Below the pieces are notes generated by a model, which saw only the letters and a list, made by a program, of their open reading frames with translations, was not told the origin of the DNA and ran no database searches. A program made the translations under genes and the position numbers. Shown one piece after another: positions 1 through 64,000 of a stretch of DNA of 64,000 nucleotides. The DNA is from a virus: positions 22,672-86,671 of the IMG/VR virus record IMGVR_UViG_3300005663_000003. One strand, written 5' to 3'. Numbering within the stretch: position 1 is the first letter of the stretch; the number at the start of each line of letters is the position of its first letter.

Positions 1-4
1 CGAT

Positions 5-697
5 ATGAGCGTGTTCCGGTTCCTGGAGCGCCAACCGGCGGACCTCGTCGCCGAAGTCCTCAACGCCCCGGTGGGTTCGCCGACGACCCCGGTCAGAGTG
101 ACGGCGGTGCCCGTCGGCCTCTCGCGCCTCACCGTGAGCACGCTGGTCGAGGACAACGCCGCAAGCTCGGGCGTCACCATCTGGGTTCAGCTCGCCACGC
201 TCGACGACCTCAAGGAACGCGAGGGGGACGTCGATGCTTTCTTCACGGGATCGGCTGCGCTCTGCCCCTTCGAGACGATCAGCCGGGCGTGTATGCGCCA
301 GCTCTACCTGAACATCCAGTCCCTGTTCCCCCCGCCTCAGCGGTCGGCGCCTCCCCTCAGTCTGCGCGGGGCGGGACCCAGGCAGGTCGCGGGTCGGCGC
401 GGTCTCCCCGACCTCGACGCCACGGACTTCTGGAGCCTCAACCCCGAGGGCGACTGGGAGCTGGTGGGCCTCCAGAACATCAGCGACTTCAAAGAGTGGG
501 CCATCGCCTGGAGCCTCGGCCTCATTTGGAAGCGCAAGGCGGGCGGCGACAACGATGAGATGCTCAAGCGCTCGAAATCCTACTTTGAGGAGGCTTCCGA
601 CCAGTTCTCCCTCCTCCCCTTCCTGGCCGACTTTGACCGGGATGGGACACCGGAAAGAGAAGTGAGGCGGACCACCCCCCTTATTCGCCGGGGGTAG
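5..697 (+). CDS. Putative head-tail connector/adaptor protein (possibly 5'-truncated by window edge)
   Basis: A 230-residue protein whose ATG lies only 4 nt from the window edge, so the true start could be further upstream. The middle is Pro/Arg-rich. The C-terminal third (about residues 150-215) is helical: FKEWAIAWSLGLIWKRKA, then a KRSKSYFEEA stretch and an acidic DFDRDGTPE. Alpha-helical adaptor (gp6/DUF1320-like) proteins often look like this. It precedes a gp10-like neck protein, a terminator-sized protein and the tail tube gene, which is the usual place for an adaptor. The assignment is by position and character, not by a diagnostic motif. Confidence 0.45.
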   Translation: MSVFRFLERQPADLVAEVLNAPVGSPTTPVRVTAVPVGLSRLTVSTLVEDNAASSGVTIWVQLATLDDLKEREGDVDAFFTGSAALCPFETISRACMRQLYLNIQSLFPPPQRSAPPLSLRGAGPRQVAGRRGLPDLDATDFWSLNPEGDWELVGLQNISDFKEWAIAWSLGLIWKRKAGGDNDEMLKRSKSYFEEASDQFSLLPFLADFDRDGTPEREVRRTTPLIRRG

Positions 698-713
698 CTG
701 CTAGGCTAGGACC

Positions 714-1202
714 ATGCTCACGTTCGAGTTCGTTGATGAAGGGCTTGCCGAAGCTCTGAGGGACCTCCCTCAGAACGTGGCGGGTGCCATCGAGAAGACG
801 GTGAGGGACACCACCGCGCGGGCTCGGAACATCGCCAAGTTCAAAACCCCGGTGGACTCGACCAAGGCCATCAACGGCTGGCGCATCCGCTTCGAGGAGA
901 ACGGACAGCGCGGCGTGTTCTTCAACGAAGTCCCTTACATCAACGTGCTGGAGTTCGGAGGCTACCCAGTCCGGCGGGCCAGCGCGGGCGCCTCACCCGG
1001 CACGCTGCGACGAGGGCGCGCGGTTCTCGGCGGGCTGCCCCCGGGTCCGAGGACGCAGCGCGCTCCCGGCGGCGAGCCTCCGATGCGCAGCAACGTCAGC
1101 AAGCAGGCGCCGCGCGGCATGGTCCGCTTCACCCTGCAAGAGATTGAGCCCGCGTTCCTCTTCGACCTTTCCGAAAACATCGACCAGGCTCTGGTGGCCT
1201 GA
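714..1202 (+). CDS. HK97 gp10-like head-tail joining (neck) protein
   Basis: 162 residues. An amphipathic N-terminal helical segment is followed by a basic segment (TTARARNIAKFKTPVDST) and a beta region with FNEVPYINVLEFGGYPV. The 'YxxxLEFGG' signature is typical of gp10/minor tail completion proteins, which seal the head-tail interface in siphophages. The middle (residues 85-125) is a Gly/Pro/Arg-rich insert. Its TGA overlaps the ATG of the next gene (TGATG), which supports co-translation in the joining-protein cluster. Confidence 0.6.
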   Translation: MLTFEFVDEGLAEALRDLPQNVAGAIEKTVRDTTARARNIAKFKTPVDSTKAINGWRIRFEENGQRGVFFNEVPYINVLEFGGYPVRRASAGASPGTLRRGRAVLGGLPPGPRTQRAPGGEPPMRSNVSKQAPRGMVRFTLQEIEPAFLFDLSENIDQALVA

Positions 1203-1702
1203 TGCCCATGGTGCTCGACGTCGACCTGGAGCGGAGCTGGCTCGACGAGCTGGTGGAACGTCTCGATACCGAGACGCTCGCCATCGATCTGCCTGGCCTG
1301 ATCTTCAGGGCCAAGGCGCGGAACCGCTGGGTCGAGCCGAGGCTACTCAACCGCTTCCCAAGTGAGGCGGACCTGCGCGCACCGTGGGAAGACCTCACCC
1401 TCCAGGTGAGGTGCTTCGTCAAGGTCGAGGCCAAGGGCGAGCGAGCCCTAACGCTGAGCGAGGTCGTCGATGAGGTTCTGGGGATCATAGACCCCAGGCG
1501 CCGCACGGCCAAGAACCTCGCGGGCATCATCAGGATCCGCGACTGCGACGGAATTGAGGTAGGCATCCTCCAGTGCCGCCCGGTGTCGGAGCGTCGTGCG
1601 TATAATCAGCAAGTCAACATCAGGGGAGACGACCTCGCAGGACTGGACGTCGCCATCCTCACCGTTCCATGTAAGCTGACCTCGGCTGAGGTCTGCGGGT
1701 AA
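1202..1702 (+). CDS. Putative tail terminator/completion protein
   Basis: 166 residues, starting inside the stop codon of the gp10-like gene. No diagnostic motif was recognised. Its size, mixed alpha/beta character and position between the neck protein and the tail tube gene match the tail terminator (lambda gpU/HK97 gp9 type), which caps the tube and contacts the connector. A conserved-looking IIRIRDCDGIEVGILQCRP strand pair lies near residues 108-126. Function is inferred from synteny. Confidence 0.45.
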   Translation: MPMVLDVDLERSWLDELVERLDTETLAIDLPGLIFRAKARNRWVEPRLLNRFPSEADLRAPWEDLTLQVRCFVKVEAKGERALTLSEVVDEVLGIIDPRRRTAKNLAGIIRIRDCDGIEVGILQCRPVSERRAYNQQVNIRGDDLAGLDVAILTVPCKLTSAEVCG

Positions 1703-1717
1703 CAGAGGGAGAGAGCC

Positions 1718-2539
1718 ATGCCCGGCGTTAAGAACATTCGACAGGGGCGGATCCGCATCCAGAGTGGCGACCCGATCCCGTTGGAGAAGATCACCGAGTT
1801 CACCCAAGGGGACTTCACGTTCACCGAGAACTTCCCCACCAACATCATCCGCGACCGTGGGCGAATCCGCGAGATCAACGCGGGCGACGAACAGCCGGTG
1901 GATTGGTCCTTCTCGGCCACGTTCATCCGCGAGTTCCTCCACCGGACGCTGAGGGACAAAATCTTCGACGGTCTCGCGGAGACCATCGGCGGCCTGATCC
2001 CGGCGGCGGTGAACACGAACGTGCTTCTCACCTACGCCTACGAACAGAACAGCTTCCAGCTTGCGGCGACGGAGCCCGGCGTCAAGCTCGCGGTTCCCGG
2101 CACCCCGCCGGGCGCGGTGGACGAGTTCTCGGAGGAGCCCAGCTTGGGCTTCGACATCGAGGGCGTCCTTATCGTGCAGAAGGGAGGCGCGGGCCCGGGG
2201 TCCGGCGGCTTCAACGTCCAGCAAGCGGCGGGCGACGTCGACCGCGACGTCGTCTACGACGCGGTCGGCCAGACGACGCTGGTGCTCCCCGGCTTCCCGG
2301 CCGACTGCTCCGGCGGGCGCAAGACGTTCAAGCTCATCCTCGACATCTTCGACGCCTGCAACCCGCCCGACTTCGCGGACCCGACGGTCGGCATCATCGA
2401 GGTCAGCTACGTCGTGGATAACGCGTTCCTCACTTCGGACACCTTCGCCGAAGCGGACGACGCGGACACCATCAGCTTCACCGGCCAGGCCCTTCCCCTG
2501 AACGGCAAGGTGCGGATCGTTCCGGGTGGCGAGCCGTAG
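1718..2539 (+). CDS. Major tail tube protein
   Basis: 273 residues, beta-rich, preceded by a strong ribosome site (GAGGGAGAG). It is the last gene before a strong terminator and immediately precedes the chaperone-tape measure cassette, the canonical place for the siphophage tail tube subunit. It opens KNIRQGRIRIQSGDPIPLEK, the common 'tag + strand' start of tube proteins; the C-terminal part (DDADTISFTGQALPLNGKVR) also fits a tube fold. High expression is expected from the ribosome site and the terminator right behind it. Confidence 0.65.
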   Translation: MPGVKNIRQGRIRIQSGDPIPLEKITEFTQGDFTFTENFPTNIIRDRGRIREINAGDEQPVDWSFSATFIREFLHRTLRDKIFDGLAETIGGLIPAAVNTNVLLTYAYEQNSFQLAATEPGVKLAVPGTPPGAVDEFSEEPSLGFDIEGVLIVQKGGAGPGSGGFNVQQAAGDVDRDVVYDAVGQTTLVLPGFPADCSGGRKTFKLILDIFDACNPPDFADPTVGIIEVSYVVDNAFLTSDTFAEADDADTISFTGQALPLNGKVRIVPGGEP

Positions 2540-2585
2540 GCCGACGACCCCCTCACCTTTTCTGTCGACTTCTTCTAGTGGGTAG

Positions 2586-2622
2586 CGGGCCCGCCTCTTA
2601 GCCGAGGCGGGCCCGTTGTGTA
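2586..2622 (+). terminator. Rho-independent terminator after the tail tube gene
   Basis: A perfect 12-bp GC-rich stem (arms 2586-2597 and 2604-2615, loop TTAGCC) is followed by TTGTGTAT, a partly T-rich tail. It lies 46 nt past the tail tube stop and should reduce read-through into the tail chaperone genes, so tube protein is made in excess. A possible -10 hexamer (TATAGT, 2620-2625) follows directly, so a weak restart of transcription is possible. Confidence 0.75.
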
Positions 2623-2659
2623 TAGTGAGGACTCACATCAACGAAGCGAGAGTGAAGCG

Positions 2660-3376
2660 ATGAAGATCCTCGGCGCCTCAGGCATCGACCTGAGGGAAAT
2701 CAAGGTCCCTATCGGCAAGCGAGCTGGCAAGGTCGTCGAGTTGACGATGCGGCCGGTGAAGCTCAGCAAGCTAATCGAAATCGAGGCGGCCATCCTGAAG
2801 CCTGTGCCGCCCTCGACCGGTGAGACCCAGAAGGACCCGAAGACCGGCAAGGCCCTCAAGCGGAATGGTCGCCCGCTGATGGTGAGGGACGGGCGGGACG
2901 AGAAATACCTGGAGCAGGTCGTGCTCCGGTCGACGGCGGTGAACGTCGCCACGGTCCTCGCGGGCCTCGGCGATCAGATCAGCGACCTGCCCAAGCGGAC
3001 GGATGAGCAAACGGCACAAGCCTACTGGCTCGGCGTCCTGGACAAGCTCACCGACATGGGCATCGACACCGGCATCTTCCAGAACCTCGTCGCGGCCTCC
3101 GACGACCTGAGCGCCCCTCTGTCGAATCTCGAAATCCTGATGATGAGGAAGGCCCTCGGGACCGAGAAGGAGTCCCCAGCCCTCACCGAGGATGACGAGC
3201 AGAGCATCGGCGAGGCCATCGAGAAAGAAGAGGCAGCCTCGGGAAAGTCCGAGGGGGTCGGCGCTCCCTCCTCTACTACAAGCTCCAAGCCACCGAGCGC
3301 CTCCGCTGGCTCACCCCCGAACGATTCGACGAAGGAGAGAGAGGAGAACAGGCAGCCCTCATCGTCTACGCTATAG
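2660..3376 (+). CDS. Tail assembly chaperone, short form (lambda gpG-like)
   Basis: The start is set at ATG 2660 because GAGAGTGAAGCG lies just upstream; the longer GTG-initiated frame from 2618 would begin inside the terminator. The 238-residue product starts MKILGASGIDLREIKVPIGK and ends in a low-complexity Ser/Pro/Glu tail. Position directly before the tape measure gene, an acidic C-terminus and a lambda-type slippery site at 3241 identify it as the G-type chaperone. Such chaperones bind the tape measure and recruit tube subunits during tail assembly. Confidence 0.75.
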   Translation: MKILGASGIDLREIKVPIGKRAGKVVELTMRPVKLSKLIEIEAAILKPVPPSTGETQKDPKTGKALKRNGRPLMVRDGRDEKYLEQVVLRSTAVNVATVLAGLGDQISDLPKRTDEQTAQAYWLGVLDKLTDMGIDTGIFQNLVAASDDLSAPLSNLEILMMRKALGTEKESPALTEDDEQSIGEAIEKEEAASGKSEGVGAPSSTTSSKPPSASAGSPPNDSTKEREENRQPSSSTL

Positions 3377-3591
3377 AGCGTAGAAGGCAAGACCTCGAAG
3401 ACTTGGGTGAGGTGGTTGAGCGAGCCTTTGGGCGTGTGCTGGCGCAAGCGTTCGGTAAGAGTGAGGAAGCAGGAGAAGAAGGGATCCGGACGGAGTCGGC
3501 AACCTACATAGGACACGACCCGAAGACCGGAGCGAGGACCGAGGCCAATGGCAACAGCCGAACTCAGAGGAGTCATCAGCGGCGACGCTAG
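2660..3591 (+). CDS. Tail assembly chaperone, -1 frameshift fusion (GT-like)
   Basis: Ribosomes slipping -1 on GGGAAAG (3241-3247, read G GGA AAG) leave the G frame and enter a frame open from 3196 to the TAG at 3591, giving a fusion of about 310 residues. The T-like part is protein-like: YYKLQATERLRWLTPERF, then an AIERRRQDLEDL helix. It overlaps the tape measure start by 44 nt, as T does in lambda-like phages. Only a minority of product should be the fusion, which links the chaperone to tube subunits. Slippage itself is inferred from the sequence. Confidence 0.75.
3241..3247 (+). promoter_or_regulatory. -1 programmed ribosomal frameshift slippery site GGGAAAG
   Basis: The heptamer fits X XXY YYZ in the frame of the 2660 gene (codons TCG GGA AAG) and is identical to the lambda G/T slippery sequence. 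The -1 frame downstream is open for 345 nt and encodes plausible protein up to the tape measure start. GC-rich sequence just downstream could supply a stimulatory structure. Confidence 0.8.
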
Positions 3592-6500
3592 TGAGTTCGT
3601 CGCGGCCTCGACTCAGGCCCAGCGATCCCTGGGCGCACTCGGCAAGACCGGGGCGACGGTCGCCACGCAGCTCCAGAATGTGCTGGGAGGAACCGGGACG
3701 CAGCGCGATGCGCTCGGTCGGTTCACGAAGAACGCAGGGAAGGCTCGCGACGCGCTCGGGCGTTTCAAGAAAGAAGGCGCGGCGACTTCCTCCATCTTCT
3801 CCAAGCTGCGCAACACGCTCGGCAAGGTGGGGAGGTCGGCCATCGACGCGGGCAAGTCGGCGGCCTCTGCGTTCCGTTCGGCTGGCGGAATCCTCAAGGA
3901 CATCGCGATCGGCGCCACTGCGGTTGTTGCTGCGCTAGCCGCGATCGGCGGCGCGGCGGTCGTGAACTTCGCCAAGTTCCAAACCGCCTTTAGCCAGGTC
4001 CGCACCCTGGTCGACGAGTCGCAGGTCGACGTCCAACTGCTGAGCGACGGCGTGCGTGAGCTGTCGGTGCGGTTCGGTGTCGACGTCACCGAGGCGACGC
4101 GAGCGGCCTACCAAGCGATCAGCGCCGGGCAGGACCCCGCGAACGTGGTGAACTTCCTCGCCACCGCCTTCGAGAATGCGGCGGCTGGTGCGGCCACCGT
4201 AGTCGAGTCGGTCGACCTTCTGACCTCGGCCCTTAACGTGTTCGAGTCACAAGGGCTCACCGCTGAGCAGGCGTCGGACATCCTGTTCAAAACTGTCGAG
4301 CTTGGCAAGACGACCATCGCCGAACTCGCGGCGAGCTTCGGCCAGGTTGGACCCATCGCCGCTGCCGCCGGGGTGAGCTTCGCCGACCTCGGCGCCGCGC
4401 TCGCGACGACGACGGCCCAAGGCTTGAGCACTGCCGAGGCGTCGACCGCAATCAAGGCGGCCATCGCCGGGATCGTCAACCCGGCTAAGGGGGCTGCTGG
4501 CGCTCTCGAAAGCATCGGCGTCAGTGCGCGGAGTCTCAGAGAGGAGGGCCTGGTCGCGACGTTCGAGAGGATCGGCGACGCGACCGGCGGGGCCATCGAG
4601 AACATCGTAAGGTTCCTCCCCAACATCCGTGCGGTCAACGCGGCGGCGATCCTCGCGGGTAGTGGCCTCGACAAGTTCAGGGCGGCGGCTGAAGGGACCT
4701 CGGATTCAACCGGCGCCGCGTCGCGCGCCTTCGAGAAGCTGGTAGCCGACATTGCCCGAACGTTCAGCATCATCCGCCAGACTCTGACGGACACCTTCCG
4801 CCAGATCGGCGAAGCCTTGACGCCGATCGTCGGTCAACTCGGCAACGTGTTCAGCGCGTTCGCTATGAACACGCGCACAGAGGTCATCGCCCTGACTCGC
4901 GTTCTCGGCGCTCGGTTCGCTGACGCTGGGGACTCGATCGAGGATTTCGAGGCGACGGTGAGCAGCTCGGGCGGCGCGATCAGTCTCGGGCTGAGCGCCG
5001 TGAGCGCCGTGCTGGAAGGTCTCGCCGACGCATTCAATTCGGTCGCCCGCCCCGTCGGCGCCATCGCGGCGTCGTTCGAGTTCCTCGCCACCATCCTCAA
5101 GTCCGCGCTCCTGTCGGTCGTCTCGCTTGTCACGATCGCGCTCAATGGGCTGCTACAGATCATCGTGGGAATCCCCGAGGCGCTCATCCGTCTCGTCTCC
5201 ACGGTCGCCGACTTCATCCCCGGACTCGACGGCCTGGTCAAGAGCCTCGACAAAGCGAGCACCGGACTCAAGGACATCCGCGACGAGGCGCAAGCCTTCT
5301 CGGATTCTCTGGAGGAGTCGCAAGAGGCGGCGGTAAAGGCTGCTGAGGAGTTCGACTTCTCTGCCGTGTTGAATGAAAGTGCGAAGGCGGTGCGTGAAGT
5401 TGGGACCAGCTTCGCGGAAGCCGCCAACGATGTCGAGGACTTCGGCGAGGAAGTCGCAGCGGCAGTGCGCGAGGCGCAGGCCCGGGGCGAGATCGTGCAA
5501 CTCGGCAGCGACCTCAAGACGACGGCAGCCGAGGCGAAGGGCGCAGCCGAAGCACTCACCGAGTTGGGCGAGGCTGGAGCCGGGGCGACCGCCGGGCTCA
5601 ACGCCGCGACGACTGCGACCACCGGACTGAGTCAAGCTCTCCAGGGGATCGCAGGCGGAAGCTCAGAGGCGGCGCGCGGGCTCGCCGACCTCGGGCCTAA
5701 GGCGATGGAAGTCGCCGAGGCCATCGCGGGGATCGGGGCGGCTCAGACCGATGAGCAAGCCTTGGCCCGGCGGCAGGAAGCCATCGCGAACCTGATCGCG
5801 GCGGCGGATGCCGAACTGTCCAAAGCCATCACTGCAGCTCGCGACCGGGGCAGGGAGCAGCTACAGGAAGCGGAAGCGAACCTGCGCGCAGCCCAGGCGA
5901 CCGCACAGGAAGCGGCTGGGACCGAAGTCTTCGCCGCTGCGTTCCGGGAGGAGCGCCGCGCAGCCGACGACCTTGAGGCCACGGTTCGCAGCGTTAACGA
6001 TGCGTTCAACGCCCAGCGCGCCTTGGCGCGCGAAGTCTTCGACTCGGTCATCCAAGACATCGGTGGGATCGATGGCGCGCTGGAGGTCTTCCGCACGGAC
6101 TCCATCGCCAAGGCTGCGACAGCCGGGCGGGCGACCACGGCAGAGGCACGCCGCGTGTTCGACAGGGAAGTGGCCCGGCTGCGTGAGGCGCGGGCCGCTT
6201 CGGAAATCGAGGACGTCGCCTTCTTCGATCAGCTCAATGCAGCACGCGCCCGGCTCAACCAAACCGTGGAGGATGCTGGCGACACGTTCGAGCGGGCGCG
6301 CGACCAGGCCGAGGCTGCCTTCGACCTCGGCACTCAGACGGCATCGGTCAACGAACTCGCAGACGCTCTCACCGGTCCGTTCGCCGAGGCGGTCCAGCAA
6401 GCGCGCGAGGATGCCGAGACGTTCGGCTTCAGTCAGGAGGAGTTGAACGAGGCCCTCAAGGGGATCGTCGAGCAGTCGGAGGAGACGGGCGAGAGCGTTG

Positions 6501-7081
6501 TGGACCTCGCCGAGGACTTCGAAGACCTCGGCGAGTCGGCCAAGGACGCAGCGGCGGACCTCAAGGAGTCGGCACGCATTGCCGAGGAAGCGGCCACCAG
6601 CTTCGAGAACGCGTCCGCTCGGTTGACTCAGGCGCAGAGCTTCGCAAGAACCGGTGTCGGCGTGCGGTCAGGTGGCGAGACCCAGGCGCAGGTAAACGCG
6701 CGGTTCGGCGGCCTGCGGTTCGGCATCCAACAGCAGCCCCGGACCACGGGCAGGCGCAGCATCACGGGCCGGGCTATCAGCGAGTCGGGACAGATCGCGC
6801 CGCGCGGCATCCTGAGCTTCGACCTCGGTGGCCCGGTGCGGACCGACCAGCTCGCGCGCCTCCAGGCTGGCGAGACGGTCCTCAGCCGCTTCGACACGGC
6901 GGCCCTTCGGTCGATCCTCGGCAGTCGAGGCGGCGGCGCAGCCACCAACATCATCAACGTCTCGCCGACCTTTAATATCGAGGGCGGGAACGCAGAGGAC
7001 AACCGCGCGATGGCCCGCAGCCTCATCCCGGAGATCACTCGGGCGGTAGACCTCGGAGTGGTCGGGAAGGGGGTGCTGTGA
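3548..7081 (+). CDS. Tape measure protein
   Basis: 1177 residues, the largest product in the window. It sets tail length and is probably ejected with the DNA. The N-terminal part has the TP901-type minor tail region: a hydrophobic segment (IAIGATAVVAALAAIGGAAV, about 115-135), then ATTTAQGLSTAEASTAIKAA and IAGIVNPAKGAAGALESIG. A second hydrophobic stretch (LLSVVSLVTIALNGLLQIIV) lies near residues 520-540. Long Ala/Glu-rich coiled-coil helices fill 590-1010. The C-terminal part (LSFDLGGPVRTDQLARLQAG) is typical of tape measures. At about 0.15 nm per residue the tail would be near 175 nm. Confidence 0.93.
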   Translation: MATAELRGVISGDASEFVAASTQAQRSLGALGKTGATVATQLQNVLGGTGTQRDALGRFTKNAGKARDALGRFKKEGAATSSIFSKLRNTLGKVGRSAIDAGKSAASAFRSAGGILKDIAIGATAVVAALAAIGGAAVVNFAKFQTAFSQVRTLVDESQVDVQLLSDGVRELSVRFGVDVTEATRAAYQAISAGQDPANVVNFLATAFENAAAGAATVVESVDLLTSALNVFESQGLTAEQASDILFKTVELGKTTIAELAASFGQVGPIAAAAGVSFADLGAALATTTAQGLSTAEASTAIKAAIAGIVNPAKGAAGALESIGVSARSLREEGLVATFERIGDATGGAIENIVRFLPNIRAVNAAAILAGSGLDKFRAAAEGTSDSTGAASRAFEKLVADIARTFSIIRQTLTDTFRQIGEALTPIVGQLGNVFSAFAMNTRTEVIALTRVLGARFADAGDSIEDFEATVSSSGGAISLGLSAVSAVLEGLADAFNSVARPVGAIAASFEFLATILKSALLSVVSLVTIALNGLLQIIVGIPEALIRLVSTVADFIPGLDGLVKSLDKASTGLKDIRDEAQAFSDSLEESQEAAVKAAEEFDFSAVLNESAKAVREVGTSFAEAANDVEDFGEEVAAAVREAQARGEIVQLGSDLKTTAAEAKGAAEALTELGEAGAGATAGLNAATTATTGLSQALQGIAGGSSEAARGLADLGPKAMEVAEAIAGIGAAQTDEQALARRQEAIANLIAAADAELSKAITAARDRGREQLQEAEANLRAAQATAQEAAGTEVFAAAFREERRAADDLEATVRSVNDAFNAQRALAREVFDSVIQDIGGIDGALEVFRTDSIAKAATAGRATTAEARRVFDREVARLREARAASEIEDVAFFDQLNAARARLNQTVEDAGDTFERARDQAEAAFDLGTQTASVNELADALTGPFAEAVQQAREDAETFGFSQEELNEALKGIVEQSEETGESVVDLAEDFEDLGESAKDAAADLKESARIAEEAATSFENASARLTQAQSFARTGVGVRSGGETQAQVNARFGGLRFGIQQQPRTTGRRSITGRAISESGQIAPRGILSFDLGGPVRTDQLARLQAGETVLSRFDTAALRSILGSRGGGAATNIINVSPTFNIEGGNAEDNRAMARSLIPEITRAVDLGVVGKGVL

Positions 7082-7635
7082 GCTGGACCTTCACCAACTT
7101 CCAGACCGGCCTGACCATCACGGTTCGCAACCCCGAGCCCGGTGACACGCACCGCTTCGAGCGGCGGCAGGCGAGCGGCGAGACGGAAGGCGGCAGGCAG
7201 TTCACGCAAGACCTGGGCATCACCGATGAGTTCCTCGAAGGGAGCTGGGCGGCGCTCAGCCGCTGCGAGAAGGACGACCTGCTCCGCTTCTTCGAGTCGG
7301 TGAAGTATCGGGCGCTCAGCTTCCGCCTGGCGACGACCGACGGCGGCGCGCATATCCCGTTCGGGTTCAACCCGGCGAACTCCATCAACCGCGTGCGCCT
7401 CGACCAGTCGCGGCTGGAGTTCCGCCACATCCTGAACGACGCGGCGCGGCGCGGCGTCGACGAGCGGTTCGAGACGACGATGCGCTTCCGGTTCGTGCCG
7501 CTCCCGACGGTCGAGGTTTCAGACGTCATAGACATCGCGGACAATGTCATCATCGCGTTCAATGACGTCCTTCAGGCGTCGGCCAACGATTCGGTTTCGG
7601 TTAACGACAGCGTGGTATCGGCGGTCCTCTCCTGA
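7078..7635 (+). CDS. Distal/minor tail protein with C-terminal xDxIxVxD repeats
   Basis: 185 residues. The GTG start overlaps the tape measure stop (GTGA). The position immediately after the tape measure is that of the distal tail protein, and the segment KDDLLRFFESVKYRALSFRL resembles tail-tip proteins that dictate 'area replaced' in such folds. The last 40 residues change to short acidic beta repeats (EVSDVIDIADNVIIAFNDV, then NDSVSVNDSV), a motif found again in three other proteins of this window. Function is inferred from position. Confidence 0.55.
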   Translation: MSWTFTNFQTGLTITVRNPEPGDTHRFERRQASGETEGGRQFTQDLGITDEFLEGSWAALSRCEKDDLLRFFESVKYRALSFRLATTDGGAHIPFGFNPANSINRVRLDQSRLEFRHILNDAARRGVDERFETTMRFRFVPLPTVEVSDVIDIADNVIIAFNDVLQASANDSVSVNDSVVSAVLS

Positions 7636-8015
7636 TGGAAACTCACAAGCTGGCGATCCTCTGCGCCCCGTTCCGCAAGCGATCGGCCGGAGACATTACG
7701 CGCATGAAGCGCGCGAAGTCCGAACTCCTCAAGCGGGGCTGGCTCCCCATCTTCCTGCCCGACACCTTGGTGGACGTGCTCGACGACGACGACGACGAGC
7801 AGCGCGTGCTCGCGGTCGCGGCGTCGTCTTTCTTCTGCCGGACGATGGCGGACTTCCCCGACGCGGAGATGGTTGTCGTCGGTCTCCACATGACCGTGGG
7901 GATGCGCTCAGACGTTGCGTCCTGGCTCGACGCTGGAGGCCCGGCGCCGAGGAACATCGCGGACGTCATCTTCAACGGCGAGAAGGAGGAGGTAGACGAT
8001 GGCGGCAATCACTGA
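7635..8015 (+). CDS. Hypothetical protein, possible DUF4406/nucleoside deoxyribosyltransferase-like fold
   Basis: 126 residues in TGATG overlap with the minor tail gene. The pattern KLAILCAPFRKRSAGDITR, then a helix (MKRAKSELLKRGWLPIFLPD), then a hydrophobic strand (AEMVVVGLHMTVGM) near the end resembles small Rossmann-like DUF4406 proteins. No clear catalytic Glu could be assigned. It carries an Asp run (DDDDDE, encoded by GAC repeats). It is not obviously structural despite lying inside the tail operon. The last 17 nt overlap the HNH gene start. Confidence 0.4.
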   Translation: METHKLAILCAPFRKRSAGDITRMKRAKSELLKRGWLPIFLPDTLVDVLDDDDDEQRVLAVAASSFFCRTMADFPDAEMVVVGLHMTVGMRSDVASWLDAGGPAPRNIADVIFNGEKEEVDDGGNH

Positions 8016-8517
8016 GCTGCGTGAAAGGTGGGCTCCCGTCGCTGGCTTCGGAGGATTCTACGAAGTGAGCGACAGGGGGCAGGTGCGTAGTCATCATCGC
8101 GGCGGGCGGCCCTTGCGGATCATCTACCGCAAGAGAGACGATCGTCCGTATGTGAACCTCTGTGCCCACGGCGAGCGGAAACTCAGAGCGGTGTATCACT
8201 TGGTGCTCGAAGCATTCGTCGGTCCCTGCCCAGATGGTCTTGAAGCGTGCCACGAAGATGGCGACGTTCGGAACAACTGCCTGCAGAATCTGAGATGGGA
8301 CACGAAGGCGGCCAATGAGGCGGACAAACTCAGGCACGGCACCCGATCGCGCGGAGAGCGTCACGGAATGTCGAAACTGGAGCCTCAGGACGTGAAGATC
8401 ATCAGAAGCCAACAGCCACAGGACTGGAGCGCCGCCAAGGAATTGGGCGAGGCATTCGGCGTCGACCCAGGAACGATCCTACACATCTGGTCGCGAAAGA
8501 CCTGGAGGCACATCTAG
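7999..8517 (+). CDS. NUMOD4-HNH homing endonuclease
   Basis: 172 residues. An N-terminal NUMOD4 module (W11-S31, pattern WxPVxGFxGxYEVSDxGxVRS) is followed by an HNH motif (H67, C84-H85, N92/N93, N97-LRW) and a C-terminal helical segment likely to act as a helix-turn-helix (DVKIIRSQQPQ to TILHIWSRKTW). Such free-standing enzymes nick DNA at a site next to their own gene and spread by recombination. The gene sits between tail genes: its start uses a very strong ribosome site (AAGGAGGAGG) and its TAG abuts the ATG of the next gene. Base composition is less GC-rich than its neighbours, consistent with recent insertion. Confidence 0.9.
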   Translation: MAAITELRERWAPVAGFGGFYEVSDRGQVRSHHRGGRPLRIIYRKRDDRPYVNLCAHGERKLRAVYHLVLEAFVGPCPDGLEACHEDGDVRNNCLQNLRWDTKAANEADKLRHGTRSRGERHGMSKLEPQDVKIIRSQQPQDWSAAKELGEAFGVDPGTILHIWSRKTWRHI

Positions 8518-9042
8518 ATGGCCGCGACTACGCAACTTCGCGTGCATCACGGAGCGAGCCCCGGCCTCGGTGTCGACGTCAGCGGCCAGACCCTTCGGTT
8601 CAAGCAGGCCGACGATGACATCCAAGACGATCAGAACCCGGTGCCCGTCCCGGACATCGGAGTCGCCTTCTCCTTCCGCAAGAGCTTCAAGCTCGCGGCG
8701 ACCGTCGCCCCCGATAATCGCATCTTCAACCTGCGCATCTTCACGCTCGGGGAGTCGCTCGGCGTGGGGCGGGAGGTCTTCTTCGCGCGCTCGAACAGCT
8801 ACGTCCAAGCGACGGCGGCGGACCTCACCGGGGCGATCGGTTCCACGAACCTCGACGCCTTCACCCCCACGGCGCCCGAGGTCATCCAGGCGGGCGATGT
8901 CATCCTCGGCACCGACGCCATGCCGTTCGACGGCGGGGCCCGCCAGGACTTCTCGATGTTCCAGCTCCGGCACGAGGACACCGCCATCCAGGGCGACGCG
9001 GCGGCGGCCAAAACCCTCGTCATGCGCTACGACGAAAAGTAA
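8518..9042 (+). CDS. Hypothetical virion structural protein
   Basis: 174 residues, beta-rich, starting directly after the HNH stop (TAGATG) with no ribosome site of its own visible, so it probably depends on re-initiation. It begins MAATTQLRVHH, close to the HNH start MAAITELRERW, which suggests the HNH gene captured this gene's original start region. No family was recognised. Location among tail-tip genes suggests a tail-associated structural role. Confidence 0.5.
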   Translation: MAATTQLRVHHGASPGLGVDVSGQTLRFKQADDDIQDDQNPVPVPDIGVAFSFRKSFKLAATVAPDNRIFNLRIFTLGESLGVGREVFFARSNSYVQATAADLTGAIGSTNLDAFTPTAPEVIQAGDVILGTDAMPFDGGARQDFSMFQLRHEDTAIQGDAAAAKTLVMRYDEK

Positions 9043-9052
9043 GGACTTACGC

Positions 9053-9280
9053 ATGAGAGCCTCAGAGCCCCGTGACGTGAGGATGCCCCACGAACGACGA
9101 GACACCGGCAGCCCCCTCACATCGCCTCACCCGGCCCGCCCCAGGGACTACGCGGGGTCAGCGCTCTACGAGCCGTGCCCGTGCGGGGGGTGCGGCGGGC
9201 CGGACGCCTCTCGGCCTCTCTTCGTCGGACCGGTGAGGCCCAGGCCCCAGGACCCCACCCGCTTCGGCGGCCTGCGGTGA
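9053..9280 (+). CDS. Small Cys-rich hypothetical protein
   Basis: 75 residues from ATG 9053, with AAGTAAGGA upstream. The first half is rich in Pro, Arg and Ser. The second half carries a compact cysteine cluster in YEPCPCGGCGG that could bind one metal ion with a partner, though four well-spaced ligands are not evident. The stop overlaps the GTG of the next gene (GTGA), supporting its reality. Confidence 0.5.
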   Translation: MRASEPRDVRMPHERRDTGSPLTSPHPARPRDYAGSALYEPCPCGGCGGPDASRPLFVGPVRPRPQDPTRFGGLR

Positions 9281-9657
9281 ATGAGGTTCGTTGGGCCCTC
9301 CTCATGCCGGACGGGAAGCTCATCGAAGGTGAGGGGCAGGACGCTCCCGGCGGCCTTCGGCTGAGCAACTTGGCCGAGGACGCGGTGGCGGCCCGCTTCG
9401 TCAGGGGGAGCACCGACGTCTACATCGCCGGACCGGTCGACCTGCATTGGTCGGTCCAGAAGGTTCACGCCATTGGACCCGACGGCGCAACCGCGCGCCT
9501 CACGTCGACCAGTCGGGCGCTTGTCTTGCGCAGCCTCGACGAAGACGCGCGAGTGTTCATCATGCCTGACGGCGCGGTGAACATCGCCCGGACTGTCGAG
9601 CAGGCGGGCGTCGCCTACGAAGCAATCACCCGCGCGCTGTTGAGGTCGAGGGTGTGA
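9277..9657 (+). CDS. Hypothetical protein
   Basis: 126 residues from GTG 9277, chosen because it overlaps the previous stop by 4 nt; a longer frame from 9175 would run across the preceding gene. It opens MNEVRWALLMPDGKLIEGEG, and a related MPDGAVNIARTV occurs near the end, so the protein may consist of two similar halves. No family recognised. It lies within the tail operon. Confidence 0.5.
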   Translation: MNEVRWALLMPDGKLIEGEGQDAPGGLRLSNLAEDAVAARFVRGSTDVYIAGPVDLHWSVQKVHAIGPDGATARLTSTSRALVLRSLDEDARVFIMPDGAVNIARTVEQAGVAYEAITRALLRSRV

Positions 9658-9661
9658 CGAA

Positions 9662-9790
9662 GTGAGGGGCGTGGCCCATTGCCAGATGTGTGACTTGACG
9701 TTCGCCTACGGGACACCCGATGGTAGACCGATCCGCTGCCCCAAGTGCAAGTGCAAGCGGAAGGCGAAGGCGAAGCCGAAAGCGAAGTGA
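9662..9790 (+). CDS. Zinc-ribbon miniprotein with basic tail
   Basis: A 42-residue product from GTG 9662 (GTG 9671 is an alternative). It carries CQMC near residue 7 and CPKCKC near residue 26, a CxxC-CxxC zinc ribbon, followed by a lysine-rich tail (KRKAKAKPKAK). It ends 3 nt before the next ATG. The basic tail suggests nucleic-acid or capsid/tail surface contact, but function is unknown. Confidence 0.5.
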   Translation: MRGVAHCQMCDLTFAYGTPDGRPIRCPKCKCKRKAKAKPKAK

Positions 9791-9793
9791 GCG

Positions 9794-10852
9794 ATGGCAG
9801 CGGTCATCACCGACGTTCAACCGAGGAGCTTCCGGGCGGGAGACGACATCACCGTCACCGGCTCGGGGTTCTCCACGCTGTTCGCCGACAACCGCGTGTC
9901 CATCCAGTTCCTCAACGCCCCTCTGGTCAGCTCGACCGACACGGTCATGGTCTGCACCGTCCCGGCGGGCATCCCGACGGACGAGCAGGTCGGCGTCATC
10001 GCCAGCCGGATCGACACACAGATTGCTTCGGAGCCCTTCACGGCGTGGAGCCTCGCGAGCCTCGACGCCATCCGCGACCTCGACCTGTCCGGTCAGGTGC
10101 CCGGCCCGCGCGAAGCGGCGCATCTCGATGTCGACGTGGCGGACATCGCCCAGGCGCGCGACTACGAACGCATCGCGTCGCACGCGCTCAGGATTGCTAA
10201 CGAAATCCTCGGGAGCCCCGGCGACATCTTCACAAGCGACGGGAGCCTCCCGGTTCCGTTCCCGATCGGCGGCGGTGGGCTGGAGCTTCACGCGCGGCCG
10301 TCGGAGCCGCTCGACCTTCGATGGGAGGCGGCGAGTCGCTGGCTCACATTCCGATACGGTCTGCGTTTCCTGGACTCTCAAAACATCATCAACATGATCG
10401 GGAACGGGTCACCGTTCTCGCTGACTGCCTTCAACGTGAACGGTGAAGAGCATGGCGTTCCCTTCGAAGGGAACCTGACTCGGGTGATGGTCGCCGTGCT
10501 CGAAGAGGAGGTCCCCGGCGACTCGCTCGACCGGGTGCGCGTCATCGTCAATGGGGCATCGGTTCACGACTCAGGCGCCGGACTCGGGCTCGGGGAGGGA
10601 GACGCCTACGTCGCCACCTTCTCGGCTCCCGTCAGGAACCCCGAGCGCGTCACAATCGAAGCGACGAAGCTAGGGAACAACGCGCAGATGAGCATCATCG
10701 GCATGGTCAAGCTACAGGAGACGACGAGCGTGTTCGTGTCGGATACCATCTTCGTTGACGACGACGTGCAAGTGACCAAGACCGGAAACCAGGCGGCGGC
10801 TGCGGCCATCGCGATCAGCGTGAGCGACGTCGCCACGGCGGCGCTGAGCTGA
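9794..10852 (+). CDS. IPT/TIG-domain tail protein 1
   Basis: 352 residues. The N-terminal 85 residues form an IPT/TIG immunoglobulin-like domain (VITDVQPRSFRAGDDITVTG, then SGFSTLFADNRVSIQF). The central part is beta-rich with a helical patch. The C-terminus has the acidic repeat motif (VFVSDTIFVDDDV, AISVSDVATAAL). It is the first of three tandem genes built around TIG domains. Such domains commonly decorate tails or bind host surface glycans. It is likely virion-associated. Confidence 0.65.
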   Translation: MAAVITDVQPRSFRAGDDITVTGSGFSTLFADNRVSIQFLNAPLVSSTDTVMVCTVPAGIPTDEQVGVIASRIDTQIASEPFTAWSLASLDAIRDLDLSGQVPGPREAAHLDVDVADIAQARDYERIASHALRIANEILGSPGDIFTSDGSLPVPFPIGGGGLELHARPSEPLDLRWEAASRWLTFRYGLRFLDSQNIINMIGNGSPFSLTAFNVNGEEHGVPFEGNLTRVMVAVLEEEVPGDSLDRVRVIVNGASVHDSGAGLGLGEGDAYVATFSAPVRNPERVTIEATKLGNNAQMSIIGMVKLQETTSVFVSDTIFVDDDVQVTKTGNQAAAAAIAISVSDVATAALS

Positions 10853-11817
10853 TGGCCGCCCTCGTCCAGACGATCAGCCCAGGCCGCGCACGCGCAGGCG
10901 AAACCGTCACGATCAACGGCAGCGGCTTCGGGACCTTCGGCCACAACATCGTGCGCATGGACGACGGGGGCGGGCCGGTCACGATTCCCGGCGCCGACAC
11001 CCTGGACATCGACACGTCTACCATCCAGGTCGTCGTCCCCGCTGGCCTCGTCCGCGACCGCTTCATCGAGGTCGAGGTCGAGAACACCGAGGACAGCACG
11101 ACCGCCATCTCCTACCTCTACTCGCAGCTCACGCTGACCGAGCTGGAAACGGATCGGCTCCCCGGGAAGAAGCCAGGGTTCCGCGAGGCGACCATCACAA
11201 CGGCAGGAGTCCCCGACGAAGATGAGCTGGTGATAGAGGCCAAGGACTTTGACCGGCTGTCGGCCAAGGTCGAGAGCCTCCAATACGACAACCTCACGAC
11301 GCTCGGCGACCTCGCCCCGCGAGGACCGGCGCAGGGGCTTCGCCGCATCCCGATCGGCACCGACGGGCAAAGGTGGTTCCGAGACGAGAACCTGGGCGGC
11401 CAGTGGAAGACGCTGGAGCCCGACGTAGTTTGGTGGGCGGGACAGGTTCCGGCGGCCACGGTTACAGAGCTGTTCCTCGCCACCCAAGTCCTTGGGAGCT
11501 TCGATCTTTCTGGACCGTCAAGGACCGAGCAGATCGCGCCCAAGACCGGTCAGCTTGCGCTGCTCCAGGTCCACGTTACCGACGACTCGGCGGGGGCGAC
11601 CTCGCGCATCTCGCGCGTTCGCATCCTCGTCGAGGGCGTCGAGGTCTTCGACTCCCTGAGCTTGCCCGTCGGTCAAGATCCGTTCATCCCAGAGAACGGC
11701 CACTGGACGCTGGCCCCCTTCATCAACGTCACGGAGAAGGACGTCATAGAAATCGCCGTTACGAAGAACAACGCCAACGTGACCCTAAACGTCATCGCTC
11801 GGGCGGTGCTCGTATGA
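10852..11817 (+). CDS. IPT/TIG-domain tail protein 2
   Basis: 321 residues, start overlapping the previous stop by one base. The N-terminal domain (VQTISPGRARAGETVTINGS, then a GFGTFGHNIVRM strand) is an IPT/TIG repeat. The C-terminal half (RISRVRILVEGVEVFDSLS, then ENGHWTLAPFINVTEKDVIE) resembles the matching part of the flanking paralogs (for example LDRVRVIVNGASVHDS in the previous gene). The three genes thus probably arose by tandem duplication with divergence. Confidence 0.65.
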   Translation: MAALVQTISPGRARAGETVTINGSGFGTFGHNIVRMDDGGGPVTIPGADTLDIDTSTIQVVVPAGLVRDRFIEVEVENTEDSTTAISYLYSQLTLTELETDRLPGKKPGFREATITTAGVPDEDELVIEAKDFDRLSAKVESLQYDNLTTLGDLAPRGPAQGLRRIPIGTDGQRWFRDENLGGQWKTLEPDVVWWAGQVPAATVTELFLATQVLGSFDLSGPSRTEQIAPKTGQLALLQVHVTDDSAGATSRISRVRILVEGVEVFDSLSLPVGQDPFIPENGHWTLAPFINVTEKDVIEIAVTKNNANVTLNVIARAVLV

Positions 11818-12881
11818 GCCTCCACGAAGTCACGATCCTCGACACCATCGACGTTGTCGACTCGGTCACCCGAACGCCGAACCGCATCGACATTCTCATC
11901 CAGGACGTCATCGCGATCACCGACGCCGTTCTATTCCCACGGCAGCCCGCCATCAGTTCCTTCGACCCGGCGCACATCCGCGCGGGCGACTCGGTCGTAA
12001 TCAAGGGCCAAGGCTTCGCGACCTCCATCGGTTCGAACCGCGTGACCTTCAACGGCTTCGTGGCGACGATCACGGCGGCGGCGGAGGACGAGCTAACGGT
12101 GACGGCCCCGGCGCTCCTCGCATTCACCGAGAACGGCTACGCGTTGGTGGAGGTCGAGACGCCACCGCTGTCGGCGATCAAGGCGAGCGCGGAGGTCTGG
12201 GTCAAGTTCTCCACCATCGAGGAGGAGGCCGACGAGTTGCTGGCTCTACAGGAGGCGAACCTCAAGGAGGTCGTGGGCGTCGACCGTCCCACCTTCGCCG
12301 AGGCTGGCGACTGGAACCCACTCCAGACTTTGATGGAGCACTCGCAGCAAGGCAGGGCCGAGGGCAGGGCGGGCGGCTTCAAGTCGCGCGACGCCGTGGG
12401 CATCGTCGGCGCCCCCCGGCGCAACCCGCCGGACAACCTGAACACCGGGGGCGAGTCCTTGGTGGTCGATCCGAGCGAGCCCGGCCTACTCGCCTTCGGT
12501 TGGCAGCTCGATGACACCCTCGCCTTCGGGGGACGGTTTGAAATCGCCGACTCCGGCGCGCACCTGATGGCCGCGAACGGTAGGGCGAACACCCCAATCG
12601 ATGCGGAGACCGAACAGATTGCGATGCTCGATGGCCTGCTCGACCTCGGTTGGTTCATTGTCAAAGGTGGCGGGGTGGATACCATCACCCTGTTCGAGGT
12701 TCTCGTCGAAGGCGTCGTCGAGGCGAGCCAAGCAGGACCCGCTGCCGTCTCGAATGCGGTGCGTTTCTTCCGCACTAACGTTCAGGTCAGCAAGGGAGAC
12801 AGAATCGAGATGCGACTGACGAAGGTTGGAGTGACGAGCCTACGCCTGATCGTCGGCGGCTTCCGCGTGAGGTATCGCTAG
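11814..12881 (+). CDS. IPT/TIG-domain tail protein 3
   Basis: 355 residues from ATG 11814 (ATGA overlap with the preceding stop). It begins with the acidic repeat (VTILDTIDVVDSV, DVIAITDAVLF), followed by an IPT/TIG domain (ISSFDPAHIRAGDSVVIKGQ, about residues 44-105) and a C-terminal beta domain (LFEVLVEGVVEASQAGP to GDRIEMRLTKVGV) like that of the two preceding paralogs. Here the acidic repeat is N-terminal whereas in paralog 1 it is C-terminal. Confidence 0.65.
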   Translation: MSLHEVTILDTIDVVDSVTRTPNRIDILIQDVIAITDAVLFPRQPAISSFDPAHIRAGDSVVIKGQGFATSIGSNRVTFNGFVATITAAAEDELTVTAPALLAFTENGYALVEVETPPLSAIKASAEVWVKFSTIEEEADELLALQEANLKEVVGVDRPTFAEAGDWNPLQTLMEHSQQGRAEGRAGGFKSRDAVGIVGAPRRNPPDNLNTGGESLVVDPSEPGLLAFGWQLDDTLAFGGRFEIADSGAHLMAANGRANTPIDAETEQIAMLDGLLDLGWFIVKGGGVDTITLFEVLVEGVVEASQAGPAAVSNAVRFFRTNVQVSKGDRIEMRLTKVGVTSLRLIVGGFRVRYR

Positions 12882-15800
12882 TGCTCGGACACCCAAGCAT
12901 CGCTCAGTGGGGAAACCCCGAATGGGGTGAGGTCGTAGGCGAGCCCTCGAAGTTCGTGAAGTTGGAGAGCCTCGCCCGAGGCGAGCAGCAACGGACGCTG
13001 ACCTTCGACAGCGTAGGCGTTCTCCTCGACGCGGACATCACGGCAGGGTTCGACAGCGTCGCGAGCAAAGATCAGGAGCAGTCGGTCCTGTTCGACTTCT
13101 TCGCGCCGCGTGTTCCCACCGTCAAGTTCCTCGCGGACTGCACCGCCAACGTGTTGCTCATCGAGATGCGGCTACCGGCTGGGACGCGCCGCTTCGCCAC
13201 GATCCCCCTCATCTTCGGCGGCGACACCTACACCGGAAGGCTCGCGGGCATCACGACGCTCACGAGAACACAGGGCAGCGGCACCGACGATGTCCAGGTC
13301 AAGCTCGACGACACCGATGACGGCGGTCAAGACCGCCTGCGGGATGTGTTCCTCGCCGACGATCCCGAAGGCTCTGGCGTGACCATCTGGGTCGTGCTCC
13401 TCGGCGACAAGTCGAAGAACCGCATCGTCCTGTTCGAGGGAAACATCGAAAGGGTCGCGGGCTTCTCCCGCGCGGTCGTGAGCATCGACGTCGTGCGAAA
13501 CGAAGCGGTGGAAGACGTGGAGCTGGGGCGGCCTATCACGCTCGCCGAATTCCCCAACGCGCCCGACGACTCCCTCAGCAAGACCAGGCCCATCGTCTTC
13601 GGGCAGGTCGAGAACCATGAGTCCGTCGCGGTGGACGTCAACGCCATCGGAAGACTCGACCGCGCACTGGTTGGAGTCGCGCCGGTCAGTCCCATCGTGT
13701 CGGGCTTCTCCAGCGTTACGACGTTCGTGATTGCACCGAGCGGCATCGCGATTCCTCAGGTGGTCACACCGAACGACAGCATCCTCCTGCGTGACGCCGA
13801 CGAGTTCCCTAGCTCGGGGGTCGTGCGGATCGACGATGAGGAAATCGCCTACACCGGCAAGAGCGGGAACGAACTCACGGGCCTCACTCGGAGCTTCAAC
13901 GGCACGCTGTTCGGTGAGCACACTAAGGGCACCGAGGTTCAAGAGGCGGGCGACTTCCAGGTGCTCGTCGCCGATCACCCACTGGGGAGGATCGACAACA
14001 TCAAAGTCCTCGGCAGCGATGACGTCCTCGGCGAGCCGGTCCCCGCCCCGAGGACGGTGGACAATAACGCGGCACTCATCACCTGGAGCGAGACGCCACG
14101 CGTGAGGAACCCGAACGCCGATGCGGTGTTCGCGCGCATCCACTTCCGAGATGTCGACCCGCTGAACAAGGCCGACGGTGCAGCCTTCACCGCGCGAGAG
14201 AACCCAAGCTACCGAGCCTTCGGCTTCTCTCGCCTCGGCACTGGGGACATGGTCTTGCGAACGAACACCGACGGGCTCGGCGTTCCCGGTGACCTGGTTC
14301 GCGTGTGGATCGGGTGCATCTTCGACCCCGACACGCTCGGGTTCGCACCAGCGCCTCCGTTCATCAGCGCCGGGGCAGGACAAACCCCCACGCCGAACCC
14401 GGCCTTCAGCTTTGCTCTGCCCCAGGCAGCACTGGGCATCGCCGGAGCTGCGAGCATCGAGGTAACAGGCAGGCGGTTCAACCTTCAGCCTACCGACCTG
14501 GTCCCCGAGGAGATCGCCCGGAACGACGAGAAGACCGGCGACCGCATCTACGACGTGCCGGACCCCGTGTTCTTGCCGCAGATCGGAAGGCAGGGCGGGG
14601 AAATCCTGAGCCCCGACATCACCATCGATCCCGGCATCTGGCAGCGCGACCCACCCGTAGGCTTCATCATCGACGGAGACGAGGACACCGAGGCCGTGAG
14701 CTTCTTCGCTGGCTTCGGCGAAGCTCTCTTCATTGGCAGCGGCGATGCCATCTTCCGGCTCGACGCCCCCCCGGACATCGGCGACTACAAGCCAGTGAGT
14801 GGAACGCTCGTGTTCGTCGCCGGGTGGGGCCCGCCCTTTACCCCGATCACGTCGCCGATGGAGGTCAAGGTCGTCAACCGCTTCACGGGTGAGATCGTCG
14901 CCGAGTTGCTCGCCAGCTCGGCCGCCCCAATCCCGCCGTTCACCACGGGACTCATCAACGGCATCGAGAGGTTCGAAGCTCCCATCGACGTCAGTCTCTT
15001 CAACGATGACCTGAGCAACCTTCCCGACTTCGACTGGATCGTAAGCCCGATCCTCGGAGTCAGCTCTGGTCTGTGGGTTGCGCGCGAGCTGTTCATCGAC
15101 CTGGAGACGGTGAACGATCCACCAATCAACAGCGCGACCATCAACCCACTCGGCTCGGTCACCAATTACTTCGAGGTCACCGACCTCGTCGGCCTGAGTC
15201 AGACCAAGGATGCGGCGCAGGACTGGGCCTTCTTCTCGGACCTCAACCGAGGAGGACGAGTCACCTGGCGGGCCAACATCGCGGGCATCGACCCTCAGGT
15301 GTTGGAGACGTTCTGGGTTGCCGAGTTCACTCCGTTCCTTAACGCCTCGACGAAGGTGCCGCGCGTCTTCTCCGACGTGCGCGGGATTACCGGACCCAAC
15401 GGCGACGACAGCCCCGCCGACATCTCGGAGCAGGTCATCACGCAGCTCCCGCCGCTTGGCATGGGGCTCGGCGTCTCGCGCATCTCGCGCGGGAACTACC
15501 AGGCGGCGAAGGTCAGCCTGGACGCCGACGGCATCCGCATGGGCTTCGCCATCGTCAAGCCGACCTCGGCGGTCAAGCTCATCGAGGCCATCGCGGAGCA
15601 AGGCGACTGCCGACAGAGCTGGACGCAGGGACAACACAACCTGATCCGTCGGCCTCGCGCCGACACCGTGCTCCCGGTCTTCAAAACCCTGGAGGAGTTC
15701 CGCGACATCCTCGGGGCATCGGTGGCGGCTCAGACCAAGCTGGGGCGCACCCCACTCGGCGAGGCGCGCACGCGGGTCACGGCGGTCTATCGGATCTTCG

Positions 15801-16141
15801 CCCCGACCGGCGACACAAGCCGCAGCGTCGAGGTTGTCGACGCGGCTGCGGAGGTCAAGTTCGGGCGCAAGTCGCAGACCGTCACGCTCGACCTGGTGCG
15901 CGACGACGTGGCGGCGCAGGTCATCACGGCCAGGCTCGTCGAGCGTCGGCGGCGACCGCGCTGGACGGTCGAGCTTGACATGGCGTTGCCCGGTCTAGAG
16001 CTTCGCTTCGGCGACCTCGTCGCCATCGAGCACAAGGACATCCCTGGTGGTATCTTCACGGTGTGCGAGGTCGTCGGCCTCAACTATCTCCCGGCTGGCT
16101 TCGATCGCGTGCGCGTGACCTGCGTGGTTTGGAACGAGTAG
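12881..16141 (+). CDS. Large tail hub / baseplate-like protein
   Basis: 1086 residues from GTG 12881, inside the previous stop. It is the largest product of the tail-tip region. About residues 295-350 hold a beta domain (GVVRIDDEEIAYTGKSGNEL, then LTRSFNGTLFGEHTKGTEV) known from tail-tip proteins. The C-terminal 250 residues (RGNYQAAKVSLDADGIRMGF to RWTVELDMALPGLELRFGDL) read like the hub region of central tail-tip (gpJ-class) proteins. It probably forms the ring or tip that closes the tail tube and carries the fibres. Exact family not verified. Confidence 0.6.
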   Translation: MLGHPSIAQWGNPEWGEVVGEPSKFVKLESLARGEQQRTLTFDSVGVLLDADITAGFDSVASKDQEQSVLFDFFAPRVPTVKFLADCTANVLLIEMRLPAGTRRFATIPLIFGGDTYTGRLAGITTLTRTQGSGTDDVQVKLDDTDDGGQDRLRDVFLADDPEGSGVTIWVVLLGDKSKNRIVLFEGNIERVAGFSRAVVSIDVVRNEAVEDVELGRPITLAEFPNAPDDSLSKTRPIVFGQVENHESVAVDVNAIGRLDRALVGVAPVSPIVSGFSSVTTFVIAPSGIAIPQVVTPNDSILLRDADEFPSSGVVRIDDEEIAYTGKSGNELTGLTRSFNGTLFGEHTKGTEVQEAGDFQVLVADHPLGRIDNIKVLGSDDVLGEPVPAPRTVDNNAALITWSETPRVRNPNADAVFARIHFRDVDPLNKADGAAFTARENPSYRAFGFSRLGTGDMVLRTNTDGLGVPGDLVRVWIGCIFDPDTLGFAPAPPFISAGAGQTPTPNPAFSFALPQAALGIAGAASIEVTGRRFNLQPTDLVPEEIARNDEKTGDRIYDVPDPVFLPQIGRQGGEILSPDITIDPGIWQRDPPVGFIIDGDEDTEAVSFFAGFGEALFIGSGDAIFRLDAPPDIGDYKPVSGTLVFVAGWGPPFTPITSPMEVKVVNRFTGEIVAELLASSAAPIPPFTTGLINGIERFEAPIDVSLFNDDLSNLPDFDWIVSPILGVSSGLWVARELFIDLETVNDPPINSATINPLGSVTNYFEVTDLVGLSQTKDAAQDWAFFSDLNRGGRVTWRANIAGIDPQVLETFWVAEFTPFLNASTKVPRVFSDVRGITGPNGDDSPADISEQVITQLPPLGMGLGVSRISRGNYQAAKVSLDADGIRMGFAIVKPTSAVKLIEAIAEQGDCRQSWTQGQHNLIRRPRADTVLPVFKTLEEFRDILGASVAAQTKLGRTPLGEARTRVTAVYRIFAPTGDTSRSVEVVDAAAEVKFGRKSQTVTLDLVRDDVAAQVITARLVERRRRPRWTVELDMALPGLELRFGDLVAIEHKDIPGGIFTVCEVVGLNYLPAGFDRVRVTCVVWNE

Positions 16142-16144
16142 GGG

Positions 16145-17053
16145 ATGCCTCAGAACACACCGCCCCCCGAGGTCCAAGACTTCCACCTGTTCGATGTGAA
16201 CGGGATCAAGCAGCACCTGCTCCAGCTCTCGGGGAAGATACGCGCGGTGTTCTTCCCCCAGGGATTCTGGGACACCAGGCCGACTCCGCAAGACATCACG
16301 ACGGTTCCGCCGACGGTCACTCTCCCACCGAACCCACCGAACAGTCGGCTCCGTGCGTTCGTCGTCGACCGCCTCCTGCAGATCATGGACGACACGGGGG
16401 CAACCGGTCGCGCCCTGGGTGAACTGCTTGGCGCTGACGCGAACGGCATCCTACGCGCGATCCCACCCGGGCCATCCGGGTCGCTCCTCTTGCGGGACGA
16501 CTCAGCAGTCAGCGGGGTCAGTTGGCAACAGCTACTTGCCATCACGGAGATTCCAGGTCAACACCAGTTCGGCAGCGTGATTGACTACACCCAAGAGGGT
16601 CCGGCTCCCGTCGTGTCGGAGGTCCAATACACCAAGGTCTTCCTCACGCAAGGGATCAGCATCAACTCGATGTCGATCTTCCGCACGACCGGCGGAAGCG
16701 CGGCGAGGTTCATCAACCTCGGCCTATACGATCAAGCCAGCCCGATGGACCCGAACGGCCAGCCCAGGAACAGGCTCGCCGAGACGGGAGCGACCGCTAC
16801 CACGGGGACCGACAGCTTCATCTCTCCGGCTCTGATCGGCGCCCCCATCGCGATCCCAGCGACGGGGTTCTATTGGCTCGCGTTCATCACGGACACGCTC
16901 ACGCCGTTGCGGGTGAGCTGCACCCTCGGAATCTACCCGGCCAACTTCCTACCTGTCTTCCGCGAGGCGAGCGCGGCGACGACGCTGCCGACCACGGCCA
17001 GCAGCCTCACTCAGCCAGCGAGCACGTTGATGTTCGCCGCAGCCCTGGAATAG
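16145..17053 (+). CDS. Putative tail fibre / receptor-binding protein
   Basis: 302 residues starting 3 nt after the hub gene. The N-terminal part has a helical segment and a Pro-rich stretch; a short pre-stalk motif (RAIPPGPSGSLLLRDDSAVS) is followed by a beta domain with SINSMSIFRTTGGSAARFIN and FINLGLYDQ, then ATGFYWLAFI, a pattern typical of carbohydrate-binding jelly-roll tips on fibres. It lies at the end of the hub operon, just before a promoter/inverted-repeat region. Confidence 0.5.
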   Translation: MPQNTPPPEVQDFHLFDVNGIKQHLLQLSGKIRAVFFPQGFWDTRPTPQDITTVPPTVTLPPNPPNSRLRAFVVDRLLQIMDDTGATGRALGELLGADANGILRAIPPGPSGSLLLRDDSAVSGVSWQQLLAITEIPGQHQFGSVIDYTQEGPAPVVSEVQYTKVFLTQGISINSMSIFRTTGGSAARFINLGLYDQASPMDPNGQPRNRLAETGATATTGTDSFISPALIGAPIAIPATGFYWLAFITDTLTPLRVSCTLGIYPANFLPVFREASAATTLPTTASSLTQPASTLMFAAALE

Positions 17054-17065
17054 AGGCCCTGCCGC

Positions 17066-17131
17066 ATCCTCACTTGGTTACTGTCTGAGGCTGGGCCCCC
17101 TCTGCTATACTCCGGCAACCCCCAAGTGAGG
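17066..17131 (+). promoter_or_regulatory. Promoter region flanked by a 10-bp inverted repeat
   Basis: Arms CCTCACTTGG (17068-17077) and CCAAGTGAGG (17122-17131) are perfect inverted copies separated by 44 nt. Between them lies a -10-like TATACT (17106-17111) with only a weak -35. The right arm merges into the ribosome site of the gene at 17141 (AAGTGAGGAAG). The left arm belongs to a 10-mer ATCCTCACTT that recurs at 27050 and 61245. An operator or bipartite activator site is likely. Confidence 0.45.
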
Positions 17132-17140
17132 AAGTGACGA

Positions 17141-17560
17141 ATGGGCTGCACGAGCGAGGGCGCACGCCGCGCCGCGAACCTGATCTATCGCCGTGGCATC
17201 CTCGCGGCGGCGCCCGACCCCGTCGACCTCACAAACCCGCTGCCGATCGACCCCGACCCCGCTGTCTTCAACGCTGGCCTGCAACCGAACACCGGAGAGA
17301 CGGTCGTCATCTCCCTGGCGTTCCTCGGAGCGGGCGACGTGGCCGACATCAGCATCATCAACTGGGGGAACGACAAGGACGGCAACCAGGTCGCCCTCAG
17401 TGTGCGCGACCTCACTCAAGTCGCGGCGGGTGTCTTCACGGATCCTGATGGCGCCTTCTTCGGGACTGAGCTGGTCGAGCCCTGCAACGCTCCCCTGTTC
17501 GAAATCCGGGTGCGAGCGAACACCGGGACCATCGACAAAATCCGGGTGTGGACCTACTAG
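17141..17560 (+). CDS. Hypothetical tail-associated protein
   Basis: 139 residues, beta-rich, ribosome site GAGGAAG. It begins MGCTSEGARRAANLIYRRGI and ends IRVRANTGTIDKIRVWTY. The first gene behind the inverted-repeat promoter, it heads a run of structural genes of increasing size. No family recognised; a small virion component is the simplest reading. Confidence 0.5.
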   Translation: MGCTSEGARRAANLIYRRGILAAAPDPVDLTNPLPIDPDPAVFNAGLQPNTGETVVISLAFLGAGDVADISIINWGNDKDGNQVALSVRDLTQVAAGVFTDPDGAFFGTELVEPCNAPLFEIRVRANTGTIDKIRVWTY

Positions 17561-17561
17561 C

Positions 17562-18287
17562 ATGGCGCGTAAGCGGTGCGGAATTTCCCAGGGGCTATGC
17601 GCGGCGCGCGTCGCGGCGGCGGCGGGTGGCGCTCCAGCGGGACCCGTGCTCACCGTCGACCTCCAGAAGATTACCGCGAGTCCGCTGGAGCTGGGCGCCA
17701 TCCTTCCGGTCGGCACGCAGTTCAACGCCTTCGAGATGGACGCGGCGGGAGCGCTCGTCACGCGCACCATCCAAGACGACGACGGCAATGGCGCGGTAGA
17801 CATCCTCGGTGAAGCGAACCCGGTCCCCAACGCGGGGATGGGATTCAGCTACGAGAAGACCACCATCGGTGGGCAGGTCACCTTCACTTACGTCGCCGAC
17901 GACGGGACGACCGTGGCGCAAGACACCGAACAGTATTTGTGGCTGCCGAGGATTTACCTCGGGGTCGAGCCGATCCCCGGCGCAGTGGACGAGGCGTTCA
18001 TCGAAGCCCTTGTAGAGAGCGAGCTGCGCGGCGACAAGGGCATCGCGCGCACGGGCATCACCTGGACCACGGGCGAATACATCTGGATCGCCTTCCCCCA
18101 AGCCTTCAACCCTACCGACGTCCTCGACTTCCTCATCGGCGTGTTCCCTGGTGGGTTCTTGCTCGACACGGTGGGGGTAGCCGTCACGGCGAACACGGCG
18201 GGCTCGCCGGTCCCGATCCTCTACGACGTGTGGCGTTCGACCGGCGCAGGCATCGGCCTCCTTGTCGACGTCTCGGTCACCCCGTAG
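17562..18287 (+). CDS. Hypothetical virion protein
   Basis: 241 residues from ATG 17562 directly after the previous TAG; the longer frame from 17193 would cover the preceding gene and is a shadow. It has an Ala-rich N-terminus followed by a beta-rich body (TFTYVADDGTTVAQDTEQYL, then WLPRIYLGVEPIPGAVDEAF). No family recognised. Context suggests a tail or head decoration component. Confidence 0.5.
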   Translation: MARKRCGISQGLCAARVAAAAGGAPAGPVLTVDLQKITASPLELGAILPVGTQFNAFEMDAAGALVTRTIQDDDGNGAVDILGEANPVPNAGMGFSYEKTTIGGQVTFTYVADDGTTVAQDTEQYLWLPRIYLGVEPIPGAVDEAFIEALVESELRGDKGIARTGITWTTGEYIWIAFPQAFNPTDVLDFLIGVFPGGFLLDTVGVAVTANTAGSPVPILYDVWRSTGAGIGLLVDVSVTP

Positions 18288-18299
18288 GAGCCAAGAGAC

Positions 18300-19043
18300 A
18301 TGCCAGCAGCAGACCCATTTGACACCACTGGCTTCGGGCCTGGAGATGTCCAGGTCTCGTCGACCATCGGCTCTGCCTCCCTCACGTCGGTGGTTCGGTC
18401 CATCGACATCAAGGGCGGCGCGATGCAGGTCGCCACCATCGCGGCTCGCGACGCGATCCCGGGCGCCGCGCTCGCTCGGAACGATCCCGCGCAGTTCCGC
18501 CAGGAAGGGATGACCTGCTGGGTCGCGGACGCGGGCTCGGGCGTCCGCGCGGTGTTCCGTCTCGAAGGTGGCATCGCGAACGTCAACTGGGTCGACGTCA
18601 CCAACTCGACATCCATCGCACCGAAGACCCGACTCACCGACGAGGCGAACGTCCTCGTCGGGCACATCCTCTGCCAGTCGCCCACGGTAGCGCAGCGCGT
18701 CCGGCTCTGCGACCTGTCCGCTGACGACGCGCTCTCCCGCCCGGTCGGCGTGGCGACCTCGGCCCAGCCGATCAGCGCGAACCCGGTCCAGCTCCAGACG
18801 AACGGCGGCGAGGTAATGGCCGTTCGTCTGGTCGCGGCCCTCGTGCTCGCCCTGGGCGAGGAGATCATCCTCAGCCAAATCAACGGAGAGGGAACGCTAC
18901 CCGGTCAAGGCAGCGCGCCGGTAGCGGGCGAGATGGTTCAGCGTGTCGGGATCATCCTGGACTTCCTCGGCTACGACGGAGCGGCCGACCGTCTCGTTCT
19001 GGCTCAGCTCGACTTCAGCGGCACGCGAAGGATTGAATCCTGA
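18300..19043 (+). CDS. Hypothetical structural protein, fibre/decoration-like
   Basis: 247 residues, ribosome site AGGAGCC. The central and C-terminal parts carry NPVQLQTNGGEVMAVRLVAA and EMVQRVGIILDFLGYDGAAD, phrases seen in beta-sandwich decoration or fibre proteins that expose a regular 'VGVAT ... G ... L' repeat (compare LSRPVGVATSAQPISANPVQ). The stop overlaps the ATG of the next gene. Confidence 0.5.
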   Translation: MPAADPFDTTGFGPGDVQVSSTIGSASLTSVVRSIDIKGGAMQVATIAARDAIPGAALARNDPAQFRQEGMTCWVADAGSGVRAVFRLEGGIANVNWVDVTNSTSIAPKTRLTDEANVLVGHILCQSPTVAQRVRLCDLSADDALSRPVGVATSAQPISANPVQLQTNGGEVMAVRLVAALVLALGEEIILSQINGEGTLPGQGSAPVAGEMVQRVGIILDFLGYDGAADRLVLAQLDFSGTRRIES

Positions 19044-19225
19044 TGGCTGACATCATCTTGAATTTGCAGAACGTCATGGGCGTGCCGATCACCCTGACCG
19101 TCGATGAGAATCAGAAGCTGCCCGTGGCTCACTTCGTCGACTCGACCGGTGAGAAGAAAGCGGGAGACCTGGAGGCGGGCGACTGTGTCTACCACGGCCG
19201 CGCAGCCTTCACCGTTACCGCGTAG
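19043..19225 (+). CDS. Small hypothetical protein
   Basis: 60 residues in TGATG overlap with the preceding gene. A single small beta domain is predicted (DIILNLQNVMGVPITLTVDE, then AGDCVYHGRAAFTVTA). Its size and position suggest a small decoration or chaperone partner of the following large adhesin; function unknown. Confidence 0.45.
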   Translation: MADIILNLQNVMGVPITLTVDENQKLPVAHFVDSTGEKKAGDLEAGDCVYHGRAAFTVTA

Positions 19226-19234
19226 GAGAGAACC

Positions 19235-21712
19235 ATGCCCAACCCACTCGTAATCGACATTCGCGGCCAGACGCCAGGCGTCGGGCCAGCCCGCGTCGGA
19301 ACGCTCGACGGCGGACTGTTCTTCTCGCAGATCGGGACGGACCTTATCGGCTCTGGAGGCGACCTCACCCAGAATGACGGAAGCGCTCCCCAGGGTCTGG
19401 TGAGTCGGTTCCGTGGGATTCTCTACGCCTTCGCTGCACGCGCGTCCACCTTCGGCCGTATTTGGCCCTACGACGAAGGGGGGATCGACGACTGGGTGCC
19501 CGAGTCCGAAGGGGTGCCGCAGGTTGCCAAGGGTGGACAGGGTCGCAACACGAGTATGAACACGGTCAACGTCCTTTCGGTCGGCGGGCTGGTCGTCGTC
19601 AACACCGAGAACCAGGACTACCTCGTCGGCGTCGAAGTCAACTTCGGGTCGAACGTAGTCAGCTTCCACCGCTACAACCCCGACGACTCCAACGACGGGC
19701 AAGTAGGCGGGCGGTGGGACACGTTCACTTCGACCGCCTTGGCCGCCGACAACAACAGTGCGATCATTTTCGTTCACAACGGGCTCGTCCACTTCATGTA
19801 TTCCCTCCTTGACGACCTGGGCGTGCTCAAGAGCTTCGACCCGGTCACGGGTGGGATCGTCAACTACACTCGCCCGTTCGACGACTCCCAACAGCACGGA
19901 GCGTTCTTCACTCTCTACGACCGGCTGTTCGCCCTCGGGGTAATCGACACTGGGGGGGCTTTCCCACACGAGAACGAATGCGCCGAGTTCGCATTGGGGG
20001 TTTGGACGGTCGTTCTTACCACGGCTGGCAACTTCGGCCACCTAAGCAACCGAGGTTCTAACGTCGCTGTCTTCCAGTTGAGCCCGACGAAAGTGCTCGC
20101 GATTGGTAGCGGCGGCTCCAACGTCGCAGCCGGACTACTCGCGGCACTCTTTACCACGGTTGGCGACAGCCCGACCGGAGCGCTTCAGGTCACCGACGTC
20201 ACCGACCCGGTCATTCCTCCGTCGCTTCGTGACGGTGCGCCACCGCCTCCCGACCCGCAGGACTACCGGTGCTTCGGACACGCGAACACGTCCGATCCAC
20301 TCGGGACCTTGCGTCACTTCATGTTCTTCCACCCCGACGGCGCTGCCACGGTCACGCCCTCCACGCTGTTCGAAGTCATCGACGAGCTGACCGAGATCGT
20401 TAGCCTCGGCGCACCACAGTCGGACTCGAACTTCGCTTTCCCTGTAGGCTTCTACGGCGGCGGCGAGCAAGAGAACGGCATCGACGGAAGCACACGTCTG
20501 GTCACCGTCTCGCCTCGTGGCTGGGCGGCAGGAACCACCGGCCTGCGCGTGCGCTGTTCTGCCCACGGCGATGCCCCCGTCCTCGCCCATGGGCCCATCA
20601 CCGTCGGGACCAAGCTGCGCCACGGGGTCGTGACCGCTGGCCCCTTCCAGTTCGCCGAGGTCATCACCGGATCGGACTCGGGCGCGACCGGAACCGTCAG
20701 CGGCTTCGGGTCCAACGGCGTCACGGTCACCCCCACCGCTGGCACCTTCGTCGGTGGCGAGGTCATCACGGGTGGCACGTCGGGCGCGTCGGCAATCCTT
20801 GGCATGTCGATGGGGTTTGAGACGGTCCCGTTCGTTCCCGGCGAGATCCTCACGGGCGGGACCTCCCTCGCTACGGCGGTGGTCGTCGCACGGTTCAAGC
20901 GCACGCTCCCAACCGCTGGACTCCTCACCGTCGAGGTCTCCACGATCGTGGGCGGCCCGTTCACCGCTGGCGAAACTCTCACGGGAAGCATCGGCGGCGG
21001 GACGGCGACCCTCGCGGCGCCGCCCCCTGCGGAGTATGAAGTCCTCTCGGTCCTCACCGGACTGACCTCGGGCGCGACCGCGATCATCTCGGGCGACGGC
21101 GCGAATGAGGGCCTATACGTCCGCGAGGTCATCGGAACGTTCGCCGAGGGCGAGGAGGTCGAGGATGACACCGGCACCCGCTCGACGTTGGACCACGTCC
21201 TCCAACACGGGGCGGTGACGCTCGGACCGTTCCAGGTCGCCGAGTCCATCCTGGGCGGGACGAGCGGAGCGACCGCAGACATCACCCACCTCGGGATCGG
21301 CGGCGCGGGCGAGCAGCTTGTGAAGGTCGACAACGTCGCGGGCGGCCCATTCCAAAACGGCGAGGTCATCACGGGCGGGACCAGCGGCGCAAGCGCGCCG
21401 CTGTCCGCAGCTCCTGCCGGTGTCCATGGCGGCCTGGCCGACAAAACCATCCGCGCTCGCTTCTTCCTCGGGGCCGGGCCGAGTGGCAAGGGCATCCCCC
21501 TCACCGGCTTCGCCACCATGGTCGCGGGCAGCGGATTCAAGGGCACCGTGTCGAAGGGCTCGGGGCCGGGAGGAAGCGACGAACTCATCAACGTCATCGC
21601 CGACGGCACGGTAGGGGGAGACATCCCCCCCAGCTTCGAATGGGATTTCTTGGCCGACGGCGTCCCGAAATTCCTGGTGACGTCGATGGCTTTCGAAATC
21701 GACCGCGTCTAA
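19235..21712 (+). CDS. Large repeat-containing tail protein / adhesin candidate
   Basis: 825 residues, ribosome site GGAGAGAACC. Residues 1-440 look like a beta-propeller-type region with aromatic-rich blades. Residues 465-730 are built from short repeats around GGxFxxGExITGGTSGAxA (for example TFVGGEVITGGTSGASAIL and PFQNGEVITGGTSGASAPL), about nine copies with variable spacing. The C-terminal beta domain ends WDFLADGVPKFLVTSMAFEI. Such repeats occur in fibres and adhesins of environmental phages. Probable host-recognition or tail-side protein. Confidence 0.55.
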   Translation: MPNPLVIDIRGQTPGVGPARVGTLDGGLFFSQIGTDLIGSGGDLTQNDGSAPQGLVSRFRGILYAFAARASTFGRIWPYDEGGIDDWVPESEGVPQVAKGGQGRNTSMNTVNVLSVGGLVVVNTENQDYLVGVEVNFGSNVVSFHRYNPDDSNDGQVGGRWDTFTSTALAADNNSAIIFVHNGLVHFMYSLLDDLGVLKSFDPVTGGIVNYTRPFDDSQQHGAFFTLYDRLFALGVIDTGGAFPHENECAEFALGVWTVVLTTAGNFGHLSNRGSNVAVFQLSPTKVLAIGSGGSNVAAGLLAALFTTVGDSPTGALQVTDVTDPVIPPSLRDGAPPPPDPQDYRCFGHANTSDPLGTLRHFMFFHPDGAATVTPSTLFEVIDELTEIVSLGAPQSDSNFAFPVGFYGGGEQENGIDGSTRLVTVSPRGWAAGTTGLRVRCSAHGDAPVLAHGPITVGTKLRHGVVTAGPFQFAEVITGSDSGATGTVSGFGSNGVTVTPTAGTFVGGEVITGGTSGASAILGMSMGFETVPFVPGEILTGGTSLATAVVVARFKRTLPTAGLLTVEVSTIVGGPFTAGETLTGSIGGGTATLAAPPPAEYEVLSVLTGLTSGATAIISGDGANEGLYVREVIGTFAEGEEVEDDTGTRSTLDHVLQHGAVTLGPFQVAESILGGTSGATADITHLGIGGAGEQLVKVDNVAGGPFQNGEVITGGTSGASAPLSAAPAGVHGGLADKTIRARFFLGAGPSGKGIPLTGFATMVAGSGFKGTVSKGSGPGGSDELINVIADGTVGGDIPPSFEWDFLADGVPKFLVTSMAFEIDRV

Positions 21713-21723
21713 CGAGGTAGTCC

Positions 21724-24576
21724 GTGGCCGGAGACATTCTCGGATTCATCGTGATGCAGTCGACCATCTCGGGCTCGCGCATCAGTCCGGCGATGCTCGC
21801 CTTCGCCGAGGGTGGCGGGCAGGACCCGGAGAACGTCGCGCCGGACATGGGGCTTGGCCTCACTGGCGGATTCGAAAACAGTGGCGAGCTGCTGAGCTGG
21901 CGTCAATACGACCGGGTCATCAGGCGGTTCAATGACGTCACCGGCATCCAGTTCTTCGCCTGGATCCGAGACAAAATCTTGGAGCTGTCCACTGGTTGGG
22001 CGCTCGCCCACACCATCACCGGTCAAGACCCGGGGGTGGACTTCGGCCTACACACCGGTCTCTACCACGTCACGCAAGGCGATGGCACTGAGCACCTGTG
22101 CGGGTTCTACGATGTGGAGTTCGGTGGAACGGGCTGGCTCAAGTTCGATCCAAGGACGAACATCTGGACGCACGCGGCGGTGGCTGGCACGGCAGACCAG
22201 GCCATCACGTTCGGGATGTGCGTCGGCTACAAGGGGCGCCTATATCACTGCAACAGCGGCAACGGTGGGGTCCTTCAAGAGTTCGACCCGATCGCGGAGA
22301 CGCTCCGCGAGTTCCCAATGGGGTCCGGTGCCCAATACGCGAAGCTCGCGGTGGTCGGTGGTCGGCTGTTCATCTTCCCGGACTCGGGCCAGGCACGCCT
22401 CCTTGAGTTCGCGTTCGGCGGCGTCATCACCGCCGCGACGCTCGCAGCCCAGTCGGTCGGGCCGAACTACAGCAGCGGCGGCGATAACATGCTGGTCGCC
22501 CACCTGACGGAAAACAACGGGCTTGCTGTCTTCTGGAACTGCCAACAGGACGGGTCCGGCTACCGACTCCACATCGTGACTCAGCCGACGCCCGGCGTCC
22601 CCGGTTCGCCGCTCACGGTGGTCGAGGAGCTGGGCCAGATCATGGACGGGTCACCCGACTCGCTCGACGCCTTCGCGTTCTTCGGCAATGCGGTCGCCTA
22701 CTTCAGCTCCTTCTTCCCGGCGATCGGCTTCAACGCTGACCTCATGTGGACCGACGGCGGATGGCAGTTGGAACAGGGACCGCTGTTCAGCGGCACCCCG
22801 CTCGCGTTCCTGATGATCAAGTTCACGCAGCCGTCGAGCTACGCGACCGCCAACCTGGTCCCGGGCCCTCACATCACCGGCTACCCAACCAACCGGGTTC
22901 GTGTCGACTGGCGAGGCGTGGACCGCGTGATGACCTACGTGGACGCGGGCAAGTTCTCCCCGCCGGTCGATCACTCGGTGTCGCTGACCCACTCGCAAAT
23001 CACCGCGCCGTGGGGATCGTCGGAGCGCCTGTTCAGCAACGGGCCATCCATCACGAACATCAAGGTGGAACCCTACAGCGATGGAACGGTGGCGCGCGGT
23101 CTACGGCTCACATTCAAGATCGCGGCAAGTCAAACCCTCGGGGACCAGGGAAGCCTCCTCTACTTCGGATTTGGTCGCTTCCTCGGCCAGCCGAATGTGC
23201 GCCTCTCGCTCTCGACCGGCGACAACCCTGCGACGTTCCCCGGGGGAGTCGCGACCTTCGACGCCGCGAGCAACCGCCTGGAGAACGTGCCACCGACGGG
23301 GGTGGGCCGGACGACTCTGGCGCACGACACGCCAGTGGGTGCGTTCATCAACGGCGAGCTGGTAGAGGGTCAGACGAGCTTGGCGCGCGGGACCATTCGC
23401 ATCCTCGGCTCAGGCGCGATGTTCGTCGCTGGGATCATCGGCACGTTCGTAGATGGCGAGCAGCTACTGGGCCTGACCTCGGCCGCGACAGCGAACGCGA
23501 CGGCCGCACCTGACCCGCGCCCCACCTATCAAATCATCTGGGACGTCGGCGCGAGCGGCGACAACATCCCCGAGCGGGAGTGGGTCTCGGTCCAGGGGGC
23601 GCACTTCAACACCGAGGGCAAGGCCAAATACATCACGTCCTCCAACTACCAGCTCCAGATCATCACGCTTCTCACGCTGCCGGGCAACCCGGCTTCGACG
23701 CAAGGCCCCGTCGCCGAGGCGGACCCGGACACTAGCGCGACCGTGCTGACGACTCAGGGACCCGTGGTCGAGTGGACACCAGATAGCGCGGCCTCGCCCG
23801 CGACCACGCAAGGCCCGGTGGCGGAGACCAGCCCCAACTCCAGCGCGTCACCGCTCAGCACACAGGGCCCGGTGGCTGAGGCAGCTACCAAGACGAGCGA
23901 GACTCCCGCGACGACCCAAGGACCGGTCAGTGAGTTCGTTCCTGACGCCGACCTGGAAGCGAACCTCCTCACCAAGGTCGCAGGCCGACCAGTCGCCCAA
24001 GGCGGGGGACTCGTCGGCTTCGAGGACGACAGCGGGCCACAAGGCGACCGCGACGCGCTGACGATGGGAAGCTCGCTCGTCCTCCCCGGCCAACCGTGGG
24101 AGCCGGACTCGATGCTTCCCCAGGGGCCCGAGTTCGCCAAGCGACTCGACGGCAAGGTGGAGCTGGGCCGCGCGACCTTCGACGCCGAGAACGACGCGGT
24201 GGGCACGCGGCAGGTTCTCCTCGATGTCGATGCCGCTGGGCTCGGTGCCCTCGGTGTTCCTCCCGGTGACCTGCCGGTCGGTTCCATCCTCGGAGCTGGC
24301 CTGCTCCTCGTCGTCGCCCGCGCCACCAACGTCAGCACGGCCCCCTCGACTCAGCCCCAGCTCGGGCTGGGAGTCGGCGGGAGCTTCGATGACCAGGTGG
24401 CCCAGCAAGCCCTGAACCTCGTCGCGACCGGGCAAAATGAGGCGATGGCCCTCGTCTCGGTGCGCGACCTCCTCGCGGCTGGCGACGTGCTGGAGGCACA
24501 GCTCGACGTCCAAGCCGTGACCACGGGCGACTACGTCATCGAGATCGTCGTGTATGGCTTCCACCGGGTAGGGTAG
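21724..24576 (+). CDS. Large tail protein with propeller-like body and 18-residue TQGPVAE repeats
   Basis: 950 residues from GTG 21724, preceded by AACGAGGTAG. Residues 1-540 resemble the propeller region of the preceding gene, and residues 541-640 include the same 'G(A)FxxGExxxGxTS' repeat. Five 18-residue repeats starting TQGPV(A/V/S)E follow (residues about 659-740) and probably form an extended linker. The C-terminal 200 residues are a beta-sandwich (LGLGVGGSFDDQVAQQALNL). Likely a sister of the 19235 product that evolved by duplication and linker insertion. Confidence 0.55.
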   Translation: MAGDILGFIVMQSTISGSRISPAMLAFAEGGGQDPENVAPDMGLGLTGGFENSGELLSWRQYDRVIRRFNDVTGIQFFAWIRDKILELSTGWALAHTITGQDPGVDFGLHTGLYHVTQGDGTEHLCGFYDVEFGGTGWLKFDPRTNIWTHAAVAGTADQAITFGMCVGYKGRLYHCNSGNGGVLQEFDPIAETLREFPMGSGAQYAKLAVVGGRLFIFPDSGQARLLEFAFGGVITAATLAAQSVGPNYSSGGDNMLVAHLTENNGLAVFWNCQQDGSGYRLHIVTQPTPGVPGSPLTVVEELGQIMDGSPDSLDAFAFFGNAVAYFSSFFPAIGFNADLMWTDGGWQLEQGPLFSGTPLAFLMIKFTQPSSYATANLVPGPHITGYPTNRVRVDWRGVDRVMTYVDAGKFSPPVDHSVSLTHSQITAPWGSSERLFSNGPSITNIKVEPYSDGTVARGLRLTFKIAASQTLGDQGSLLYFGFGRFLGQPNVRLSLSTGDNPATFPGGVATFDAASNRLENVPPTGVGRTTLAHDTPVGAFINGELVEGQTSLARGTIRILGSGAMFVAGIIGTFVDGEQLLGLTSAATANATAAPDPRPTYQIIWDVGASGDNIPEREWVSVQGAHFNTEGKAKYITSSNYQLQIITLLTLPGNPASTQGPVAEADPDTSATVLTTQGPVVEWTPDSAASPATTQGPVAETSPNSSASPLSTQGPVAEAATKTSETPATTQGPVSEFVPDADLEANLLTKVAGRPVAQGGGLVGFEDDSGPQGDRDALTMGSSLVLPGQPWEPDSMLPQGPEFAKRLDGKVELGRATFDAENDAVGTRQVLLDVDAAGLGALGVPPGDLPVGSILGAGLLLVVARATNVSTAPSTQPQLGLGVGGSFDDQVAQQALNLVATGQNEAMALVSVRDLLAAGDVLEAQLDVQAVTTGDYVIEIVVYGFHRVG
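23698..23946 (+). repeat. 54-bp in-frame tandem repeat (TQGPVAE linker)
   Basis: Codons for TQGPV(A/V/S)E recur at an exact 54-nt period from 23698 to 23914, four full units and a partial fifth. The units are diverged at DNA level, so the array is old and kept by selection. It encodes a Thr/Ser/Pro-rich spacer between two folded parts of the 21724 protein. Confidence 0.8.
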
Positions 24577-24580
24577 AGAC

Positions 24581-25156
24581 ATGTCGGGAACCTCACTAGG
24601 CAAGACGGACGGCAGGCCGGGAGCGCAGGATGGCGGACTCGCCATCCGCGTCGACACGGTCGACCAGGGCGTGCGGAACAACATCAACTTTAGGAACACG
24701 CCCGGCGTGCGATGGGCTGCGGTCGACGACCCGACGCCCCCGGCTCGGATGATCGTGACCGCCGAACTCGATGCCGAGGTTCTTCTGGCGCCCCCAGTCA
24801 CGGGCCTCGACCTCGCCACGGGCACCGTCCTCGCGACACTCCTCACGGCCATCGCCGCGCAGCTCATGCACGTCACGCGGGTCGTTCTCATCGCCACCGA
24901 CATCAGCGGGCTCACCGTTCAACCCACGGTCCAGTTGGGCACTGACGTCACGGTGCCCAGCAACCTCGCGTCACCGCAGGCGCTCGCGCTCACCGCCACG
25001 GGGCAGATTCAAGAGCTGGCCTTGGCCGATCCCCGGCCGGGAGTCGACGCGGGCCCCAGCGTATTCGACGAGGCCATCCTGGATCAGACCGTAGCCGCGA
25101 CCGCGACCACCTACGAAGTCACCGCGCAAATCTGGGGCGTCGTCCTCACTCCGTAG
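24581..25156 (+). CDS. Hypothetical tail-associated protein
   Basis: 191 residues, 4 nt after the previous stop. The body (MIVTAELDAEVLLAPPVTGL, then LTATGQIQELALADPRPGVD and TYEVTAQIWGVVL) parallels the C-terminal domain of the 21724 protein (LGLGVGG ... LVATGQNEAMALVSVRDLLA ... YVIEIVVYGF), so this looks like a free-standing copy of that domain. Role unknown, probably virion-associated. Confidence 0.5.
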   Translation: MSGTSLGKTDGRPGAQDGGLAIRVDTVDQGVRNNINFRNTPGVRWAAVDDPTPPARMIVTAELDAEVLLAPPVTGLDLATGTVLATLLTAIAAQLMHVTRVVLIATDISGLTVQPTVQLGTDVTVPSNLASPQALALTATGQIQELALADPRPGVDAGPSVFDEAILDQTVAATATTYEVTAQIWGVVLTP

Positions 25157-25179
25157 AGTAGGGGTGAAGCGAGGAAGCG

Positions 25180-27042
25180 ATGACCGAACAGAAGAAGATC
25201 GAAGCCCGCGCGAGGCGGGAGAACGCGGCGGACTTGTGGGACCGCCTTTGGAGTGAGCCCGAGTCGCGCGACTGGCGGGAGGTCGCTCTCGGCAAGGTCT
25301 ACAACCGCATCATCAGTTACGTCCCGAAGGGCGCGAGCGTCATCGACTTCGGCGGCGGCGTCGGTGCGTTCGGTGCGAGACTCACCGCCGCACGCGACAA
25401 CGCCGTCGACGTCCTCGTCCTCGACCACAGCAGGGCGGCCATCGACATCGCCAGGGGCAAGGGGCTGCGCGCCGACTACGTCGACCTGGAGGACCACAAC
25501 AGCGTCCTTGACGCGGTCATCGACGGGACCAACGAAGGCGAGCTGGATCCCATCTGGATCGCCACCGAAGTCCTTGAGCATCTCTCGGTCGAGGGGCGGG
25601 CGCGGCTGCTCGAACACATCTCCTGCTACCGCGACGACGCGCCGGGGTTCTTTACCGTTCCGAACAACTGCCTCGGCCCCGAGGTCGAGCCGCAGCACAC
25701 CATCCAGTTCACGGCGATGAGCTTCACGCGAGAGCTGCGCGAGCACTTCGACCACGTCCGCGTCGAGGTTCTCGGTCCCTACCTCCTCGGCATCGTCGGC
25801 GACCCGGCCAAGACTACGGCGAGCGTCTCGATGTGTCTGCCGGTGCGCGACGAGGAAGCGGACCTGGAGGCGGTGCTCGCCAGCTTCCGAGGCTTCGTCC
25901 GCGAGATCGTCGTGGGGGTCGACCCGCGAACAGTCGATCGCACGCGAGAGATTGCGGCACTCTACGCGGACGTGGTCTTCGAGCTGGAGGACCCGACCTG
26001 CTCCGACACGACGAACCCGCTCCACGATCCGGCGGTGCCGGAGACGGGCTGTCACTTCTCGTGGCTGCGGAACCAGTGCATCGAACGCTGCTCCTCGGAG
26101 TGGGTGTTTATGACCGAGGGCCATGAGCGGTTGTGGCAGGGCCACGATGTTCTCCTCGGTGTCGGCGAGCTGCTCAAGGAGGCCGACGTCGCTTACGTCT
26201 GGCGTCGCGGGAAGCATCAGCGGTGGCTGTTCCCCTGGCTCGCGCGCCGCGACCTTCGCTACAAGCGCTCGACGCACAACATCGTCGACATCCCCGAGGA
26301 CGCGCGCCGCGCGCTCATGCGCGACATCGTCACCTTCCACGACCGCGACCACGGCAACGCGGAGAAGCGTTCGGTGCAGAGGAAGGAGCAGAACAAGAAG
26401 ACGCTATGGGACGACTGGAACCTGCACGGGAATCCGACCTCCCTGTTCTACTTTGCGCAGGAACTCAAACCCGACGACCCGGAGGGGGCCGTCGAGCACT
26501 TCGAGGACTTCCTGTCCTGCACCGAGTCGCCCGCCGGGCAGATGCGCTACCAGGCGCGGTTGATCCTCGCCAAGCTCTACCTGCAACTCTCGGGCGAAGA
26601 CTCCGAGGATGGACACGACGTCCTCGCGTCCCAGCGGCTCGACCGCTGCGCCGAAGTCCTCCACGGTTGCAGCGCCGAAGACTGGAGCCGGACCGAACAC
26701 TGGCTCTGGCTCGGGGACCTCGCTTTCGCTCGCGACCAGTTCGAGATGGCCTACCGCTTCTATGGCTACTCGGGCCTCAGCGCTGGCACGATGCCCGCGA
26801 CGGTTTGGTGGGTCGACGATGCCACCTACCTCTGGCTCCCCGCTCAGCGCCTCGCCATGACGTGCGGGCTCCTCGGGCGTGAGGCTGAGGCCCTGGTGTG
26901 GGCCAGGCGCGTCGAGAGGCTCCTCCCTGCGGACGCCTCAGTAGAGTGCATCGAGGAAGCGGCCAGGAACGTCGAGGTTATCGAGGAGTTCATCGCGGCT
27001 CGCAAGGACCAGCGCAACCCCGTTGCTGAACCCGTGGCCTGA
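25180..27042 (+). CDS. Methyltransferase-glycosyltransferase fusion protein
   Basis: 620 residues. Residues 40-210 form a class I SAM methyltransferase (motif I VIDFGGGVG at 54-62; TEVLEHL at 129-135). Residues about 214-330 resemble a family 2 glycosyltransferase (SVSMCLPVRDEEADL, then VVGVDPRTVDRTREIA), but the usual DxD metal site is replaced by MTEGHE (311-316). Residues 400-610 are helical, TPR-like (LILAKLYLQLSG, LGREAEALVWARRVERLLP). It lies among fibre genes, so virion or host-surface glycan modification is possible. Target unknown; loss of DxD leaves transferase activity open. Confidence 0.75.
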   Translation: MTEQKKIEARARRENAADLWDRLWSEPESRDWREVALGKVYNRIISYVPKGASVIDFGGGVGAFGARLTAARDNAVDVLVLDHSRAAIDIARGKGLRADYVDLEDHNSVLDAVIDGTNEGELDPIWIATEVLEHLSVEGRARLLEHISCYRDDAPGFFTVPNNCLGPEVEPQHTIQFTAMSFTRELREHFDHVRVEVLGPYLLGIVGDPAKTTASVSMCLPVRDEEADLEAVLASFRGFVREIVVGVDPRTVDRTREIAALYADVVFELEDPTCSDTTNPLHDPAVPETGCHFSWLRNQCIERCSSEWVFMTEGHERLWQGHDVLLGVGELLKEADVAYVWRRGKHQRWLFPWLARRDLRYKRSTHNIVDIPEDARRALMRDIVTFHDRDHGNAEKRSVQRKEQNKKTLWDDWNLHGNPTSLFYFAQELKPDDPEGAVEHFEDFLSCTESPAGQMRYQARLILAKLYLQLSGEDSEDGHDVLASQRLDRCAEVLHGCSAEDWSRTEHWLWLGDLAFARDQFEMAYRFYGYSGLSAGTMPATVWWVDDATYLWLPAQRLAMTCGLLGREAEALVWARRVERLLPADASVECIEEAARNVEVIEEFIAARKDQRNPVAEPVA

Positions 27043-27071
27043 ACCTGCTATCCTCACTTGAAGGAGGACCC

Positions 27072-27617
27072 ATGCTCACCGCCTACCAAGACGCGCCGGA
27101 CATCGAGGAGGTCATCTACGGTCGCGACTGCGACGACATCGGCGGCCTCGCTACGGTCGAGCTGATCCGCGACACCCCACGCGGCCCCGAGGTCAGGACC
27201 CGTTACCAGGTCTGGGTGAAGAAGCGGCACGCGGGCCACAACCTCATCGTGAACTCGGGGAAGGTCCAAATCTGGCGCCGAGTGATGGGGCTCCAGCCGG
27301 ACATCTTCGACCAGTTCCGCATCGGAACCTCGGGCGCGGCGGCGGCCAGCGGTCAGACCAACGTGCTCAGCCCGGTCGCGGGTTCGATCCTCACCGCCGA
27401 CAACCTCAGCGTCCTCGCGGGCACGCGGTCGGCTCAGTGGGACGTGAGCTATCCCAGCGGCGTCGCCTCGCTCAGCGCCGCGAACATCCGGGAGGTTTGC
27501 CTCCTGAACTCGAACACGTCGCCTGGCGGCAGTTGCATGATGCGCGCCCTGTTCGCGCCGCTCACGAAGACGGAAGCCGACAAGCTCCGCATCGTTTACC
27601 AAGCAAGAATTAACTGA
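27072..27617 (+). CDS. Putative short tail fibre/baseplate protein
   Basis: 181 residues, strong AAGGAGG ribosome site. It shows the pattern AGHNLIVNSGKVQIWRRVMG, then FRIGTSGAAAASGQTNVLSP, found in small phage fibre or tip proteins ('xNLIVNxG...IGTGxxxxxxTxLxxP'). The upstream region holds the recurring 10-mer ATCCTCACTT (27050-27059), suggesting shared control with the operons at 17.1 and 61.3 kb. Confidence 0.5.
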   Translation: MLTAYQDAPDIEEVIYGRDCDDIGGLATVELIRDTPRGPEVRTRYQVWVKKRHAGHNLIVNSGKVQIWRRVMGLQPDIFDQFRIGTSGAAAASGQTNVLSPVAGSILTADNLSVLAGTRSAQWDVSYPSGVASLSAANIREVCLLNSNTSPGGSCMMRALFAPLTKTEADKLRIVYQARIN

Positions 27618-28162
27618 TGCCCGAAGCCATCGAACAGTGGAGAAGCATCCCCGGATGGGAAGGTCGCTATGAGGTCAGTGACCTCGGGCGCGTGCGTTCC
27701 TTGTGGACTGGATGTAGGGGGGGCCGAAGATTGCGGAAAGGCCCTATGTTGCTGAATGGCGAGCGCGTTCCAGACGGGTATATCCGCATCGATTTACGCG
27801 ATATGGACAGACGCGAGCGTATCTTCGTCCATAGGCTTGTCCTGCTCGCCTTCGTCGGACCGTGCCCGGAAGGGATGGAGGGGTGTCATACGAACGACGT
27901 TGGCGAGGACAACCACCTGACGAATCTTCGATGGGGAACGCCTGCCGAAAACAGAGAGGACGCGAGACGAAACGGACGCATTCTCTATGGCGACAAGAAT
28001 CCACGGGCAAGCGTTACAGATGAGCAGCGCAAGGAAGTCAAACGCCTAGCTGGGACGATGAGTCACAGGAGGATCGCGCAGGTTGTCGGGATGCCCTACT
28101 CTACTGTTGGTCACATCATCAGAGGAACCGACCGAAAGAAGAGTCCATGCCTGGCTGGTTAG
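27617..28162 (+). CDS. NUMOD4-HNH homing endonuclease
   Basis: 181 residues: NUMOD4 module at residues 8-28 (WRSIPGWEGRYEVSDLGRVR), HNH core with H72, C90-H91, N99 and N103 (LTNLRWGTPAENR), then a C-terminal HTH-like part (HRRIAQVVGMPYSTVGHII). The start lies in the stop of the fibre gene (TGATG), and the last 16 nt overlap the next gene. As at 7999, the insertion sits at the start codon of a structural gene (MPEA versus MPGW). It is less GC-rich than neighbours. Expected to spread by cutting alleles lacking it. Confidence 0.9.
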   Translation: MPEAIEQWRSIPGWEGRYEVSDLGRVRSLWTGCRGGRRLRKGPMLLNGERVPDGYIRIDLRDMDRRERIFVHRLVLLAFVGPCPEGMEGCHTNDVGEDNHLTNLRWGTPAENREDARRNGRILYGDKNPRASVTDEQRKEVKRLAGTMSHRRIAQVVGMPYSTVGHIIRGTDRKKSPCLAG

Positions 28163-28494
28163 ATGTTGCTTGGGGCAAGTTCCGAGGCGCGCAGCGCGCG
28201 TGCCACGAGTCCGAGCGCCTGACCAAGCCGCAGATGCGCGCGGCCTGGAAGGTCTGGGACCTCATGCGCAAGACCGAGGAAGCCGCGTTCTCTGGCGAGG
28301 AAGGCTGGGCCGACAAGCTCCACGCTCAGACCGTGGAGCTTGCCTCGTCGATGGACCCCGACCTGCGCACGGGCCCACGAACCTTGGCGCTGTGGCTCGT
28401 CGAGAACCGCGACCGCCTCGCCCAATCCATGCTCAGGACCGTCGGCGAGTCCGCCCACACGCGCGACTCTGTCAGCGCCAAACTCACCAGATAG
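28147..28494 (+). CDS. Hypothetical protein
   Basis: 115 residues, helical. It begins MPGWLDVAWGKFRGAQRACH inside the end of the HNH gene, whose last codons provide its leader; no good ribosome site is visible, so translation may depend on the HNH gene. A Trp-rich N-terminus and repeated charged helices are seen. No family recognised. Confidence 0.45.
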   Translation: MPGWLDVAWGKFRGAQRACHESERLTKPQMRAAWKVWDLMRKTEEAAFSGEEGWADKLHAQTVELASSMDPDLRTGPRTLALWLVENRDRLAQSMLRTVGESAHTRDSVSAKLTR

Positions 28495-28507
28495 AAGGAA
28501 GCGATCG

Positions 28508-28780
28508 ATGCCCAACCCAGAAGACATGCACGGAGCGGCTGACGGATTCGGCGGCAGCGACTTCGAGGAACCCGAGGCTGAGCGCCTCGCGGCAGCGGCA
28601 GCGGAGCCCGAGCCCGAACCGGCACCCGAGCCCCCGGCGCCTCCCCCGGTCCCGGTCGTGACACACACGGCGAAGGGTCCGGTCCCGGTGGTGAAGCGGG
28701 CCCCCAAGCCCGGCATGGTGGACGCCCGGGTGTTGAAGCGCCCGAACCGGATGGTGCGGATGGTCAAGCCGAGGAAGTGA
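28508..28780 (+). CDS. Hypothetical Pro/Glu-rich protein with basic tail
   Basis: 90 residues from ATG 28508, ribosome site AAGGAAG. Residues 22-50 are Glu-Pro repeats (EPEPEPAPEPPAPPPVPVV), followed by a basic tail (VKRAPKPGMVDARVLKRPNR). This is probably disordered, and may be a linker or scaffold element between fibre proteins. Function unknown. Confidence 0.45.
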   Translation: MPNPEDMHGAADGFGGSDFEEPEAERLAAAAAEPEPEPAPEPPAPPPVPVVTHTAKGPVPVVKRAPKPGMVDARVLKRPNRMVRMVKPRK

Positions 28781-28783
28781 CCC

Positions 28784-29815
28784 ATGGGCGGCGGAAACGT
28801 TCTCGGCCTTCAGAGCCTGCAAAGCGTCTACGAACGTAGCGGGACGGCTCCGCACATCCTCAACACGGTAGCGAACGGCGGCTTCTCCGTTCAGCAAGAC
28901 CTGGCCGCAGCGGTCGCCGACATCGCCCAATACCGCGACGCGCTTGGCGTCATTCAGCATTCGTGGCAGGAAGACTCCCTGCTGATGGGCCCGGCGGTCA
29001 CCGACATCTTCGCGGCATCGCTTGTGGGTGTGAACCTCACCCCGGCCCTCTTCCCGACTCGGCCCACCGTCAACTTCGGCCTGGACGTGCTGCGGCTCAT
29101 CCCCACGTCGCGAACTTTCACATCGGCGGTCAATAAAATCCAATTCGGAAACGGAGCGGTGTTCACGCTCGACTTCCCAAGCGCGACCGCTGCGGCTGCG
29201 TTGCTCGTCAATCCCACCATCATCTACCAGCAGGACGGCGGCGGCTTCGGGAGCGGCCTGGTCGTCAACCACTCGGCGATCTATGAGGGTGGGCCCGCTG
29301 GGTCCACGCGCTTCATCGGTCCCATCTTCACCTTCGTCCACCAGCCGACATTCAGGGCGAACGGCGCGGGGTCGACGGTCAACCATTCGCAGGGTCGTGA
29401 CTTCCTCTCGCAGCCGATCCACAGAGTAGACGGCGGCGCGACGGCCTACAACATGACGGGCATCTGGACCCAGCTCTTTTGCTCGGGACAGGTGCGAACC
29501 GGCGCAACGATGACCTTTCGCCGGATCATCTTTTGCGGCGCGCTCGCCAACGCCACCGGCATCATCACCGACACCACGGCGATTCTCATCGACGACCTCA
29601 CCCCCGAGACGACGAACCCGGCTATGGGGATCGAGAACAACATCGGCAGTCCCGGAATTCAATACGAAGGAGCGTCCGGGCTCTGGGGTATCTTTGCGGC
29701 TACGCCCGTCGGTCAGCAGACCGTGGTCGGAAGTCGAGGAGGTAACGCCGCGCTGGCTTCTTTCCTCACGGCGATGGAGAACCTCGGCTGGATCATCGAC
29801 AGCACGGTCGTCTAG
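28784..29815 (+). CDS. Putative tail fibre with conserved C-terminal tip
   Basis: 343 residues. The body is beta-rich. The final 30 residues (GSRGGNAALASFLTAMENLG, then WIIDSTVV) match the C-terminal tip motif common in phage fibres and in the glycine-rich adhesin at 61642 (GSRGANVALLDLLTKGALLG, WTDSTVV). In known fibres this tip is helical and helps trimer registration. This indicates a fibre or fibre-tip role in host binding. Confidence 0.6.
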   Translation: MGGGNVLGLQSLQSVYERSGTAPHILNTVANGGFSVQQDLAAAVADIAQYRDALGVIQHSWQEDSLLMGPAVTDIFAASLVGVNLTPALFPTRPTVNFGLDVLRLIPTSRTFTSAVNKIQFGNGAVFTLDFPSATAAAALLVNPTIIYQQDGGGFGSGLVVNHSAIYEGGPAGSTRFIGPIFTFVHQPTFRANGAGSTVNHSQGRDFLSQPIHRVDGGATAYNMTGIWTQLFCSGQVRTGATMTFRRIIFCGALANATGIITDTTAILIDDLTPETTNPAMGIENNIGSPGIQYEGASGLWGIFAATPVGQQTVVGSRGGNAALASFLTAMENLGWIIDSTVV

Positions 29816-29825
29816 AAAGAACAGC

Positions 29826-30266
29826 ATGCCCATCCTTCTCACGACGTCAGTAACCTACCCCGCCGCACACGGCAAACCGGCCGAGGTCTACAGCGAACTC
29901 AAGGCCCACGAATTGAGGGGCAGAATCCACGCGCGGAAGCTGGAGATCCAGGTCCAATACGGGAACACGGTGGATGGCAAGTGGCTCGGTGGGAAGCTAC
30001 CCATCGCGCACTACCTCCTCGAAAACGTAGCGCCAGAGGAGGACCCACAGGGCAACATCATCACGCCAGCCGATCCGCGATACGACGTCTTCATGGCGAC
30101 GACCTTCGGCCCTTCGGCGGTCGACATCATCAACCGAATCATCGCGGGCACGTTGGCCCCGACCGACGCCCTCGCCGAACTCGACCAGCTCTACCTGGAA
30201 AACGGAGAGGCCATCTATAGCTGGCTTCAGTTGCAGGAGCCCAGCTACGCAGGAACCATCCAATGA
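29826..30266 (+). CDS. Hypothetical tail module protein
   Basis: 146 residues from ATG 29826, placed after the fibre stop; the longer frame from 29694 overlaps the fibre and is rejected. It reads MPILLTTSVTYPAAHGKPAE, then EIQVQYGNTVDGKWLGGKLP. Fibre-linked small proteins in siphophages often have this size. The end overlaps the next gene by ATGA. Confidence 0.5.
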   Translation: MPILLTTSVTYPAAHGKPAEVYSELKAHELRGRIHARKLEIQVQYGNTVDGKWLGGKLPIAHYLLENVAPEEDPQGNIITPADPRYDVFMATTFGPSAVDIINRIIAGTLAPTDALAELDQLYLENGEAIYSWLQLQEPSYAGTIQ

Positions 30267-30634
30267 CCGACACCCCGCCGACTCCACCGACCCCGACCCC
30301 GCCGACGCCGATGCCGATGCCGATGCCTGATCCCTTGCCCAAGACTATCGCGGTTCCTTTTGGGCTCGTCCTGGAGGTCGCCCAATACCTGGAGGCGACT
30401 CCGACAGCTCGCGACGTTCCGCCTAGCACACCGGTCGGCATGGCGCTACAGCTCAGCCAGCACGCCGAGGCGGCGATACAGAGACACAAGGCGGTCCAGG
30501 GGAAGAAGCTCAAGGAAGAGATGGAACGCCTAGCGGACGAGAAGAAGAACAGCGGCCACGTTCCACGAAAGCCGATGGACGAGTTGATGGCCGAGGCCAA
30601 ATCAGCGCGAGCAAGTCCCACGCCGAAGGAATAG
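30263..30634 (+). CDS. Hypothetical protein with proline-rich N-terminus
   Basis: 123 residues. The first 25 residues are almost only Pro, Thr and Met (TPPTPPTPTPPTPMPMP), followed by a helical domain (FGLVLEVAQYLEATPTARDV) and a charged coiled-coil-like end (HKAVQGKKLKEEMERLADEK). Likely a small structural or assembly factor; family not recognised. Confidence 0.45.
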   Translation: MTDTPPTPPTPTPPTPMPMPMPDPLPKTIAVPFGLVLEVAQYLEATPTARDVPPSTPVGMALQLSQHAEAAIQRHKAVQGKKLKEEMERLADEKKNSGHVPRKPMDELMAEAKSARASPTPKE

Positions 30635-30641
30635 TCATCGA

Positions 30642-31856
30642 GTGAGCGGCCAAGGAACAGTAGGAAGTGGATACGTCGTCACGTTCGGGGTCATCAACCC
30701 GAACGGCACGCCGCGAACTGGCTTGGTTGCTGGCGACTTTACTGTGCGGGTCGAGAACCCACAGAACACCTTCAGCACAGCGCCCGCTGTCTCCGAGGTT
30801 GGCGGCGGACAATACCGCTTCACCCTCCCCGGAGCCTTCACCACGACTCATGGAGCGGGTGAGTATGGCTGGTCGGTCGAGCTGACGAATCCCCCCGTGG
30901 ATCTAATCTCGAACTGGGTAACCTTCTTCCTTCGGGATCCTGACGACCTCGAAACCGAAACGAGCGCGGCGGCCAGGGCAGTCACCAACCAGGCCGAGCA
31001 CGATCAAACACAGGCCGATGTCGCTCTCGTGGAAACCGAAGCCGCAGCCGCAGCCCGGGAGGTCACGAACACGGCCGAACACGCTCAAACGCAGCTTGAC
31101 ATCGCGAACCTGAACGACCCGGACGTGGCCGCCATCGCCGATGGAGTCTGGGACGAGGCCCGCGCCGGGCACGTCGCGGCAGGTAGTTTCGGCGAGGCCC
31201 TCGATGCCCGCGTCTCCCTCGTCGAAACCGAAGCGGCTGCCGCCGCGCGAGAGATCACGAACACCGCCGAGCACGACCAGACGCAAACCGACATCGCAAA
31301 CCTGAACGATCTTGATGCGGCCGAGGTCGCCGCAGCGGTGATAGTTGCGCTCACGGTCCAGGGTTACACCGCAGCTCGGGCGCTCCTCCTCGACAACCTC
31401 GACGCGGCCATCTCGACGCGAGCCGTTCCAGGCGACCTCATGGGTCTAGTGGCCGGGGCCATCACGGCGGCGAAGATCGCGGCGGACGCGTTCACCGCCT
31501 CGCAATTCGACGCGTCGATGCAGAGCTACCAGGCGAAGGTCTGGAACTTCGACGACGACCTGGCGGGCACCCCGACCGATCGCTACGGCGTGGCCTTCTT
31601 CAAGAACGGGAACTTCATCACGGCGGGCATCGGGGCGCCTTCAATCCGGGTGCTTCGCAACGTCGATGGCGTTGACCTCATTCCGACCATCGCCCTGGTC
31701 GCCGTCCCTGGCTTCCCCGGCCTCTTCTTCTTCGAGGAGACGAGCGGCCCACGGCGCATGGTCGACGGGCGGAGCTACTTCGCCGTGGTCACCGCGACCA
31801 TCGACGCCGCGACGCGCACGTGGCCGCAGCAGATCGGGCGCGACAACACGCCATGA
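30642..31856 (+). CDS. Tail fibre protein with coiled-coil stalk repeats
   Basis: 404 residues from GTG 30642. An N-terminal Ig-like domain (residues 5-100) is followed by a helical stalk with repeated LVETEAAAAAREVTNTAEH and QTQxDIANLND units (copies near 31027 and 31219, a degenerate one near 30950). A C-terminal beta domain contains DRYGVAFFKNGNFITAGIGA. The heptad character suggests a trimeric stalk. A side or tip fibre is the best reading. Confidence 0.6.
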   Translation: MSGQGTVGSGYVVTFGVINPNGTPRTGLVAGDFTVRVENPQNTFSTAPAVSEVGGGQYRFTLPGAFTTTHGAGEYGWSVELTNPPVDLISNWVTFFLRDPDDLETETSAAARAVTNQAEHDQTQADVALVETEAAAAAREVTNTAEHAQTQLDIANLNDPDVAAIADGVWDEARAGHVAAGSFGEALDARVSLVETEAAAAAREITNTAEHDQTQTDIANLNDLDAAEVAAAVIVALTVQGYTAARALLLDNLDAAISTRAVPGDLMGLVAGAITAAKIAADAFTASQFDASMQSYQAKVWNFDDDLAGTPTDRYGVAFFKNGNFITAGIGAPSIRVLRNVDGVDLIPTIALVAVPGFPGLFFFEETSGPRRMVDGRSYFAVVTATIDAATRTWPQQIGRDNTP

Positions 31857-32119
31857 CGAACCGCGTTTTTCGTTTTGCCTTCGCGCTGTTCGATACGGAG
31901 CCCTGGCTTCAGCTCGGGCAGGCGCCCCCGCCCCCGGTGGTCCCCGGCCCCACCCAGCTTGACGTCAACCAGCGTGGCCTGGGGAACCGGCTCAGCGTCT
32001 TCCCTTCTCGCAACGCCCTGACAGTCGCGACCGCGCTGAGGGGTAACCGGCTGAGCGTCTTCCCCTCGCGCAACACGCTCGACGCGGTGGACACGCGGAA
32101 CATCTTGGACACGGAGTAG
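31853..32119 (+). CDS. Small protein with duplicated GNRLSVFPSRN motif
   Basis: 88 residues from ATG 31853 (ATGA overlap). It carries two copies of GNRLSVFPSRN spaced by 20 residues; the DNA repeat has an exact 60-bp period (31981 and 32041). A Pro-rich stretch precedes the repeats. It may be a small fibre tip or linker. No family recognised. Confidence 0.5.
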   Translation: MTNRVFRFAFALFDTEPWLQLGQAPPPPVVPGPTQLDVNQRGLGNRLSVFPSRNALTVATALRGNRLSVFPSRNTLDAVDTRNILDTE

Positions 32120-32122
32120 ACG

Positions 32123-32479
32123 ATGGCCCAGCCCCCGACACGCTTGAAGCGAGGCGACCGCAGCCCGATCTTCGACTCCGTGATGCGCGACCGCGACGGC
32201 AACCCCATCAGCCTCCTCGGCGCCACCGCTCGCTTCCTCATGCGCGACGCGACCGACCGTAGCAACGTGGTCATCGTTGCGCCCGCCACGATCGTCAACC
32301 CGCTCGCCGTTGCGCCCGACCCAGACCTGGGCCGCATCACCTACTCGTGGAGCGCGACGGACACCGTCACCCCCGGTAAGTTCGAAGCCGAGGTGGAGGT
32401 CACGTTCGCGGGCGGGATCGTCGAGACGTTCCCGAACGTCGGCTACCACGACGTCATCATCGAGCAGGACATCGCCTAG
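32123..32479 (+). CDS. BppU-like baseplate/fibre domain protein
   Basis: 118 residues forming one Ig-like domain: RGDRSPIFDSVMRDRDGNPI, ARFLMRD, then ITYSWSATDTVTPGKFEAEV and TFPNVGYHDVIIEQD. This 'RGDxxPxxxxxLxDxxGxPxxLxGAxVxFxM' pattern is the N-terminal domain of baseplate upper proteins, which attach receptor-binding proteins to the baseplate. It is the last gene of the left structural block, its stop overlapping the convergent minus-strand gene. Confidence 0.65.
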   Translation: MAQPPTRLKRGDRSPIFDSVMRDRDGNPISLLGATARFLMRDATDRSNVVIVAPATIVNPLAVAPDPDLGRITYSWSATDTVTPGKFEAEVEVTFAGGIVETFPNVGYHDVIIEQDIA

Positions 32480-32967
32480 ACCTCGGGGTAGAAAACCTCG
32501 CGCGCCCAGCCCCCTCCCTTCTTCTCGGTGACCGCGATGAAGCGGAAGGGGAACAGCCCGGCGGCGGTCTTGATCTTCACCCGCGCATCATCCTCCCAGA
32601 ATCCCTTGACCTCGTGGACCTCGATGAGTCCGTCGGGGAGGATCACGAGGAAGTCAGGCGTGTAGCCGGTGAGCCAGTTCGGCCCAAGCCGCAGCTTGAT
32701 GCACTCGAACCTGTAGTCCGCGATGACGCCGACGTGTTTGAGCATGTCTAGTTGGCGTTCGTAGCGGGCCTCCAGCTTGTTCATCGGCGGCCCGGCTTCG
32801 AGAGTCAGGCGCGTCGCCTTCGCCTCGGCGCACAGCTCGCGCGACGGTAGCTGCGCCTCGGGCTGCTCGCGTTCGAACTCGGCGAGGTCGACTCCCATCT
32901 GCTTGAGCTGGGCACGGGTGAACCCGTTGCCGCCTCCTCCTCGCCTCTGCCGTCGCTTCCTCGCCAT
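32476..32967 (-). CDS. DUF1064-like PD-(D/E)XK nuclease
   Basis: 163 residues on the minus strand; ATG 32967 is chosen because CAGGAG lies 8 nt upstream. It has an Arg/Gly-rich N-terminus, then the nuclease core: YRFECIKLRLGP, GYTPDFLVILPDGLIEVHEV with D105 and E119-V-K121, and a KIKTAAGLFPFRFIAV helix-strand. This is the pattern of DUF1064 phage proteins, small VRR/RusA-like endonucleases linked to recombination or DNA processing. It is one of only two minus-strand genes and convergent to the tail block. Confidence 0.7.
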   Translation of the reverse strand: MARKRRQRRGGGGNGFTRAQLKQMGVDLAEFEREQPEAQLPSRELCAEAKATRLTLEAGPPMNKLEARYERQLDMLKHVGVIADYRFECIKLRLGPNWLTGYTPDFLVILPDGLIEVHEVKGFWEDDARVKIKTAAGLFPFRFIAVTEKKGGGWAREVFYPEV

Positions 32968-33037
32968 CGTTCGCTCCTGACCCCAGGCTACCTCGCGGGA
33001 AAGACAAGCCGCAAGCCCGAGCACTTGCAGGGTTTAT

Positions 33038-33084
33038 AACTTTCTGAACTTTCTGTTTGACAGTGACGCGGGGAGTTGTATAAT
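33038..33084 (+). promoter_or_regulatory. Early-type promoter 1 with shared upstream element
   Basis: -35 TTGACA (33057-33062), 16-bp spacer, -10 TATAAT (33079-33084): a near-perfect sigma70 promoter. Directly upstream (33038-33056) lies a tandem ACTTTCTGA/ACTTTCTGT pair with 9-bp period, identical at 34143. An ATG begins 7 nt after the -10. Confidence 0.85.
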
Positions 33085-33114
33085 GAGGGCATGAACAACA
33101 CGGAGCACACGACC

Positions 33115-33351
33115 ATGACCGACCTCGCCACCCTGCCCATGACCACCCTTGACACCATCTGCCGCGAACTCTACGCGGACATCTACTCGCTTGAGGTCGT
33201 CGCCTCCCGCAACAGCGGCGCGAGGTCCCCCTACGATGTTCGCTTCATCCGCACCCGCGCCGCACGGCGCCTCATCAAGTCGATCCGCCGCACCCTTCGC
33301 GGCAGGCTGACGACCGCCGCCAACGCTCGCCCCACCGGGGAGCGCTGGTAG
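33115..33351 (+). CDS. Small basic hypothetical protein
   Basis: 78 residues from ATG 33115, behind a CGGAG stretch. An upstream in-frame ATG (33091) coincides with the predicted transcription start and would add MNNTEHTT, giving a leaderless form. The protein is helical and Arg-rich at the end (RTRAARRLIKSIRRTLRGRL). It is the first gene behind a strong promoter, so probably early and abundant. Function unknown. Confidence 0.6.
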   Translation: MTDLATLPMTTLDTICRELYADIYSLEVVASRNSGARSPYDVRFIRTRAARRLIKSIRRTLRGRLTTAANARPTGERW

Positions 33352-33353
33352 CC

Positions 33354-34130
33354 GTGAGCGACCTCCGAGGAGCCGAGCTGCTCCGAGCCTTCCGCGCGGG
33401 TGACACCGAGGCGGGCCTGGCCTGGCTCAACCACGCCGAGCGTGAGGACGACCTGGTCGGCACGATCATCGAGTGGCAAGAGCAGGGCTGTGGCGGGGGA
33501 CCCTCACCGATGCCGAAGCGCAAACGCGTCCAGCGGTGGGGCCCCTACATGGGAGTCGAGTGCCCGGGGTGCGACCGCATCGTCGAGGTCGGCGCCGAGG
33601 ATGGCCCCGTCATGCGAGCGTGGCGCGGCGGCGAGAGGTTCCCCCACTGTGGCGCCGTTGTTCTCCCGGCCTACGACCGGGCTCATCACTTCGCCCCCTT
33701 CATCTGCGTCGAGGGCGAGACGGGACCGATGGAGTTGAGCGAGTTCCTCGAATGGATGGGCGACGACCTCACCGCCATCGACACGAACGCCGAGCAGATC
33801 CAACGGACCCGCGACAACCAGGCCGAATGGGAAGAGGCGCGGGCTCTGCGGAAGGCGAACACTGAGGAGCACAAGGCGAGACGCGCAGAACGCGCCGCGA
33901 AGGACAGGGCGGGCCGCGCCATGGATGGACAGCTCGCCGCGTCCCTCGTCCTCGACGAGTTCATCGCCGCGCACAATGGGCCGATGTGGCCGAAGGACGT
34001 GGACCGGCTGCGACGCTTGGAGGCGGCACACTACGACGCGACCGAGCGGCACCGCCGCGCACACGACGGCTGGAAGGAAGCGCACGCGGCTGCGGACAAG
34101 GCAGCTAAGGCCCTGGCGGAGCTGGAGTAA
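33354..34130 (+). CDS. Hypothetical protein with zinc site and coiled coil
   Basis: 258 residues from GTG 33354. The centre has CPGCDRIVEVG and a later HCGAVVLP, possible zinc ligands, followed by a long charged coiled coil (EEARALRKANTEEHKARRAE) and a C-terminal Ala-rich helix. It is co-transcribed from promoter 1. No family recognised. Confidence 0.55.
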   Translation: MSDLRGAELLRAFRAGDTEAGLAWLNHAEREDDLVGTIIEWQEQGCGGGPSPMPKRKRVQRWGPYMGVECPGCDRIVEVGAEDGPVMRAWRGGERFPHCGAVVLPAYDRAHHFAPFICVEGETGPMELSEFLEWMGDDLTAIDTNAEQIQRTRDNQAEWEEARALRKANTEEHKARRAERAAKDRAGRAMDGQLAASLVLDEFIAAHNGPMWPKDVDRLRRLEAAHYDATERHRRAHDGWKEAHAAADKAAKALAELE

Positions 34131-34142
34131 TGGAGCCTCAGA

Positions 34143-34189
34143 AACTTTCTGAACTTTCTGTTTGACAGGACGCCCCGGAGTTGTAGACT
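34143..34189 (+). promoter_or_regulatory. Early-type promoter 2 with shared upstream element
   Basis: -35 TTGACA (34162-34167), 16-bp spacer, -10 TAGACT (34184-34189). The 25 nt 34143-34167 are identical to 33038-33062. ATG 34197 lies 7 nt past the -10; a second ATG (34221) follows a GAAAGGAA ribosome site. Confidence 0.8.
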
Positions 34190-34220
34190 AGGGGGCATGA
34201 GCAACCCCGAAAGGAACGAC

Positions 34221-35198
34221 ATGAACACGACCAAGAACGACGACCGCCGCACCGCCCGCCGCCGCAAGCTGACCCTCTCGATTCTGGGCCAGGAAGCGGA
34301 CCGCTCCAGAACGAACAAGCCCGAGCTGGTCGACGCGGCTGCCCGCCTCTACTCGCTGGCGAGCCCCGAGGCCATCGCCATCGTCCAGGCGCAGCTCGCC
34401 GTTGACGGCGTGTCGGCCCTGCTCGACCTCGCCGAGTTCGTCTCCTTCGCTTCCGACAGCGTCGAGCAGATGGCGCTGAGCTACAAGGGCCTTGGCGACA
34501 GCACCGGACTCCCGCACGGCCCCGAGCGTCAGCGGTTCGTGAACCTGTCGGGCAAGCGCACCCACCGCAAGGTCACCTGGAAGACCATCGCCGTGGCTCT
34601 CCACGCCGCGATCAAGGCCGAGCGGATCGCCGCGAGCGAGGCCGAGCACGCCGAGCGCCTCGCCGCTGAGGAAGCTGCCGCTGCTGAGGAAACTGCCGAG
34701 GTCATCGGGAGCTTCCCCGCGACCCACGAGGGAGTGAAGGCCGCCGCGAAGGAGATCGCCAAGCGGATCGGCGAGCGTCGCCGCGCCAAGGCCGACGGTG
34801 GCAAGCTCACCGTAGTCGGCGGCGATCCCAAGGACCATCAGACCGGCCCCGTTCCCAGCCGCATCAAGTCGATCGAGGTCAGCCAGGGCGAGGGCGTCGC
34901 GCCCCTGCTCCACGCCACGGTCAACAGCTTCCACGCGGCGAACGCGTTGCTCCGTCTGATCGCCGACCGCCACACCGGCCCCGGTTACCGCAAGGTCGAC
35001 CTGGACATCACCTGGGAGAACGGCGAGACGATCCGCACCCGTCACGATGTCTACAGCTCGCCCGACGTTCGGAACGAGAAGGAGCACAGCCTCAACGCCG
35101 CGAAGCACGCCCGCGCCGTGCTCCGCTTCTTCGTGGACAAGTATGAGACCGCGAGCGCCCAGGCGATCCTCGACGGCTGCGACCTCGGGAAGGAGTAG
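34221..35198 (+). CDS. Hypothetical protein with coiled coil and C-terminal LPD-like domain
   Basis: 325 residues from ATG 34221, chosen for the AAAGGA site; ATG 34197 would add eight residues. Basic N-terminus, Ala/Glu-rich helix around residues 135-175, then a C-terminal alpha/beta domain (NALLRLIADRHTGPGYRKVD, then LDITWENGETIRTRHDVYSS) resembling small domains found in large polyvalent phage proteins. It has its own strong promoter, so it is likely an early gene. Function unknown. Confidence 0.6.
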   Translation: MNTTKNDDRRTARRRKLTLSILGQEADRSRTNKPELVDAAARLYSLASPEAIAIVQAQLAVDGVSALLDLAEFVSFASDSVEQMALSYKGLGDSTGLPHGPERQRFVNLSGKRTHRKVTWKTIAVALHAAIKAERIAASEAEHAERLAAEEAAAAEETAEVIGSFPATHEGVKAAAKEIAKRIGERRRAKADGGKLTVVGGDPKDHQTGPVPSRIKSIEVSQGEGVAPLLHATVNSFHAANALLRLIADRHTGPGYRKVDLDITWENGETIRTRHDVYSSPDVRNEKEHSLNAAKHARAVLRFFVDKYETASAQAILDGCDLGKE

Positions 35199-35201
35199 GC
35201 C

Positions 35202-35534
35202 ATGAACGAAACCGAAGACCGCTGGGCCTGGCTCGTCCGAATCGAGGGCGACCTGCTCCAGCTCACGACGGAGGCGGGGGTCGAGGACAAGATGGCACAG
35301 GCCATCCTCGACGACCCCGAGGGCTGGGGCTTCGACGACATCCCCGAGGAGGACCGCGCCTCCTCCTATCTGATGGCCGACATGGTGATGGCCTGCGTCT
35401 ACGGCGACTTGATGCACCTGGCCGAGCAGCACGAATACCCCTGGGCACGGAAGACGCTGGAGCAAGCGGCGGGCGACTGGCTCGACACCAGAACCGCGAA
35501 GCTGTCCGAGCTGAGGAAGAAGGACCAACGATGA
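35202..35534 (+). CDS. Hypothetical acidic protein
   Basis: 110 residues, 3 nt after the previous stop. Acidic and helical (DMVMACVYGDLMHLAEQHEY in the middle). The end overlaps the next start (ATGA). No family recognised. Confidence 0.5.
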   Translation: MNETEDRWAWLVRIEGDLLQLTTEAGVEDKMAQAILDDPEGWGFDDIPEEDRASSYLMADMVMACVYGDLMHLAEQHEYPWARKTLEQAAGDWLDTRTAKLSELRKKDQR

Positions 35535-35704
35535 GGCGGCGAGCCTACAGCGGCAAGCAGGTCGCGTGCTCAGACTGTGGCGCACGCGGCCCAGCCGAGG
35601 AGGCGGGCGATGGACCCGAGCCGCTCTGTCCAGGTTGCTCCGATCCCGTCGGACTGGTCCACGAACAGGACAGCCGGATGCCGATGCCAGGAGACGACCG
35701 ATGA
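35531..35704 (+). CDS. Zinc-ribbon miniprotein
   Basis: 57 residues from ATG 35531. CSDCG near residue 13 and CPGC near residue 33 make a four-Cys zinc ribbon. Both ends are in 4-nt overlap with neighbours (ATGA), strong evidence of a real gene despite its size. One of about twenty cysteine-cluster small proteins here. Confidence 0.6.
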   Translation: MRRRAYSGKQVACSDCGARGPAEEAGDGPEPLCPGCSDPVGLVHEQDSRMPMPGDDR

Positions 35705-36018
35705 CCGACGAGCGCGTGGAGCACCTCAAGATACACGACCTCGGCGGCGGCTTCAGTGCCGAGACCTGGCTGGCTCGCTCTGGCCGCTGGGCCTTCGGCC
35801 TGGTCCGGCAGGCTGAGCGCCTCATCCCGTGCGGCGCTGGTGTCCTCATTCAGCACCGCGCCTCAGTCAGCGCTTGGGGCTACCAGTCCCGGGGGGCCGC
35901 ACTGGAGGTCGCTGAGCGAGTCGCCCTGGCCCTCGACCCTACCCGCCTCACCGAGGCGCCAGCGGGCCCTGAGGAGCCTGCCGGGGACCCGGACGAACCC
36001 GCAAGGAGAGCCAAATGA
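35701..36018 (+). CDS. Hypothetical protein
   Basis: 105 residues from ATG 35701. The N-terminal domain (RVEHLKIHDLGGGFSAETWL, ARSGRWAFGLVRQAERL) looks like a small alpha/beta fold; the end is Pro/Glu-rich and disordered. Overlaps both neighbours by ATGA. No family recognised. Confidence 0.5.
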   Translation: MTDERVEHLKIHDLGGGFSAETWLARSGRWAFGLVRQAERLIPCGAGVLIQHRASVSAWGYQSRGAALEVAERVALALDPTRLTEAPAGPEEPAGDPDEPARRAK

Positions 36019-36248
36019 GCGGATGCGAATTCGTAGGCAAGAGCGATGGTGACCGTGGGCGGTGCGGGGCTGAGGCTGGGGGCTTCAATCCCAAGAGCAA
36101 CGGTATGGACCTGCTCCCCTACTGCGTAGATTGTGGCGCCAACTTCTGTGAACACCACCTGGCCCGCCATCGTTGCGGCGCGATGGTTCGAGCAGGGACT
36201 AAGCGCGGAGATGCGCCAGCTCGTTACAGGGAGGAAATGGATGACTGA
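36015..36248 (+). CDS. AN1-like zinc-finger miniprotein
   Basis: 77 residues. The cysteine/histidine spacing C4, C17, then YCVDCGANFCEHHLARHRC follows the AN1/ZnF pattern (C-x2-C...FC-x2-H-x4-H-x-C), normally a two-zinc fold known mainly in cellular proteins. Overlaps its neighbours by 4-8 nt. Binding partner unknown; a role in redirecting host protein handling is speculation. Confidence 0.55.
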   Translation: MSGCEFVGKSDGDRGRCGAEAGGFNPKSNGMDLLPYCVDCGANFCEHHLARHRCGAMVRAGTKRGDAPARYREEMDD

Positions 36249-36561
36249 GCGCGAACCCAACCTGCGCCCCGGTGGCCTCCCCCTCATCGAGGTCGGCGAC
36301 CGCTGGCTGATCCGTCTGCGCGGGGCGACCAAGCTGCTCCCGTGCAAGGTGCTCGACAAGCGAGCGCGCGGCTACTGGCGTGTAGCTCTCGAAGACGGAC
36401 TGGGCCGCGTCGAGGTCCCGGCCACCTACTTCGTCGACCAGCTCCCGCCGGTCGACCCCACCCCCGTCGAACGCGACATCATGGTCGAGCTAGTGAGGCT
36501 CCGGCGCGAGGTCGCGCGCCTGGCCCTCGCGGTGTCCGCCATGCAACCCCCTGAGGAATAA
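36241..36561 (+). CDS. Hypothetical protein with beta barrel and coiled coil
   Basis: 106 residues from ATG 36241, behind GGGAGGAAATGG; the longer frame from 36133 overlaps the zinc-finger gene. An SH3-like beta part (WLIRLRGATKLLPCKVLDKR) is followed by a C-terminal helix (ERDIMVELVRLRREVARLAL). Last gene before promoter 3. Function unknown. Confidence 0.5.
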   Translation: MTEREPNLRPGGLPLIEVGDRWLIRLRGATKLLPCKVLDKRARGYWRVALEDGLGRVEVPATYFVDQLPPVDPTPVERDIMVELVRLRREVARLALAVSAMQPPEE

Positions 36562-36580
36562 GGGTTAACGGCAGGCTAGA

Positions 36581-36626
36581 AACTTTCTGAACTTTGTGTT
36601 GGACGTGACCGATTACCGTGTATACT
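36581..36626 (+). promoter_or_regulatory. Early-type promoter 3 with variant upstream element
   Basis: -35 TTGGAC (36599-36604), 16-bp spacer, -10 TATACT (36621-36626). Upstream 36581-36600 matches the promoter 1/2 element with one change in the second ACTTTCTG copy (ACTTTGTG). ATG 36634 lies 7 nt after the -10. Confidence 0.75.
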
Positions 36627-36672
36627 GAATGGCATGAGCAGCACGGCGAACAACACCACCAAGGAGACCAAC

Positions 36673-36816
36673 ATGAACAACACCTGCCCCACCCACGGAA
36701 ACACCCTCATCCTCTCCATGAGCGGCGGGGGCGTTTGCCTCTTCTGCAACCACAACAACTCGGTCCCCTCCCCCCAACTGGAGGCCCCACAACTCACCCC
36801 CAAGTCGGGGGTGTAG
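36673..36816 (+). CDS. Zinc-finger miniprotein
   Basis: 47 residues from ATG 36673, behind AAGGAGACC. An upstream in-frame ATG (36634) at the predicted transcription start would add 13 residues (MSSTANNTTKETN). Metal ligands CPTHG and CLFCNH are spaced as in a Cys3His zinc knuckle. First gene behind promoter 3. Confidence 0.6.
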   Translation: MNNTCPTHGNTLILSMSGGGVCLFCNHNNSVPSPQLEAPQLTPKSGV

Positions 36817-36818
36817 CC

Positions 36819-37007
36819 GTGAAGCGCCTTCCCCTGATCCTGTTCGCCGACGCGGCGACCGTCGCCCATTACCGTGACCGCCTCGACCGTGCCGCGACGC
36901 TGCTCCGGGTTCCTCCTCGTGGCCCCGTCTTCGAGGACGATGAGCCCGAGGGCGAGCCGCAGACGTGGAACGACTACGCCGAGTGCGTAGCGGATGGATA
37001 CGCATGA
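36819..37007 (+). CDS. Small hypothetical protein
   Basis: 62 residues from GTG 36819, two bases after the previous stop. MKRLPLILFADAATVAHYRD opens an alpha/beta segment; acidic C-terminus. Stop overlaps the next ATG. No family recognised. Confidence 0.5.
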   Translation: MKRLPLILFADAATVAHYRDRLDRAATLLRVPPRGPVFEDDEPEGEPQTWNDYAECVADGYA

Positions 37008-37258
37008 GCGACCGAGATCAACGCTGCGCCCTGCGGGGCGCTGTCGGGCAACCGGCCTGCGCCCGCGCGCTCGTCGCTGCCGGGCGTGCGAAACTCGCGA
37101 AAGGGCTGCGCGTCGAGCTGTCCTACCCCTGCTTCGCGCGGGTGTTCGTAGTCTCGGCCTGCTACCCGCTGCGCGATGGCTCGGGCTGGTTCGTGCTGTT
37201 CGGCTCCGCTCTCGGCGTGCGCGTCGAGGATCGCAGCATCCTCCGGGTCGTCGTATGA
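37004..37258 (+). CDS. Small hypothetical protein
   Basis: 84 residues, ATGA overlaps on both sides. Rich in Cys, Ala and Val with a beta pattern (YPCFARVFVVSACYPLRDGS). No metal site is clear. Function unknown. Confidence 0.45.
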   Translation: MSDRDQRCALRGAVGQPACARALVAAGRAKLAKGLRVELSYPCFARVFVVSACYPLRDGSGWFVLFGSALGVRVEDRSILRVVV

Positions 37259-37479
37259 GCCTCCCGACCTGCGAGCGGTGTAAGGAGCGCCCGGCGACCG
37301 CCGTGACCCAGCACACCGCAGAGCTGCTCTGCGAGCCGTGCATCCGCGCGACGTGGAACGCGTGCGCCGGGTGCGGCCACCGCGCCAGCTACATCAAGCC
37401 AGGCGACGACTGCGCGAGTTGTGCCCGCGAGACGCGCGAGAGCAAGACCGAGGACCCCGACTACAACCGAGGACTGTGA
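37255..37479 (+). CDS. Double zinc-ribbon miniprotein
   Basis: 74 residues with four CxxC pairs: CERC (6-9), CEPC, CAGC and CASC. This would fold as two zinc ribbons or a treble-clef pair and could act in DNA/RNA binding or protein bridging. ATGA overlap with the previous gene. Function unknown. Confidence 0.6.
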   Translation: MSLPTCERCKERPATAVTQHTAELLCEPCIRATWNACAGCGHRASYIKPGDDCASCARETRESKTEDPDYNRGL

Positions 37480-37481
37480 CC

Positions 37482-37889
37482 ATGCGCCCAACTGAACGAC
37501 AGCGGACCGACGAACACCTGCGCCTCGTCGCCGAGGCGGGGATGCACGAACGCCAGCGCGACCGGCTGAGAACTGAGGCGCTCAGGCACGACGCCACCGC
37601 CAAGCGCCAGCGTGCGAAGCTCGCCGAGATGGAGAGCGCCCCCGAGAAGGCGGCTAGGCTCACGGGCGCGATCCTCAGGCCGCCGCGCAAGACGCTCGCG
37701 GGTGCGCCCCTCGACGTCGAGAGCATCAACGTCTACACCCCCGGCTGTCCCGCCGTTGTCCGCATCTTCATTCAACTCACGTGTGGCAAGGTCGCCGCCC
37801 TGGACATCTCGGAGCTGGACGCCTTCAAGCTGGAACGTCGCCTGGCTTGGAAGCTCGACGAACTCGACCGCGACAAAGCCAGCGAATAA
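37482..37889 (+). CDS. Hypothetical basic helical protein
   Basis: 135 residues from ATG 37482. An N-terminal Arg-rich coiled coil (residues 1-65) precedes an alpha/beta domain (CPAVVRIFIQLTCGKVAALD, then ELDAFKLERRLAWKLDEL). No family recognised. Confidence 0.5.
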   Translation: MRPTERQRTDEHLRLVAEAGMHERQRDRLRTEALRHDATAKRQRAKLAEMESAPEKAARLTGAILRPPRKTLAGAPLDVESINVYTPGCPAVVRIFIQLTCGKVAALDISELDAFKLERRLAWKLDELDRDKASE

Positions 37890-37898
37890 ACTATCTGA

Positions 37899-37928
37899 GT
37901 GACGAGTGACAGTCCCCTATGTTAGACT
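37899..37928 (+). promoter_or_regulatory. Possible promoter upstream of RHH regulator
   Basis: -35-like GTGACG (37899-37904), 18-bp spacer, -10 TAGACT (37923-37928), the same -10 as promoters at 34184 and 61289. The upstream ACTATCTGAGTGAC partly resembles the ACTTTCTG element. A leader with AAGGAG leads to ATG 37951. Confidence 0.45.
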
Positions 37929-37950
37929 CGTCCCAAGGAGACGGAAGCCC

Positions 37951-38385
37951 ATGACAGCCAAGACCAAGCGGCGCAAGAATGAGGGAACCCGAGGCCCCCG
38001 CAAGGGCCAGGGCGGACGACCTCGGCGAGTGATGAACGGCCAGCGCCGTAGCGTCCGGCTCGAATCGAGGGAGTGGCGCAAGCTGTTCCGCTACAGCAAC
38101 GGCACCAGCTACACGTCGCGGGTTCGCGACCTCGTCGAGCTGGCGAACAAGTCCACGAAGAAGGAGCGGGCCAAGCTCGCGACGAAGTGGAAGGAGATCA
38201 TCGCCACCGACCGGCGCGGCACCATGGTCGAGCCCACCGACCAGAGCATCCTCCTTGACGCCGAGACGTGGGACACGCTCGCCGAGCTGCTCCCCCTCGG
38301 GAGCTGGGCGGACAAGCTGCGCCAAGCGATGGAGCTGGCGAAGATCCAAACCACCAAGGCCAAGGAGAAGGCCAAGACCAAGTAG
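37951..38385 (+). CDS. Tandem ribbon-helix-helix-like DNA-binding regulator
   Basis: 144 residues from ATG 37951 (AAGGAG upstream; the longer frame from 37906 starts inside the promoter). Basic N-terminus. Two strand-helix-helix segments look alike: RRSVRLESREWRKLFRYSNG then YTSRVRDLVELAN, and QSILLDAETWDTLAELLPLG then SWADKLRQAMELA. Each fits a ribbon-helix-helix unit, so one chain could form an intramolecular dimer. A candidate for the factor binding the 9-bp tandem repeats at the early promoters (inference). Confidence 0.55.
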   Translation: MTAKTKRRKNEGTRGPRKGQGGRPRRVMNGQRRSVRLESREWRKLFRYSNGTSYTSRVRDLVELANKSTKKERAKLATKWKEIIATDRRGTMVEPTDQSILLDAETWDTLAELLPLGSWADKLRQAMELAKIQTTKAKEKAKTK

Positions 38386-38415
38386 ACACACCCCAAACAA
38401 GGAGACACGACACGA

Positions 38416-38820
38416 ATGAAGAAACTCAAGTTTAGCAGGCGAAAGCTGGACAAGCTCTCGAAGGCCATGAGAGGACGCGGCGCCATCGCCGAGGCGATCG
38501 GCATGAGTCGCCCGGCGGTGGACCGCTACTTCATCGGGAAGGCGATGCGGGCGGCGACATACGACAAACTGAACAAGCTCATCAAGAAACACAGCGGCGA
38601 GCAGGTCGAGGTCGACATCGGAACCGTGCCCGAGCCGAGGACTCTGGAGCAGGAGGGCGGCCACCTGTTCCGCCTGCTGTCCAAGGCGCTCGCGCGCAAC
38701 TCGGGAGTGGAGGCGCTCGGAGCGCAGCTCACTCGGATCGAAGGCCGCATCACCAGGATCGAGGAGAACCAGCGCGCCAGTCTGAGCGCGTGGAACATGC
38801 CCCAGGAGGCAGGACGATGA
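38416..38820 (+). CDS. Helix-turn-helix protein with coiled coil
   Basis: 134 residues, ribosome site AAGGAGACACG. Residues 10-60 form a helix-turn-helix (GAIAEAIGMSRPAVDRYFIG as turn and recognition helix). The C-terminal part is a coiled coil (LGAQLTRIEGRITRIEENQR) for oligomerisation. Likely a transcription regulator of the Cro/CI-like size class; stop overlaps the next ATG. Confidence 0.6.
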   Translation: MKKLKFSRRKLDKLSKAMRGRGAIAEAIGMSRPAVDRYFIGKAMRAATYDKLNKLIKKHSGEQVEVDIGTVPEPRTLEQEGGHLFRLLSKALARNSGVEALGAQLTRIEGRITRIEENQRASLSAWNMPQEAGR

Positions 38821-39689
38821 GCGACAACGGACACGGGATCACCACCGAGGTCGTGACCATCACGCCGACGATGGCGAAGAAGTGGCTAGCTGAAACCAAC
38901 TACGAGGAGAACCGCAACATCAGCAGGGGCCGGGTCGATTACTACGCGCGGCAGATCCGCGACGGTCGATGGGCCCTCAACGGCGAGACGATCATCTTCG
39001 ACACCGAGGGCGGGCTGCTCAACGGTCAGCACCGCCTAGAAGCAATCATCAAGGCGAAGAAGTCGGCGGTGGTTCTCGTCGTGCGGGGCGTCAAGGAGTC
39101 CGCGTTCTCGACCATGGACCAGGGCTACAACCGCAACGCGGGCCAGGTAATGGGGATGAAGGGTCTGAAGAACGCCAGCCTCAGGGCGGCGATTTGCCGG
39201 GCCCTGTTCATCTGGGAGGTCTCCGGCGGGCGGCTAAAGAACTACGGCAAGATCAGCCCCGACGAGCTGATGATGGTCCAGGACATCTACGCCGAGGAGA
39301 TCGACGCGGCGACCTCCTACTCGAACCGATGCCGTGGTGAGGTCCCTATGTCCAGCGGCGTCATCGGCCTCGGGCACATCCTCTTCACCAGGGCCAGGTC
39401 GACGAAGTGCGAAGAGTTCCTCCGGGTCTTCGAGGACGGGCTAACCGCCATCGCCGGACACCCCGCGCTCGTCCTCAGGCGTCGGCTGATGAAGGACAAG
39501 ATGAAGGACCGCCAGCTTCCCTTCGATGCACAGTGGGCGGCCATGATCCGAGCGTGGAATGCCTACGACAAGGGCGAGACGATCCGCACCATCATCGTCA
39601 AGCGCAACCCCGATGGCGAGTGGGTTCAGCAGGCCATCCGTGGACTCGGCGCGAAGGCCAAGCAGACGAAGCTCAAGGGCGTGAGCTGA
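38817..39689 (+). CDS. ParB-like/DGQHR-domain protein
   Basis: 290 residues from ATG 38817. Characteristic motif GGLLNGQHRLEAIIKAKKSA at residues 66-85 after RVDYYARQIRDGRWALNGET. This is the ParB/sulfiredoxin-like 'DGQHR' pattern, here with Asn in place of the usual Asp, found in many phages of actinobacteria and proteobacteria. Family members bind or nick DNA, but roles are not settled. Helical C-terminal part (residues 110-280). Confidence 0.7.
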   Translation: MSDNGHGITTEVVTITPTMAKKWLAETNYEENRNISRGRVDYYARQIRDGRWALNGETIIFDTEGGLLNGQHRLEAIIKAKKSAVVLVVRGVKESAFSTMDQGYNRNAGQVMGMKGLKNASLRAAICRALFIWEVSGGRLKNYGKISPDELMMVQDIYAEEIDAATSYSNRCRGEVPMSSGVIGLGHILFTRARSTKCEEFLRVFEDGLTAIAGHPALVLRRRLMKDKMKDRQLPFDAQWAAMIRAWNAYDKGETIRTIIVKRNPDGEWVQQAIRGLGAKAKQTKLKGVS

Positions 39690-39907
39690 TGGGCGGCGTC
39701 AAGCGCGCCACGTTCGCGTGCCCCTACTGCGGGCACGTCAACGTGGCGGCGGCGTCGAGCCTGAACGAAGGCGACAAGCTCGCGCGGTGCGACGCCGAGG
39801 AGAGCGGATGCGATCGTCAGTTCGTCGTGCGCTGGAACATCGCGGCGTCGGCGCGCGGCGTCGGCATCACCGACGAGCTGCCGAAGGTAATGAAGGAGGA
39901 GGGCTGA
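39689..39907 (+). CDS. Zinc-ribbon protein
   Basis: 72 residues from ATG 39689, in TGATG overlap. CPYCGHVN near residue 11 with two later cysteines (ARCDAEESGCDRQFVVRW) form a Cys4 zinc ribbon like those in transcription-associated proteins. It is followed by another TGATG overlap. Function unknown. Confidence 0.55.
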   Translation: MGGVKRATFACPYCGHVNVAAASSLNEGDKLARCDAEESGCDRQFVVRWNIAASARGVGITDELPKVMKEEG

Positions 39908-40113
39908 TGGCCGACCCAAACGAGACGGCCATCATCCTCAACGTGGTCGACGCGGTCGACAAGTGTGACACGCTGCCCGAGGTCATCGCGGCTCTCGTCG
40001 GAGCGGCCAACGATCTTGGCGCGTTCAAGAACATCGGAACCTGGGAGCTGGAGTCCCACCCCGAGCACGGCATCGTGAGGCTCGTGAGAAAGTCGGACAA
40101 CCGTGGCAATTGA
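39907..40113 (+). CDS. Small hypothetical protein
   Basis: 68 residues, helical N-terminus (ETAIILNVVDAVDKCDTLPE) then a short beta hairpin (WELESHPEHGIVRLVRKSDN). Overlaps the next start by 11 nt. No family recognised. Confidence 0.45.
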   Translation: MADPNETAIILNVVDAVDKCDTLPEVIAALVGAANDLGAFKNIGTWELESHPEHGIVRLVRKSDNRGN

Positions 40114-40954
40114 CACCAAAATTGAGTGGGCCGACAGCACTTTCAACCCGTGGTGGGGCTGCACGAAGATCAGCCCCGCTTGCGACAACTGCTACGCGGC
40201 GGCGACCGCCGCGCGGTGGGGCAAGGATGTCTGGGGTCAGGGCGTCGAACGCGAGAAGAAGATCGGAACCTGGAACGAGATGCGAAAGCTCAACCGGGCA
40301 ACGGCGCAGGCAATCGATGACGCGGTCGAGCTTCACCGACCACAGCCCCAGATGCCGCGCGTGTTCTGTGCGTCGATGGCAGACGTCTTCGACGCCGAGG
40401 TTGCGCAAGCCTGGCGTGAGGAGTTGTGGAACCTGATCGACGAGTGCGGACACCTGGTGTTCATGCTCCTCACGAAGCGTCCTGGAAATATCCGCAGGAT
40501 GCTCCCGGACCGTTGGCAGGAAGAAGGTATCCCCGAGCGGGTCTGGATCGGCACGACCGTCGAGAGTGACGACTACCGCTGGCGAATCGACGAGCTGATG
40601 CGCGTCCCGGCTGCGGTCAGGTTCCTCTCGGTCGAGCCCATGCTGGGCCCGGTCAACCTCGCCAGCCATCTCGGTCTCGGCCCGCTGCCCAACGGGGAGC
40701 GTGCGGAGCATGGAGGTCGCGGCATCCACTGGGTCATCTGCGGCGGCGAGTCCGGTCGCGGGTCGAGGCCGATGGAACTGGCGTGGGCGCGCGACCTGCG
40801 TGACCAGTGCGTGGCCTCGGACACTCCGTTCTTTTTTAAACAATGGGGACAGCACGACGCCCAGGGCAAGCGCGTCAAGTCGAAGCACGACGCGGGCCGC
40901 AGTCTCGACGGCGTCATCTGGAACCAGCTCCCGGCGGGGCTGGTGCGGGAGTGA
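40103..40954 (+). CDS. Phage Gp37/Gp68 family protein (DUF5131)
   Basis: 283 residues from GTG 40103. Diagnostic start TKIEWADSTFNPWWGCTKIS, then PACDNCYA with C20, C27 and C30, and later VFMLLTKRPGNIRRMLPDRW, VRFLSVEPMLGPV, WVICGGESGRGSRPMELAWA. This is the complete Gp37/Gp68 core, which resembles radical-SAM-type three-cysteine proteins with a TIM-barrel-like order. Reaction unknown. Full length. In other genomes it may pair with a three-Cys-motif partner protein, not visible here. Confidence 0.85.
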   Translation: MAIDTKIEWADSTFNPWWGCTKISPACDNCYAAATAARWGKDVWGQGVEREKKIGTWNEMRKLNRATAQAIDDAVELHRPQPQMPRVFCASMADVFDAEVAQAWREELWNLIDECGHLVFMLLTKRPGNIRRMLPDRWQEEGIPERVWIGTTVESDDYRWRIDELMRVPAAVRFLSVEPMLGPVNLASHLGLGPLPNGERAEHGGRGIHWVICGGESGRGSRPMELAWARDLRDQCVASDTPFFFKQWGQHDAQGKRVKSKHDAGRSLDGVIWNQLPAGLVRE

Positions 40955-41208
40955 ACAAGCTCCGCGAGCTGCTAGCGCTTTTGAAGAAGCTCCAGACCAT
41001 CGACAACACGGGGGACGCTGCGATGATGGCGGGGGACTTGCAGGACCCCGCCTACACCATCGAGCTGGAGAAGATCGTTAGCGGCACTCGGGATGCCGAT
41101 CTGTTCAGCGCCTACTTGGAATGGATGCTAGAAGACGCTGGCGGGCAGGGGCTACAAGACGTCATCGTTTCACGGCCTGGATACTTCGAGTGGCGACAGG
41201 CACTATGA
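40951..41208 (+). CDS. Small hypothetical protein
   Basis: 85 residues from GTG 40951 (GTGA overlap). Entirely helical with a leucine-rich start (RELLALLKKLQTIDNTGDAA). No family recognised. May be an accessory to the Gp37/Gp68 protein because of the overlap. Confidence 0.45.
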   Translation: MNKLRELLALLKKLQTIDNTGDAAMMAGDLQDPAYTIELEKIVSGTRDADLFSAYLEWMLEDAGGQGLQDVIVSRPGYFEWRQAL

Positions 41209-41465
41209 GCGACTACCCCGAGCACGACAAGATGCGCGAGGTCAAGCCCAAGAGCCAAGCCATCGGCGAGTTCCTCGAATGGCTGGAGGAACAGGGCATC
41301 TGGTTGGCGAACCACGCCGACAGCGACGTTCACCTGAGTCCGTTCTGGTATTCCAAGGAGAAGATCCTTGCCAAGTTCTTCGACATCGACCTGAAGAAGA
41401 TCGGCGAGGAGAAGGACGCGATGGTCGACGAGCTGCGAGCCATGAACGAACCGAGCCCACGATGA
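41205..41465 (+). CDS. Small acidic hypothetical protein
   Basis: 86 residues, ATGA overlap. It reads as a small helical domain with an FLEWLEEQGIWLANHADSDV motif, where a conserved-looking Trp pair lies, then FDIDLKKIGEEKDAMVDEL. A similar FDLDL occurs in the next gene. Function unknown. Confidence 0.5.
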   Translation: MSDYPEHDKMREVKPKSQAIGEFLEWLEEQGIWLANHADSDVHLSPFWYSKEKILAKFFDIDLKKIGEEKDAMVDELRAMNEPSPR

Positions 41466-41992
41466 CCTCCGACATCTACGAGGTCGACCGCGCGGGCTAC
41501 GGTGCGGCTGCCTTCGGCGACGGCCTGCCCCTCGCTCTCTTCAAGGTTCCAGTCCGTGACCCGGTATCGGTGGGCGCCGCGATCATGGCCGACTTCTTCG
41601 ACCTCGACCTGGGGGACCGTGAGGCCCTCGCCGACGGGCGAACGGCCATCACGATGGCGGGCAGGAAGGTCGACCGGCTGGGCCGCGAGCTGGCATCGAT
41701 CATCCTGGCAAGTCGCGAGAGCTTCACCTGGACAGCTCAGGAGCTGAGCAGCTTCATCGACGGCTCGCCCCGGGGGTGGGAGCACGGCGACCTGGTCTGG
41801 TTCCCTACCGGGAACGGGTGGGAAGCGGGTAGCATCGAAGCAGTGACCCGGCGCGCGAGCGGCATCGTCATCGACGCGATCGGCTCCGAGGATGACGGGG
41901 AGCCGATCAAGGCATCGGTGTCGGTCTCCAAGCTGCGCCACCGAGACAAAGCAAAGCAAGGGCGCGACCGCCCGGAGAAGGTGAAGCCGTGA
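41462..41992 (+). CDS. Hypothetical protein
   Basis: 176 residues, ATGA overlap. N-terminal DIYEVDRAGYGAAAFGDGLP; then VGAAIMADFFDLDLGDREAL. C-terminal segment (HGDLVWFPTGNGWEAGSIEA, then SVSVSKLRHR) looks like a small SH3-type beta domain. No family recognised. Confidence 0.5.
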   Translation: MTSDIYEVDRAGYGAAAFGDGLPLALFKVPVRDPVSVGAAIMADFFDLDLGDREALADGRTAITMAGRKVDRLGRELASIILASRESFTWTAQELSSFIDGSPRGWEHGDLVWFPTGNGWEAGSIEAVTRRASGIVIDAIGSEDDGEPIKASVSVSKLRHRDKAKQGRDRPEKVKP

Positions 41993-43101
41993 GCAAGTTC
42001 CGACCGTGTCCCGACTGCAAGGGCCTCGGTGTCGAAAGGCGCCGAGGCGTCATCGCCGAAGTTGACGCGCCATGCGGAAGGTGCAAGGGCGCGAAAGCCA
42101 TCGACGACCTCGGCGCGTGCGCGAAGATGGTCTATCCTCGCGTCAAGGCGGACGAGCGGCTCACCCTGCCGATACCCAAGGAGGGCCTGAGGGCGGGGAC
42201 GCGCATCGACCTCGGCACGACCTGCCCGTTCCCCGCCGACCGCGACTACCACGGGCAACTCCTCTGCGACGGTCACGCCCTGGCGAGAGCGATCGAAGGG
42301 AAGATGGCTTGTCCGACCTGCGGCGGCAACCCGACGAAGGGGATGCACCGTGGCGAGGTCGTCGGTCACGGCAAGGTGATGACCTGCTCCAGCTCCCAGC
42401 ACGAACGCGACCTGCAAGACGTGAGCGCCGCTCTACAGAAGGCGCTGAGCAAACGCGGACCTTTGCCTCCTGAGGAGGTAAGGACGATCGACGCCTTCCA
42501 GTCGACGTCGATCGACCTCGCCACCAGAGAGGTAGACGTGAGCTACGAACTCACCGAGCGTGAGACTCCGCGCACGCCGGGGACCATCCTCGTCGAAGGC
42601 GAGGAGCAACCTTGCCCCGGCGACTGCCGAAGGGGCTTGGTCCCCGCTCGTCACGGTTGGGGCGACTGTCCGGTGTGTTCGTCAGCTCCACCGCCGAAGG
42701 TCGTCGAATCGGCTACGCTCGATTCGGTCGACGTGATTCCGGGCGGCCTCGGCGTCAGGATGAGCAACGTCGTCTTTCGGCCGACTCCCGAGACGTCGCC
42801 GCTCATGGCCGCGATCGAGAACGGTGAGGTAGAGGACGTCGAGCCCGGCGAATCGTTGAGCTACGTGCCGCCCTACACCATTCCGATCGTCGAGACAGAG
42901 GAGGGTGTGACGTTGCTGATCGGTCCGAACATCCGGCAGCGTGTCGAGGCCCTCCCCGGGGATGAGATCCTCAAGAACATGGAGGACGAGGACGAAGACG
43001 AAGACGAAGACGAAGACGACGGATGGCGCTATGGTGATGAGTGCCTCACCGACGGCGAGCGCAACCCCTCAATGGGTGGTCCGCCACAGGATCGTGAATG
43101 A
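41989..43101 (+). CDS. Multi-zinc-finger (DnaJ-type CxxC) protein
   Basis: 370 residues from GTG 41989. Several CxxCxG-like clusters: CPDCKGLG (7-14), CGRCKGAK, CPTCGGN, CPGDCRRG and CPVC. This arrangement resembles the DnaJ central zinc region, but no J domain is present. Residues 230-320 are a beta-rich domain (SATLDSVDVIPGGLGVRMSN). An Asp/Glu run follows, encoded by a GAC-GAA microsatellite. Possible chaperone-like or nucleic-acid-binding role; unknown. Confidence 0.55.
   Translation: MSKFRPCPDCKGLGVERRRGVIAEVDAPCGRCKGAKAIDDLGACAKMVYPRVKADERLTLPIPKEGLRAGTRIDLGTTCPFPADRDYHGQLLCDGHALARAIEGKMACPTCGGNPTKGMHRGEVVGHGKVMTCSSSQHERDLQDVSAALQKALSKRGPLPPEEVRTIDAFQSTSIDLATREVDVSYELTERETPRTPGTILVEGEEQPCPGDCRRGLVPARHGWGDCPVCSSAPPPKVVESATLDSVDVIPGGLGVRMSNVVFRPTPETSPLMAAIENGEVEDVEPGESLSYVPPYTIPIVETEEGVTLLIGPNIRQRVEALPGDEILKNMEDEDEDEDEDEDDGWRYGDECLTDGERNPSMGGPPQDRE
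42985..43020 (+). repeat. GAC-GAR codon microsatellite
   Basis: Twelve alternating GAC/GAA(GAG) codons in 36 nt encode an Asp-Glu tract near the end of the multi-zinc-finger protein. Length could vary by replication slippage in multiples of three or six without breaking the frame. Confidence 0.8.
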
Positions 43102-43385
43102 GCATCCAGAGCGACGGCAACGCCTACCGCAAACGGAGCAGGTCGCACCCCGTCCACACGCGCATGGTGACGAAGCGCCGGGCCCGCGCGAACGGTGACA
43201 ACCTCAGCGACCCGCTTGCCATCGAAGGGCACAGGGCGCGCCCCGTGTCGTGCGGCTGTGGGTGGAGCGGAACGATGGACAAGCTGACGAACCCGGCCGG
43301 TGGACCGACACTCGGCGGCGTGAACCTCGGCCCCGGCTTCCCGGTCTGCCCAAAGTGCAAGACCGATGCGAGGCTCGAAGCGTGA
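43098..43385 (+). CDS. Zinc-ribbon protein
   Basis: 95 residues, ATGA overlap. Basic N-terminus (YRKRSRSHPVHTRMVTKRRA) then SCGCGWSGTM and VCPKCKTDA, a CxC/CxxC zinc ribbon. The basic start suggests nucleic-acid binding. Function unknown. Confidence 0.55.
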   Translation: MSIQSDGNAYRKRSRSHPVHTRMVTKRRARANGDNLSDPLAIEGHRARPVSCGCGWSGTMDKLTNPAGGPTLGGVNLGPGFPVCPKCKTDARLEA

Positions 43386-43537
43386 GGCAGCTCGCCGAGT
43401 TCGTCTGGGGTCCGAAGGACGCGATCGACCTGACGGTCGTCGTCGTCTGCGTCGTGGTCATCACCATCGCGTGGCTGCTCGATTTGTTCGACCGTTGGAG
43501 GATCAAGCGGAAACAGAAGAAACGAAACCAGAGGTAG
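43382..43537 (+). CDS. Single-pass membrane miniprotein
   Basis: 51 residues from GTG 43382. One strongly hydrophobic helix (LTVVVVCVVVITIAWLLDLF, residues 17-36) is followed by a very basic tail (RWRIKRKQKKRNQR), giving an N-out/C-in inner-membrane topology by the positive-inside rule. Its role may be host membrane modulation; unknown. Last gene before the structured gap. Confidence 0.55.
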   Translation: MRQLAEFVWGPKDAIDLTVVVVCVVVITIAWLLDLFDRWRIKRKQKKRNQR

Positions 43538-43994
43538 GCCGGGGGACATAGTGCAAGGCGCCGCGCTGGAGTCAGGCCAAGCCCTTATCCTTTCGGGCGA
43601 AAGAGATGCTGTGAAGTCGTGACCGGCCCAGGGTGGAGCGTTCTCCCCCTTGATTGAAGCGGAACGGCATCGGAAAGCGTAGGGGTGAGCGTCCGTCGGG
43701 TCGGAGTTACTCAAGGGCGGATGGCCCGCCTGCTCCGAATTGGAAACTCGACGGACGCGAATCCTTCCCCACGAATCCCCACCGCTCCACGTCAGGGTGA
43801 AAGGCTTGCCCCCAAATTCCTCAGACCCTGGATGTGCTTCAAGGAATTCGCTCAAGTAGTCGGGCGGCGATGTCGATGTCGGTGGTGCTCCCTAGAAAGG
43901 GAGCTGGCCCAGCGGCTGGTCGGCAACGCTGGGCCAGCTTGGGAACACGAATACTCCCAGGCTAGCACAATGCCGCGACAGCTCTGGGGGGTTC
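43538..43994 (+). ncRNA. 457-nt structured intergenic region (candidate ncRNA or replication origin)
   Basis: No convincing gene is seen. Many perfect stems are: CTTTCG/CGAAAG (43590-43603); GGAG-CGTT-CTCC extended (43632-43649); a nested element with helices of 10, 6 and 5 bp (arms 43689-43698/43749-43758, 43701-43706/43733-43738, 43716-43720/43726-43730); CAGGGT/ACCCTG (43793-43798/43825-43830); CTCCCT-AGAA-AGGGAG (43888-43903); and a 10-12 bp stem (43902-43913/43928-43939). It ends with GCTAGCAC and lies directly upstream of a replication-type HTH gene. Strand is by context only. Confidence 0.45.
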
Positions 43995-44963
43995 GTGAGC
44001 GGACACGTTCTTCGGGATGGATGCTTCTCTTGGGTCAGGGCGGTCAGCTCGAACGACGGGCCACCGAAGTCGACGACGCGTCACGTCCTTCTAGCCCTCT
44101 CGCTCTACATGAGCCCGAAGGGGGATAGCTGCTTCCCGTCGATAGCCACCCTGGCCGACGACACCGGGCTGAGCGAGCGCAGCATCATCACGCATCTCCA
44201 AGAGGCCGACGCCCTCGGGTGGATCGCGCGCCAGGCCATGCCGATGCCGTCGAAGGGCAAGGGCTGGAAGCGGATGGCCTACGTCGCGACCGCCCCCGCG
44301 AAGGTCATGCAGCTCGCGCAGAAGGTGGTGAAGGACGTTCACCACGAACAAACCGAAGGCGGTGAACCTGACGACGAAGGTGGTGAACCTGACGGCGATA
44401 TGGTGGTGAAGGACGTTCACCCGATGCATCCAGTAGATGCTTCCAGTGATGCGGCCAGCCCGCCTCGGCCCAAATCCTCCATCCAAGAAAAGGCAGCGAA
44501 GCTCCTCGACTCGGGGAGGGCGACCGCGTGGGAGGAGAAGTTCTTGCGGTCTCAGCTCTCGAAGCTCGCGGCCGGGAAGCCTCTGTCCGTCGACAAGCTC
44601 ATCGAAGTCCTCGACGAACACGGCGAAATCCGGGAAGCGAAATCGGTCAACGTCCCGAGCGTCGCGGATCAGGAGCGCCAGATGCGCGAGACCCTCAAGC
44701 ACGACGAGGGCCTCCTGAAAGAACGCACGGCCGACGACGGACACATACCGCCGGACATCGTCGCGGCGTGTATACGAAAGCGAAACCGCCTGGCCCTCGT
44801 CGTCCCGCCGTGGCTCTCCGAGATGTCCGAGAAGCACCCGGTCGAGCAGACGGAGCCGCGCCGGAGGAAGCTCACGTCCCGTGAGGTCGACTCACGCTTA
44901 GGGAAGATCGCCAAGGCCGCAGACGATGCCGAGAAAGATTCCGCCTCGCAGTCTGTCGGCTGA
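43995..44963 (+). CDS. Helix-turn-helix replication initiator-like protein
   Basis: 322 residues from GTG 43995 after a G-rich ribosome site. The N-terminal winged helix (RHVLLALSLYMSPKGDSCFP, then SIATLADDTGLSERSIITHL and EADALGWI) is of the HTH_36 type common in phage replication (O-like/DnaD-like) proteins. The middle is low-complexity with repeated GGEPD; the C-terminal part is helical and charged. It follows the structured gap and precedes a recombination ATPase, so it may bind an origin in that gap. Helicase-loading is inferred only. Confidence 0.6.
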   Translation: MSGHVLRDGCFSWVRAVSSNDGPPKSTTRHVLLALSLYMSPKGDSCFPSIATLADDTGLSERSIITHLQEADALGWIARQAMPMPSKGKGWKRMAYVATAPAKVMQLAQKVVKDVHHEQTEGGEPDDEGGEPDGDMVVKDVHPMHPVDASSDAASPPRPKSSIQEKAAKLLDSGRATAWEEKFLRSQLSKLAAGKPLSVDKLIEVLDEHGEIREAKSVNVPSVADQERQMRETLKHDEGLLKERTADDGHIPPDIVAACIRKRNRLALVVPPWLSEMSEKHPVEQTEPRRRKLTSREVDSRLGKIAKAADDAEKDSASQSVG

Positions 44964-44973
44964 CCGTGCTAGC
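44958..44973 (+). promoter_or_regulatory. Repeated intergenic element (copy A)
   Basis: The 16-mer GGCTGACCGTGCTAGC at 44958-44973 recurs exactly at 49650-49665. Both copies adjoin the phrase ATGGCTGACAC. Copy A covers the end of the HTH gene and the leader of the ATPase gene. It contains GTGCTAGC, also present in inverted form at 43961. It could be an operator or a promoter with -10 TAGCAT; a good -35 is not seen. Confidence 0.4.
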
Positions 44974-45001
44974 ATGGCTGACACCACAAAGGAGAAACGC
45001 G

Positions 45002-46474
45002 ATGGCTAAGATGAATCCCTTCCAGAAGGCGAAGCGCGGGAAGAAGTGGGTGAAGCTCCTCATCTCCGGGGGGAGCGGCGGGGGCAAGACGCTCACCGCC
45101 TTGCAGATCGCGTGCCACATGGCGGTGGCACTCGGCCGCCCCGGGAGCGTCGCGGTCATCGACACCGAGGACGGGAGCGCGGACCTCTACTCCTACGACA
45201 CCGTCGTCGGGGAGCCATTCTACTGCTCGTGCGAACAGTGCATGAAGGGGCCGCCGAGCGAGCGCCTGGCGCTGGAGTTCGATGTCATCGACCTGCGCGA
45301 CCACAGCCCCCAAGAGTTCCAGGGGAAGATGCGGGCGTCCCTCGATTTCGGCTACTGCATCCTGGTCATGGACTCGGCCTCGCACGAATGGTGCGGGAGG
45401 AACGGGTGCCTGGAGCAGGTCGACGCGCTCAAGGGTGACGGCAAGGGTCGCAAGACCGACAACGCCTGGAACGCCGTTACGCAACTGCACAACGCATTCC
45501 TTTCCGACATCCGCGCGATCCCCATCCACTTGATCGCGACCTGCCGCACGAAGCCCGAGCGTGGCGACGACGGCGGCGAGATCATCATCCAGCGCGACAA
45601 GGACGGACCGTTCTATTACGAGTTCGGGTTCTGGGGATGCGTCACCCGCCAGCAGCCCGGAACTCTCCACATCGCCAAGAGCAGGAGCGGTCACTTCCAA
45701 GGTGAGGTCTGGAAGAAGGCCGGGCGTCACGTCGCTCAGCAGCTCCTGTTCTGGGCCGGGCACCTTCGACAGTCGGAGCCCGTTCCCACGTCAGATTCTC
45801 CCGCGTTGAGTGGGGGGTCCGCTGTCGAGTCGGAGAAGCGACCGACTCCAGCGGGCCCCCCGCCGACCGCTCCCGAGGAGCCGAGGCGCGACCCGAAGAC
45901 GTGCAAGCACACAAGCTGGAGCTTTTACAGCTCGGTCCCCGACGAGGGCGAGCCAATCGCGGGCGCCACGTGCGACGACTGCGGCATCTTCCGCGCTGAG
46001 GAAGGCCCGCCACCAGAGACCGAGGAGCCGGGTCACCGTGTTGGCGTCGCGCTCGGGGACAAGGGACCATTCGTCGGCGGTCAGCCCTCGGAGGCCGAGA
46101 CCGCCGGGCAGACCAAGGACGTCACGGTGTCGGACACCATCGACATCACGGACAGCGTGTCCGCTTCGATCGAGGGACCGAGCGCGGAGCAGGAACGATG
46201 CGCCCACGGCGCCATCAAGGACGGCGCGTGCGTCGACTGCGGTGCCAAGGTCAACGAACCCGACACGTCCGAGCCCGAGCCCGAGGAAGACCCCGAGCTA
46301 CTCAGGTGGACGCTCCAGGCCGAGGAAGCGGTGGCCGCGCTGCCGGATGCGAGCGAGGTCCAAGCGAAGGGCGAGGGCTACGTCACCCGAGCCAAGGGCG
46401 ACATCGAACGCATGAAGCTCACGGTGTCGTGGGCGAACTCCGAGCTGAAGAAGCTCGCCGCAGCCACCGCCTAG
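45002..46474 (+). CDS. Sak4-like RecA-family ATPase (single-strand annealing recombinase)
   Basis: 490 residues from ATG 45002 (AAGGAG upstream). Walker A GGSGGGKT (23-30), Walker B ILVMD (120-124), then a sensor-like strand with IPIHLIATCRTKPERGDDGG. The core (1-265) matches short AAA_24/Sak4 ATPases that aid phage single-strand annealing. The C-terminal 220 residues are unusual: two zinc-ribbon-like segments (CKH...CDDC and CAHG...CVDC), a low-complexity linker and a VTVSDTIDITDSV stretch matching tail proteins. An extra CSCEQC lies at 75-80. Confidence 0.75.
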   Translation: MAKMNPFQKAKRGKKWVKLLISGGSGGGKTLTALQIACHMAVALGRPGSVAVIDTEDGSADLYSYDTVVGEPFYCSCEQCMKGPPSERLALEFDVIDLRDHSPQEFQGKMRASLDFGYCILVMDSASHEWCGRNGCLEQVDALKGDGKGRKTDNAWNAVTQLHNAFLSDIRAIPIHLIATCRTKPERGDDGGEIIIQRDKDGPFYYEFGFWGCVTRQQPGTLHIAKSRSGHFQGEVWKKAGRHVAQQLLFWAGHLRQSEPVPTSDSPALSGGSAVESEKRPTPAGPPPTAPEEPRRDPKTCKHTSWSFYSSVPDEGEPIAGATCDDCGIFRAEEGPPPETEEPGHRVGVALGDKGPFVGGQPSEAETAGQTKDVTVSDTIDITDSVSASIEGPSAEQERCAHGAIKDGACVDCGAKVNEPDTSEPEPEEDPELLRWTLQAEEAVAALPDASEVQAKGEGYVTRAKGDIERMKLTVSWANSELKKLAAATA

Positions 46475-46486
46475 AAGGAGTCGGCC

Positions 46487-46843
46487 ATGAGCCGCAACGA
46501 AAAGCCCATCGGGGCGCGGATCGACGACCACACCAGGGGCCAAGTCTACGATGCGGTCATCGCGTTGAGCGGTCCGCCCTGGCGCATGACGAAGAAGAAG
46601 CTAGTGGGCGAGGCGCTGCGGCGTGAGGTCACGCGCCTCGCCAAACGATACAACGGCGGCAAGCCATTCCCGGTTCAGAAGGACCGGCGGCTCGCCTCGA
46701 CTGGAGGAAGCGATGCAGGCGATGCCAAAGTGGGGAAGCGGAAAGCTGGGGGGGTGGCGGCTCGCCCCCGAGCTAGGGCGCGAGCCCGAGCAAAGCGCAC
46801 GGGCTCTGCTCCTGCGCGCTCTCGACGCAGGCGCTCAAGCTGA
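46487..46843 (+). CDS. Ribbon-helix-helix protein, ParG/ParB-CBP-like, with overprinted basic tail
   Basis: 118 residues, AAGGAG site. Residues 8-62 (ARIDDHTRGQVYDAVIALSG, then RMTKKKLVGEALRREVTRLA and KRYNGGKPFP) match the centromere-binding RHH pattern of plasmid partition proteins. The last 40 residues are an Arg/Ala/Lys-rich tail made from DNA that also encodes the start of the next gene in another frame. A DNA-binding regulator is likely; no ParA partner is present. Confidence 0.6.
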   Translation: MSRNEKPIGARIDDHTRGQVYDAVIALSGPPWRMTKKKLVGEALRREVTRLAKRYNGGKPFPVQKDRRLASTGGSDAGDAKVGKRKAGGVAARPRARARARAKRTGSAPARSRRRRSS

Positions 46844-48995
46844 CACGAAGGCCGAGGCCGAAGCCTGGGGCATCGAGGTCTGTGGCTTCCCAGCACACGC
46901 GGTCATCGTCGGCGCCATCCAGGTCCACGTCGCCGACGTCCTCGCGATAGCTGAGGGCTACGACCTTCCGATGGCTCAATGCCAGGAGATGACGCGCGAC
47001 CGCTTCGGCGATGACGGCTACACATGGGATACGGAGATGGTCGACCGGAGCGTGGTGGCGAAGCCGAAGGAGGGCGGCGCGCCCATCTACTTCCAGCGGT
47101 GCAAGCCACTCGACGGGCTGCCGTGGGCGGACAGGTGGAAGCTGCGCAAGGACGACCCACGCAAGACCTCCATCCCGATCGACGAGAAGATGTCCCGCCC
47201 GTGCGACCGGCCTGACTGCGCCGAGGTCATCGCGGTCTGCGGTCACGAGCAGCTAGCCGAGTCCATCGGCGTCGTCGGCGATGAGCCCTGGGCCATGAGC
47301 GCCGAGGAGCTGGCCTCGCATCAGATCCCCCACGACATCGAGAACACCCCGTGGGGGATGGAGTGCATCGGCTGCGGGCTGTCGGTCGACGACATCAAGG
47401 AGGGGACGTTCTGCAAGCCGATAAAGAACGTCCCCCTCGGCAAGATCCACCTGGACATCGTCGCGGATGAGAACGTGCCTCCGGGCGTCGCGTTCCTGGT
47501 CGACGAAGATGGCAAGGCAGTCGGCGCCCCCGCTTCTCCTGCGGCTGCCGAGGCGGGCAGCCCTGGCCCTGGGTCGAGCGACTCCCCTGCGAGCACCCCG
47601 GCTGCGGAGTCTGCGGCCCCGGCCACCGTCTTGCGATGCGACTGCGGAGCGCACATCGCCCCGGTGGGATTCGACGGGTGCAAGCTGAACCTGTGCGCGA
47701 ACAAGGTCACTGGCACCGCACCGACCCCGCCCGCCGCTGGGTTGGAGAGTGGACCCCAGCCGGTCGAGCCTGCCGCCTCTGCGACCGGGGGCGACAGCTC
47801 GGGATCTTCGGAGCCTGACCTGCCGGACGGGATGGTCGCGTGCGAGGACTGCGGGAAGGTGAGCAAGCCCGGCGGCACGATCGTCGATAAGTTCCAGGTG
47901 CGCCGCTGTGGAACCTGTCACCGCAGTCATCACATGGGGCTGAACGATCCACCGAAAGGAGACGGGGGCCGGGCCAGCACTGGCGATGATCATGGGGGCG
48001 GTCAGCGCGATGGCGCAAGCGAGGCGCCGACGACGGTGAGGCCCGAGGAGACCGGCGGCTTCACCGCCGAGCCCGAGGAGAAGGACGACCCAGCGCCGAC
48101 CGGCCTGCCACCCGATACCCGCTGCGGAACGTGCGGACATCTCGGGAAGGAGCACGACTACCGGACTGGCAAGTGCGCGGCGTGCCAGCTCTGCGTCGCG
48201 TTCAGGTCCCGCGCCGACATGCCCGAGGTAGATGCCTCACCGAACAAAGTGAAATTCCCGCCACGCTTCTCGGTCGACTGCCCCAACTGCACCGCCTACA
48301 TCGCGAGCACGTCGGTCGACTACAGCGGCCAGCCCTGCAAGAGCTGCGGGTTCGTCTCGCCCATCGTCAAGCTCCACGGAGAGGACGCCCCGCCCTTCGA
48401 CTGGGCGCGGTTCCTCGTCCGGCACGGCAAGCGGACCAAGGCGTTCGCGTCTGGGTTCTGCAAGGTCGACGGCGACCCGATCGAACCAGGCCAGGAGGTC
48501 TTCGCCCACGCCGACGTGAAGACGAGCCGGGCCCACTCGGCGTGCATCACCGAGGCGATCGGCTACGCGCTGACCATGCTCCGCGATGGCAAGGTGGTAA
48601 CCGCCGAGCTGAACCCCACCATCGCCGACAGGGGTGAGGCGGTCAGAGAGATGTGCGCGATCTGCGCCAAGGACATCGAGCCGGGCGAATCGTGCTACCG
48701 ACTCAAAGATGTGTTCGCACACTACACCTGCGTCGAGGGCGAGGGGGTCCACCCGCCGATCGCTGACGACGACGACCGCGACCTGTGCGAGTGGCACCCC
48801 GACGAGAACCGCGCCGCGCAGGTCGGCGACGCGTTCCACAGCCTGGCGCACCTGATCGTCGGCTCCGGGAAGAACCCACTCCGGCTCTGCCGTTCCTGCC
48901 GTTCGAAGAAGCCTCACACGCGGAAGCGCAAGGAGGTTCCCATCACCGCCCCCCCGGCGGCTCGAACACCGAGCCCCTCGGGCGCGACCGCGTAA
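46713..48995 (+). CDS. Large multi-zinc-ribbon protein
   Basis: 760 residues from ATG 46713 (GGAGGAAG upstream), overlapping the RHH gene by 131 nt. Residues 1-230 form an alpha/beta domain (EVCGFPAHAVIVGAIQVHVA, then ADVLAIAEGYDLP). After that at least seven zinc-ribbon modules follow: CDCG/CKLNLC, CEDCG/CGTC, CGTCG/CAACQLC, CPNC/CKSCG, CKVDG, CAICAKD and CRSCRSK, joined by Pro/Ala/Gly linkers. It may be a scaffold for nucleic-acid or protein binding. A -1 slip near its end could fuse it to a winged-helix domain (see 48785). Confidence 0.6.
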   Translation: MQAMPKWGSGKLGGWRLAPELGREPEQSARALLLRALDAGAQADTKAEAEAWGIEVCGFPAHAVIVGAIQVHVADVLAIAEGYDLPMAQCQEMTRDRFGDDGYTWDTEMVDRSVVAKPKEGGAPIYFQRCKPLDGLPWADRWKLRKDDPRKTSIPIDEKMSRPCDRPDCAEVIAVCGHEQLAESIGVVGDEPWAMSAEELASHQIPHDIENTPWGMECIGCGLSVDDIKEGTFCKPIKNVPLGKIHLDIVADENVPPGVAFLVDEDGKAVGAPASPAAAEAGSPGPGSSDSPASTPAAESAAPATVLRCDCGAHIAPVGFDGCKLNLCANKVTGTAPTPPAAGLESGPQPVEPAASATGGDSSGSSEPDLPDGMVACEDCGKVSKPGGTIVDKFQVRRCGTCHRSHHMGLNDPPKGDGGRASTGDDHGGGQRDGASEAPTTVRPEETGGFTAEPEEKDDPAPTGLPPDTRCGTCGHLGKEHDYRTGKCAACQLCVAFRSRADMPEVDASPNKVKFPPRFSVDCPNCTAYIASTSVDYSGQPCKSCGFVSPIVKLHGEDAPPFDWARFLVRHGKRTKAFASGFCKVDGDPIEPGQEVFAHADVKTSRAHSACITEAIGYALTMLRDGKVVTAELNPTIADRGEAVREMCAICAKDIEPGESCYRLKDVFAHYTCVEGEGVHPPIADDDDRDLCEWHPDENRAAQVGDAFHSLAHLIVGSGKNPLRLCRSCRSKKPHTRKRKEVPITAPPAARTPSPSGATA

Positions 48996-49306
48996 CGCTT
49001 GACCTCGAAGAGGTAAAGCAGAAGACAGCGAAGGCGCTCGGGGGTGTAGGGATTCTGGAGGATGGCGACCTCTGCGAATTGCACGAGGGAGCGAAGCGAG
49101 TCGCTGAGCTGATGCGTGACGGAGCTTGGCACGACGCCGAAGAGATACGACGCGCGGCAGGTGAGCCGGGCGCCCCGGCGAGTGAGGGACTACGCCGAGC
49201 GCGCGAGCTGCGCGCGGTCCCCGGGGTGGAGCTGGAGCGGAGAAGCAGAGGAGGAAGGCTATGGGAATACCGGATAACACGGACGACCGAGGGCAGCAGC
49301 AAATGA
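48785..49306 (+). CDS. Winged-helix-like protein without a clear start (possible frameshift extension of 46713)
   Basis: The clear domain is residues ~72-170 (49000-49300): AKRVAELMRDGAWHDAEEIR, then SEGLRRARELRAVPGVELER and GRLWEYRI, a winged-helix pattern known from small phage DNA-binding proteins. No ATG, GTG or TTG lies between GTG 48791 and the domain; upstream starts are deep inside the other gene. The frame is -1 relative to the 46713 gene and joins it at a run of seven C (48949-48955). Either a frameshift fusion, a homopolymer error, or use of a far upstream GTG. Confidence 0.55.
   Translation: MRVAPRREPRRAGRRRVPQPGAPDRRLREEPTPALPFLPFEEASHAEAQGGSHHRPPGGSNTEPLGRDRVTLDLEEVKQKTAKALGGVGILEDGDLCELHEGAKRVAELMRDGAWHDAEEIRRAAGEPGAPASEGLRRARELRAVPGVELERRSRGGRLWEYRITRTTEGSSK
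48949..48955 (+). promoter_or_regulatory. Candidate -1 slippery run (C7)
   Basis: Seven C residues followed by G give C CCC CCG in the frame of the 46713 gene (codons GCC CCC CCG), which fits X XXY YYZ. Slipping leads into the winged-helix frame, which otherwise has no usable start. The same run is a typical place for a sequencing indel. Confidence 0.4.
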
Positions 49307-49503
49307 AGACCGCCGAGACACCGAGGCTACTCGACCCCACTAGGCCGCTCGTCTGCAAGCACGGCAACAGAGCCGAGGCGAGGCCGATACCCACGCGCCC
49401 CGGCTGGTGGCAGAACTTCGCGATCGACTGCGTGACGTGCCAGGGCGACAAGCACACAGGGATCCCCTACCAGCCCCCGGTCCCGCCGACCCGAGTGACC
49501 TAA
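49303..49503 (+). CDS. Small zinc-binding hypothetical protein
   Basis: 66 residues from ATG 49303 (ATGA overlap with the previous stop). ATG 49261 is an alternative with a stronger ribosome site (GGAGGAAG) but would overlap the winged-helix domain. CKHGN and CVTCQGD supply likely metal ligands; WWQNFAIDCVTC forms a typical strand before the second knuckle. Function unknown. Confidence 0.5.
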   Translation: MKTAETPRLLDPTRPLVCKHGNRAEARPIPTRPGWWQNFAIDCVTCQGDKHTGIPYQPPVPPTRVT

Positions 49504-49649
49504 CCAGCCGACCGCCCCCGTCCGCCGAGCTGCGCCCGCAAGACCAGCTCGACCAGTTGCCGGACGGCGTCGCCGGGGATGGTCCCCGTCGGCGCGACCC
49601 AGCTCTGTCGGGGGCGGTTGGCAACCCAGGAAATTCTGATGGCTGACAC

Positions 49650-49665
49650 GGCTGACCGTGCTAGC
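49650..49665 (+). promoter_or_regulatory. Repeated intergenic element (copy B)
   Basis: An exact copy of the 16-mer at 44958, in the 179-nt gap before the gene at 49683. A possible -10 is TAGCTG (49662-49667). The rest of the gap (49504-49649) shows no gene I can support. Confidence 0.4.
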
Positions 49666-49682
49666 TGTCGTAGGTGAAGGGC

Positions 49683-50024
49683 ATGATGCGGCGGAGCTGG
49701 AGCGAGATGTTGGTAGAGCTGGTCGAGGAAATCAGGGCGCAGGCCGAGCGGTTCGCACAGAACCACCTGGGCAGCGACGCCGACGCGCGCATCACGCGCG
49801 TCGACCATCCCGATATGCCTGGACACTTCACCTTCTTCATCGAGCAACCCGGCGAGCCCGTCATCCTCATCACGGTCTACGCCGACCACGTCTTGGAGGA
49901 GGTCGAGAAGATCACCGCGCGCCCCGGTCTGATCCTCGAAGCCATCCGCCGCGCGGCGCGCACCGTGTTCATCGACCCGCATATGGTGGGGCCGCTCAAG
50001 CGGGCCCTGGCGCGCACAGCCTAG
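49683..50024 (+). CDS. Hypothetical protein
   Basis: 113 residues from ATG 49683 behind AGGTGAAGG (GTG 49674 is in frame, adding three residues). Amphipathic N-terminal helix (SEMLVELVEEIRAQAERFAQ), a beta sheet (GHFTFFIEQPGEPVILITVY) and a C-terminal helix. No family recognised. It is followed 3 nt later by the methyltransferase gene, suggesting a partner or accessory role. Confidence 0.5.
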   Translation: MMRRSWSEMLVELVEEIRAQAERFAQNHLGSDADARITRVDHPDMPGHFTFFIEQPGEPVILITVYADHVLEEVEKITARPGLILEAIRRAARTVFIDPHMVGPLKRALARTA

Positions 50025-50027
50025 CCC

Positions 50028-51809
50028 ATGTCCGATCGCTACCACGTCCACACGGGCGACGCTTTGGAATGGCTTCGGACCCTGCCCGCCGGACACGGCG
50101 ACTCGGCGGTGCTCGACCCGCCCAGCGGCATCGGGTTCATGGGCAAGGACTGGGACAGCGACAAGGGCGGCGCCGAGAAGTGGATAGCGTGGCTCCGTGA
50201 CATCCTCGCGGAGCTGCGCCGGGTCCTCAAGCCGGGCGCGCACATCTGCGTGTGGGCGATCCCGAGGACGAGCCACTGGACAGGGATGGCGATCGAGCGC
50301 GCGGGCTTCGATGTCCGCGACTGCCTCACCCACATCTTCGGGAGCGGCTTCCCCAAGAGCCACAACATCTCCAAGGCCCTCGACAAGCTGAAGGAGGACA
50401 ACCGCGAAGAGGTCGACGAGTGGCGCACATGGCTGACGCTCGCCCGCGACCTGGCCGGGATCACGAACAACGACATCGACGCGGCCTTCGGCTTCAACGG
50501 CATGGGCTGTCACTGGACGAGCCACCCGACCCAGCCCAGCATCCCCAAGCTCGACCAGGTCCCCACGCTGCTCGACCTCGTCGGAGTCGAGGAACTCCCC
50601 GAGCGGATGCGCGAGCTGCTCCTGAAGCTGAACGACGAGAAGGGGAAGCCCGGCGATGCTTGGTTCCGTCGCGAGGTCGTCGGGACGAAGCGCGTCAAGA
50701 ACATCCAGGCGGGCGACTTCTACGCCCCCGGCGAGGGCAGCTACCAGCAGCACGACGTTCCCGAGACGGCGCCCGAGACGGACATGGCGAAGGAGTGGGA
50801 GGGGTGGGGCACCGCGCTCAAGCCAGCCGCTGAGTTCTGGTGGCTCGGTCGCGTCCCGCTCGACGACATCATCGCCCGGAACGTGATGCACCACGGGACA
50901 GGCGGCCTCAACGTAGACGGCTGCCGGGTGGCTGGCGACGTCCCCAAAACAGTCCAAGGTCTGAGCACCCGCATCTATGGTGGCGGGAAGGGCCTACGGT
51001 CCGTGGCTCAGGAGTTCACGCCGAACTCGGGCGGGCGCTACCCCCCGAACCTCCTGCTGACTCACGACGAGGGATGCGACGACGACGACTGTGCGCCGTG
51101 GTGCCCCATCAGGATGCTCGACGAGCAGAGCGGCCAGCAGAAGGACGGCGTGGCAGTCAAGCGGAACCTGCCCCCCGAGGGAGCGCGTAACGGGCTCGAC
51201 CTCCAGGTGCCCGCCACGCAGCGCGGACCCGACGAGGGCTACGGCGGTGGCGGCGGCGCGTCCCGCTTCTTCCCCCGCTTCCGCTACCAGGCGAAGCCGA
51301 GCCGGGCGGAGCGGGAGGCCGGGCTCGAAGCCTTCCCCCTCAAGTCGGCGAAGAAGTGGAACGAAGGCGGCATCCAGGGGAGGCGCGACGCGAAAGCCGA
51401 CGCGGCCATCGCCGACGCCGAGGTCCACAGTCAGGGGCTCGACGCCCGAGGGCGCACGCTCATCCGGGCCGACGGATCGAAGACCCTCGTCGACCGCTTC
51501 ATTCCCCAACACCGCGCCAACATCCATACAACTGTGAAACCGATCAAGCTGATGCGCTGGCTCATCCGCTTGGTTACACCACCGGGTGGATTGGTCATCG
51601 ATCCCTTCACAGGGTCGGGAACAACCGGATGTGGCGCCATGCTCGAAGGAGCGAGGTTCGCAGGGTCTGAACAGAACGAGGAGTATGCCCGGATCGCACG
51701 GGCCCGGATCGCACACTGGGCTGGCGAGCAGTATGAGTTGGAGCCGCTGGGAACGGCGGCGCCGCCAGTAAAGCCGACAGCGCCTGACCCTCAGTTGTCG
51801 TTGTTCTGA
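50028..51809 (+). CDS. Beta-class DNA methyltransferase (N6-adenine or N4-cytosine)
   Basis: 593 residues. Motif IV DPPSG (30-34) lies in VLDPPSGIGFMGKDWDSD near the start, and the AdoMet-binding motif DPFTGSGTTG (about 525-534) near the end: the IV-before-I order of the beta class, with the target-recognition region between. DPPS in place of DPPY is a known variant in phages. The last part (GARFAGSEQNEEYARIARAR) is motif I/II. Probably methylates phage DNA to escape host restriction; the sequence specificity cannot be read. Confidence 0.85.
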   Translation: MSDRYHVHTGDALEWLRTLPAGHGDSAVLDPPSGIGFMGKDWDSDKGGAEKWIAWLRDILAELRRVLKPGAHICVWAIPRTSHWTGMAIERAGFDVRDCLTHIFGSGFPKSHNISKALDKLKEDNREEVDEWRTWLTLARDLAGITNNDIDAAFGFNGMGCHWTSHPTQPSIPKLDQVPTLLDLVGVEELPERMRELLLKLNDEKGKPGDAWFRREVVGTKRVKNIQAGDFYAPGEGSYQQHDVPETAPETDMAKEWEGWGTALKPAAEFWWLGRVPLDDIIARNVMHHGTGGLNVDGCRVAGDVPKTVQGLSTRIYGGGKGLRSVAQEFTPNSGGRYPPNLLLTHDEGCDDDDCAPWCPIRMLDEQSGQQKDGVAVKRNLPPEGARNGLDLQVPATQRGPDEGYGGGGGASRFFPRFRYQAKPSRAEREAGLEAFPLKSAKKWNEGGIQGRRDAKADAAIADAEVHSQGLDARGRTLIRADGSKTLVDRFIPQHRANIHTTVKPIKLMRWLIRLVTPPGGLVIDPFTGSGTTGCGAMLEGARFAGSEQNEEYARIARARIAHWAGEQYELEPLGTAAPPVKPTAPDPQLSLF

Positions 51810-51829
51810 TATATGCTCGCCGCAGTCAA

Positions 51830-52252
51830 ATGGGGAAGCGTGGACCAAAGAGCAGCGCGCCGGGTGGCGTCGGCTACGTCACGAAGAAGGGATACCTAAG
51901 GATCCGGCACGAAGGTCGCCTCAGGATGGCGCATGATGTTGCCTGGGAGTTGGCCTACGGTCCGATCCCCGAAGGAATGCAGGTTCACCACAAGAATGAG
52001 AAGAAGCTAGACAACCGCATCAGCAACCTGGAGTTGCTCGACGCCCTCACGCATAAGAGAATCCACAGCGGATGCGAGCTTCGAGATGGTCTCTGGTGGA
52101 AGCCGTGCTCAGTCTGCGAGGAGTTGAAGCCGGTAACCAAGAGGCATTGGTATTTCACGCGCGAAGGGTGGGTGGCCTATGGTAGATGTCGCCCTTGTCA
52201 CATCGCGAAAGTTGTAGAAGCGAAACGGCGTAGGAAGCGCCAAGGGAAATAG
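51830..52252 (+). CDS. HNH endonuclease with zinc-ribbon tail
   Basis: 140 residues. HNH_3-type core: H35 (RMAHDVAWELAYGPIPEGM), H53-H54 (QVHHKNEKKLDN), N62, N66 and H75; the C-terminal part has CSVC and CRPC, a zinc ribbon. It is short, lacks a NUMOD4 module and stands alone between the methyltransferase and a DUF2303-type operon, as a free-standing homing nuclease. No clear ribosome site; a TATATG lies upstream. Confidence 0.85.
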   Translation: MGKRGPKSSAPGGVGYVTKKGYLRIRHEGRLRMAHDVAWELAYGPIPEGMQVHHKNEKKLDNRISNLELLDALTHKRIHSGCELRDGLWWKPCSVCEELKPVTKRHWYFTREGWVAYGRCRPCHIAKVVEAKRRRKRQGK

Positions 52253-52264
52253 GAGAACACGACT

Positions 52265-52681
52265 ATGACGACTCAAGGAAATCAATTCGTTCCGCTCGAC
52301 CTCGGACTCATCGAGGAGGGAGCGTTTCTCGCTTCGGTCAACCGCGCCATCTGCAAGGCCCAGGACGAGCTGGTTCGCCACGTCGAGGCGTGGGGCGAGC
52401 GCGCCGGTAAGGCCAAGGCGGTCATCGACGTGAGCATCGAACTCAAGTGTGAGAACCCGACGCCCGGCGAAGGCTTCTACACCATCACCCCTACGCTGAA
52501 GATCAAGCTCCCGGCGCGTCCGCCGAAGACGACCAGCGCCATGGCTGGCTTCGACAAGGCCCGCGACCAGGCGTGTCTGTTCGTGCGCGAGACGGGCAGC
52601 ACCGAGGGCGACCCGAACCAGATGCATCTCCCGATGGGAGACGCCAAGGAACCGACCGACACCCAAAGGAGTGAAGCCTGA
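52265..52681 (+). CDS. Hypothetical protein paired with DUF2303
   Basis: 138 residues, AGGAG site. A short motif DLGLIEEGAFLASVNRAICK is followed by beta strands (AVIDVSIELKCENPTPGEGF, YTITPTLKIKLPARPP). Proteins of this type commonly sit beside DUF2303 in phage early operons; function unknown. Stop overlaps the next ATG by one base. Confidence 0.5.
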   Translation: MTTQGNQFVPLDLGLIEEGAFLASVNRAICKAQDELVRHVEAWGERAGKAKAVIDVSIELKCENPTPGEGFYTITPTLKIKLPARPPKTTSAMAGFDKARDQACLFVRETGSTEGDPNQMHLPMGDAKEPTDTQRSEA

Positions 52682-53574
52682 TGGAGAACACCAGTCAAGG
52701 GACACAGCAACAGCAGACCCTCGCGGACCTGATCCGCAAGCCACGCGAGGGAATGGAGACATCCTTCGAGGTCGTCGACCATCTCATCGAGGACGCCGAA
52801 GAGGGCACGAGTCCGGGGAGGCGGCTCGTCATCGAGCGGCGCAAGCTCCAGCCCGAGCCACCGACCGAGGCGCCGCGCGCCGAGTCGAACCGGCGGGCGC
52901 ACACGTTCTTCGCGGCCACGGGGTTCATCGCCTACCTCCTCAAGTTCGGCACGAAGAACACCGTCGTCCTGGCGGACCCGGATCAACGGACGGTGCAGGC
53001 GATCATCGACGAGCGGGCCGAGAACGGTCGCGAGGTCGTGACGCTCACGCCGCAGACTCATCCACGGTGGGAGCCGTGGCGGAACATGCTCGGGCAACGC
53101 GTCACCCTCGACGTGTTCCGGCAGCTCATCACCGACAACCGCAAGAGCATCGTGGCTCCCGACGGCAGGGAACTCATCTTCCTGTTCCAGCAGATCAGGA
53201 TGAGCACCGAGGTCCAGCTCCAGAGCGGCGTGGTCAAGGGTGCCAAGGCCGCCGTCAACGGGATCATCATCCGCACCGCCATCACCGGGGCCGGGAAGGA
53301 GTCCGACACGCTGGAGCTTCCCGAGTCCATCAGCGTCAAGACTCCGGTGCTAGTCGACGAGCCCGAGCAGCTCATCGAGATGGATCTGATCCTCGGCGGC
53401 AAGCGCGACGGGACCGAGGTTTACTGTCAGCTTGCGAGCGCTGACCTGAAGGAGGCGGAAATCTTTGCCTTCGATGCGCTCGTCGAGCGACTCCGCAAGG
53501 AGCTGAGCGGCGACGAGTTCACCGTCACTCACGGCAGCTACGCGACGACGACCTGGGATCGGCTTCGCGCATGA
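52681..53574 (+). CDS. DUF2303 (YfdQ-like) protein
   Basis: 297 residues. The sequence follows the DUF2303 plan: SFEVVDHLIEDAEEGTSPGR, HTFFAATGFIAYLLKFG, a TLTPQTHPRWEPWRNMLG block, then FRQLITDNRKSI and a beta-rich C-terminal domain (PVLVDEPEQLIEMDLILGGK). Family members are widespread phage proteins, probably early, of unknown mechanism. Full length. Confidence 0.75.
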   Translation: MENTSQGTQQQQTLADLIRKPREGMETSFEVVDHLIEDAEEGTSPGRRLVIERRKLQPEPPTEAPRAESNRRAHTFFAATGFIAYLLKFGTKNTVVLADPDQRTVQAIIDERAENGREVVTLTPQTHPRWEPWRNMLGQRVTLDVFRQLITDNRKSIVAPDGRELIFLFQQIRMSTEVQLQSGVVKGAKAAVNGIIIRTAITGAGKESDTLELPESISVKTPVLVDEPEQLIEMDLILGGKRDGTEVYCQLASADLKEAEIFAFDALVERLRKELSGDEFTVTHGSYATTTWDRLRA

Positions 53575-53834
53575 CACCCGTGGTCGAGCTGGCGATGAGG
53601 TTTGGGCAGGTCGAGGTCATCCCGGCGGCATGGGCCGAGCCGGGCTGGCCCCGCCTAGTCCCCGACCCTCGTCAGCTCGACCCGACCGCCGTGTTCAGAA
53701 CGGTCATCGTCGTCCACACCGATGACTACCAAAGGGTTGCCAAGCTAGTGGAGATGCAGAAAGGTGAGCGCGGTTCTCGCTTGCCCTCGTCGGGAGGATT
53801 CGGTAGAACCTCGGAAGCCCCGCCAGTGTGTTGA
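53571..53834 (+). CDS. Small hypothetical protein
   Basis: 87 residues, ATGA overlap with DUF2303. A beta-alpha part (VVELAMRFGQVEVIPAAWAE, TVIVVHTDDYQRVAKLVEMQ) is followed by a Gly/Ser/Pro-rich end. Last gene of the early operon, followed by the structured region and terminator. Confidence 0.45.
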   Translation: MTPVVELAMRFGQVEVIPAAWAEPGWPRLVPDPRQLDPTAVFRTVIVVHTDDYQRVAKLVEMQKGERGSRLPSSGGFGRTSEAPPVC

Positions 53835-53840
53835 ACCGAC

Positions 53841-53980
53841 GGCCGCCACGAGCGGCCCGAGGCATGGCGCACGGGGGCCACGCCAGACACGGAAGGCCGT
53901 AACCTGGCCATAGGGTGGCGACACCCGATCCGGCACGACAGCGTGAAGGGAGCCGACTCCTAACGGGGTCGGCTTTCTCC
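53841..53980 (+). terminator. Structured region ending in a rho-independent terminator
   Basis: The terminator proper is a 10-bp stem (AGCCGACTCC 53951-53960, GGGGTCGGCT 53965-53974, one G-T pair, loop TAAC) with TTTCTCC tail. Upstream lie more hairpins: GGCCGC-CACGA-GCGGCC (53841-53857), GGCATGGC/GCCACGCC with one mismatch (about 53861-53884) and GGGTG-GCGA-CACCC with a GNRA tetraloop (53913-53926). These go beyond a simple terminator; a small structured RNA may be released. Confidence 0.65.
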
Positions 53981-54020
53981 GCTCCTTGGACGAGTCAGGG
54001 CCCGCGCGTAAGCTGACCCC

Positions 54021-54413
54021 ATGGACCCAGCGAAGATCGGCGAGGCCCTCGGTCAGGCTCAGGACATCCAGACCGTGCTGGGGATCTTCATCGGTCTGCT
54101 CCTCCTCGCCCTGATGTTCCTGGTCAAGCTCTGGATGGCCGACCGCCTCGGGAACACCGTGAAGCTCGGAGCCCTGGAGCTGGCGCAGGCCGGAGAGCTG
54201 AGCCGCCGCGACGTGGACCTGGCCGCGAAGGAGACCGCATGGGAGCGCGAGCGCGCGGACCATCATCAGTCGCTCCAACTTATCCACGAAGCTCACACCA
54301 CCAAGGTCGAGGAGCTGATGCGGGAGATGCTCTCGCTCGCCATGGGCGTCGAGAAAGCTCTCGACCAGCTCCACCGCCGAGCCCGTCCACCGTCTGACAC
54401 AGGACCCGTCTGA
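54021..54413 (+). CDS. Membrane-anchored coiled-coil protein (i-spanin/holin-accessory candidate)
   Basis: 130 residues. One hydrophobic helix at residues 18-40 (VLGIFIGLLLLALMFLVKLW) is followed by a long charged coiled coil (residues 50-120). This is the architecture of an inner-membrane spanin, though its lipoprotein partner is four genes further on. First gene after the terminator, so separate transcription is expected, but no clear promoter is seen. Confidence 0.5.
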   Translation: MDPAKIGEALGQAQDIQTVLGIFIGLLLLALMFLVKLWMADRLGNTVKLGALELAQAGELSRRDVDLAAKETAWERERADHHQSLQLIHEAHTTKVEELMREMLSLAMGVEKALDQLHRRARPPSDTGPV

Positions 54414-54423
54414 GGAGAAAGCT

Positions 54424-54642
54424 ATGGCCGCGATGCCCGTCCCCGCCCCGAAGCCCTCGACCCTGAGGATGGAGAAGCACCTGCGCGAGACCTTCGAGCG
54501 CGTGAGGGAAAAGCTCGCGACGGTGTCGGGCGACTCCGGTATGATCCGGCTTCACCCGGACCAGACCAAGCGGGCCTGCGAAGCCTACGACGAACACCTG
54601 GACAACGGGCACGCGGACGACGAAGCTGAGCCGGAGGAGTAA
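54424..54642 (+). CDS. Small acidic hypothetical protein
   Basis: 72 residues, GAGGAGAAAG site. Helical (LRMEKHLRETFERVREKLAT), with an acidic C-terminus (HADDEAEPEE). No family recognised. Confidence 0.5.
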   Translation: MAAMPVPAPKPSTLRMEKHLRETFERVREKLATVSGDSGMIRLHPDQTKRACEAYDEHLDNGHADDEAEPEE

Positions 54643-54644
54643 CC

Positions 54645-55079
54645 ATGTTCGAGCTACTCGCAGAAGCAGGCGCGTCCGGCTTCGACTGGGTCGGCGCTGC
54701 CACATTCGTCACAGCCGTCGGCGGTATCATCGTCGCGCTCCTCCAGTTCCTCGGGAAGAAGGACGCGGCGGCCAAGGCCAAGCAGGCGACCGCCGCGCTC
54801 GGGGCGACCATTCGGGGCGTCGAGGTCGCGGCCCGGGAGGGCGACTTCACCGACCTCACCAAACAACTCAAGGAGCAGACCGGCCTAGAGCTGACGCCTC
54901 AACAGCTCAGGCTGATCGCGAGCGGCGCGACGAAGGCGGTCAAGGGTTCCATCAAGGCGACCTCCATGGAACACAGCGTGGCCGACTACCTCGCGGCGAT
55001 CGTCGAGACCCGGACCCAGCGGCTCGAACTCACGCCCGAGCAGAAGAAGAAGCTGGCCGAGGAGGCCGACGCCGAGTGA
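54645..55079 (+). CDS. Membrane protein, holin-like candidate
   Basis: 144 residues, GGAGGAG site. One transmembrane segment near the N-terminus (FVTAVGGIIVALLQFLG, residues 21-37) and a soluble helical part (TPQQLRLIASGATKAVKGSI, TPEQKKKLAEE). Size and topology would suit a class III holin or a lysis regulator; no endolysin gene is nearby in the window. GTGA overlap with the next gene. Confidence 0.45.
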   Translation: MFELLAEAGASGFDWVGAATFVTAVGGIIVALLQFLGKKDAAAKAKQATAALGATIRGVEVAAREGDFTDLTKQLKEQTGLELTPQQLRLIASGATKAVKGSIKATSMEHSVADYLAAIVETRTQRLELTPEQKKKLAEEADAE

Positions 55080-55267
55080 TTCGAGTGACCCACACCTACG
55101 CCATTCTCGACGTGAGCCCCGAGCTATATACCGAGGTCCGCGAGAAGCTGGAGGCCGCTGGTTACCAGCACGCGTTCCACGATCGAGAGGACGGCGGCCC
55201 GGTCATCGACATGCACGGCATCGCGCTGCGCGCCGAAGAACCAACCGAACCGAAGGACACCAAGTGA
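55076..55267 (+). CDS. Small hypothetical protein
   Basis: 63 residues from GTG 55076, GTGA overlaps on both sides. A beta-alpha-beta fold is likely (THTYAILDVSPELYTEVREK, then YQHAFHDREDGGPVIDMHGI). No family recognised. Confidence 0.5.
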   Translation: MIRVTHTYAILDVSPELYTEVREKLEAAGYQHAFHDREDGGPVIDMHGIALRAEEPTEPKDTK

Positions 55268-55548
55268 AGCGACTCATCATCCTCCTGCTCGTCATGCTGA
55301 TGGCAGGCTGTTACGCGGCGCCCCCTGAGGCGCTCGACCTCATCAACGATTCCATCTCCGTCACGGCGGGCCATGCCAAGGACCCTCACGACGAGCTGAG
55401 CCCCCTCGGCCAGTCGGCGTTCGAGGCAGACCACGACGCCTGGCAGAAGGTCAGGTATATGGTCTTCGGTGTCGACGTCGACCCCGAGGTCAAGGCGCGG
55501 ACCGAGGCGAGGGCCGCCGCACACGGTCACCCGGAACCCGGCGAGTGA
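55264..55548 (+). CDS. Lipoprotein, o-spanin candidate
   Basis: 94 residues from GTG 55264. Signal peptide KRLIILLLVMLMAGC with lipobox L-M-A-G-C and lipidated Cys16, then a soluble acidic domain of ~78 residues. Lysis outer-membrane spanins have this size and anchor. The genes nearby encode membrane and coiled-coil proteins. It points to a Gram-negative host, but a lipoprotein of another role (e.g. superinfection exclusion) is possible. Confidence 0.6.
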   Translation: MKRLIILLLVMLMAGCYAAPPEALDLINDSISVTAGHAKDPHDELSPLGQSAFEADHDAWQKVRYMVFGVDVDPEVKARTEARAAAHGHPEPGE

Positions 55549-55793
55549 AGCCCGCACGTCAGGCCGGGCGGACTCTCGCGGAAGCCGTCCGGTCCGTGAA
55601 GCCACAGCGGGCCAAGACGTTCACCGCAGCCAACGGAGAGGAATACGCCGTCGGCCCGAGCGGGTTCATCCCCGCGAGCGCGGAGCGCGCTCGTCGCCAA
55701 CGGATGACCCCGCGCGAGAAGGAGGAGGCGAACAGCCATCGCGGCCTCCTCACCAAGGGCCGCAAACGGTGGCGCAGGAAGTTCGGCGCATGA
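55545..55793 (+). CDS. Basic hypothetical protein
   Basis: 82 residues from GTG 55545. Arg/Lys-rich with TFTAANGEEYAVGPSGFIPA in the centre and a very basic end (GLLTKGRKRWRRKFGA). 4-nt overlaps with both neighbours. May bind nucleic acid; unknown. Confidence 0.45.
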   Translation: MKPARQAGRTLAEAVRSVKPQRAKTFTAANGEEYAVGPSGFIPASAERARRQRMTPREKEEANSHRGLLTKGRKRWRRKFGA

Positions 55794-56092
55794 GGGCGAA
55801 GACCGCCAAGCTCATCGCAGCCTGCGGGAAAGCCCTGCCGGGCGAGACGGAGGAGAGCCTACTGAGGCAGTGGCGCCGGGCGAGCACGCGCGAGCGCGGC
55901 CAGCTCCGGGCCCGCTGGACCCACCAGGTCAAGACCTTCGCAGCGCGGTCGAGGAAGATGAAGGCGGATCGCGCGGAAGCGAAAGCACAGGGCAAGGTCC
56001 ACGTCCCGGGGTTCGGCGCCGTGGCCCCGCCACCAGGCTCGACGGTCGAGCAGTTCGAGAAACAAGTGAAGAACATGAGGAGGAAGAAGTGA
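55790..56092 (+). CDS. Basic helical hypothetical protein
   Basis: 100 residues from ATG 55790 (ATGA overlap). Helical (ESLLRQWRRASTRERGQLRA), with a KVHVPGFGAVAPPPGSTVEQ loop and Lys/Arg-rich end. No family recognised. GTGA overlap with the following gene. Confidence 0.45.
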   Translation: MRAKTAKLIAACGKALPGETEESLLRQWRRASTRERGQLRARWTHQVKTFAARSRKMKADRAEAKAQGKVHVPGFGAVAPPPGSTVEQFEKQVKNMRRKK

Positions 56093-56556
56093 GCGAGCTA
56101 CTCGACGCCCTGCACAAAGCGGGCGACAAGGTCATCGACGGCAAGGCCCCCGAGCTGATCGCCGACCTGCTGGTCGACGGTGAGGCGCTGGCCGAGAAAC
56201 ACCTGACCGGTGACCTCGAACCACTACGCGGCCCGGCCCTCGACGCCATCGAAGTCCTCAAGGACGACAAGGTGGTGAGCGCGGTGGCGAGTCTGACGAA
56301 GGCGGGATTCGCCCGCGTCATCGGACTGTTCGAGAGCGGCGACAAGCACGGAGCGAGGCGCGTTTACATGGCGACCGAGGCCACCGCGCAAGAGCGTATC
56401 GACTTCCAGAACGCGAGCGGCGATGCTGCCGTGCTCCTGTTCGACAAGCGAGCGCGCGAATGGGAGGCCCTCGTCGAAGCGTTCACCCGCATCGGGAAGA
56501 TCGCCCTCAAGGCACTCGGCGCCGTGGTGCTCGGGCTCATCGGAGTCAAGCTCTAA
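56089..56556 (+). CDS. Hypothetical protein with C-terminal membrane helix
   Basis: 155 residues from GTG 56089. Mostly alpha-helical; the last 20 residues (IALKALGAVVLGLIGVKL) are hydrophobic and could be a tail anchor. Last gene before a strong terminator. It may belong to the lysis-type cluster or be an inner-membrane structural protein. Confidence 0.45.
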   Translation: MSELLDALHKAGDKVIDGKAPELIADLLVDGEALAEKHLTGDLEPLRGPALDAIEVLKDDKVVSAVASLTKAGFARVIGLFESGDKHGARRVYMATEATAQERIDFQNASGDAAVLLFDKRAREWEALVEAFTRIGKIALKALGAVVLGLIGVKL

Positions 56557-56585
56557 ACCAGATTCGTGTGTGTGTTTTCCGGTGG

Positions 56586-56624
56586 AGGCCCGGCCAGCTC
56601 GTCGCTGGATCGGGCCTTCGCTTT
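56586..56624 (+). terminator. Rho-independent terminator
   Basis: Bipartite stem: AGGCCCG (56586-56592) with CGGGCCT (56611-56617) and an inner CCAGC/GCTGG (56594-56598/56604-56608), followed by TTCGCTTT. It ends the lysis-type cluster. Directly after it a -10-like TATGTT (about 56639) probably starts the next transcript. Confidence 0.7.
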
Positions 56625-56688
56625 GTCGTCGCGCCTTGTTATGTTAGCCGTGTTGACACGGATAGCACCAAGCCGAACAGGAGACAAC

Positions 56689-56925
56689 ATGCCCCGCTTC
56701 TTCGTGGTCCACGGATACTCAAGCCCCGATAACTACGCGAAGAACGGCGGCCCCGTTCTGGAGATCACCGAGGCCGAGACGCCATCGATGGTCGCGAACC
56801 TGAGGTTCGAACACGAGCAGTGCATCAGCCATCGCGAGGCGAACCAGGGAGTCTTCCGAGTCTTCGAGCGCGAGCGGTTCATGGTCGAGAAGGAGCGCGT
56901 GACCGAGTGGGAGCTGAAGGCTTGA
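56689..56925 (+). CDS. Small hypothetical protein
   Basis: 78 residues from ATG 56689 (AGGAGACAAC upstream; the frame open from 56566 begins inside the terminator). MPRFFVVHGYSSPDNYAKNG starts a beta-alpha fold; FRVFERERFMVEKERVTEWE is the last strand-helix. No family recognised. Probable first gene of the operon from ~56640. Confidence 0.5.
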   Translation: MPRFFVVHGYSSPDNYAKNGGPVLEITEAETPSMVANLRFEHEQCISHREANQGVFRVFERERFMVEKERVTEWELKA

Positions 56926-57317
56926 CCCGACTACGCGACGACGAACTAGAGCGACTCGCGGTCAGCCGACAGCGGCGCATCAGTTCGATGGCGACCGAGC
57001 TGCTCCAGGCTCGCGAGCGCGGACTGATGCCCACGGTCGACCTCGCCACCGAGCTACTAGTGAACCGCATCCCCGTCGAGATGAAGGACGGCACCTACGT
57101 CGCCATCCCCGAGGCGGCCCTCCACGTCTGCGCGTGGACTCCCGAGGAAGGCGGAAAGGGGAAGACGACGCAGGTGCATCTTCAGTTCGAGGCGGGCGAG
57201 GGCGTGAGCTTCGTCCACCGGATGAAGAGTGGGCCCGCCGTCGATCAGCTCATCATCCTGCTAGCCGAATACAGGGCCGAGGTCTGGCCTCAATACAGGG
57301 GAGTCAGAGTCAGGTGA
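56922..57317 (+). CDS. Hypothetical protein
   Basis: 131 residues from TTG 56922, chosen because it overlaps the previous stop as TTGA, the same style as the many ATGA and GTGA joints here. Helical N-terminus (RDDELERLAVSRQRRISSMA) and a beta C-terminal part (TQVHLQFEAGEGVSFVHRMK). Convergent with the minus-strand gene, 2 nt apart. Confidence 0.5.
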   Translation: MTRLRDDELERLAVSRQRRISSMATELLQARERGLMPTVDLATELLVNRIPVEMKDGTYVAIPEAALHVCAWTPEEGGKGKTTQVHLQFEAGEGVSFVHRMKSGPAVDQLIILLAEYRAEVWPQYRGVRVR

Positions 57318-57319
57318 TG

Positions 57320-57685
57320 CTAGGCTTGACGAGCCCGGCCCGCACTGCTCTGCCAGGCGTCCATCGTCTCTGGGTGGTCCACGATCAGAGACCGCGTCGA
57401 CCCGAGGGTGGCATCGCCACGAACCGGCGTCACCGAGATGATCAGGCGCTGCTTGCCAGGCGCGAGCGTATCGATGACCGGGACGATGCTGATGGTGTAG
57501 AGGTCTTGGACATCGACGCCACCGCTTTCGTCGGCGTCGGCCAGGACGGTGATGGCAGCCTCGCCGTCCGCCCCAACCGCGAGCGGCGCCTCAGCCGTCG
57601 GCGTCTCGGCGCCCGTGAAGGTCAGGGCGATGGGGGTATCGTTGATGGTGATGACCTTCTCGCGGTCGTAGTTCTTGTCGCCCAT
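57320..57685 (-). CDS. Hypothetical protein on minus strand
   Basis: 121 residues with a strong minus-strand ribosome site (GAGGAGAAG, 5 nt from ATG). Beta-rich (REKVITINDTPIALTFTGAE, then ITVLADADESGGVDVQDLYT and QRLIISVTPVRGDATLG), like a small Ig-type or decoration domain. A possible -10 (TATGCT on the minus strand near 57718) suggests its own promoter. Its reverse orientation within a plus-strand genome marks it as a possible moron-type insertion. Confidence 0.6.
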   Translation of the reverse strand: MGDKNYDREKVITINDTPIALTFTGAETPTAEAPLAVGADGEAAITVLADADESGGVDVQDLYTISIVPVIDTLAPGKQRLIISVTPVRGDATLGSTRSLIVDHPETMDAWQSSAGRARQA

Positions 57686-57758
57686 GGCTTCTCCTCAGGG
57701 GGTTGGTTCTCCACAGAGCATACGACCTGGGGGAGACTTGGGCGACCAGTGAGGCGTT

Positions 57759-57896
57759 GTGGCTGATCTGTTCCCCGACATCGAGATGACCCGGTCGGCA
57801 GAGTTCAGCCCATGTGGGGTCTACCGATACAGCCTCACCCGCGTCTGGGACGTGGAGCTGGAGTTCCAGGAGCGGCACAAGGAGTGCAAGGCATGA
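57759..57896 (+). CDS. DUF1643-like miniprotein or truncated DUF1643 remnant
   Basis: 45 residues from GTG 57759. MTRSAEFSPCGVYRYSLTRV followed by W matches the start of DUF1643 ('FSPcGxYRYsLtRxW'), which is normally about 150 residues, but here the frame ends 14 residues later. The stop overlaps the next gene by ATGA, so the short version may still be translated. A decayed or miniaturised DUF1643 gene. Confidence 0.5.
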   Translation: MADLFPDIEMTRSAEFSPCGVYRYSLTRVWDVELEFQERHKECKA

Positions 57897-58351
57897 GCAA
57901 AGATGCGGGGCGGTGGCTGATCCTCCACGCGCCCAACTACGTGGTGAAGCACGTCGCCGAGCTGGCCGAGTCGAAGGCTGGCACCGAGGAGCTGCGCGCC
58001 GTGCTCGCCTCGGTCGCCAAGGAGCGGACCGAGCTGCGCGGCAAGTTAAAGGAGAGGGGCGCGCGGTGCAGATGCTGCGGTGGATTCGCTCAACCCGCCG
58101 AGTGTTCTACCTGCGCCAGTGGCGAACACGGTTACCCAGGGTGCAAGACCCAGCCCGATCCGCAGGCCGCCATCAGGAAGGTCATCGAGGAGAACGTCGA
58201 CGAGGCTGTCGAGATGGTTTGGAACGCCCACAAGGATCGCGACGAGCTGCGCGCCGAGGTCGAGAAGCTGAAGGCCGGGAAGCCGACCTGCGCCGAGTGC
58301 TGCTTCGTGGTCACGATCGCCTGCGAAACCTGTGGGGCGAAGAAGCCGTGA
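57893..58351 (+). CDS. Zinc-finger and coiled-coil hypothetical protein
   Basis: 152 residues from ATG 57893. Helical N-terminus, then CRCCGGFAQPAECSTCASGE, a helical stretch (RKVIEENVDEAVEMVWNAHK) and a second cluster (CAECCFVVTIACETCGAK). Two zinc ribbons are likely. Function unknown. Confidence 0.5.
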   Translation: MSKDAGRWLILHAPNYVVKHVAELAESKAGTEELRAVLASVAKERTELRGKLKERGARCRCCGGFAQPAECSTCASGEHGYPGCKTQPDPQAAIRKVIEENVDEAVEMVWNAHKDRDELRAEVEKLKAGKPTCAECCFVVTIACETCGAKKP

Positions 58352-58641
58352 GCGCGCTCACCGATGCTACGGCCCACGAGGCCCGGTCTATCCCGTTGGT
58401 CGGTTGCTCGGTGTGCGACCTCAAGCCCGGCGACTGCACCCGGCCGACTCAGTGCCGGAAGAAGCAGTGCGACGTCCTCGGCTGCGTCCAGCCGAAGGAC
58501 CCCGAATACACCAGAGGCGCGATCGTGGGCGAGTGGACCTGGTGCAGGACTCACGGCCAGCTCTACAGGAATCAGACGGCCCACCACCGCGCGGCGGCCA
58601 AGCTGCTCGACGGCGCCGAGCGCCACGGTGTCGTGCTGTGA
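58348..58641 (+). CDS. Cys-rich hypothetical protein
   Basis: 97 residues from GTG 58348 (GTGA overlap). Clusters CSVCDLKPGDC, CRKKQCDVLGC and a later C. Enough ligands for two zinc ions. HGQLYRNQTAHHRAAAKLLD forms the C-terminal helix. Function unknown. Confidence 0.5.
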   Translation: MSALTDATAHEARSIPLVGCSVCDLKPGDCTRPTQCRKKQCDVLGCVQPKDPEYTRGAIVGEWTWCRTHGQLYRNQTAHHRAAAKLLDGAERHGVVL

Positions 58642-58961
58642 GGAAGCCGAGGAAGGCACGGGGGCGCCTGCTCTCCAAGAGAACCCGAGAAGCTCTTGCG
58701 AGTCCCTCACTCTGGGTCGTCGTCGCCCCCTATTGTTGTAGCGAAGACTCCTTCGCCGACGAGACGACCATCAGCCATTCCCAATCGAGGGCCATCACCA
58801 AAGGCGTCAACCGGTGGTGCGATCGGACAGACCAGCCCGACCTCTGCAACGTCCTCCCCTGGAAGCTCGAACGCGATCACGCATGGTCACGCGCTCGCGC
58901 GTGGCGCCAGCTCTACCGCAAGGGGTTCAGATGCATCCGAGTAAAGCTGGCTCCACGGTGA
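58638..58961 (+). CDS. Basic hypothetical protein
   Basis: 107 residues from GTG 58638. Arg/Lys-rich ends (KPRKARGRLLSKRTREAL; RAWRQLYRKGFRCIRVKLAP). Centre has several Trp and Cys (WVVVAPYCCSEDSFADETTI). No family recognised. Confidence 0.45.
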   Translation: MRKPRKARGRLLSKRTREALASPSLWVVVAPYCCSEDSFADETTISHSQSRAITKGVNRWCDRTDQPDLCNVLPWKLERDHAWSRARAWRQLYRKGFRCIRVKLAPR

Positions 58962-59153
58962 CCGATCCGAACGAGGAGATGGCGCAGAGGATCAAGACGC
59001 TTGGGGAGTTGGGCCTGAAGATCGTGGACACCTACCATGGCGGGGAGGGGGACCGCGCTGCGATGCAGAATCGAATACGAGGGGCTACAGTTCGAAATCG
59101 AAACCGACCTGCTGGCCGCCGGGCTTCCATGTCTGAAGGAGCTAATGAAGTGA
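58958..59153 (+). pseudogene. Possible frame-shifted small gene
   Basis: Starting at GTG 58958 (GTGA overlap) the frame encodes a natural-looking MTDPNEEMAQRIKTLGELGL and IVDTYHGG, but from about 59060 that frame becomes Arg-rich (RNRNRPAGRRAS) while another frame (ATG 59037) becomes natural (YEGLQFEIETDLLAAGLPCL, stop 59151-59153 in GTGA overlap with the next gene). A one-base indel near 59055-59065 would join them into one gene of about 64 codons. Confidence 0.4.
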
Positions 59154-59416
59154 GCGAGCCCGAGCGCGTTCCGCTCGAAGTCCTCAAGAAACACCAGGCG
59201 TTCATCGAGCGCACCGGTCCCAAGAGCTGGAGCGCTGTTCAGTGCGTCACCACCGGGCAGACGAACCAGCTCGTCGACGAGGTCATCGAGCTGCGCGAGG
59301 AGGTCGAGAATCTGCTCGCGTGGATTCGCGGGAACCACCGCGACGTGTCGCCGAAACAGATATGCCTTTGCTGGCCCTGCCGAAACTACCCGCCCAAGAG
59401 AAAGGGGAAGGCGTGA
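59150..59416 (+). CDS. Hypothetical protein with Cys motif
   Basis: 88 residues from GTG 59150 behind AAGGAG. Opens MSEPERVPLEVLKKHQAFIE; an acidic helix (LVDEVIELREEVENLLAWIR) then CLCWPCRN near the end. No family recognised. GTGA overlaps on both sides support the start. Confidence 0.5.
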   Translation: MSEPERVPLEVLKKHQAFIERTGPKSWSAVQCVTTGQTNQLVDEVIELREEVENLLAWIRGNHRDVSPKQICLCWPCRNYPPKRKGKA

Positions 59417-59691
59417 CCGAGCTGGAGAACGGGATGCACATCGTCGAAGCCGAGCCCTCGACGCTGGCCCCTTACCCCGTGGAGTTCTGCGAGATGTGCG
59501 GACACCCGATGCCCGAGGGATGCATCGGTCGGTGCGCCGACTGCCCGAGCCTCGATGAGCAACGGCGGTGGGAGTGGGAGGACTTCTACGCCTGGGGTGG
59601 CTGGCGCCGAGCGTTCGGGGAATACACCGATGAGGAGTGGGAGAGCGCCGACAATTCACGAACCGTCTGCGGATTTGGGAGGAGCCTATGA
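59413..59691 (+). CDS. Zinc-binding hypothetical protein
   Basis: 92 residues from GTG 59413. CEMCGHPMPEGCIGRCADC contains a full set of ligands for one zinc ion, followed by a Trp-rich acidic part (WEWEDFYAWGGWRRAFGEYT). ATGA overlap with the next gene. Function unknown. Confidence 0.5.
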   Translation: MTELENGMHIVEAEPSTLAPYPVEFCEMCGHPMPEGCIGRCADCPSLDEQRRWEWEDFYAWGGWRRAFGEYTDEEWESADNSRTVCGFGRSL

Positions 59692-59961
59692 CGAAGACCG
59701 TGGGCGGGCGCGTCCCGTTCGAGCCCGGCACGAAGGTGTGGGACAAGCTCACGAACCAGGGCCCGTGGATGATCGTCGAGGATGACGGCGGCGAAACGGT
59801 GAAGGTTTACACCGGGGGCTGACGGCGGCGAAACGGTGAAGGTTTACACCGGGGGCTGGGGCGACTTCAAGAAACACCAGACCGCCTACTCTTCGGACGC
59901 CTACGCCTCTTGCCTCACAACCAAACGCCCCCGCCGTTGGTGGCTTCTCTGGATCGCCTGA
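59688..59961 (+). pseudogene. Small gene broken by a 37-bp tandem duplication
   Basis: The frame from ATG 59688 (MTKTVGGRVPFEPGTKVWDK) now stops after 44 residues at 59822. The stop lies at the junction of an exact 37-bp tandem duplication (59784-59820 and 59821-59857). Removing one copy restores a 78-codon frame that continues WGDFKKHQTAYSSDAYASCL and ends at the TGA of 59959-59961, in perfect TGATG overlap with the next gene. It is a recent frame-disrupting duplication or an assembly artefact. Confidence 0.7.
59784..59857 (+). repeat. Exact 37-bp tandem duplication
   Basis: Two identical 37-nt copies in direct tandem, 59784-59820 and 59821-59857, with no mismatch. Their identity indicates a very recent event. 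37 is not a multiple of three, so the copy number decides whether the surrounding gene is open or closed. Confidence 0.95.
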
Positions 59962-60320
59962 TGGGCTGGGCCTACTGCGGTGAGGATGACCTGGGCCGAC
60001 CGATCGGCTACTGCGCTGAGGCGTGCTGCGACTTCGAGAACTGCTACGCCGTCATCGATCGCGGTCTTTCCTACGCCTGCGGTGGGATGCACGGCGACGT
60101 GGGCGCCGAGGGGGAGCCCGCCTGTCGCCGCTACTTCTGCGAGCATCACCATCGACGGGATCACCACGACTGCCCGACGGCAGGCGAGCGAGTCTCCTAC
60201 TCCAAGACCATCGAGACCGAGGCGGGGACCGCCATCCTCAAGGGCTACGTCCAGGACGGAACCTTCACCGTTGTCCACATCTCCACCGTCGGCGTGGAGA
60301 ACGAGGAGCCTGATGCCTGA
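59961..60320 (+). CDS. Zinc-finger protein (AN1-like pattern)
   Basis: 119 residues from ATG 59961 (TTG 59910 would be an upstream alternative). WAYCGEDDLGRPIGYCAEAC and YACGG are followed by CRRYFCEHHHRRDHHDC, close to the AN1-like arrangement in the 36015 protein. Then a beta part (ERVSYSKTIETEAGTAILKG). Probably two zinc ions. Function unknown. Confidence 0.5.
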   Translation: MGWAYCGEDDLGRPIGYCAEACCDFENCYAVIDRGLSYACGGMHGDVGAEGEPACRRYFCEHHHRRDHHDCPTAGERVSYSKTIETEAGTAILKGYVQDGTFTVVHISTVGVENEEPDA

Positions 60321-60753
60321 TCCGAACAAACACGCCGCGCTCGCGGATAGCGGCTTCAAGATTCAACCGACCTGCTCGACGTGTGTGCATTGGTGCCCAC
60401 AGTCGATCGCGCCCGAGTGCCGCTGGGGTGGCTGCGCGTTGAAGCCCTACCACCATGCCAAGCACAGCGAGGAGAAGAAGGTGGGCACCCCGTCCATCGG
60501 TTGGTGCCCCGACTACGGGCAAGACCTCCGCTCGGTTTGCTTCGAGGTCGGAGACGACTACGCCGCGCGCTACGCGGTGAGTGGGCAGGCCGGAGACCTC
60601 GATGGTGAGCCCCTCCCATTCCAGCTCCTCGTCACGAAGTGCACCAGGATCTATTCAGGTCTGCCTCCTGAAGACCGCGAACTGAGCATGGCGATGCTCA
60701 AAGCGTTCAGCTCCACAGTCCGCGAACTCCGGGAGCAGCTCGCCGATGGCTGA
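60313..60753 (+). CDS. Zinc-binding hypothetical protein
   Basis: 146 residues from ATG 60313 (8-nt overlap). Clusters CSTCVHWCPQSIAPECRWGG and C-A-L, then GWCPDYGQDLRSVCFE; the 'CxxCxxW' part resembles small phage zinc proteins. The end is helical (MAMLKAFSSTVRELREQLAD). Function unknown. Confidence 0.5.
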   Translation: MPDPNKHAALADSGFKIQPTCSTCVHWCPQSIAPECRWGGCALKPYHHAKHSEEKKVGTPSIGWCPDYGQDLRSVCFEVGDDYAARYAVSGQAGDLDGEPLPFQLLVTKCTRIYSGLPPEDRELSMAMLKAFSSTVRELREQLADG

Positions 60754-61234
60754 CACTCGGCTCCGTGAACTCGAACGCCGCTCAGCCCAGGGAGACGTGG
60801 CCGCCCATGCCCGCCTCGTCGTCGAAAGGAAGAAGCTGGGCGAGTGGACGGAGCCCGTCCATCTCCAGGGTGGCAAGTCGCACATCGACGCGAGCATCAC
60901 CATCGGCGTGTGCGGCGCGGCCAAATTCGTATACGAGAAGGGAGCGACCGAGCTGACCGCGAACACGATGACGATGTTTGAAGGCACCCCGTCTGGCCGC
61001 CGCTCAATCCTCGTCCTCACGACCGAGCCCGGCCTAGTGACGTGCGGGGGCTGCAAGCGCACCCGGAAGTTCCGGGGCCTGACTCCGTCGGCCGACCCGA
61101 GGAAGATTCACCTACAGAAGTGGCTCCAGCCTCCCCATGAGACCGAGTGCGGCATCGAACACATCCCACCTACGCATCTCACCTGCGACTCGAACCAGGC
61201 GACCTGTAAGCGATGCCTCCGGTGCGCCCTGTGA
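60746..61234 (+). CDS. Hypothetical protein with Cys clusters
   Basis: 162 residues, 8-nt overlap. An N-terminal helical segment (LRELERRSAQGDVAAHARLV), similar to short bacterial helical repeats in which 'xRRxAxGDxxAxxRLxxE' occurs, is followed by a beta domain and the clusters VTCGGCKRTR and CDSNQATCKRCLRC. Last gene before the structural promoter at 61.27 kb. Confidence 0.5.
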   Translation: MADTRLRELERRSAQGDVAAHARLVVERKKLGEWTEPVHLQGGKSHIDASITIGVCGAAKFVYEKGATELTANTMTMFEGTPSGRRSILVLTTEPGLVTCGGCKRTRKFRGLTPSADPRKIHLQKWLQPPHETECGIEHIPPTHLTCDSNQATCKRCLRCAL

Positions 61235-61244
61235 GCCTCACCTG

Positions 61245-61294
61245 ATCCTCACTTAGCGGCGGGGCGTTGACTTGTCCTCACCGGGCTGTAGACT
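61245..61294 (+). promoter_or_regulatory. Promoter of the second structural module
   Basis: -35 TTGACT (61267-61272), 16-bp spacer, -10 TAGACT (61289-61294), followed by an ACGAGGAGAGG ribosome site. Just upstream (61245-61254) is the 10-mer ATCCTCACTT, also found at 17066 and 27050 in front of other structural genes. Confidence 0.7.
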
Positions 61295-61317
61295 GAACCT
61301 CAAACGAGGAGAGGCCC

Positions 61318-61638
61318 ATGGGTTTGAGGTTCGTGCGGGTCGGCCAAGGAGCCGACGCGGGACTCGACGAAGTCGTCCGCGCCGTGATGACTTTCGACGA
61401 CCTCTATACCGCTCCGGGTGGCGAGTCGCTCAACGCGCGACAAACTCCGCTCAAGGTTGGGGGGCGCCTCGACTGCATCCAGTTCGAGGCCCACCCCACC
61501 TTCGTCTTCTTCTACAACCGGACGGACGAACGCTCCGGGCAGCTCGTCGTCATGCAGGCGGTCGGCGGTTTGACCGAGGTCCCGAACGACACGGACCTTT
61601 CAGCCGTCTCCGTCAACTGCACCATCAGAGGTAGGTGA
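61318..61638 (+). CDS. Hypothetical protein, fibre-module leader
   Basis: 106 residues. Beta-rich (LDCIQFEAHPTFVFFYNRTD, GQLVVMQAVGGLTEV). First gene behind the 61.27 kb promoter and directly before the glycine-rich adhesin, so perhaps its chaperone or attachment protein. No family recognised. Confidence 0.5.
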   Translation: MGLRFVRVGQGADAGLDEVVRAVMTFDDLYTAPGGESLNARQTPLKVGGRLDCIQFEAHPTFVFFYNRTDERSGQLVVMQAVGGLTEVPNDTDLSAVSVNCTIRGR

Positions 61639-61641
61639 CCC

Positions 61642-63480
61642 ATGAGTGATGAGCATCTCGGCGTCGTCGCTGACGCGATCACGGCAGGCGTCGGAGGTAG
61701 CGAAGCCCTCGCACCTACGCTCGTCTTCGGCAACACGACCGGCGAACGCGCGATCGTCCTCAACGGGACGACCGCCGCGCTCCGCACGGTCAACGGCACC
61801 GACGGTGCCGCTCCCCTCGGGGCAACCTTCCGAGGCGGCAACGCAACGGGGGCGGCAGGCGGCGCGGTCGGCAACTTCCTCGGCGGCAACGCGGCCGGTG
61901 TGGGCCAGGCTGGAGGCAACGCCATCCTCCAGGGCGGTGCGCCGACCGACGGCAACGGCGGCAGGGCCAACGTCCAAGGTGCTTCGGGAGTCGGGGCCGA
62001 CCGATCTGGCGGGCTCGTGTCCGTCATCGGTGGCGCGTCGACCGGCGCGGCTGACGGTGCGGCGGCGACGCTCGAAGCCGGAGCCGCTACCGGAGCCGGT
62101 GCCACTGGAATCGGAGGAGCGACAGACGTTCGCGGCGGCATCTCGGTCGACGGCGCGGGAGGCCCGGTCGTCGTAGCGGCGGGTAGTAGCACCGGGCTCG
62201 GGGCCGGTGGTCCCCTCGACGTGCGAGCGGGCGACACGTTCGGCGGGACGGCGGCGGGTGGCGCGGCAGCGTTCCGCGCTGGCAACTCGATCGGCGGTCA
62301 AGGCGGCGCGGCCAGCGTGGTCGGCGGCTCGTCGGGCGGCGCGAACCCCGGAGGCGGGGCGGCTGTCCAAGGTGGAGCCGGGGGCGCAACCTCGGGCGCT
62401 GGCGGACCGGCGAGTGTGACCGGCGGGGCAGCAACGGCTGGCGTCGGTTCCCCTGGCGGCGCGGCGAGTGTGACCGGTGGAGCTGGCTCGATCGACAACG
62501 GCGACGGCGGCGCGGCCTCGGTCACGGGCGGCGCGGCTATCGCCGAAGGTGCTGGCGGCGCGGCGAGCCTGACCGGCGGGGCAGGGTTCCTCACGGGAAG
62601 CGGCGGCGACGCGACCGTCCTCGGCGGCGCACCTGGTGCGACCGGCGTCGGTGGCACGGCGAGCCTCGAAGCAGGCGACGGCGGGGCTACTTCGGGTGCC
62701 GGTGGACAAGCGATCGTCCAAGGCGGCCAGGCCAACGCCGGGGACTCGCCGGGCGGTGCCGTGACCGTGGCGGCTGGTAATGGATCTGGAACTGCGGCCG
62801 GGGGCGCGGCGTCTTTGACCGCAGGGGACGGCGGCTCGACCAGTGGCATAGGAGGTTCGGTTTCTGTCCAAGGGGGCGACGCACAAGGATCGTCCGGTGT
62901 CGGCGGCGCTGCGTCACTGACGGGCGGCGCGTCGACTGCGGCCTCAGTGGGCGGCGGGGCCACGGTGGACGGTGGACCAGCGCCAGGGACAGGCGTTGGC
63001 GGAACGGCATTTGTTCGAGGCGGCACGGCAACCGCCAACGTCGGCGGGCAGGCGGCGCTCATTGGCGGCACGTCGGGCGGCGCTTCCGCTGGCGGAGCGG
63101 CGACGGTCCAGGGTGGTCAAGCTGGATCGACGGGCGTGGGCGGAACCGCGCAGATCGTCGGCGGCAACCCGATCGACGGCGACGGCGGCCAGGTGTTCGT
63201 CACCGGAACGAACGGAGTCGGGACCGACCGCGCGGGCGGCAACGTCACGGTCGTGGCGGGTTCCCCAACCGGCTCGGGCGCAGAAGGCGTCGTGGCGGTC
63301 GGACTGACGGGTGGAGCCACCACTCGCCTCGGGCAAGCCGCCGGGCTCATGGGTCACTTCGGCGTGGCCGCCGTCGCGCGCCCCGACATCGTTGGATCGC
63401 GCGGGGCCAACGTCGCGCTCCTCGACCTTCTCACCAAGGGCGCCCTCCTCGGTCTGTGGACTGACAGCACCGTCGTCTAG
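61642..63480 (+). CDS. Glycine-rich adhesin / tail fibre
   Basis: 612 residues; about residues 50-555 are repeats of GG-rich units (for example GGAASVTGGA, GGxATVxGG), each about 12-18 residues and more than 25 in number, of beta or polyglycine-type structure. The C-terminal 36 residues end VGSRGANVALLDLLTKGALL then GLWTDSTVV, the fibre-tip motif shared with 28784. The short N-terminal part (VLNGTTAALRTVNGTDGAAP) may attach the stalk. Likely a long host-recognition fibre. Repeat number may vary between relatives. Confidence 0.65.
   Translation: MSDEHLGVVADAITAGVGGSEALAPTLVFGNTTGERAIVLNGTTAALRTVNGTDGAAPLGATFRGGNATGAAGGAVGNFLGGNAAGVGQAGGNAILQGGAPTDGNGGRANVQGASGVGADRSGGLVSVIGGASTGAADGAAATLEAGAATGAGATGIGGATDVRGGISVDGAGGPVVVAAGSSTGLGAGGPLDVRAGDTFGGTAAGGAAAFRAGNSIGGQGGAASVVGGSSGGANPGGGAAVQGGAGGATSGAGGPASVTGGAATAGVGSPGGAASVTGGAGSIDNGDGGAASVTGGAAIAEGAGGAASLTGGAGFLTGSGGDATVLGGAPGATGVGGTASLEAGDGGATSGAGGQAIVQGGQANAGDSPGGAVTVAAGNGSGTAAGGAASLTAGDGGSTSGIGGSVSVQGGDAQGSSGVGGAASLTGGASTAASVGGGATVDGGPAPGTGVGGTAFVRGGTATANVGGQAALIGGTSGGASAGGAATVQGGQAGSTGVGGTAQIVGGNPIDGDGGQVFVTGTNGVGTDRAGGNVTVVAGSPTGSGAEGVVAVGLTGGATTRLGQAAGLMGHFGVAAVARPDIVGSRGANVALLDLLTKGALLGLWTDSTVV
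61840..63300 (+). repeat. Glycine-rich coding repeat array
   Basis: GGCGGCGCGGCGAGTGTGAC-type units recur many times with variation. It encodes the adhesin's repeat domain. The array is the most repetitive part of the window and the place where recombination, length change and assembly error are most likely. Confidence 0.75.
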
Positions 63481-63534
63481 CCCGGGTAGACTAGCGACCC
63501 AAGCAGAGACCAACCATCAGCAGGAGCGAGCCCG

Positions 63535-63807
63535 ATGGACAAGCAGAAGCAGAACAACCGCATCGAAGACATCACCAAGAGGGCAGAGGCGGCAGCCAAG
63601 GCCGCAGCCAACCGCATCGGCGGACTCACCGACGGCCAGGTTCGAAACTGCCTCGGCGTCTTGCCGAAGGACGGGTGGTTCCTCATCAATAACCTGTTCC
63701 ACGGCAGCTCCACTACCTTCAGCGCGGACCTGGTCAAGCCAGCCGCCGAGGTCCAGGTGTTCATCACCGAGCTGCTCAACCACCCGGCCTTCGTAGCCTC
63801 GGCCTAA
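63535..63807 (+). CDS. Small hypothetical protein
   Basis: 90 residues, GCAGGAGCG site. Helical with an Ala-rich start (RAEAAAKAAANRIGGLTDGQ), then NCLGVLPKDGWFLINNLFHG. No family recognised. Could be a fibre-associated or virion protein by position. A TAGACT at 63487 may be part of a weak promoter. Confidence 0.45.
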   Translation: MDKQKQNNRIEDITKRAEAAAKAAANRIGGLTDGQVRNCLGVLPKDGWFLINNLFHGSSTTFSADLVKPAAEVQVFITELLNHPAFVASA

Positions 63808-63816
63808 CCCGCCACG

Positions 63817-64000
63817 GTGTTCTTCGCCTCCAGGCTCCTCGACGAGCTGCGCGTGATCCGCGACCGCGTCGAGGCGAACCGCTGCATCAAGTGCCGCTGC
63901 CCGCTGCCCTCCCTCGTGCGAATGACCTGCCCGGTCTGTTGCCTCAAGGAACACCCGCGCGTCCCGTGGCCGATCGACAAGTCCTACCGCTGGCGAGCGA
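63817..64000 (+). CDS. Zinc-ribbon protein, cut by window end
   Basis: From GTG 63817 an open frame runs past the window edge. MFFASRLLDELRVIRDRVEA leads to CIKCRC and CPVCCL, a four-or-more-Cys zinc site. Only the first 61 residues are visible. It continues the pattern of small zinc-binding proteins. Confidence 0.5.
   Translation, partial: MFFASRLLDELRVIRDRVEANRCIKCRCPLPSLVRMTCPVCCLKEHPRVPWPIDKSYRWRA

Follow-up and report, generated by a model that had tools for sequence, protein, structure and literature searches.

Results

The window analyzed here is a 64,000-nt stretch of an 86.7-kb virus record (IMGVR_UViG_3300005663_000003; 65.7% GC). Within it, the stop codon of one open reading frame (ORF) ends at 43537 and the gene for a lambda-O-like replication initiator starts at 43995, which leaves a gap of 457 nt. 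The initiator matches three families annotated as "replication initiation O-like" (PHROG 391, and also PHROG 678 and 8540) and is followed in the same operon by an ATPase gene. The sole relative that we found is the IMG/VR contig IMGVR_UViG_3300027861_000167 (here L002), whose gene order agrees with that of the window as far as ~55 kb. Searches of viral and genome contigs with the initiator, the ATPase, and their alignments recovered only this contig, and blastn of the gap against phages gave chance matches only. Extra matches to the DNA patterns described below (blocks A and C and the iterons) among viral contigs were rejected, as they came from unrelated phages without an initiator relative. 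The features of the locus are as follows.

43538 to 43994, no strand assigned: non-coding gap, flanked by a 51-aa ORF resembling a small membrane protein and by the initiator gene (ORF list; no codon periodicity)
43689 to 43758, plus strand: nested multi-helix element found by folding; 10-bp outer stem formed by 43689-43698 and 43749-43758
43809 to 43857, no strand assigned: conserved block A, CCCCAA..TTC..CCTGGATGTGC...TTCGCTCAAGTA (blastn; 38/49 identical [78%] to L002:260-308)
43887 to 43904, no strand assigned: 7-bp hairpin with an AGAA tetraloop; an insertion missing from L002 (sequence, alignment)
43902 to 43939, no strand assigned: perfect 13-bp hairpin with a 12-nt loop containing GTCGGCAA; counterpart at L002:324-362
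43958 to 43991, plus strand: conserved block C, CAGGCTAGCA-N4-GCCGCGACAGC and a G-rich run, CTGGGGG, just 5' of the start codon (blastn and alignment with L002:381-412)
43961 to 43981, minus strand: bipartite motif CTGTCG-N8-TGCTAGC, pointing leftward, with a possible extended -10 element, TGC-TAGCCT; same place in L002 (384-404)
43995 to 44963, plus strand: lambda-O-like replication initiator, 322 aa (PHROG 391, E = 5.9e-12; Pfam HTH_36; 56% identical in L002)
44324 to 44460, no strand assigned: iterons clustered within the initiator gene, taken as the probable origin; GGTGGTGAAGGACGTTCACC in two copies, 78 bp apart, and GATGCNNCCAG repeats
44953 to 44973, plus strand: second CTGTCG-N8-TGCTAGC copy, pointing rightward, before the AAA_24 gene; L002:1377-1397
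44966 to 46474, plus strand: AAA_24/Sak4-like ATPase gene, next in the operon; probable start at ~45003

The original prediction held that the gap stands out in its surroundings and contains no coding frame, and both claims were borne out. GC content by codon position was flat over the gap and strongly periodic in both flanking genes. Rough gene calls produced two other apparent gaps of more than 400 nt in the window, but these have coding-like periodicity and long ORFs; thus, the stretch before the initiator gene stands out as the sole non-coding gap of this size in the 64 kb. The gap is a real non-coding stretch.

We found that the stems described earlier are present in the sequence; however, structure along the full 457 nt was not confirmed. 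Relative to dinucleotide shuffles, the whole gap had a z score of -1.8 on the plus strand (4/100 shuffles folded equally well) and -3.1 on the minus strand. A local scan of 120-nt windows, compared with 799 windows genome-wide, placed ~43641-43780 at about the 1st percentile of folding and gave z scores down to -5.0 (plus) and -6.9 (minus) for ~43841-44000, while 43538-43680 and 43700-43900 were average or worse than shuffles. When individual segments were compared with 200 shuffles each, the z score was +1.9 for the first 143 nt (43538-43680), -4.7 on the plus strand for the segment carrying the nested element (43685-43762), and -4.6 (plus) and -5.2 (minus) for the segment carrying the 13-bp hairpin (43895-43945). 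Only two parts of the gap beat chance, namely, the nested element at 43685-43762 and a hairpin cluster at ~43881-43985 before the initiator gene. The description of a structured 457-nt region therefore overstates what is there: the gap holds two structured elements amid mostly ordinary sequence. The Rfam search that had been proposed returned nothing credible, with zero matches in the window at the gathering threshold and chance-level matches at relaxed thresholds. Among the scanned windows, the strongest local RNA fold lies elsewhere, at 56585-56620 (z = -5.3), apparently just 5' of a start codon near 56690.

The L002 gap (L002:88-418) is 331 nt long, 126 nt shorter than that of the window, and the 5' half of the window's gap does not align with it. 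The nested element, which folding recovered as predicted, has no alignable sequence counterpart in the L002 gap; L002:105-182 forms its own comparably strong nested fold (z = -4.5) in a similar place without sequence similarity, and the two may or may not be equivalent. Three things are retained in L002: the 49-nt block A, the 13-bp hairpin, and block C, whose blastn match continues into the initiator gene. Because the plus-strand frame across block A has no synonymous change relative to L002, all differences being amino acid changing, a coding reading of this block was rejected; judged from this alignment, block A is under nucleotide-level rather than protein-level constraint. In L002 itself, the initiator apparently lacks an ATG, GTG, or TTG at the aligned start (L002:416-436); the codon there is ATT or CTG, unless an internal TTG at 434 is used.

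The hairpin nearest the initiator gene had been described as a 10- to 12-bp stem with a 14-nt loop. The stem exists but is a perfect 13 bp with a 12-nt loop; likewise, the adjacent tetraloop hairpin exists but has 7 bp rather than 6 and overlaps the larger stem. Since both hairpins use AGC at 43902-43904, they compete. The 13-bp hairpin is GC-rich, sits 56 nt 5' of the initiator start, with ~365 nt separating it from the upstream gene's end at 43537, and is flanked by tails that are T-poor on both sides and not U-rich. A lack of compensatory changes in homologues had been named as what would speak against the stems. Between the window and L002, 8/13 pairs of this hairpin are unchanged, and the other five are changed on both sides to different Watson-Crick pairs, with no one-sided change and no broken pair. 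If the arms were independent, five matching double changes would arise by chance about once in 300,000 (an estimate, 1/1287 x 1/243, that ignores one free register choice and rests on this single sequence pair). The loop sequence GTCGGCAA is conserved at 8/8 positions and is thus better kept than the stem. A possible pairing of the loop with CGACAGC in the leader (43976-43982) was matched by 1.8% of shuffled loops in the window and 12% in L002. Short-loop inverted repeats that are perfect over 13 bp occur only once in the 11.4-kb L002 locus and twice in the 64-kb window. A perfect 13-bp repeat of this kind with a 12-nt loop also lies at 18794-18831, inside a coding gene (18300-19043). Separately, a short intergenic gap at 2586-2620 contains a very strong, terminator-like GC-rich hairpin without a U-tract.

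Block C overlaps a bipartite motif, CTGTCG-N8-TGCTAGC, that recurs in inverted orientation before the next gene. Exactly two perfect copies are found in the 86.7-kb record, and exactly two are found in the L002 contig, at the equivalent two places; shuffled sequences contained none. Because the motif was picked with the alignment in view, its first occurrence cannot count as independent evidence; the second, identically spaced in the two phages, can. The leftward copy reads TGC-TAGCCT and the rightward copy TGC-TAGCAT in both phages, and both fit an extended -10 element. No -35 box is shared, and a scan with consensus models passed no promoter and no U-tract terminator. The motif could be a promoter or, equally, an operator. 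A sigma-54-type reading was dropped, with the GG missing and the spacing off. On the plus strand, the site of the leftward copy carries the hexamer TAGCAC or TAGCAG, and a rightward promoter is a possible reading of the TTG followed by TAGCA[CG] found there at equal spacing in both phages.

The iterons lie inside the initiator gene. The two GGTGGTGAAGGACGTTCACC copies are 20 bp long and identical; the L002 gene has the same layout, with two copies that are identical to each other and differ from those of the window. Where the two initiators share an amino acid, the same codon is used at 27/30 positions in the iteron part versus 76/143 elsewhere (Fisher's P = 8e-5). Both phages thus carry the repeats with synonymous sites frozen, and the iterons are under DNA-level constraint. 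In lambda, ori lies inside O (PMC6022878). Iterons together with frozen synonymous codons are what an origin within an initiator gene would be expected to show, as in lambda, and replication probably starts at these iterons. By contrast, the gap contains no iterons and no turning point in GC skew, and the skew minimum of the window, which had been suggested as a guide to the origin, falls near 37-38 kb, away from the gap. The proposal of a hairpin origin in the gap is therefore disfavored. No tyrosine integrase and no ParA, including AAA_31 ParA, was found in the record.

Discussion

We suggest, with a probability of roughly 0.6, that the gap controls the transcription and the leader of a replication operon of the lambda-O type, with a hairpin at which transcription ends or is attenuated and, as the likeliest fine structure, a short leftward RNA. 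The gap is most likely a variation on a known arrangement and not a new kind of RNA. Its 3' part (43809-43994) retains the 49-nt block, a compensated hairpin with a conserved loop, and the bipartite motif repeated in inverted orientation beyond the initiator gene. In such a region, the motif would serve as promoter or operator and place transcription to either side of the initiator gene under a single factor, the 13-bp hairpin would stop or attenuate transcription entering from one side, and its loop would be recognized by a protein or an RNA. The comparative evidence comes from two sequences, the window and L002, from which we infer this mechanism. Of the three roles initially proposed, the evidence most favors cis-regulation of the initiator gene, with conserved blocks abutting the start codon and the compensated hairpin 56 nt upstream. 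A phage non-coding RNA survives in part, as a possible short RNA around the 13-bp hairpin and not as an RNA of 457 nt.

The hairpin might instead simply terminate transcription of the upstream operon, with an ordinary initiator promoter firing rightward after it and no small RNA made. A strong GC-rich hairpin ~56 nt before the gene fits this reading, as do the similar hairpin without a U-tract at 2586-2620 in the same genome and the evenly spaced TTG and TAGCA on the plus strand. However, the tails are T-poor on both sides, the scan finds no terminator, in neither phage does the plus-strand hexamer end in T, and the upstream 49-nt block is left unexplained; the conserved loop also argues mildly against it. 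We regard this reading as possible but unlikely.

That the gap is itself the replication origin, with its hairpins forming cruciforms or serving in priming, is improbable. It adjoins the initiator gene and has perfect inverted repeats, and the compensatory changes would also be compatible with a DNA cruciform, but it is within the gene that the iterons and frozen synonymous sites lie, the skew minimum is distant, and the segment is not AT-rich (62% GC). Even less probable is that a GOLLD- or ROOL-type phage RNA, large and structured, fills the gap. Its length and the strong folds in the 5' halves of both gaps (z = -4.7 and -4.5) would suit such an RNA; against it, Rfam gives no match, half of the gap folds no better than shuffles, and the 5' half cannot be aligned to an L002 gap that is 126 nt shorter. 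A missed gene is scarcely credible: a plus-strand frame from 43685 and a minus-strand ORF at 43124-43855 are both open, but codon periodicity is absent across the gap, the minus-strand ORF runs through both upstream genes, and the plus-strand differences in block A include no synonymous change.

Returning to the control region of the replication operon, transcription that starts at 43961-43981 and runs leftward into the 13-bp hairpin would give a short RNA of ~50-70 nt opposed to the initiator leader, which would act in control of that leader or of transcription traffic. In its position and logic, this predicted RNA resembles pO-oop-tO of lambda. What pO does in lambda is a long-standing matter of debate. 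Lambda has a leftward promoter, pO, and a short oop RNA at the equivalent place (PMC3985674, PMC5869508); oop, 52 bases in length, is antisense to the end of cII, which it overlaps (PMC5869508), while pO reduces the transcription that comes in from pR, and efficient replication requires it (PMC3985674). The locus described here shares with lambda an O-like initiator with iterons in its own gene and a leftward promoter-like site and strong hairpin just 5' of that gene. It differs in that the promoter is putative and uses a different motif in unrelated sequence, no cII is seen, and the predicted RNA ends inside the gap. The hairpin lies ~365 nt from 43537, and no OOP-type antisense overlap with the 3' end of the upstream gene is found; because the predicted RNA stops short of that gene, a role like that of oop on cII is not expected.

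Antisense RNAs control initiator leaders in plasmids of the R1 CopA/CopT type. The likeness is that an initiator-gene leader contains a long stem whose loop is conserved, together with a possible counter-transcript; unlike in R1, no leader peptide was found here, the loop also resembles half of the DNA motif, and the counter-transcript is only predicted. Cluster A mycobacteriophages have RNA-based origins beside parABS and without an initiator protein (PMC7157519). They too link a non-coding phage region of ~0.5 kb to replication, whereas here there is an initiator gene with iterons and no ParA match in the record.

More specifically, and as a tentative proposal that we consider doubtful as a whole, a leftward RNA of ~50-70 nt may arise from a phage-specific bipartite promoter, end at the 13-bp hairpin, and limit initiator expression via the conserved loop. 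It would be an OOP-like counter-transcript whose direct target is replication and not cII, and the phage has no sequence relationship to lambda. The existence of this RNA, if confirmed, would point to counter-transcripts next to O-type initiators as a solution that recurs outside the lambdoid phages. In the internal iterons, an uncultivated phage group gains an origin that can be tested, and the paired motif flanking the initiator gene is a concrete target for finding the regulator of the replication operon. The two boxes also occur in a variant arrangement, TGCTAGCTGTCG, which both phages retain (window 49659-49670; L002:5254-5265) just 5' of another syntenic gene (~49674).

Follow-up and report, generated by a model that had tools for sequence, protein, structure and literature searches.

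A 37-bp Tandem Duplication That Probably Truncates a Small Gene in a Tailed Phage

Tandem Duplications and Phase Variation in Known Systems

Phase variation by simple sequence repeats operates through homopolymer or short-unit tracts that are present in many copies. Among tandem duplications in pneumococcal capsule genes, the longer ones reportedly revert more often, reversion being said to consist in the exact loss of one copy. Spontaneous intragenic duplications of this kind have been described in the pneumococcal capsule genes (type 3 locus, cap8E and tts; Waite 2001, 2003; PMC2600794, PMC4022640). According to the passages of PMC4022640 that deal with continuous culture, acapsular serotype 8 strains lost expression via a tandem duplication within wchA, and the same passages, citing Waite 2001 and 2003, put reversion at about 10^-5 at most where the insertion was nine bp at longest. 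A case of phase variation at a homopolymer is provided by kpsC, as summarized in PMC13410964, while short tandem gene duplications have been presented as a form of genetic memory in the summary given by a 2025 mBio study (PMC12607827).

The phage locus described here shares with the pneumococcal capsule genes an ORF broken by an internal tandem duplication. In those genes, however, phase variation was reportedly observed, whereas here there is one sequence, a phage carrier and an orphan gene. The locus also resembles simple-sequence-repeat phase variation in that a change of copy number alters the reading frame; as a candidate contingency locus of that class it was rejected, since it holds two 37-bp copies and not the many short units by which such loci are generally defined. 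As in the genetic-memory duplications of PMC12607827, a tandem duplication is unstable and can be lost, but those duplications, in the summary of that study, span 2.6-497 kb and confer antibiotic resistance, whereas the phage repeat has 37 bp and breaks a frame. Among the literature matches listed, from a collection that lacks most subscription journals, none deals with a short tandem duplication that turns a phage gene on and off.

The Source Phage and the Duplicated Locus

The locus belongs to an 86,671-base IMG/VR virus record, of which bases 22672-86671 form the window (the whole stretch of 64,000 nt that was analysed, to which all coordinates refer). The source is a tailed phage, as indicated by a 1177-aa protein at 3548-7078 with similarity to tape measure families of PHROGs (E 8.4e-51 for the best of them). 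The product of 50028-51806 resembles phage DNA methyltransferases (E 3.2e-50), and a search of the window turned up no tRNA genes. Relatives of the tape measure protein were present in 20 loci, at 26-35% identity. None was found for the gene at 59413-59691 (in viral_contigs) or for those at 60746 and 10852, and megablast of 55000-64000 against the phage collection returned no similar DNA. No close relative of the phage was found in the collections searched, near-identical records possibly lying outside those searches. The features of the locus are the following:

59413-59691, + strand: upstream gene, sharing a four-base overlap (ATGA) with the small gene (sequence, gene scorer)
59688-59822, + strand: 5' part of the small gene, from ATG to a premature TGA, 44 aa (frame reading, codon score, Shine-Dalgarno)
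59783-59819, + strand: repeat copy 1 (offset match and Tandem Repeats Finder; register ambiguous by 2 bases)
59820-59856, + strand: repeat copy 2, its first three bases being the premature TGA; with TG at 59857-59858 included, the match reaches 39 bases
59821-59961, + strand: 3' part of the small gene, shifted into the +1 frame, with 46 codons plus TGA (frame reading, codon score)
59961-60320, + strand: next gene, 119 aa, cysteine-rich; residues 1-65 match phrog_9476 (profile search)

The small gene is one of a series of short genes that follow closely on each other (59413-59691, 59688-59822 and 59961-60320), and its ATG at 59688 is preceded by a Shine-Dalgarno match of five bases. The exact, back-to-back 37-bp duplication that the earlier note had reported inside it was confirmed by direct reading and by Tandem Repeats Finder, which returned an array at 59783-59858 with period 37, 100% matches and zero indels. 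At offset 37 the sequence matches itself over 39 bases, so that the two copies of the 37-bp unit do not differ and the repeat can be drawn in three equivalent registers, with starts at 59783, 59784 or 59785. A copy identity of 97% in one alignment resulted from placing the unit three bases earlier, where GGATG is set against GGCTG.

Such a repeat is beyond chance expectation. When exact tandem runs were sought at periods 2-300, with a minimum length of both one period and 18 bases, the whole 86,671-base record yielded two only, the 37-bp repeat and a 6-bp repeat, and 20 mononucleotide shuffles of the record yielded none. Under the same criteria, 170,901 bases of other loci held two runs, both of 21-bp period, one in L005 and one in L008. 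These exact 21-bp repeats (849-892 in L005 and 1979-2022 in L008) are similarly placed, and the two IMG/VR contigs appear to be close relatives. Within the window, Tandem Repeats Finder detected eight arrays, with periods of 24, 18, 18, 6, 21, 48, 13 and 37, six of them divisible by three (the exceptions being 13 and 37). Not far from the locus, 61642-63480 encodes a 612-aa protein of degenerate glycine-rich repeats, tail-fibre-like by eye only, and a 48-bp DNA repeat lies inside its gene at 62453-62579.

The duplication places a stop codon at its junction, as had been claimed: TGA 59820-59822 follows GGC in the frame of ATG 59688. Because 37 is 36 plus 1, the frame beyond the repeat is shifted by +1, and this +1 frame is open from 59803 through TGA 59959-59961. 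The 12 residues DGGETVKVYTGG are encoded by both copies, each in its own frame, so that an uninterrupted frame would have 78 codons (44 + 46 - 12, a figure obtained by arithmetic and not from a one-copy sequence).

Coding Evidence for a Former Single Gene

Nine large genes of the phage served to train the codon scores. The stretch 59688-59819 scored +25.0 bits in frame 0, where the two alternative frames gave -52.6 and -34.4, while the tail beyond the repeat (59857-59958, 34 codons) scored +2.1 bits in the +1 frame, its alternatives giving -18.4 and -9.4. Of the three forward frames, frame 0 therefore scores best upstream of the repeat, and the +1 frame downstream of it. That 34 codons stay open has by itself a probability of 0.43 at this base composition and proves nothing. 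Control windows of 34 codons were taken from 25 genes outside the training set. Among wrong-frame windows, none was both open and scoring at least 2.1 bits (0/511 in +1 and 0/511 in +2, i.e. 0/1022), whereas, of 511 in-frame windows, 15 did not exceed 2.1. This puts the tail in the lowest 3% of an in-frame distribution that leans high, the control genes having been chosen from a list built with the same scores. The tail is moderately better explained as coding than as out-of-frame sequence, though it is a weak example of the former. A frameshift-tolerant gene model placed no frameshift at the repeat under penalties of 10, 14, 18 or 24.

The same model drew attention to a second region about 0.7 kb upstream. 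It made 14 frameshift calls in the window at penalty 10, most of them probably false, and two at penalty 14 (59069 and 46700). The stretch 58958-59153 may be another small gene with a frameshift near 59069; its coding signal passes from frame 2 to frame 0 at about 59050 and then stays in frame 0 as far as the stop at 59153, and its second part overlaps the gene at 59150 by four bases. Should both breaks be genuine, the presence of two damaged small genes within 0.8 kb would point to local decay or to consensus errors.

The Joint with the Next Gene

In agreement with the earlier note, ATG 59961 overlaps the old small-gene stop, TGA 59959-59961, by one base (TGATG). That this is a local style of joint also holds: among 94 genes called by a simple in-house gene scorer, joints being counted by eye, one-base overlaps account for nine of 93 joints, this one included, and four-base overlaps for 21 of 93, one of these between genes on opposite strands.

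Residues 1-65 of the 119 in the next protein align with positions 1-60 of the 105 in the phrog_9476 profile (E 1.9e-18), a family of unknown function. Relatives were found in seven IMG/VR loci and 109 phage records, and the phrog_9476-like N-terminal part occurs in phages as different as those of Vibrio (ICP1), Caulobacter, Brevundimonas, Aeromonas and Mycobacterium. The joint was inspected in 13 relatives that are not a random sample, namely the seven IMG/VR loci, judged by open frames of at least 40 codons ending near the next-gene start, and six annotated phage records. A one-base stop/start overlap was present in six of the 13 (L002, L003, L004, L031, L032 and L033), three of which (L031, L032 and L033) belong by their records to one subfamily, Dolichocephalovirinae, and are not independent. 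It was missing in the other seven (L005, L006, L007, L008, L034, L035 and L036), where the nearest upstream stop was taken 1 to 107 bases before the start; L006 is ambiguous as to the upstream frame that constitutes the gene, and the loci L005 and L008, with the same 52 bases around the start, may be one case. A tight joint at this start is recurrent, not universal, and supports 59961 as the end of the original stop.

At present, 138 bases separate the premature stop from the start of the next gene. The Shine-Dalgarno match of the latter has three bases, and 13 of 34 genes have three or less. Since a weak match is not unusual in this phage, a loss of translational coupling is something that we infer only.

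Searches for Relatives of the Small Gene

In viral_contigs, pattern searches matched the second half of the small gene 15 times and the first half 10 times; in genome_contigs, with the second half as query, there were 246 matches. None was confirmed in either collection. In the phages collection, neither half matched at E up to 1, and the best 20 of 30 matches of the read-through product at E up to 10 fell between E 3 and 9, which is chance level. With the first half as query, and in a search run without a positive control, nothing was found in nine whole IMG/VR records (seven with a relative of the next gene and two of the 20 with a tape measure relative), and when both halves were compared with loci L002-L008 by tblastn, no match rose above chance level. 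In viral_contigs there was no exact match to the 35-base repeat core. A distant blastn search of 59688-60320 against phages did return 10 records, matching only from 59955 on, that is, in the next gene and the joint. Upstream proteins in two named phages with relatives of the next gene showed by eye no likeness to the small gene. Neither half matched Pfam or PHROGs at E up to 1, and the read-through product had one Pfam match (E 0.035, below the cut-off of that family) and no PHROG.

Neither a one-copy allele nor a homologue was thus found in viral_contigs, phages or genome_contigs, with near-identical records possibly outside these searches. In view of this lack of relatives, the conclusion that there was one intact gene before comes from the codon statistics and the joint, which together indicate that the duplication probably truncates a former single 78-codon frame ending in TGATG.

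Origin of the Duplication and Competing Explanations

On balance, the reading that we favour, and hold to be somewhat likelier true than false, is that of an unselected, recent 37-bp tandem duplication truncating a small orphan accessory gene of a tailed phage. The duplicated stretch ends in GGATG on one side and GGCTG on the other, which are alike at four of five bases and share the final TG outright. Slipped mispairing or template switching between GGATG (59780-59784) and GGCTG (59854-59858; at the junction, 59817-59821) would have produced the second copy; the likeness is enough for slipped mispairing, yet such short likeness is common by chance. The folding of the array was equalled by 1 of 200 shuffles on the + strand and by 29 of 200 on the - strand, and a 5-bp hairpin inside each copy might favour slippage. 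As 37 is not a multiple of three, the extra copy would impose a +1 shift and ribosomes would stop at 59820-59822 after 44 codons. The small gene would formerly have been functional and its truncated protein would be dead, while the next gene, which starts on the old stop, would lose part of its translation through lost coupling. The same slippage could in principle remove the duplication again and make the event reversible. In its simplest form, this would be a neutral or mildly harmful mutation in one phage lineage and not a maintained switch.

The main competitor places the event in the assembly and not in the phage: two contig ends that in truth overlapped by about 37 bases, joined without being merged, would leave a false copy in the record, the real phage having one copy and an intact gene. 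We regard this as a serious but unlikely explanation. The record is an IMG/VR contig, and an error of this type could give exact copies and, inside a gene, a unit whose length is not a multiple of three. It bears directly on the earlier description of a very recent event, which agrees with copies that have not diverged, as would be expected, but the same sequence would be expected from an assembly error. The possible break near 59069, called at penalties 10 and 14, makes a consensus error or local decay somewhat more likely, although that break was not called at penalties 18 and 24. Against an artefact of this sort, the 76-bp array fits within one ordinary short read and most assemblers should generally resolve it, and the exact-run criteria reveal no other such repeat of period above 6 in the record. 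Two ordinary short genes, at 59688-59822 and 59836-59961, could also lie within a repeat by chance, both frames being open and having possible starts, and the simple gene scorer did split them in two. This is very improbable, as GTG 59836, where translation of the second frame could begin at the earliest, lacks a Shine-Dalgarno match of at least three bases, the codon score of the second gene is weak and the repeat itself is left unexplained.

Readings in which the two-copy state has a function fare less well than the favoured one of a chance truncation. The earlier note had proposed a phase-variable switch, in which a one-copy (ON) and a two-copy (OFF) form would interconvert by slippage under selection. 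The locus does carry an exact, frame-breaking tandem duplication inside an ORF, as in intragenic-duplication phase variation, and the Waite papers of 2001 and 2003, the latter as recounted in PMC4022640, attribute phase variation in pneumococcal capsule genes to such duplications. The proposal did not find support here, since there are two copies only, with no one-copy allele and no homologue in the collections searched, and the product matches no known family in Pfam or PHROGs that would point to a trait profiting from switching. The reversibility of a duplication is not evidence of a selected switch, and we consider one improbable. Its extended form, with the small gene and the coupled cysteine-rich gene under reversible 37-bp copy control and bursts that mix ON and OFF particles, appears a little less probable still. 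Recoding is the least credible option: a +1 ribosome shift at GGC TGA C would yield a 90-aa protein, and a single four-base step at TGAC does give a continuous reading of 90 residues in which a 12-residue segment recurs exactly. However, this reading with its doubled segment follows from the 37-bp duplication anyway, and the model of the read-through product, predicted from a single sequence, is of low confidence (mean pLDDT 51.9). By the usual rules, the GGC tRNA re-pairs poorly on GCT, and the spaced Shine-Dalgarno of prfB is lacking, the G run lying within the last two codons before TGA. As a candidate programmed +1 frameshift of the prfB type the site was rejected, having neither the slippery P-site codon nor the spaced Shine-Dalgarno.

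Significance

The kind of event is already known; a phage example would add a new case, and the label of switch needs further evidence. Single-contig "pseudogenes" that contain exact short tandem copies need checks at the level of the reads before being called switches. If the duplication is real, it is a clean case, caught before divergence or loss, in which the stop of the affected phage gene is tied to the start of the next, and a single slip may in this way affect two genes.
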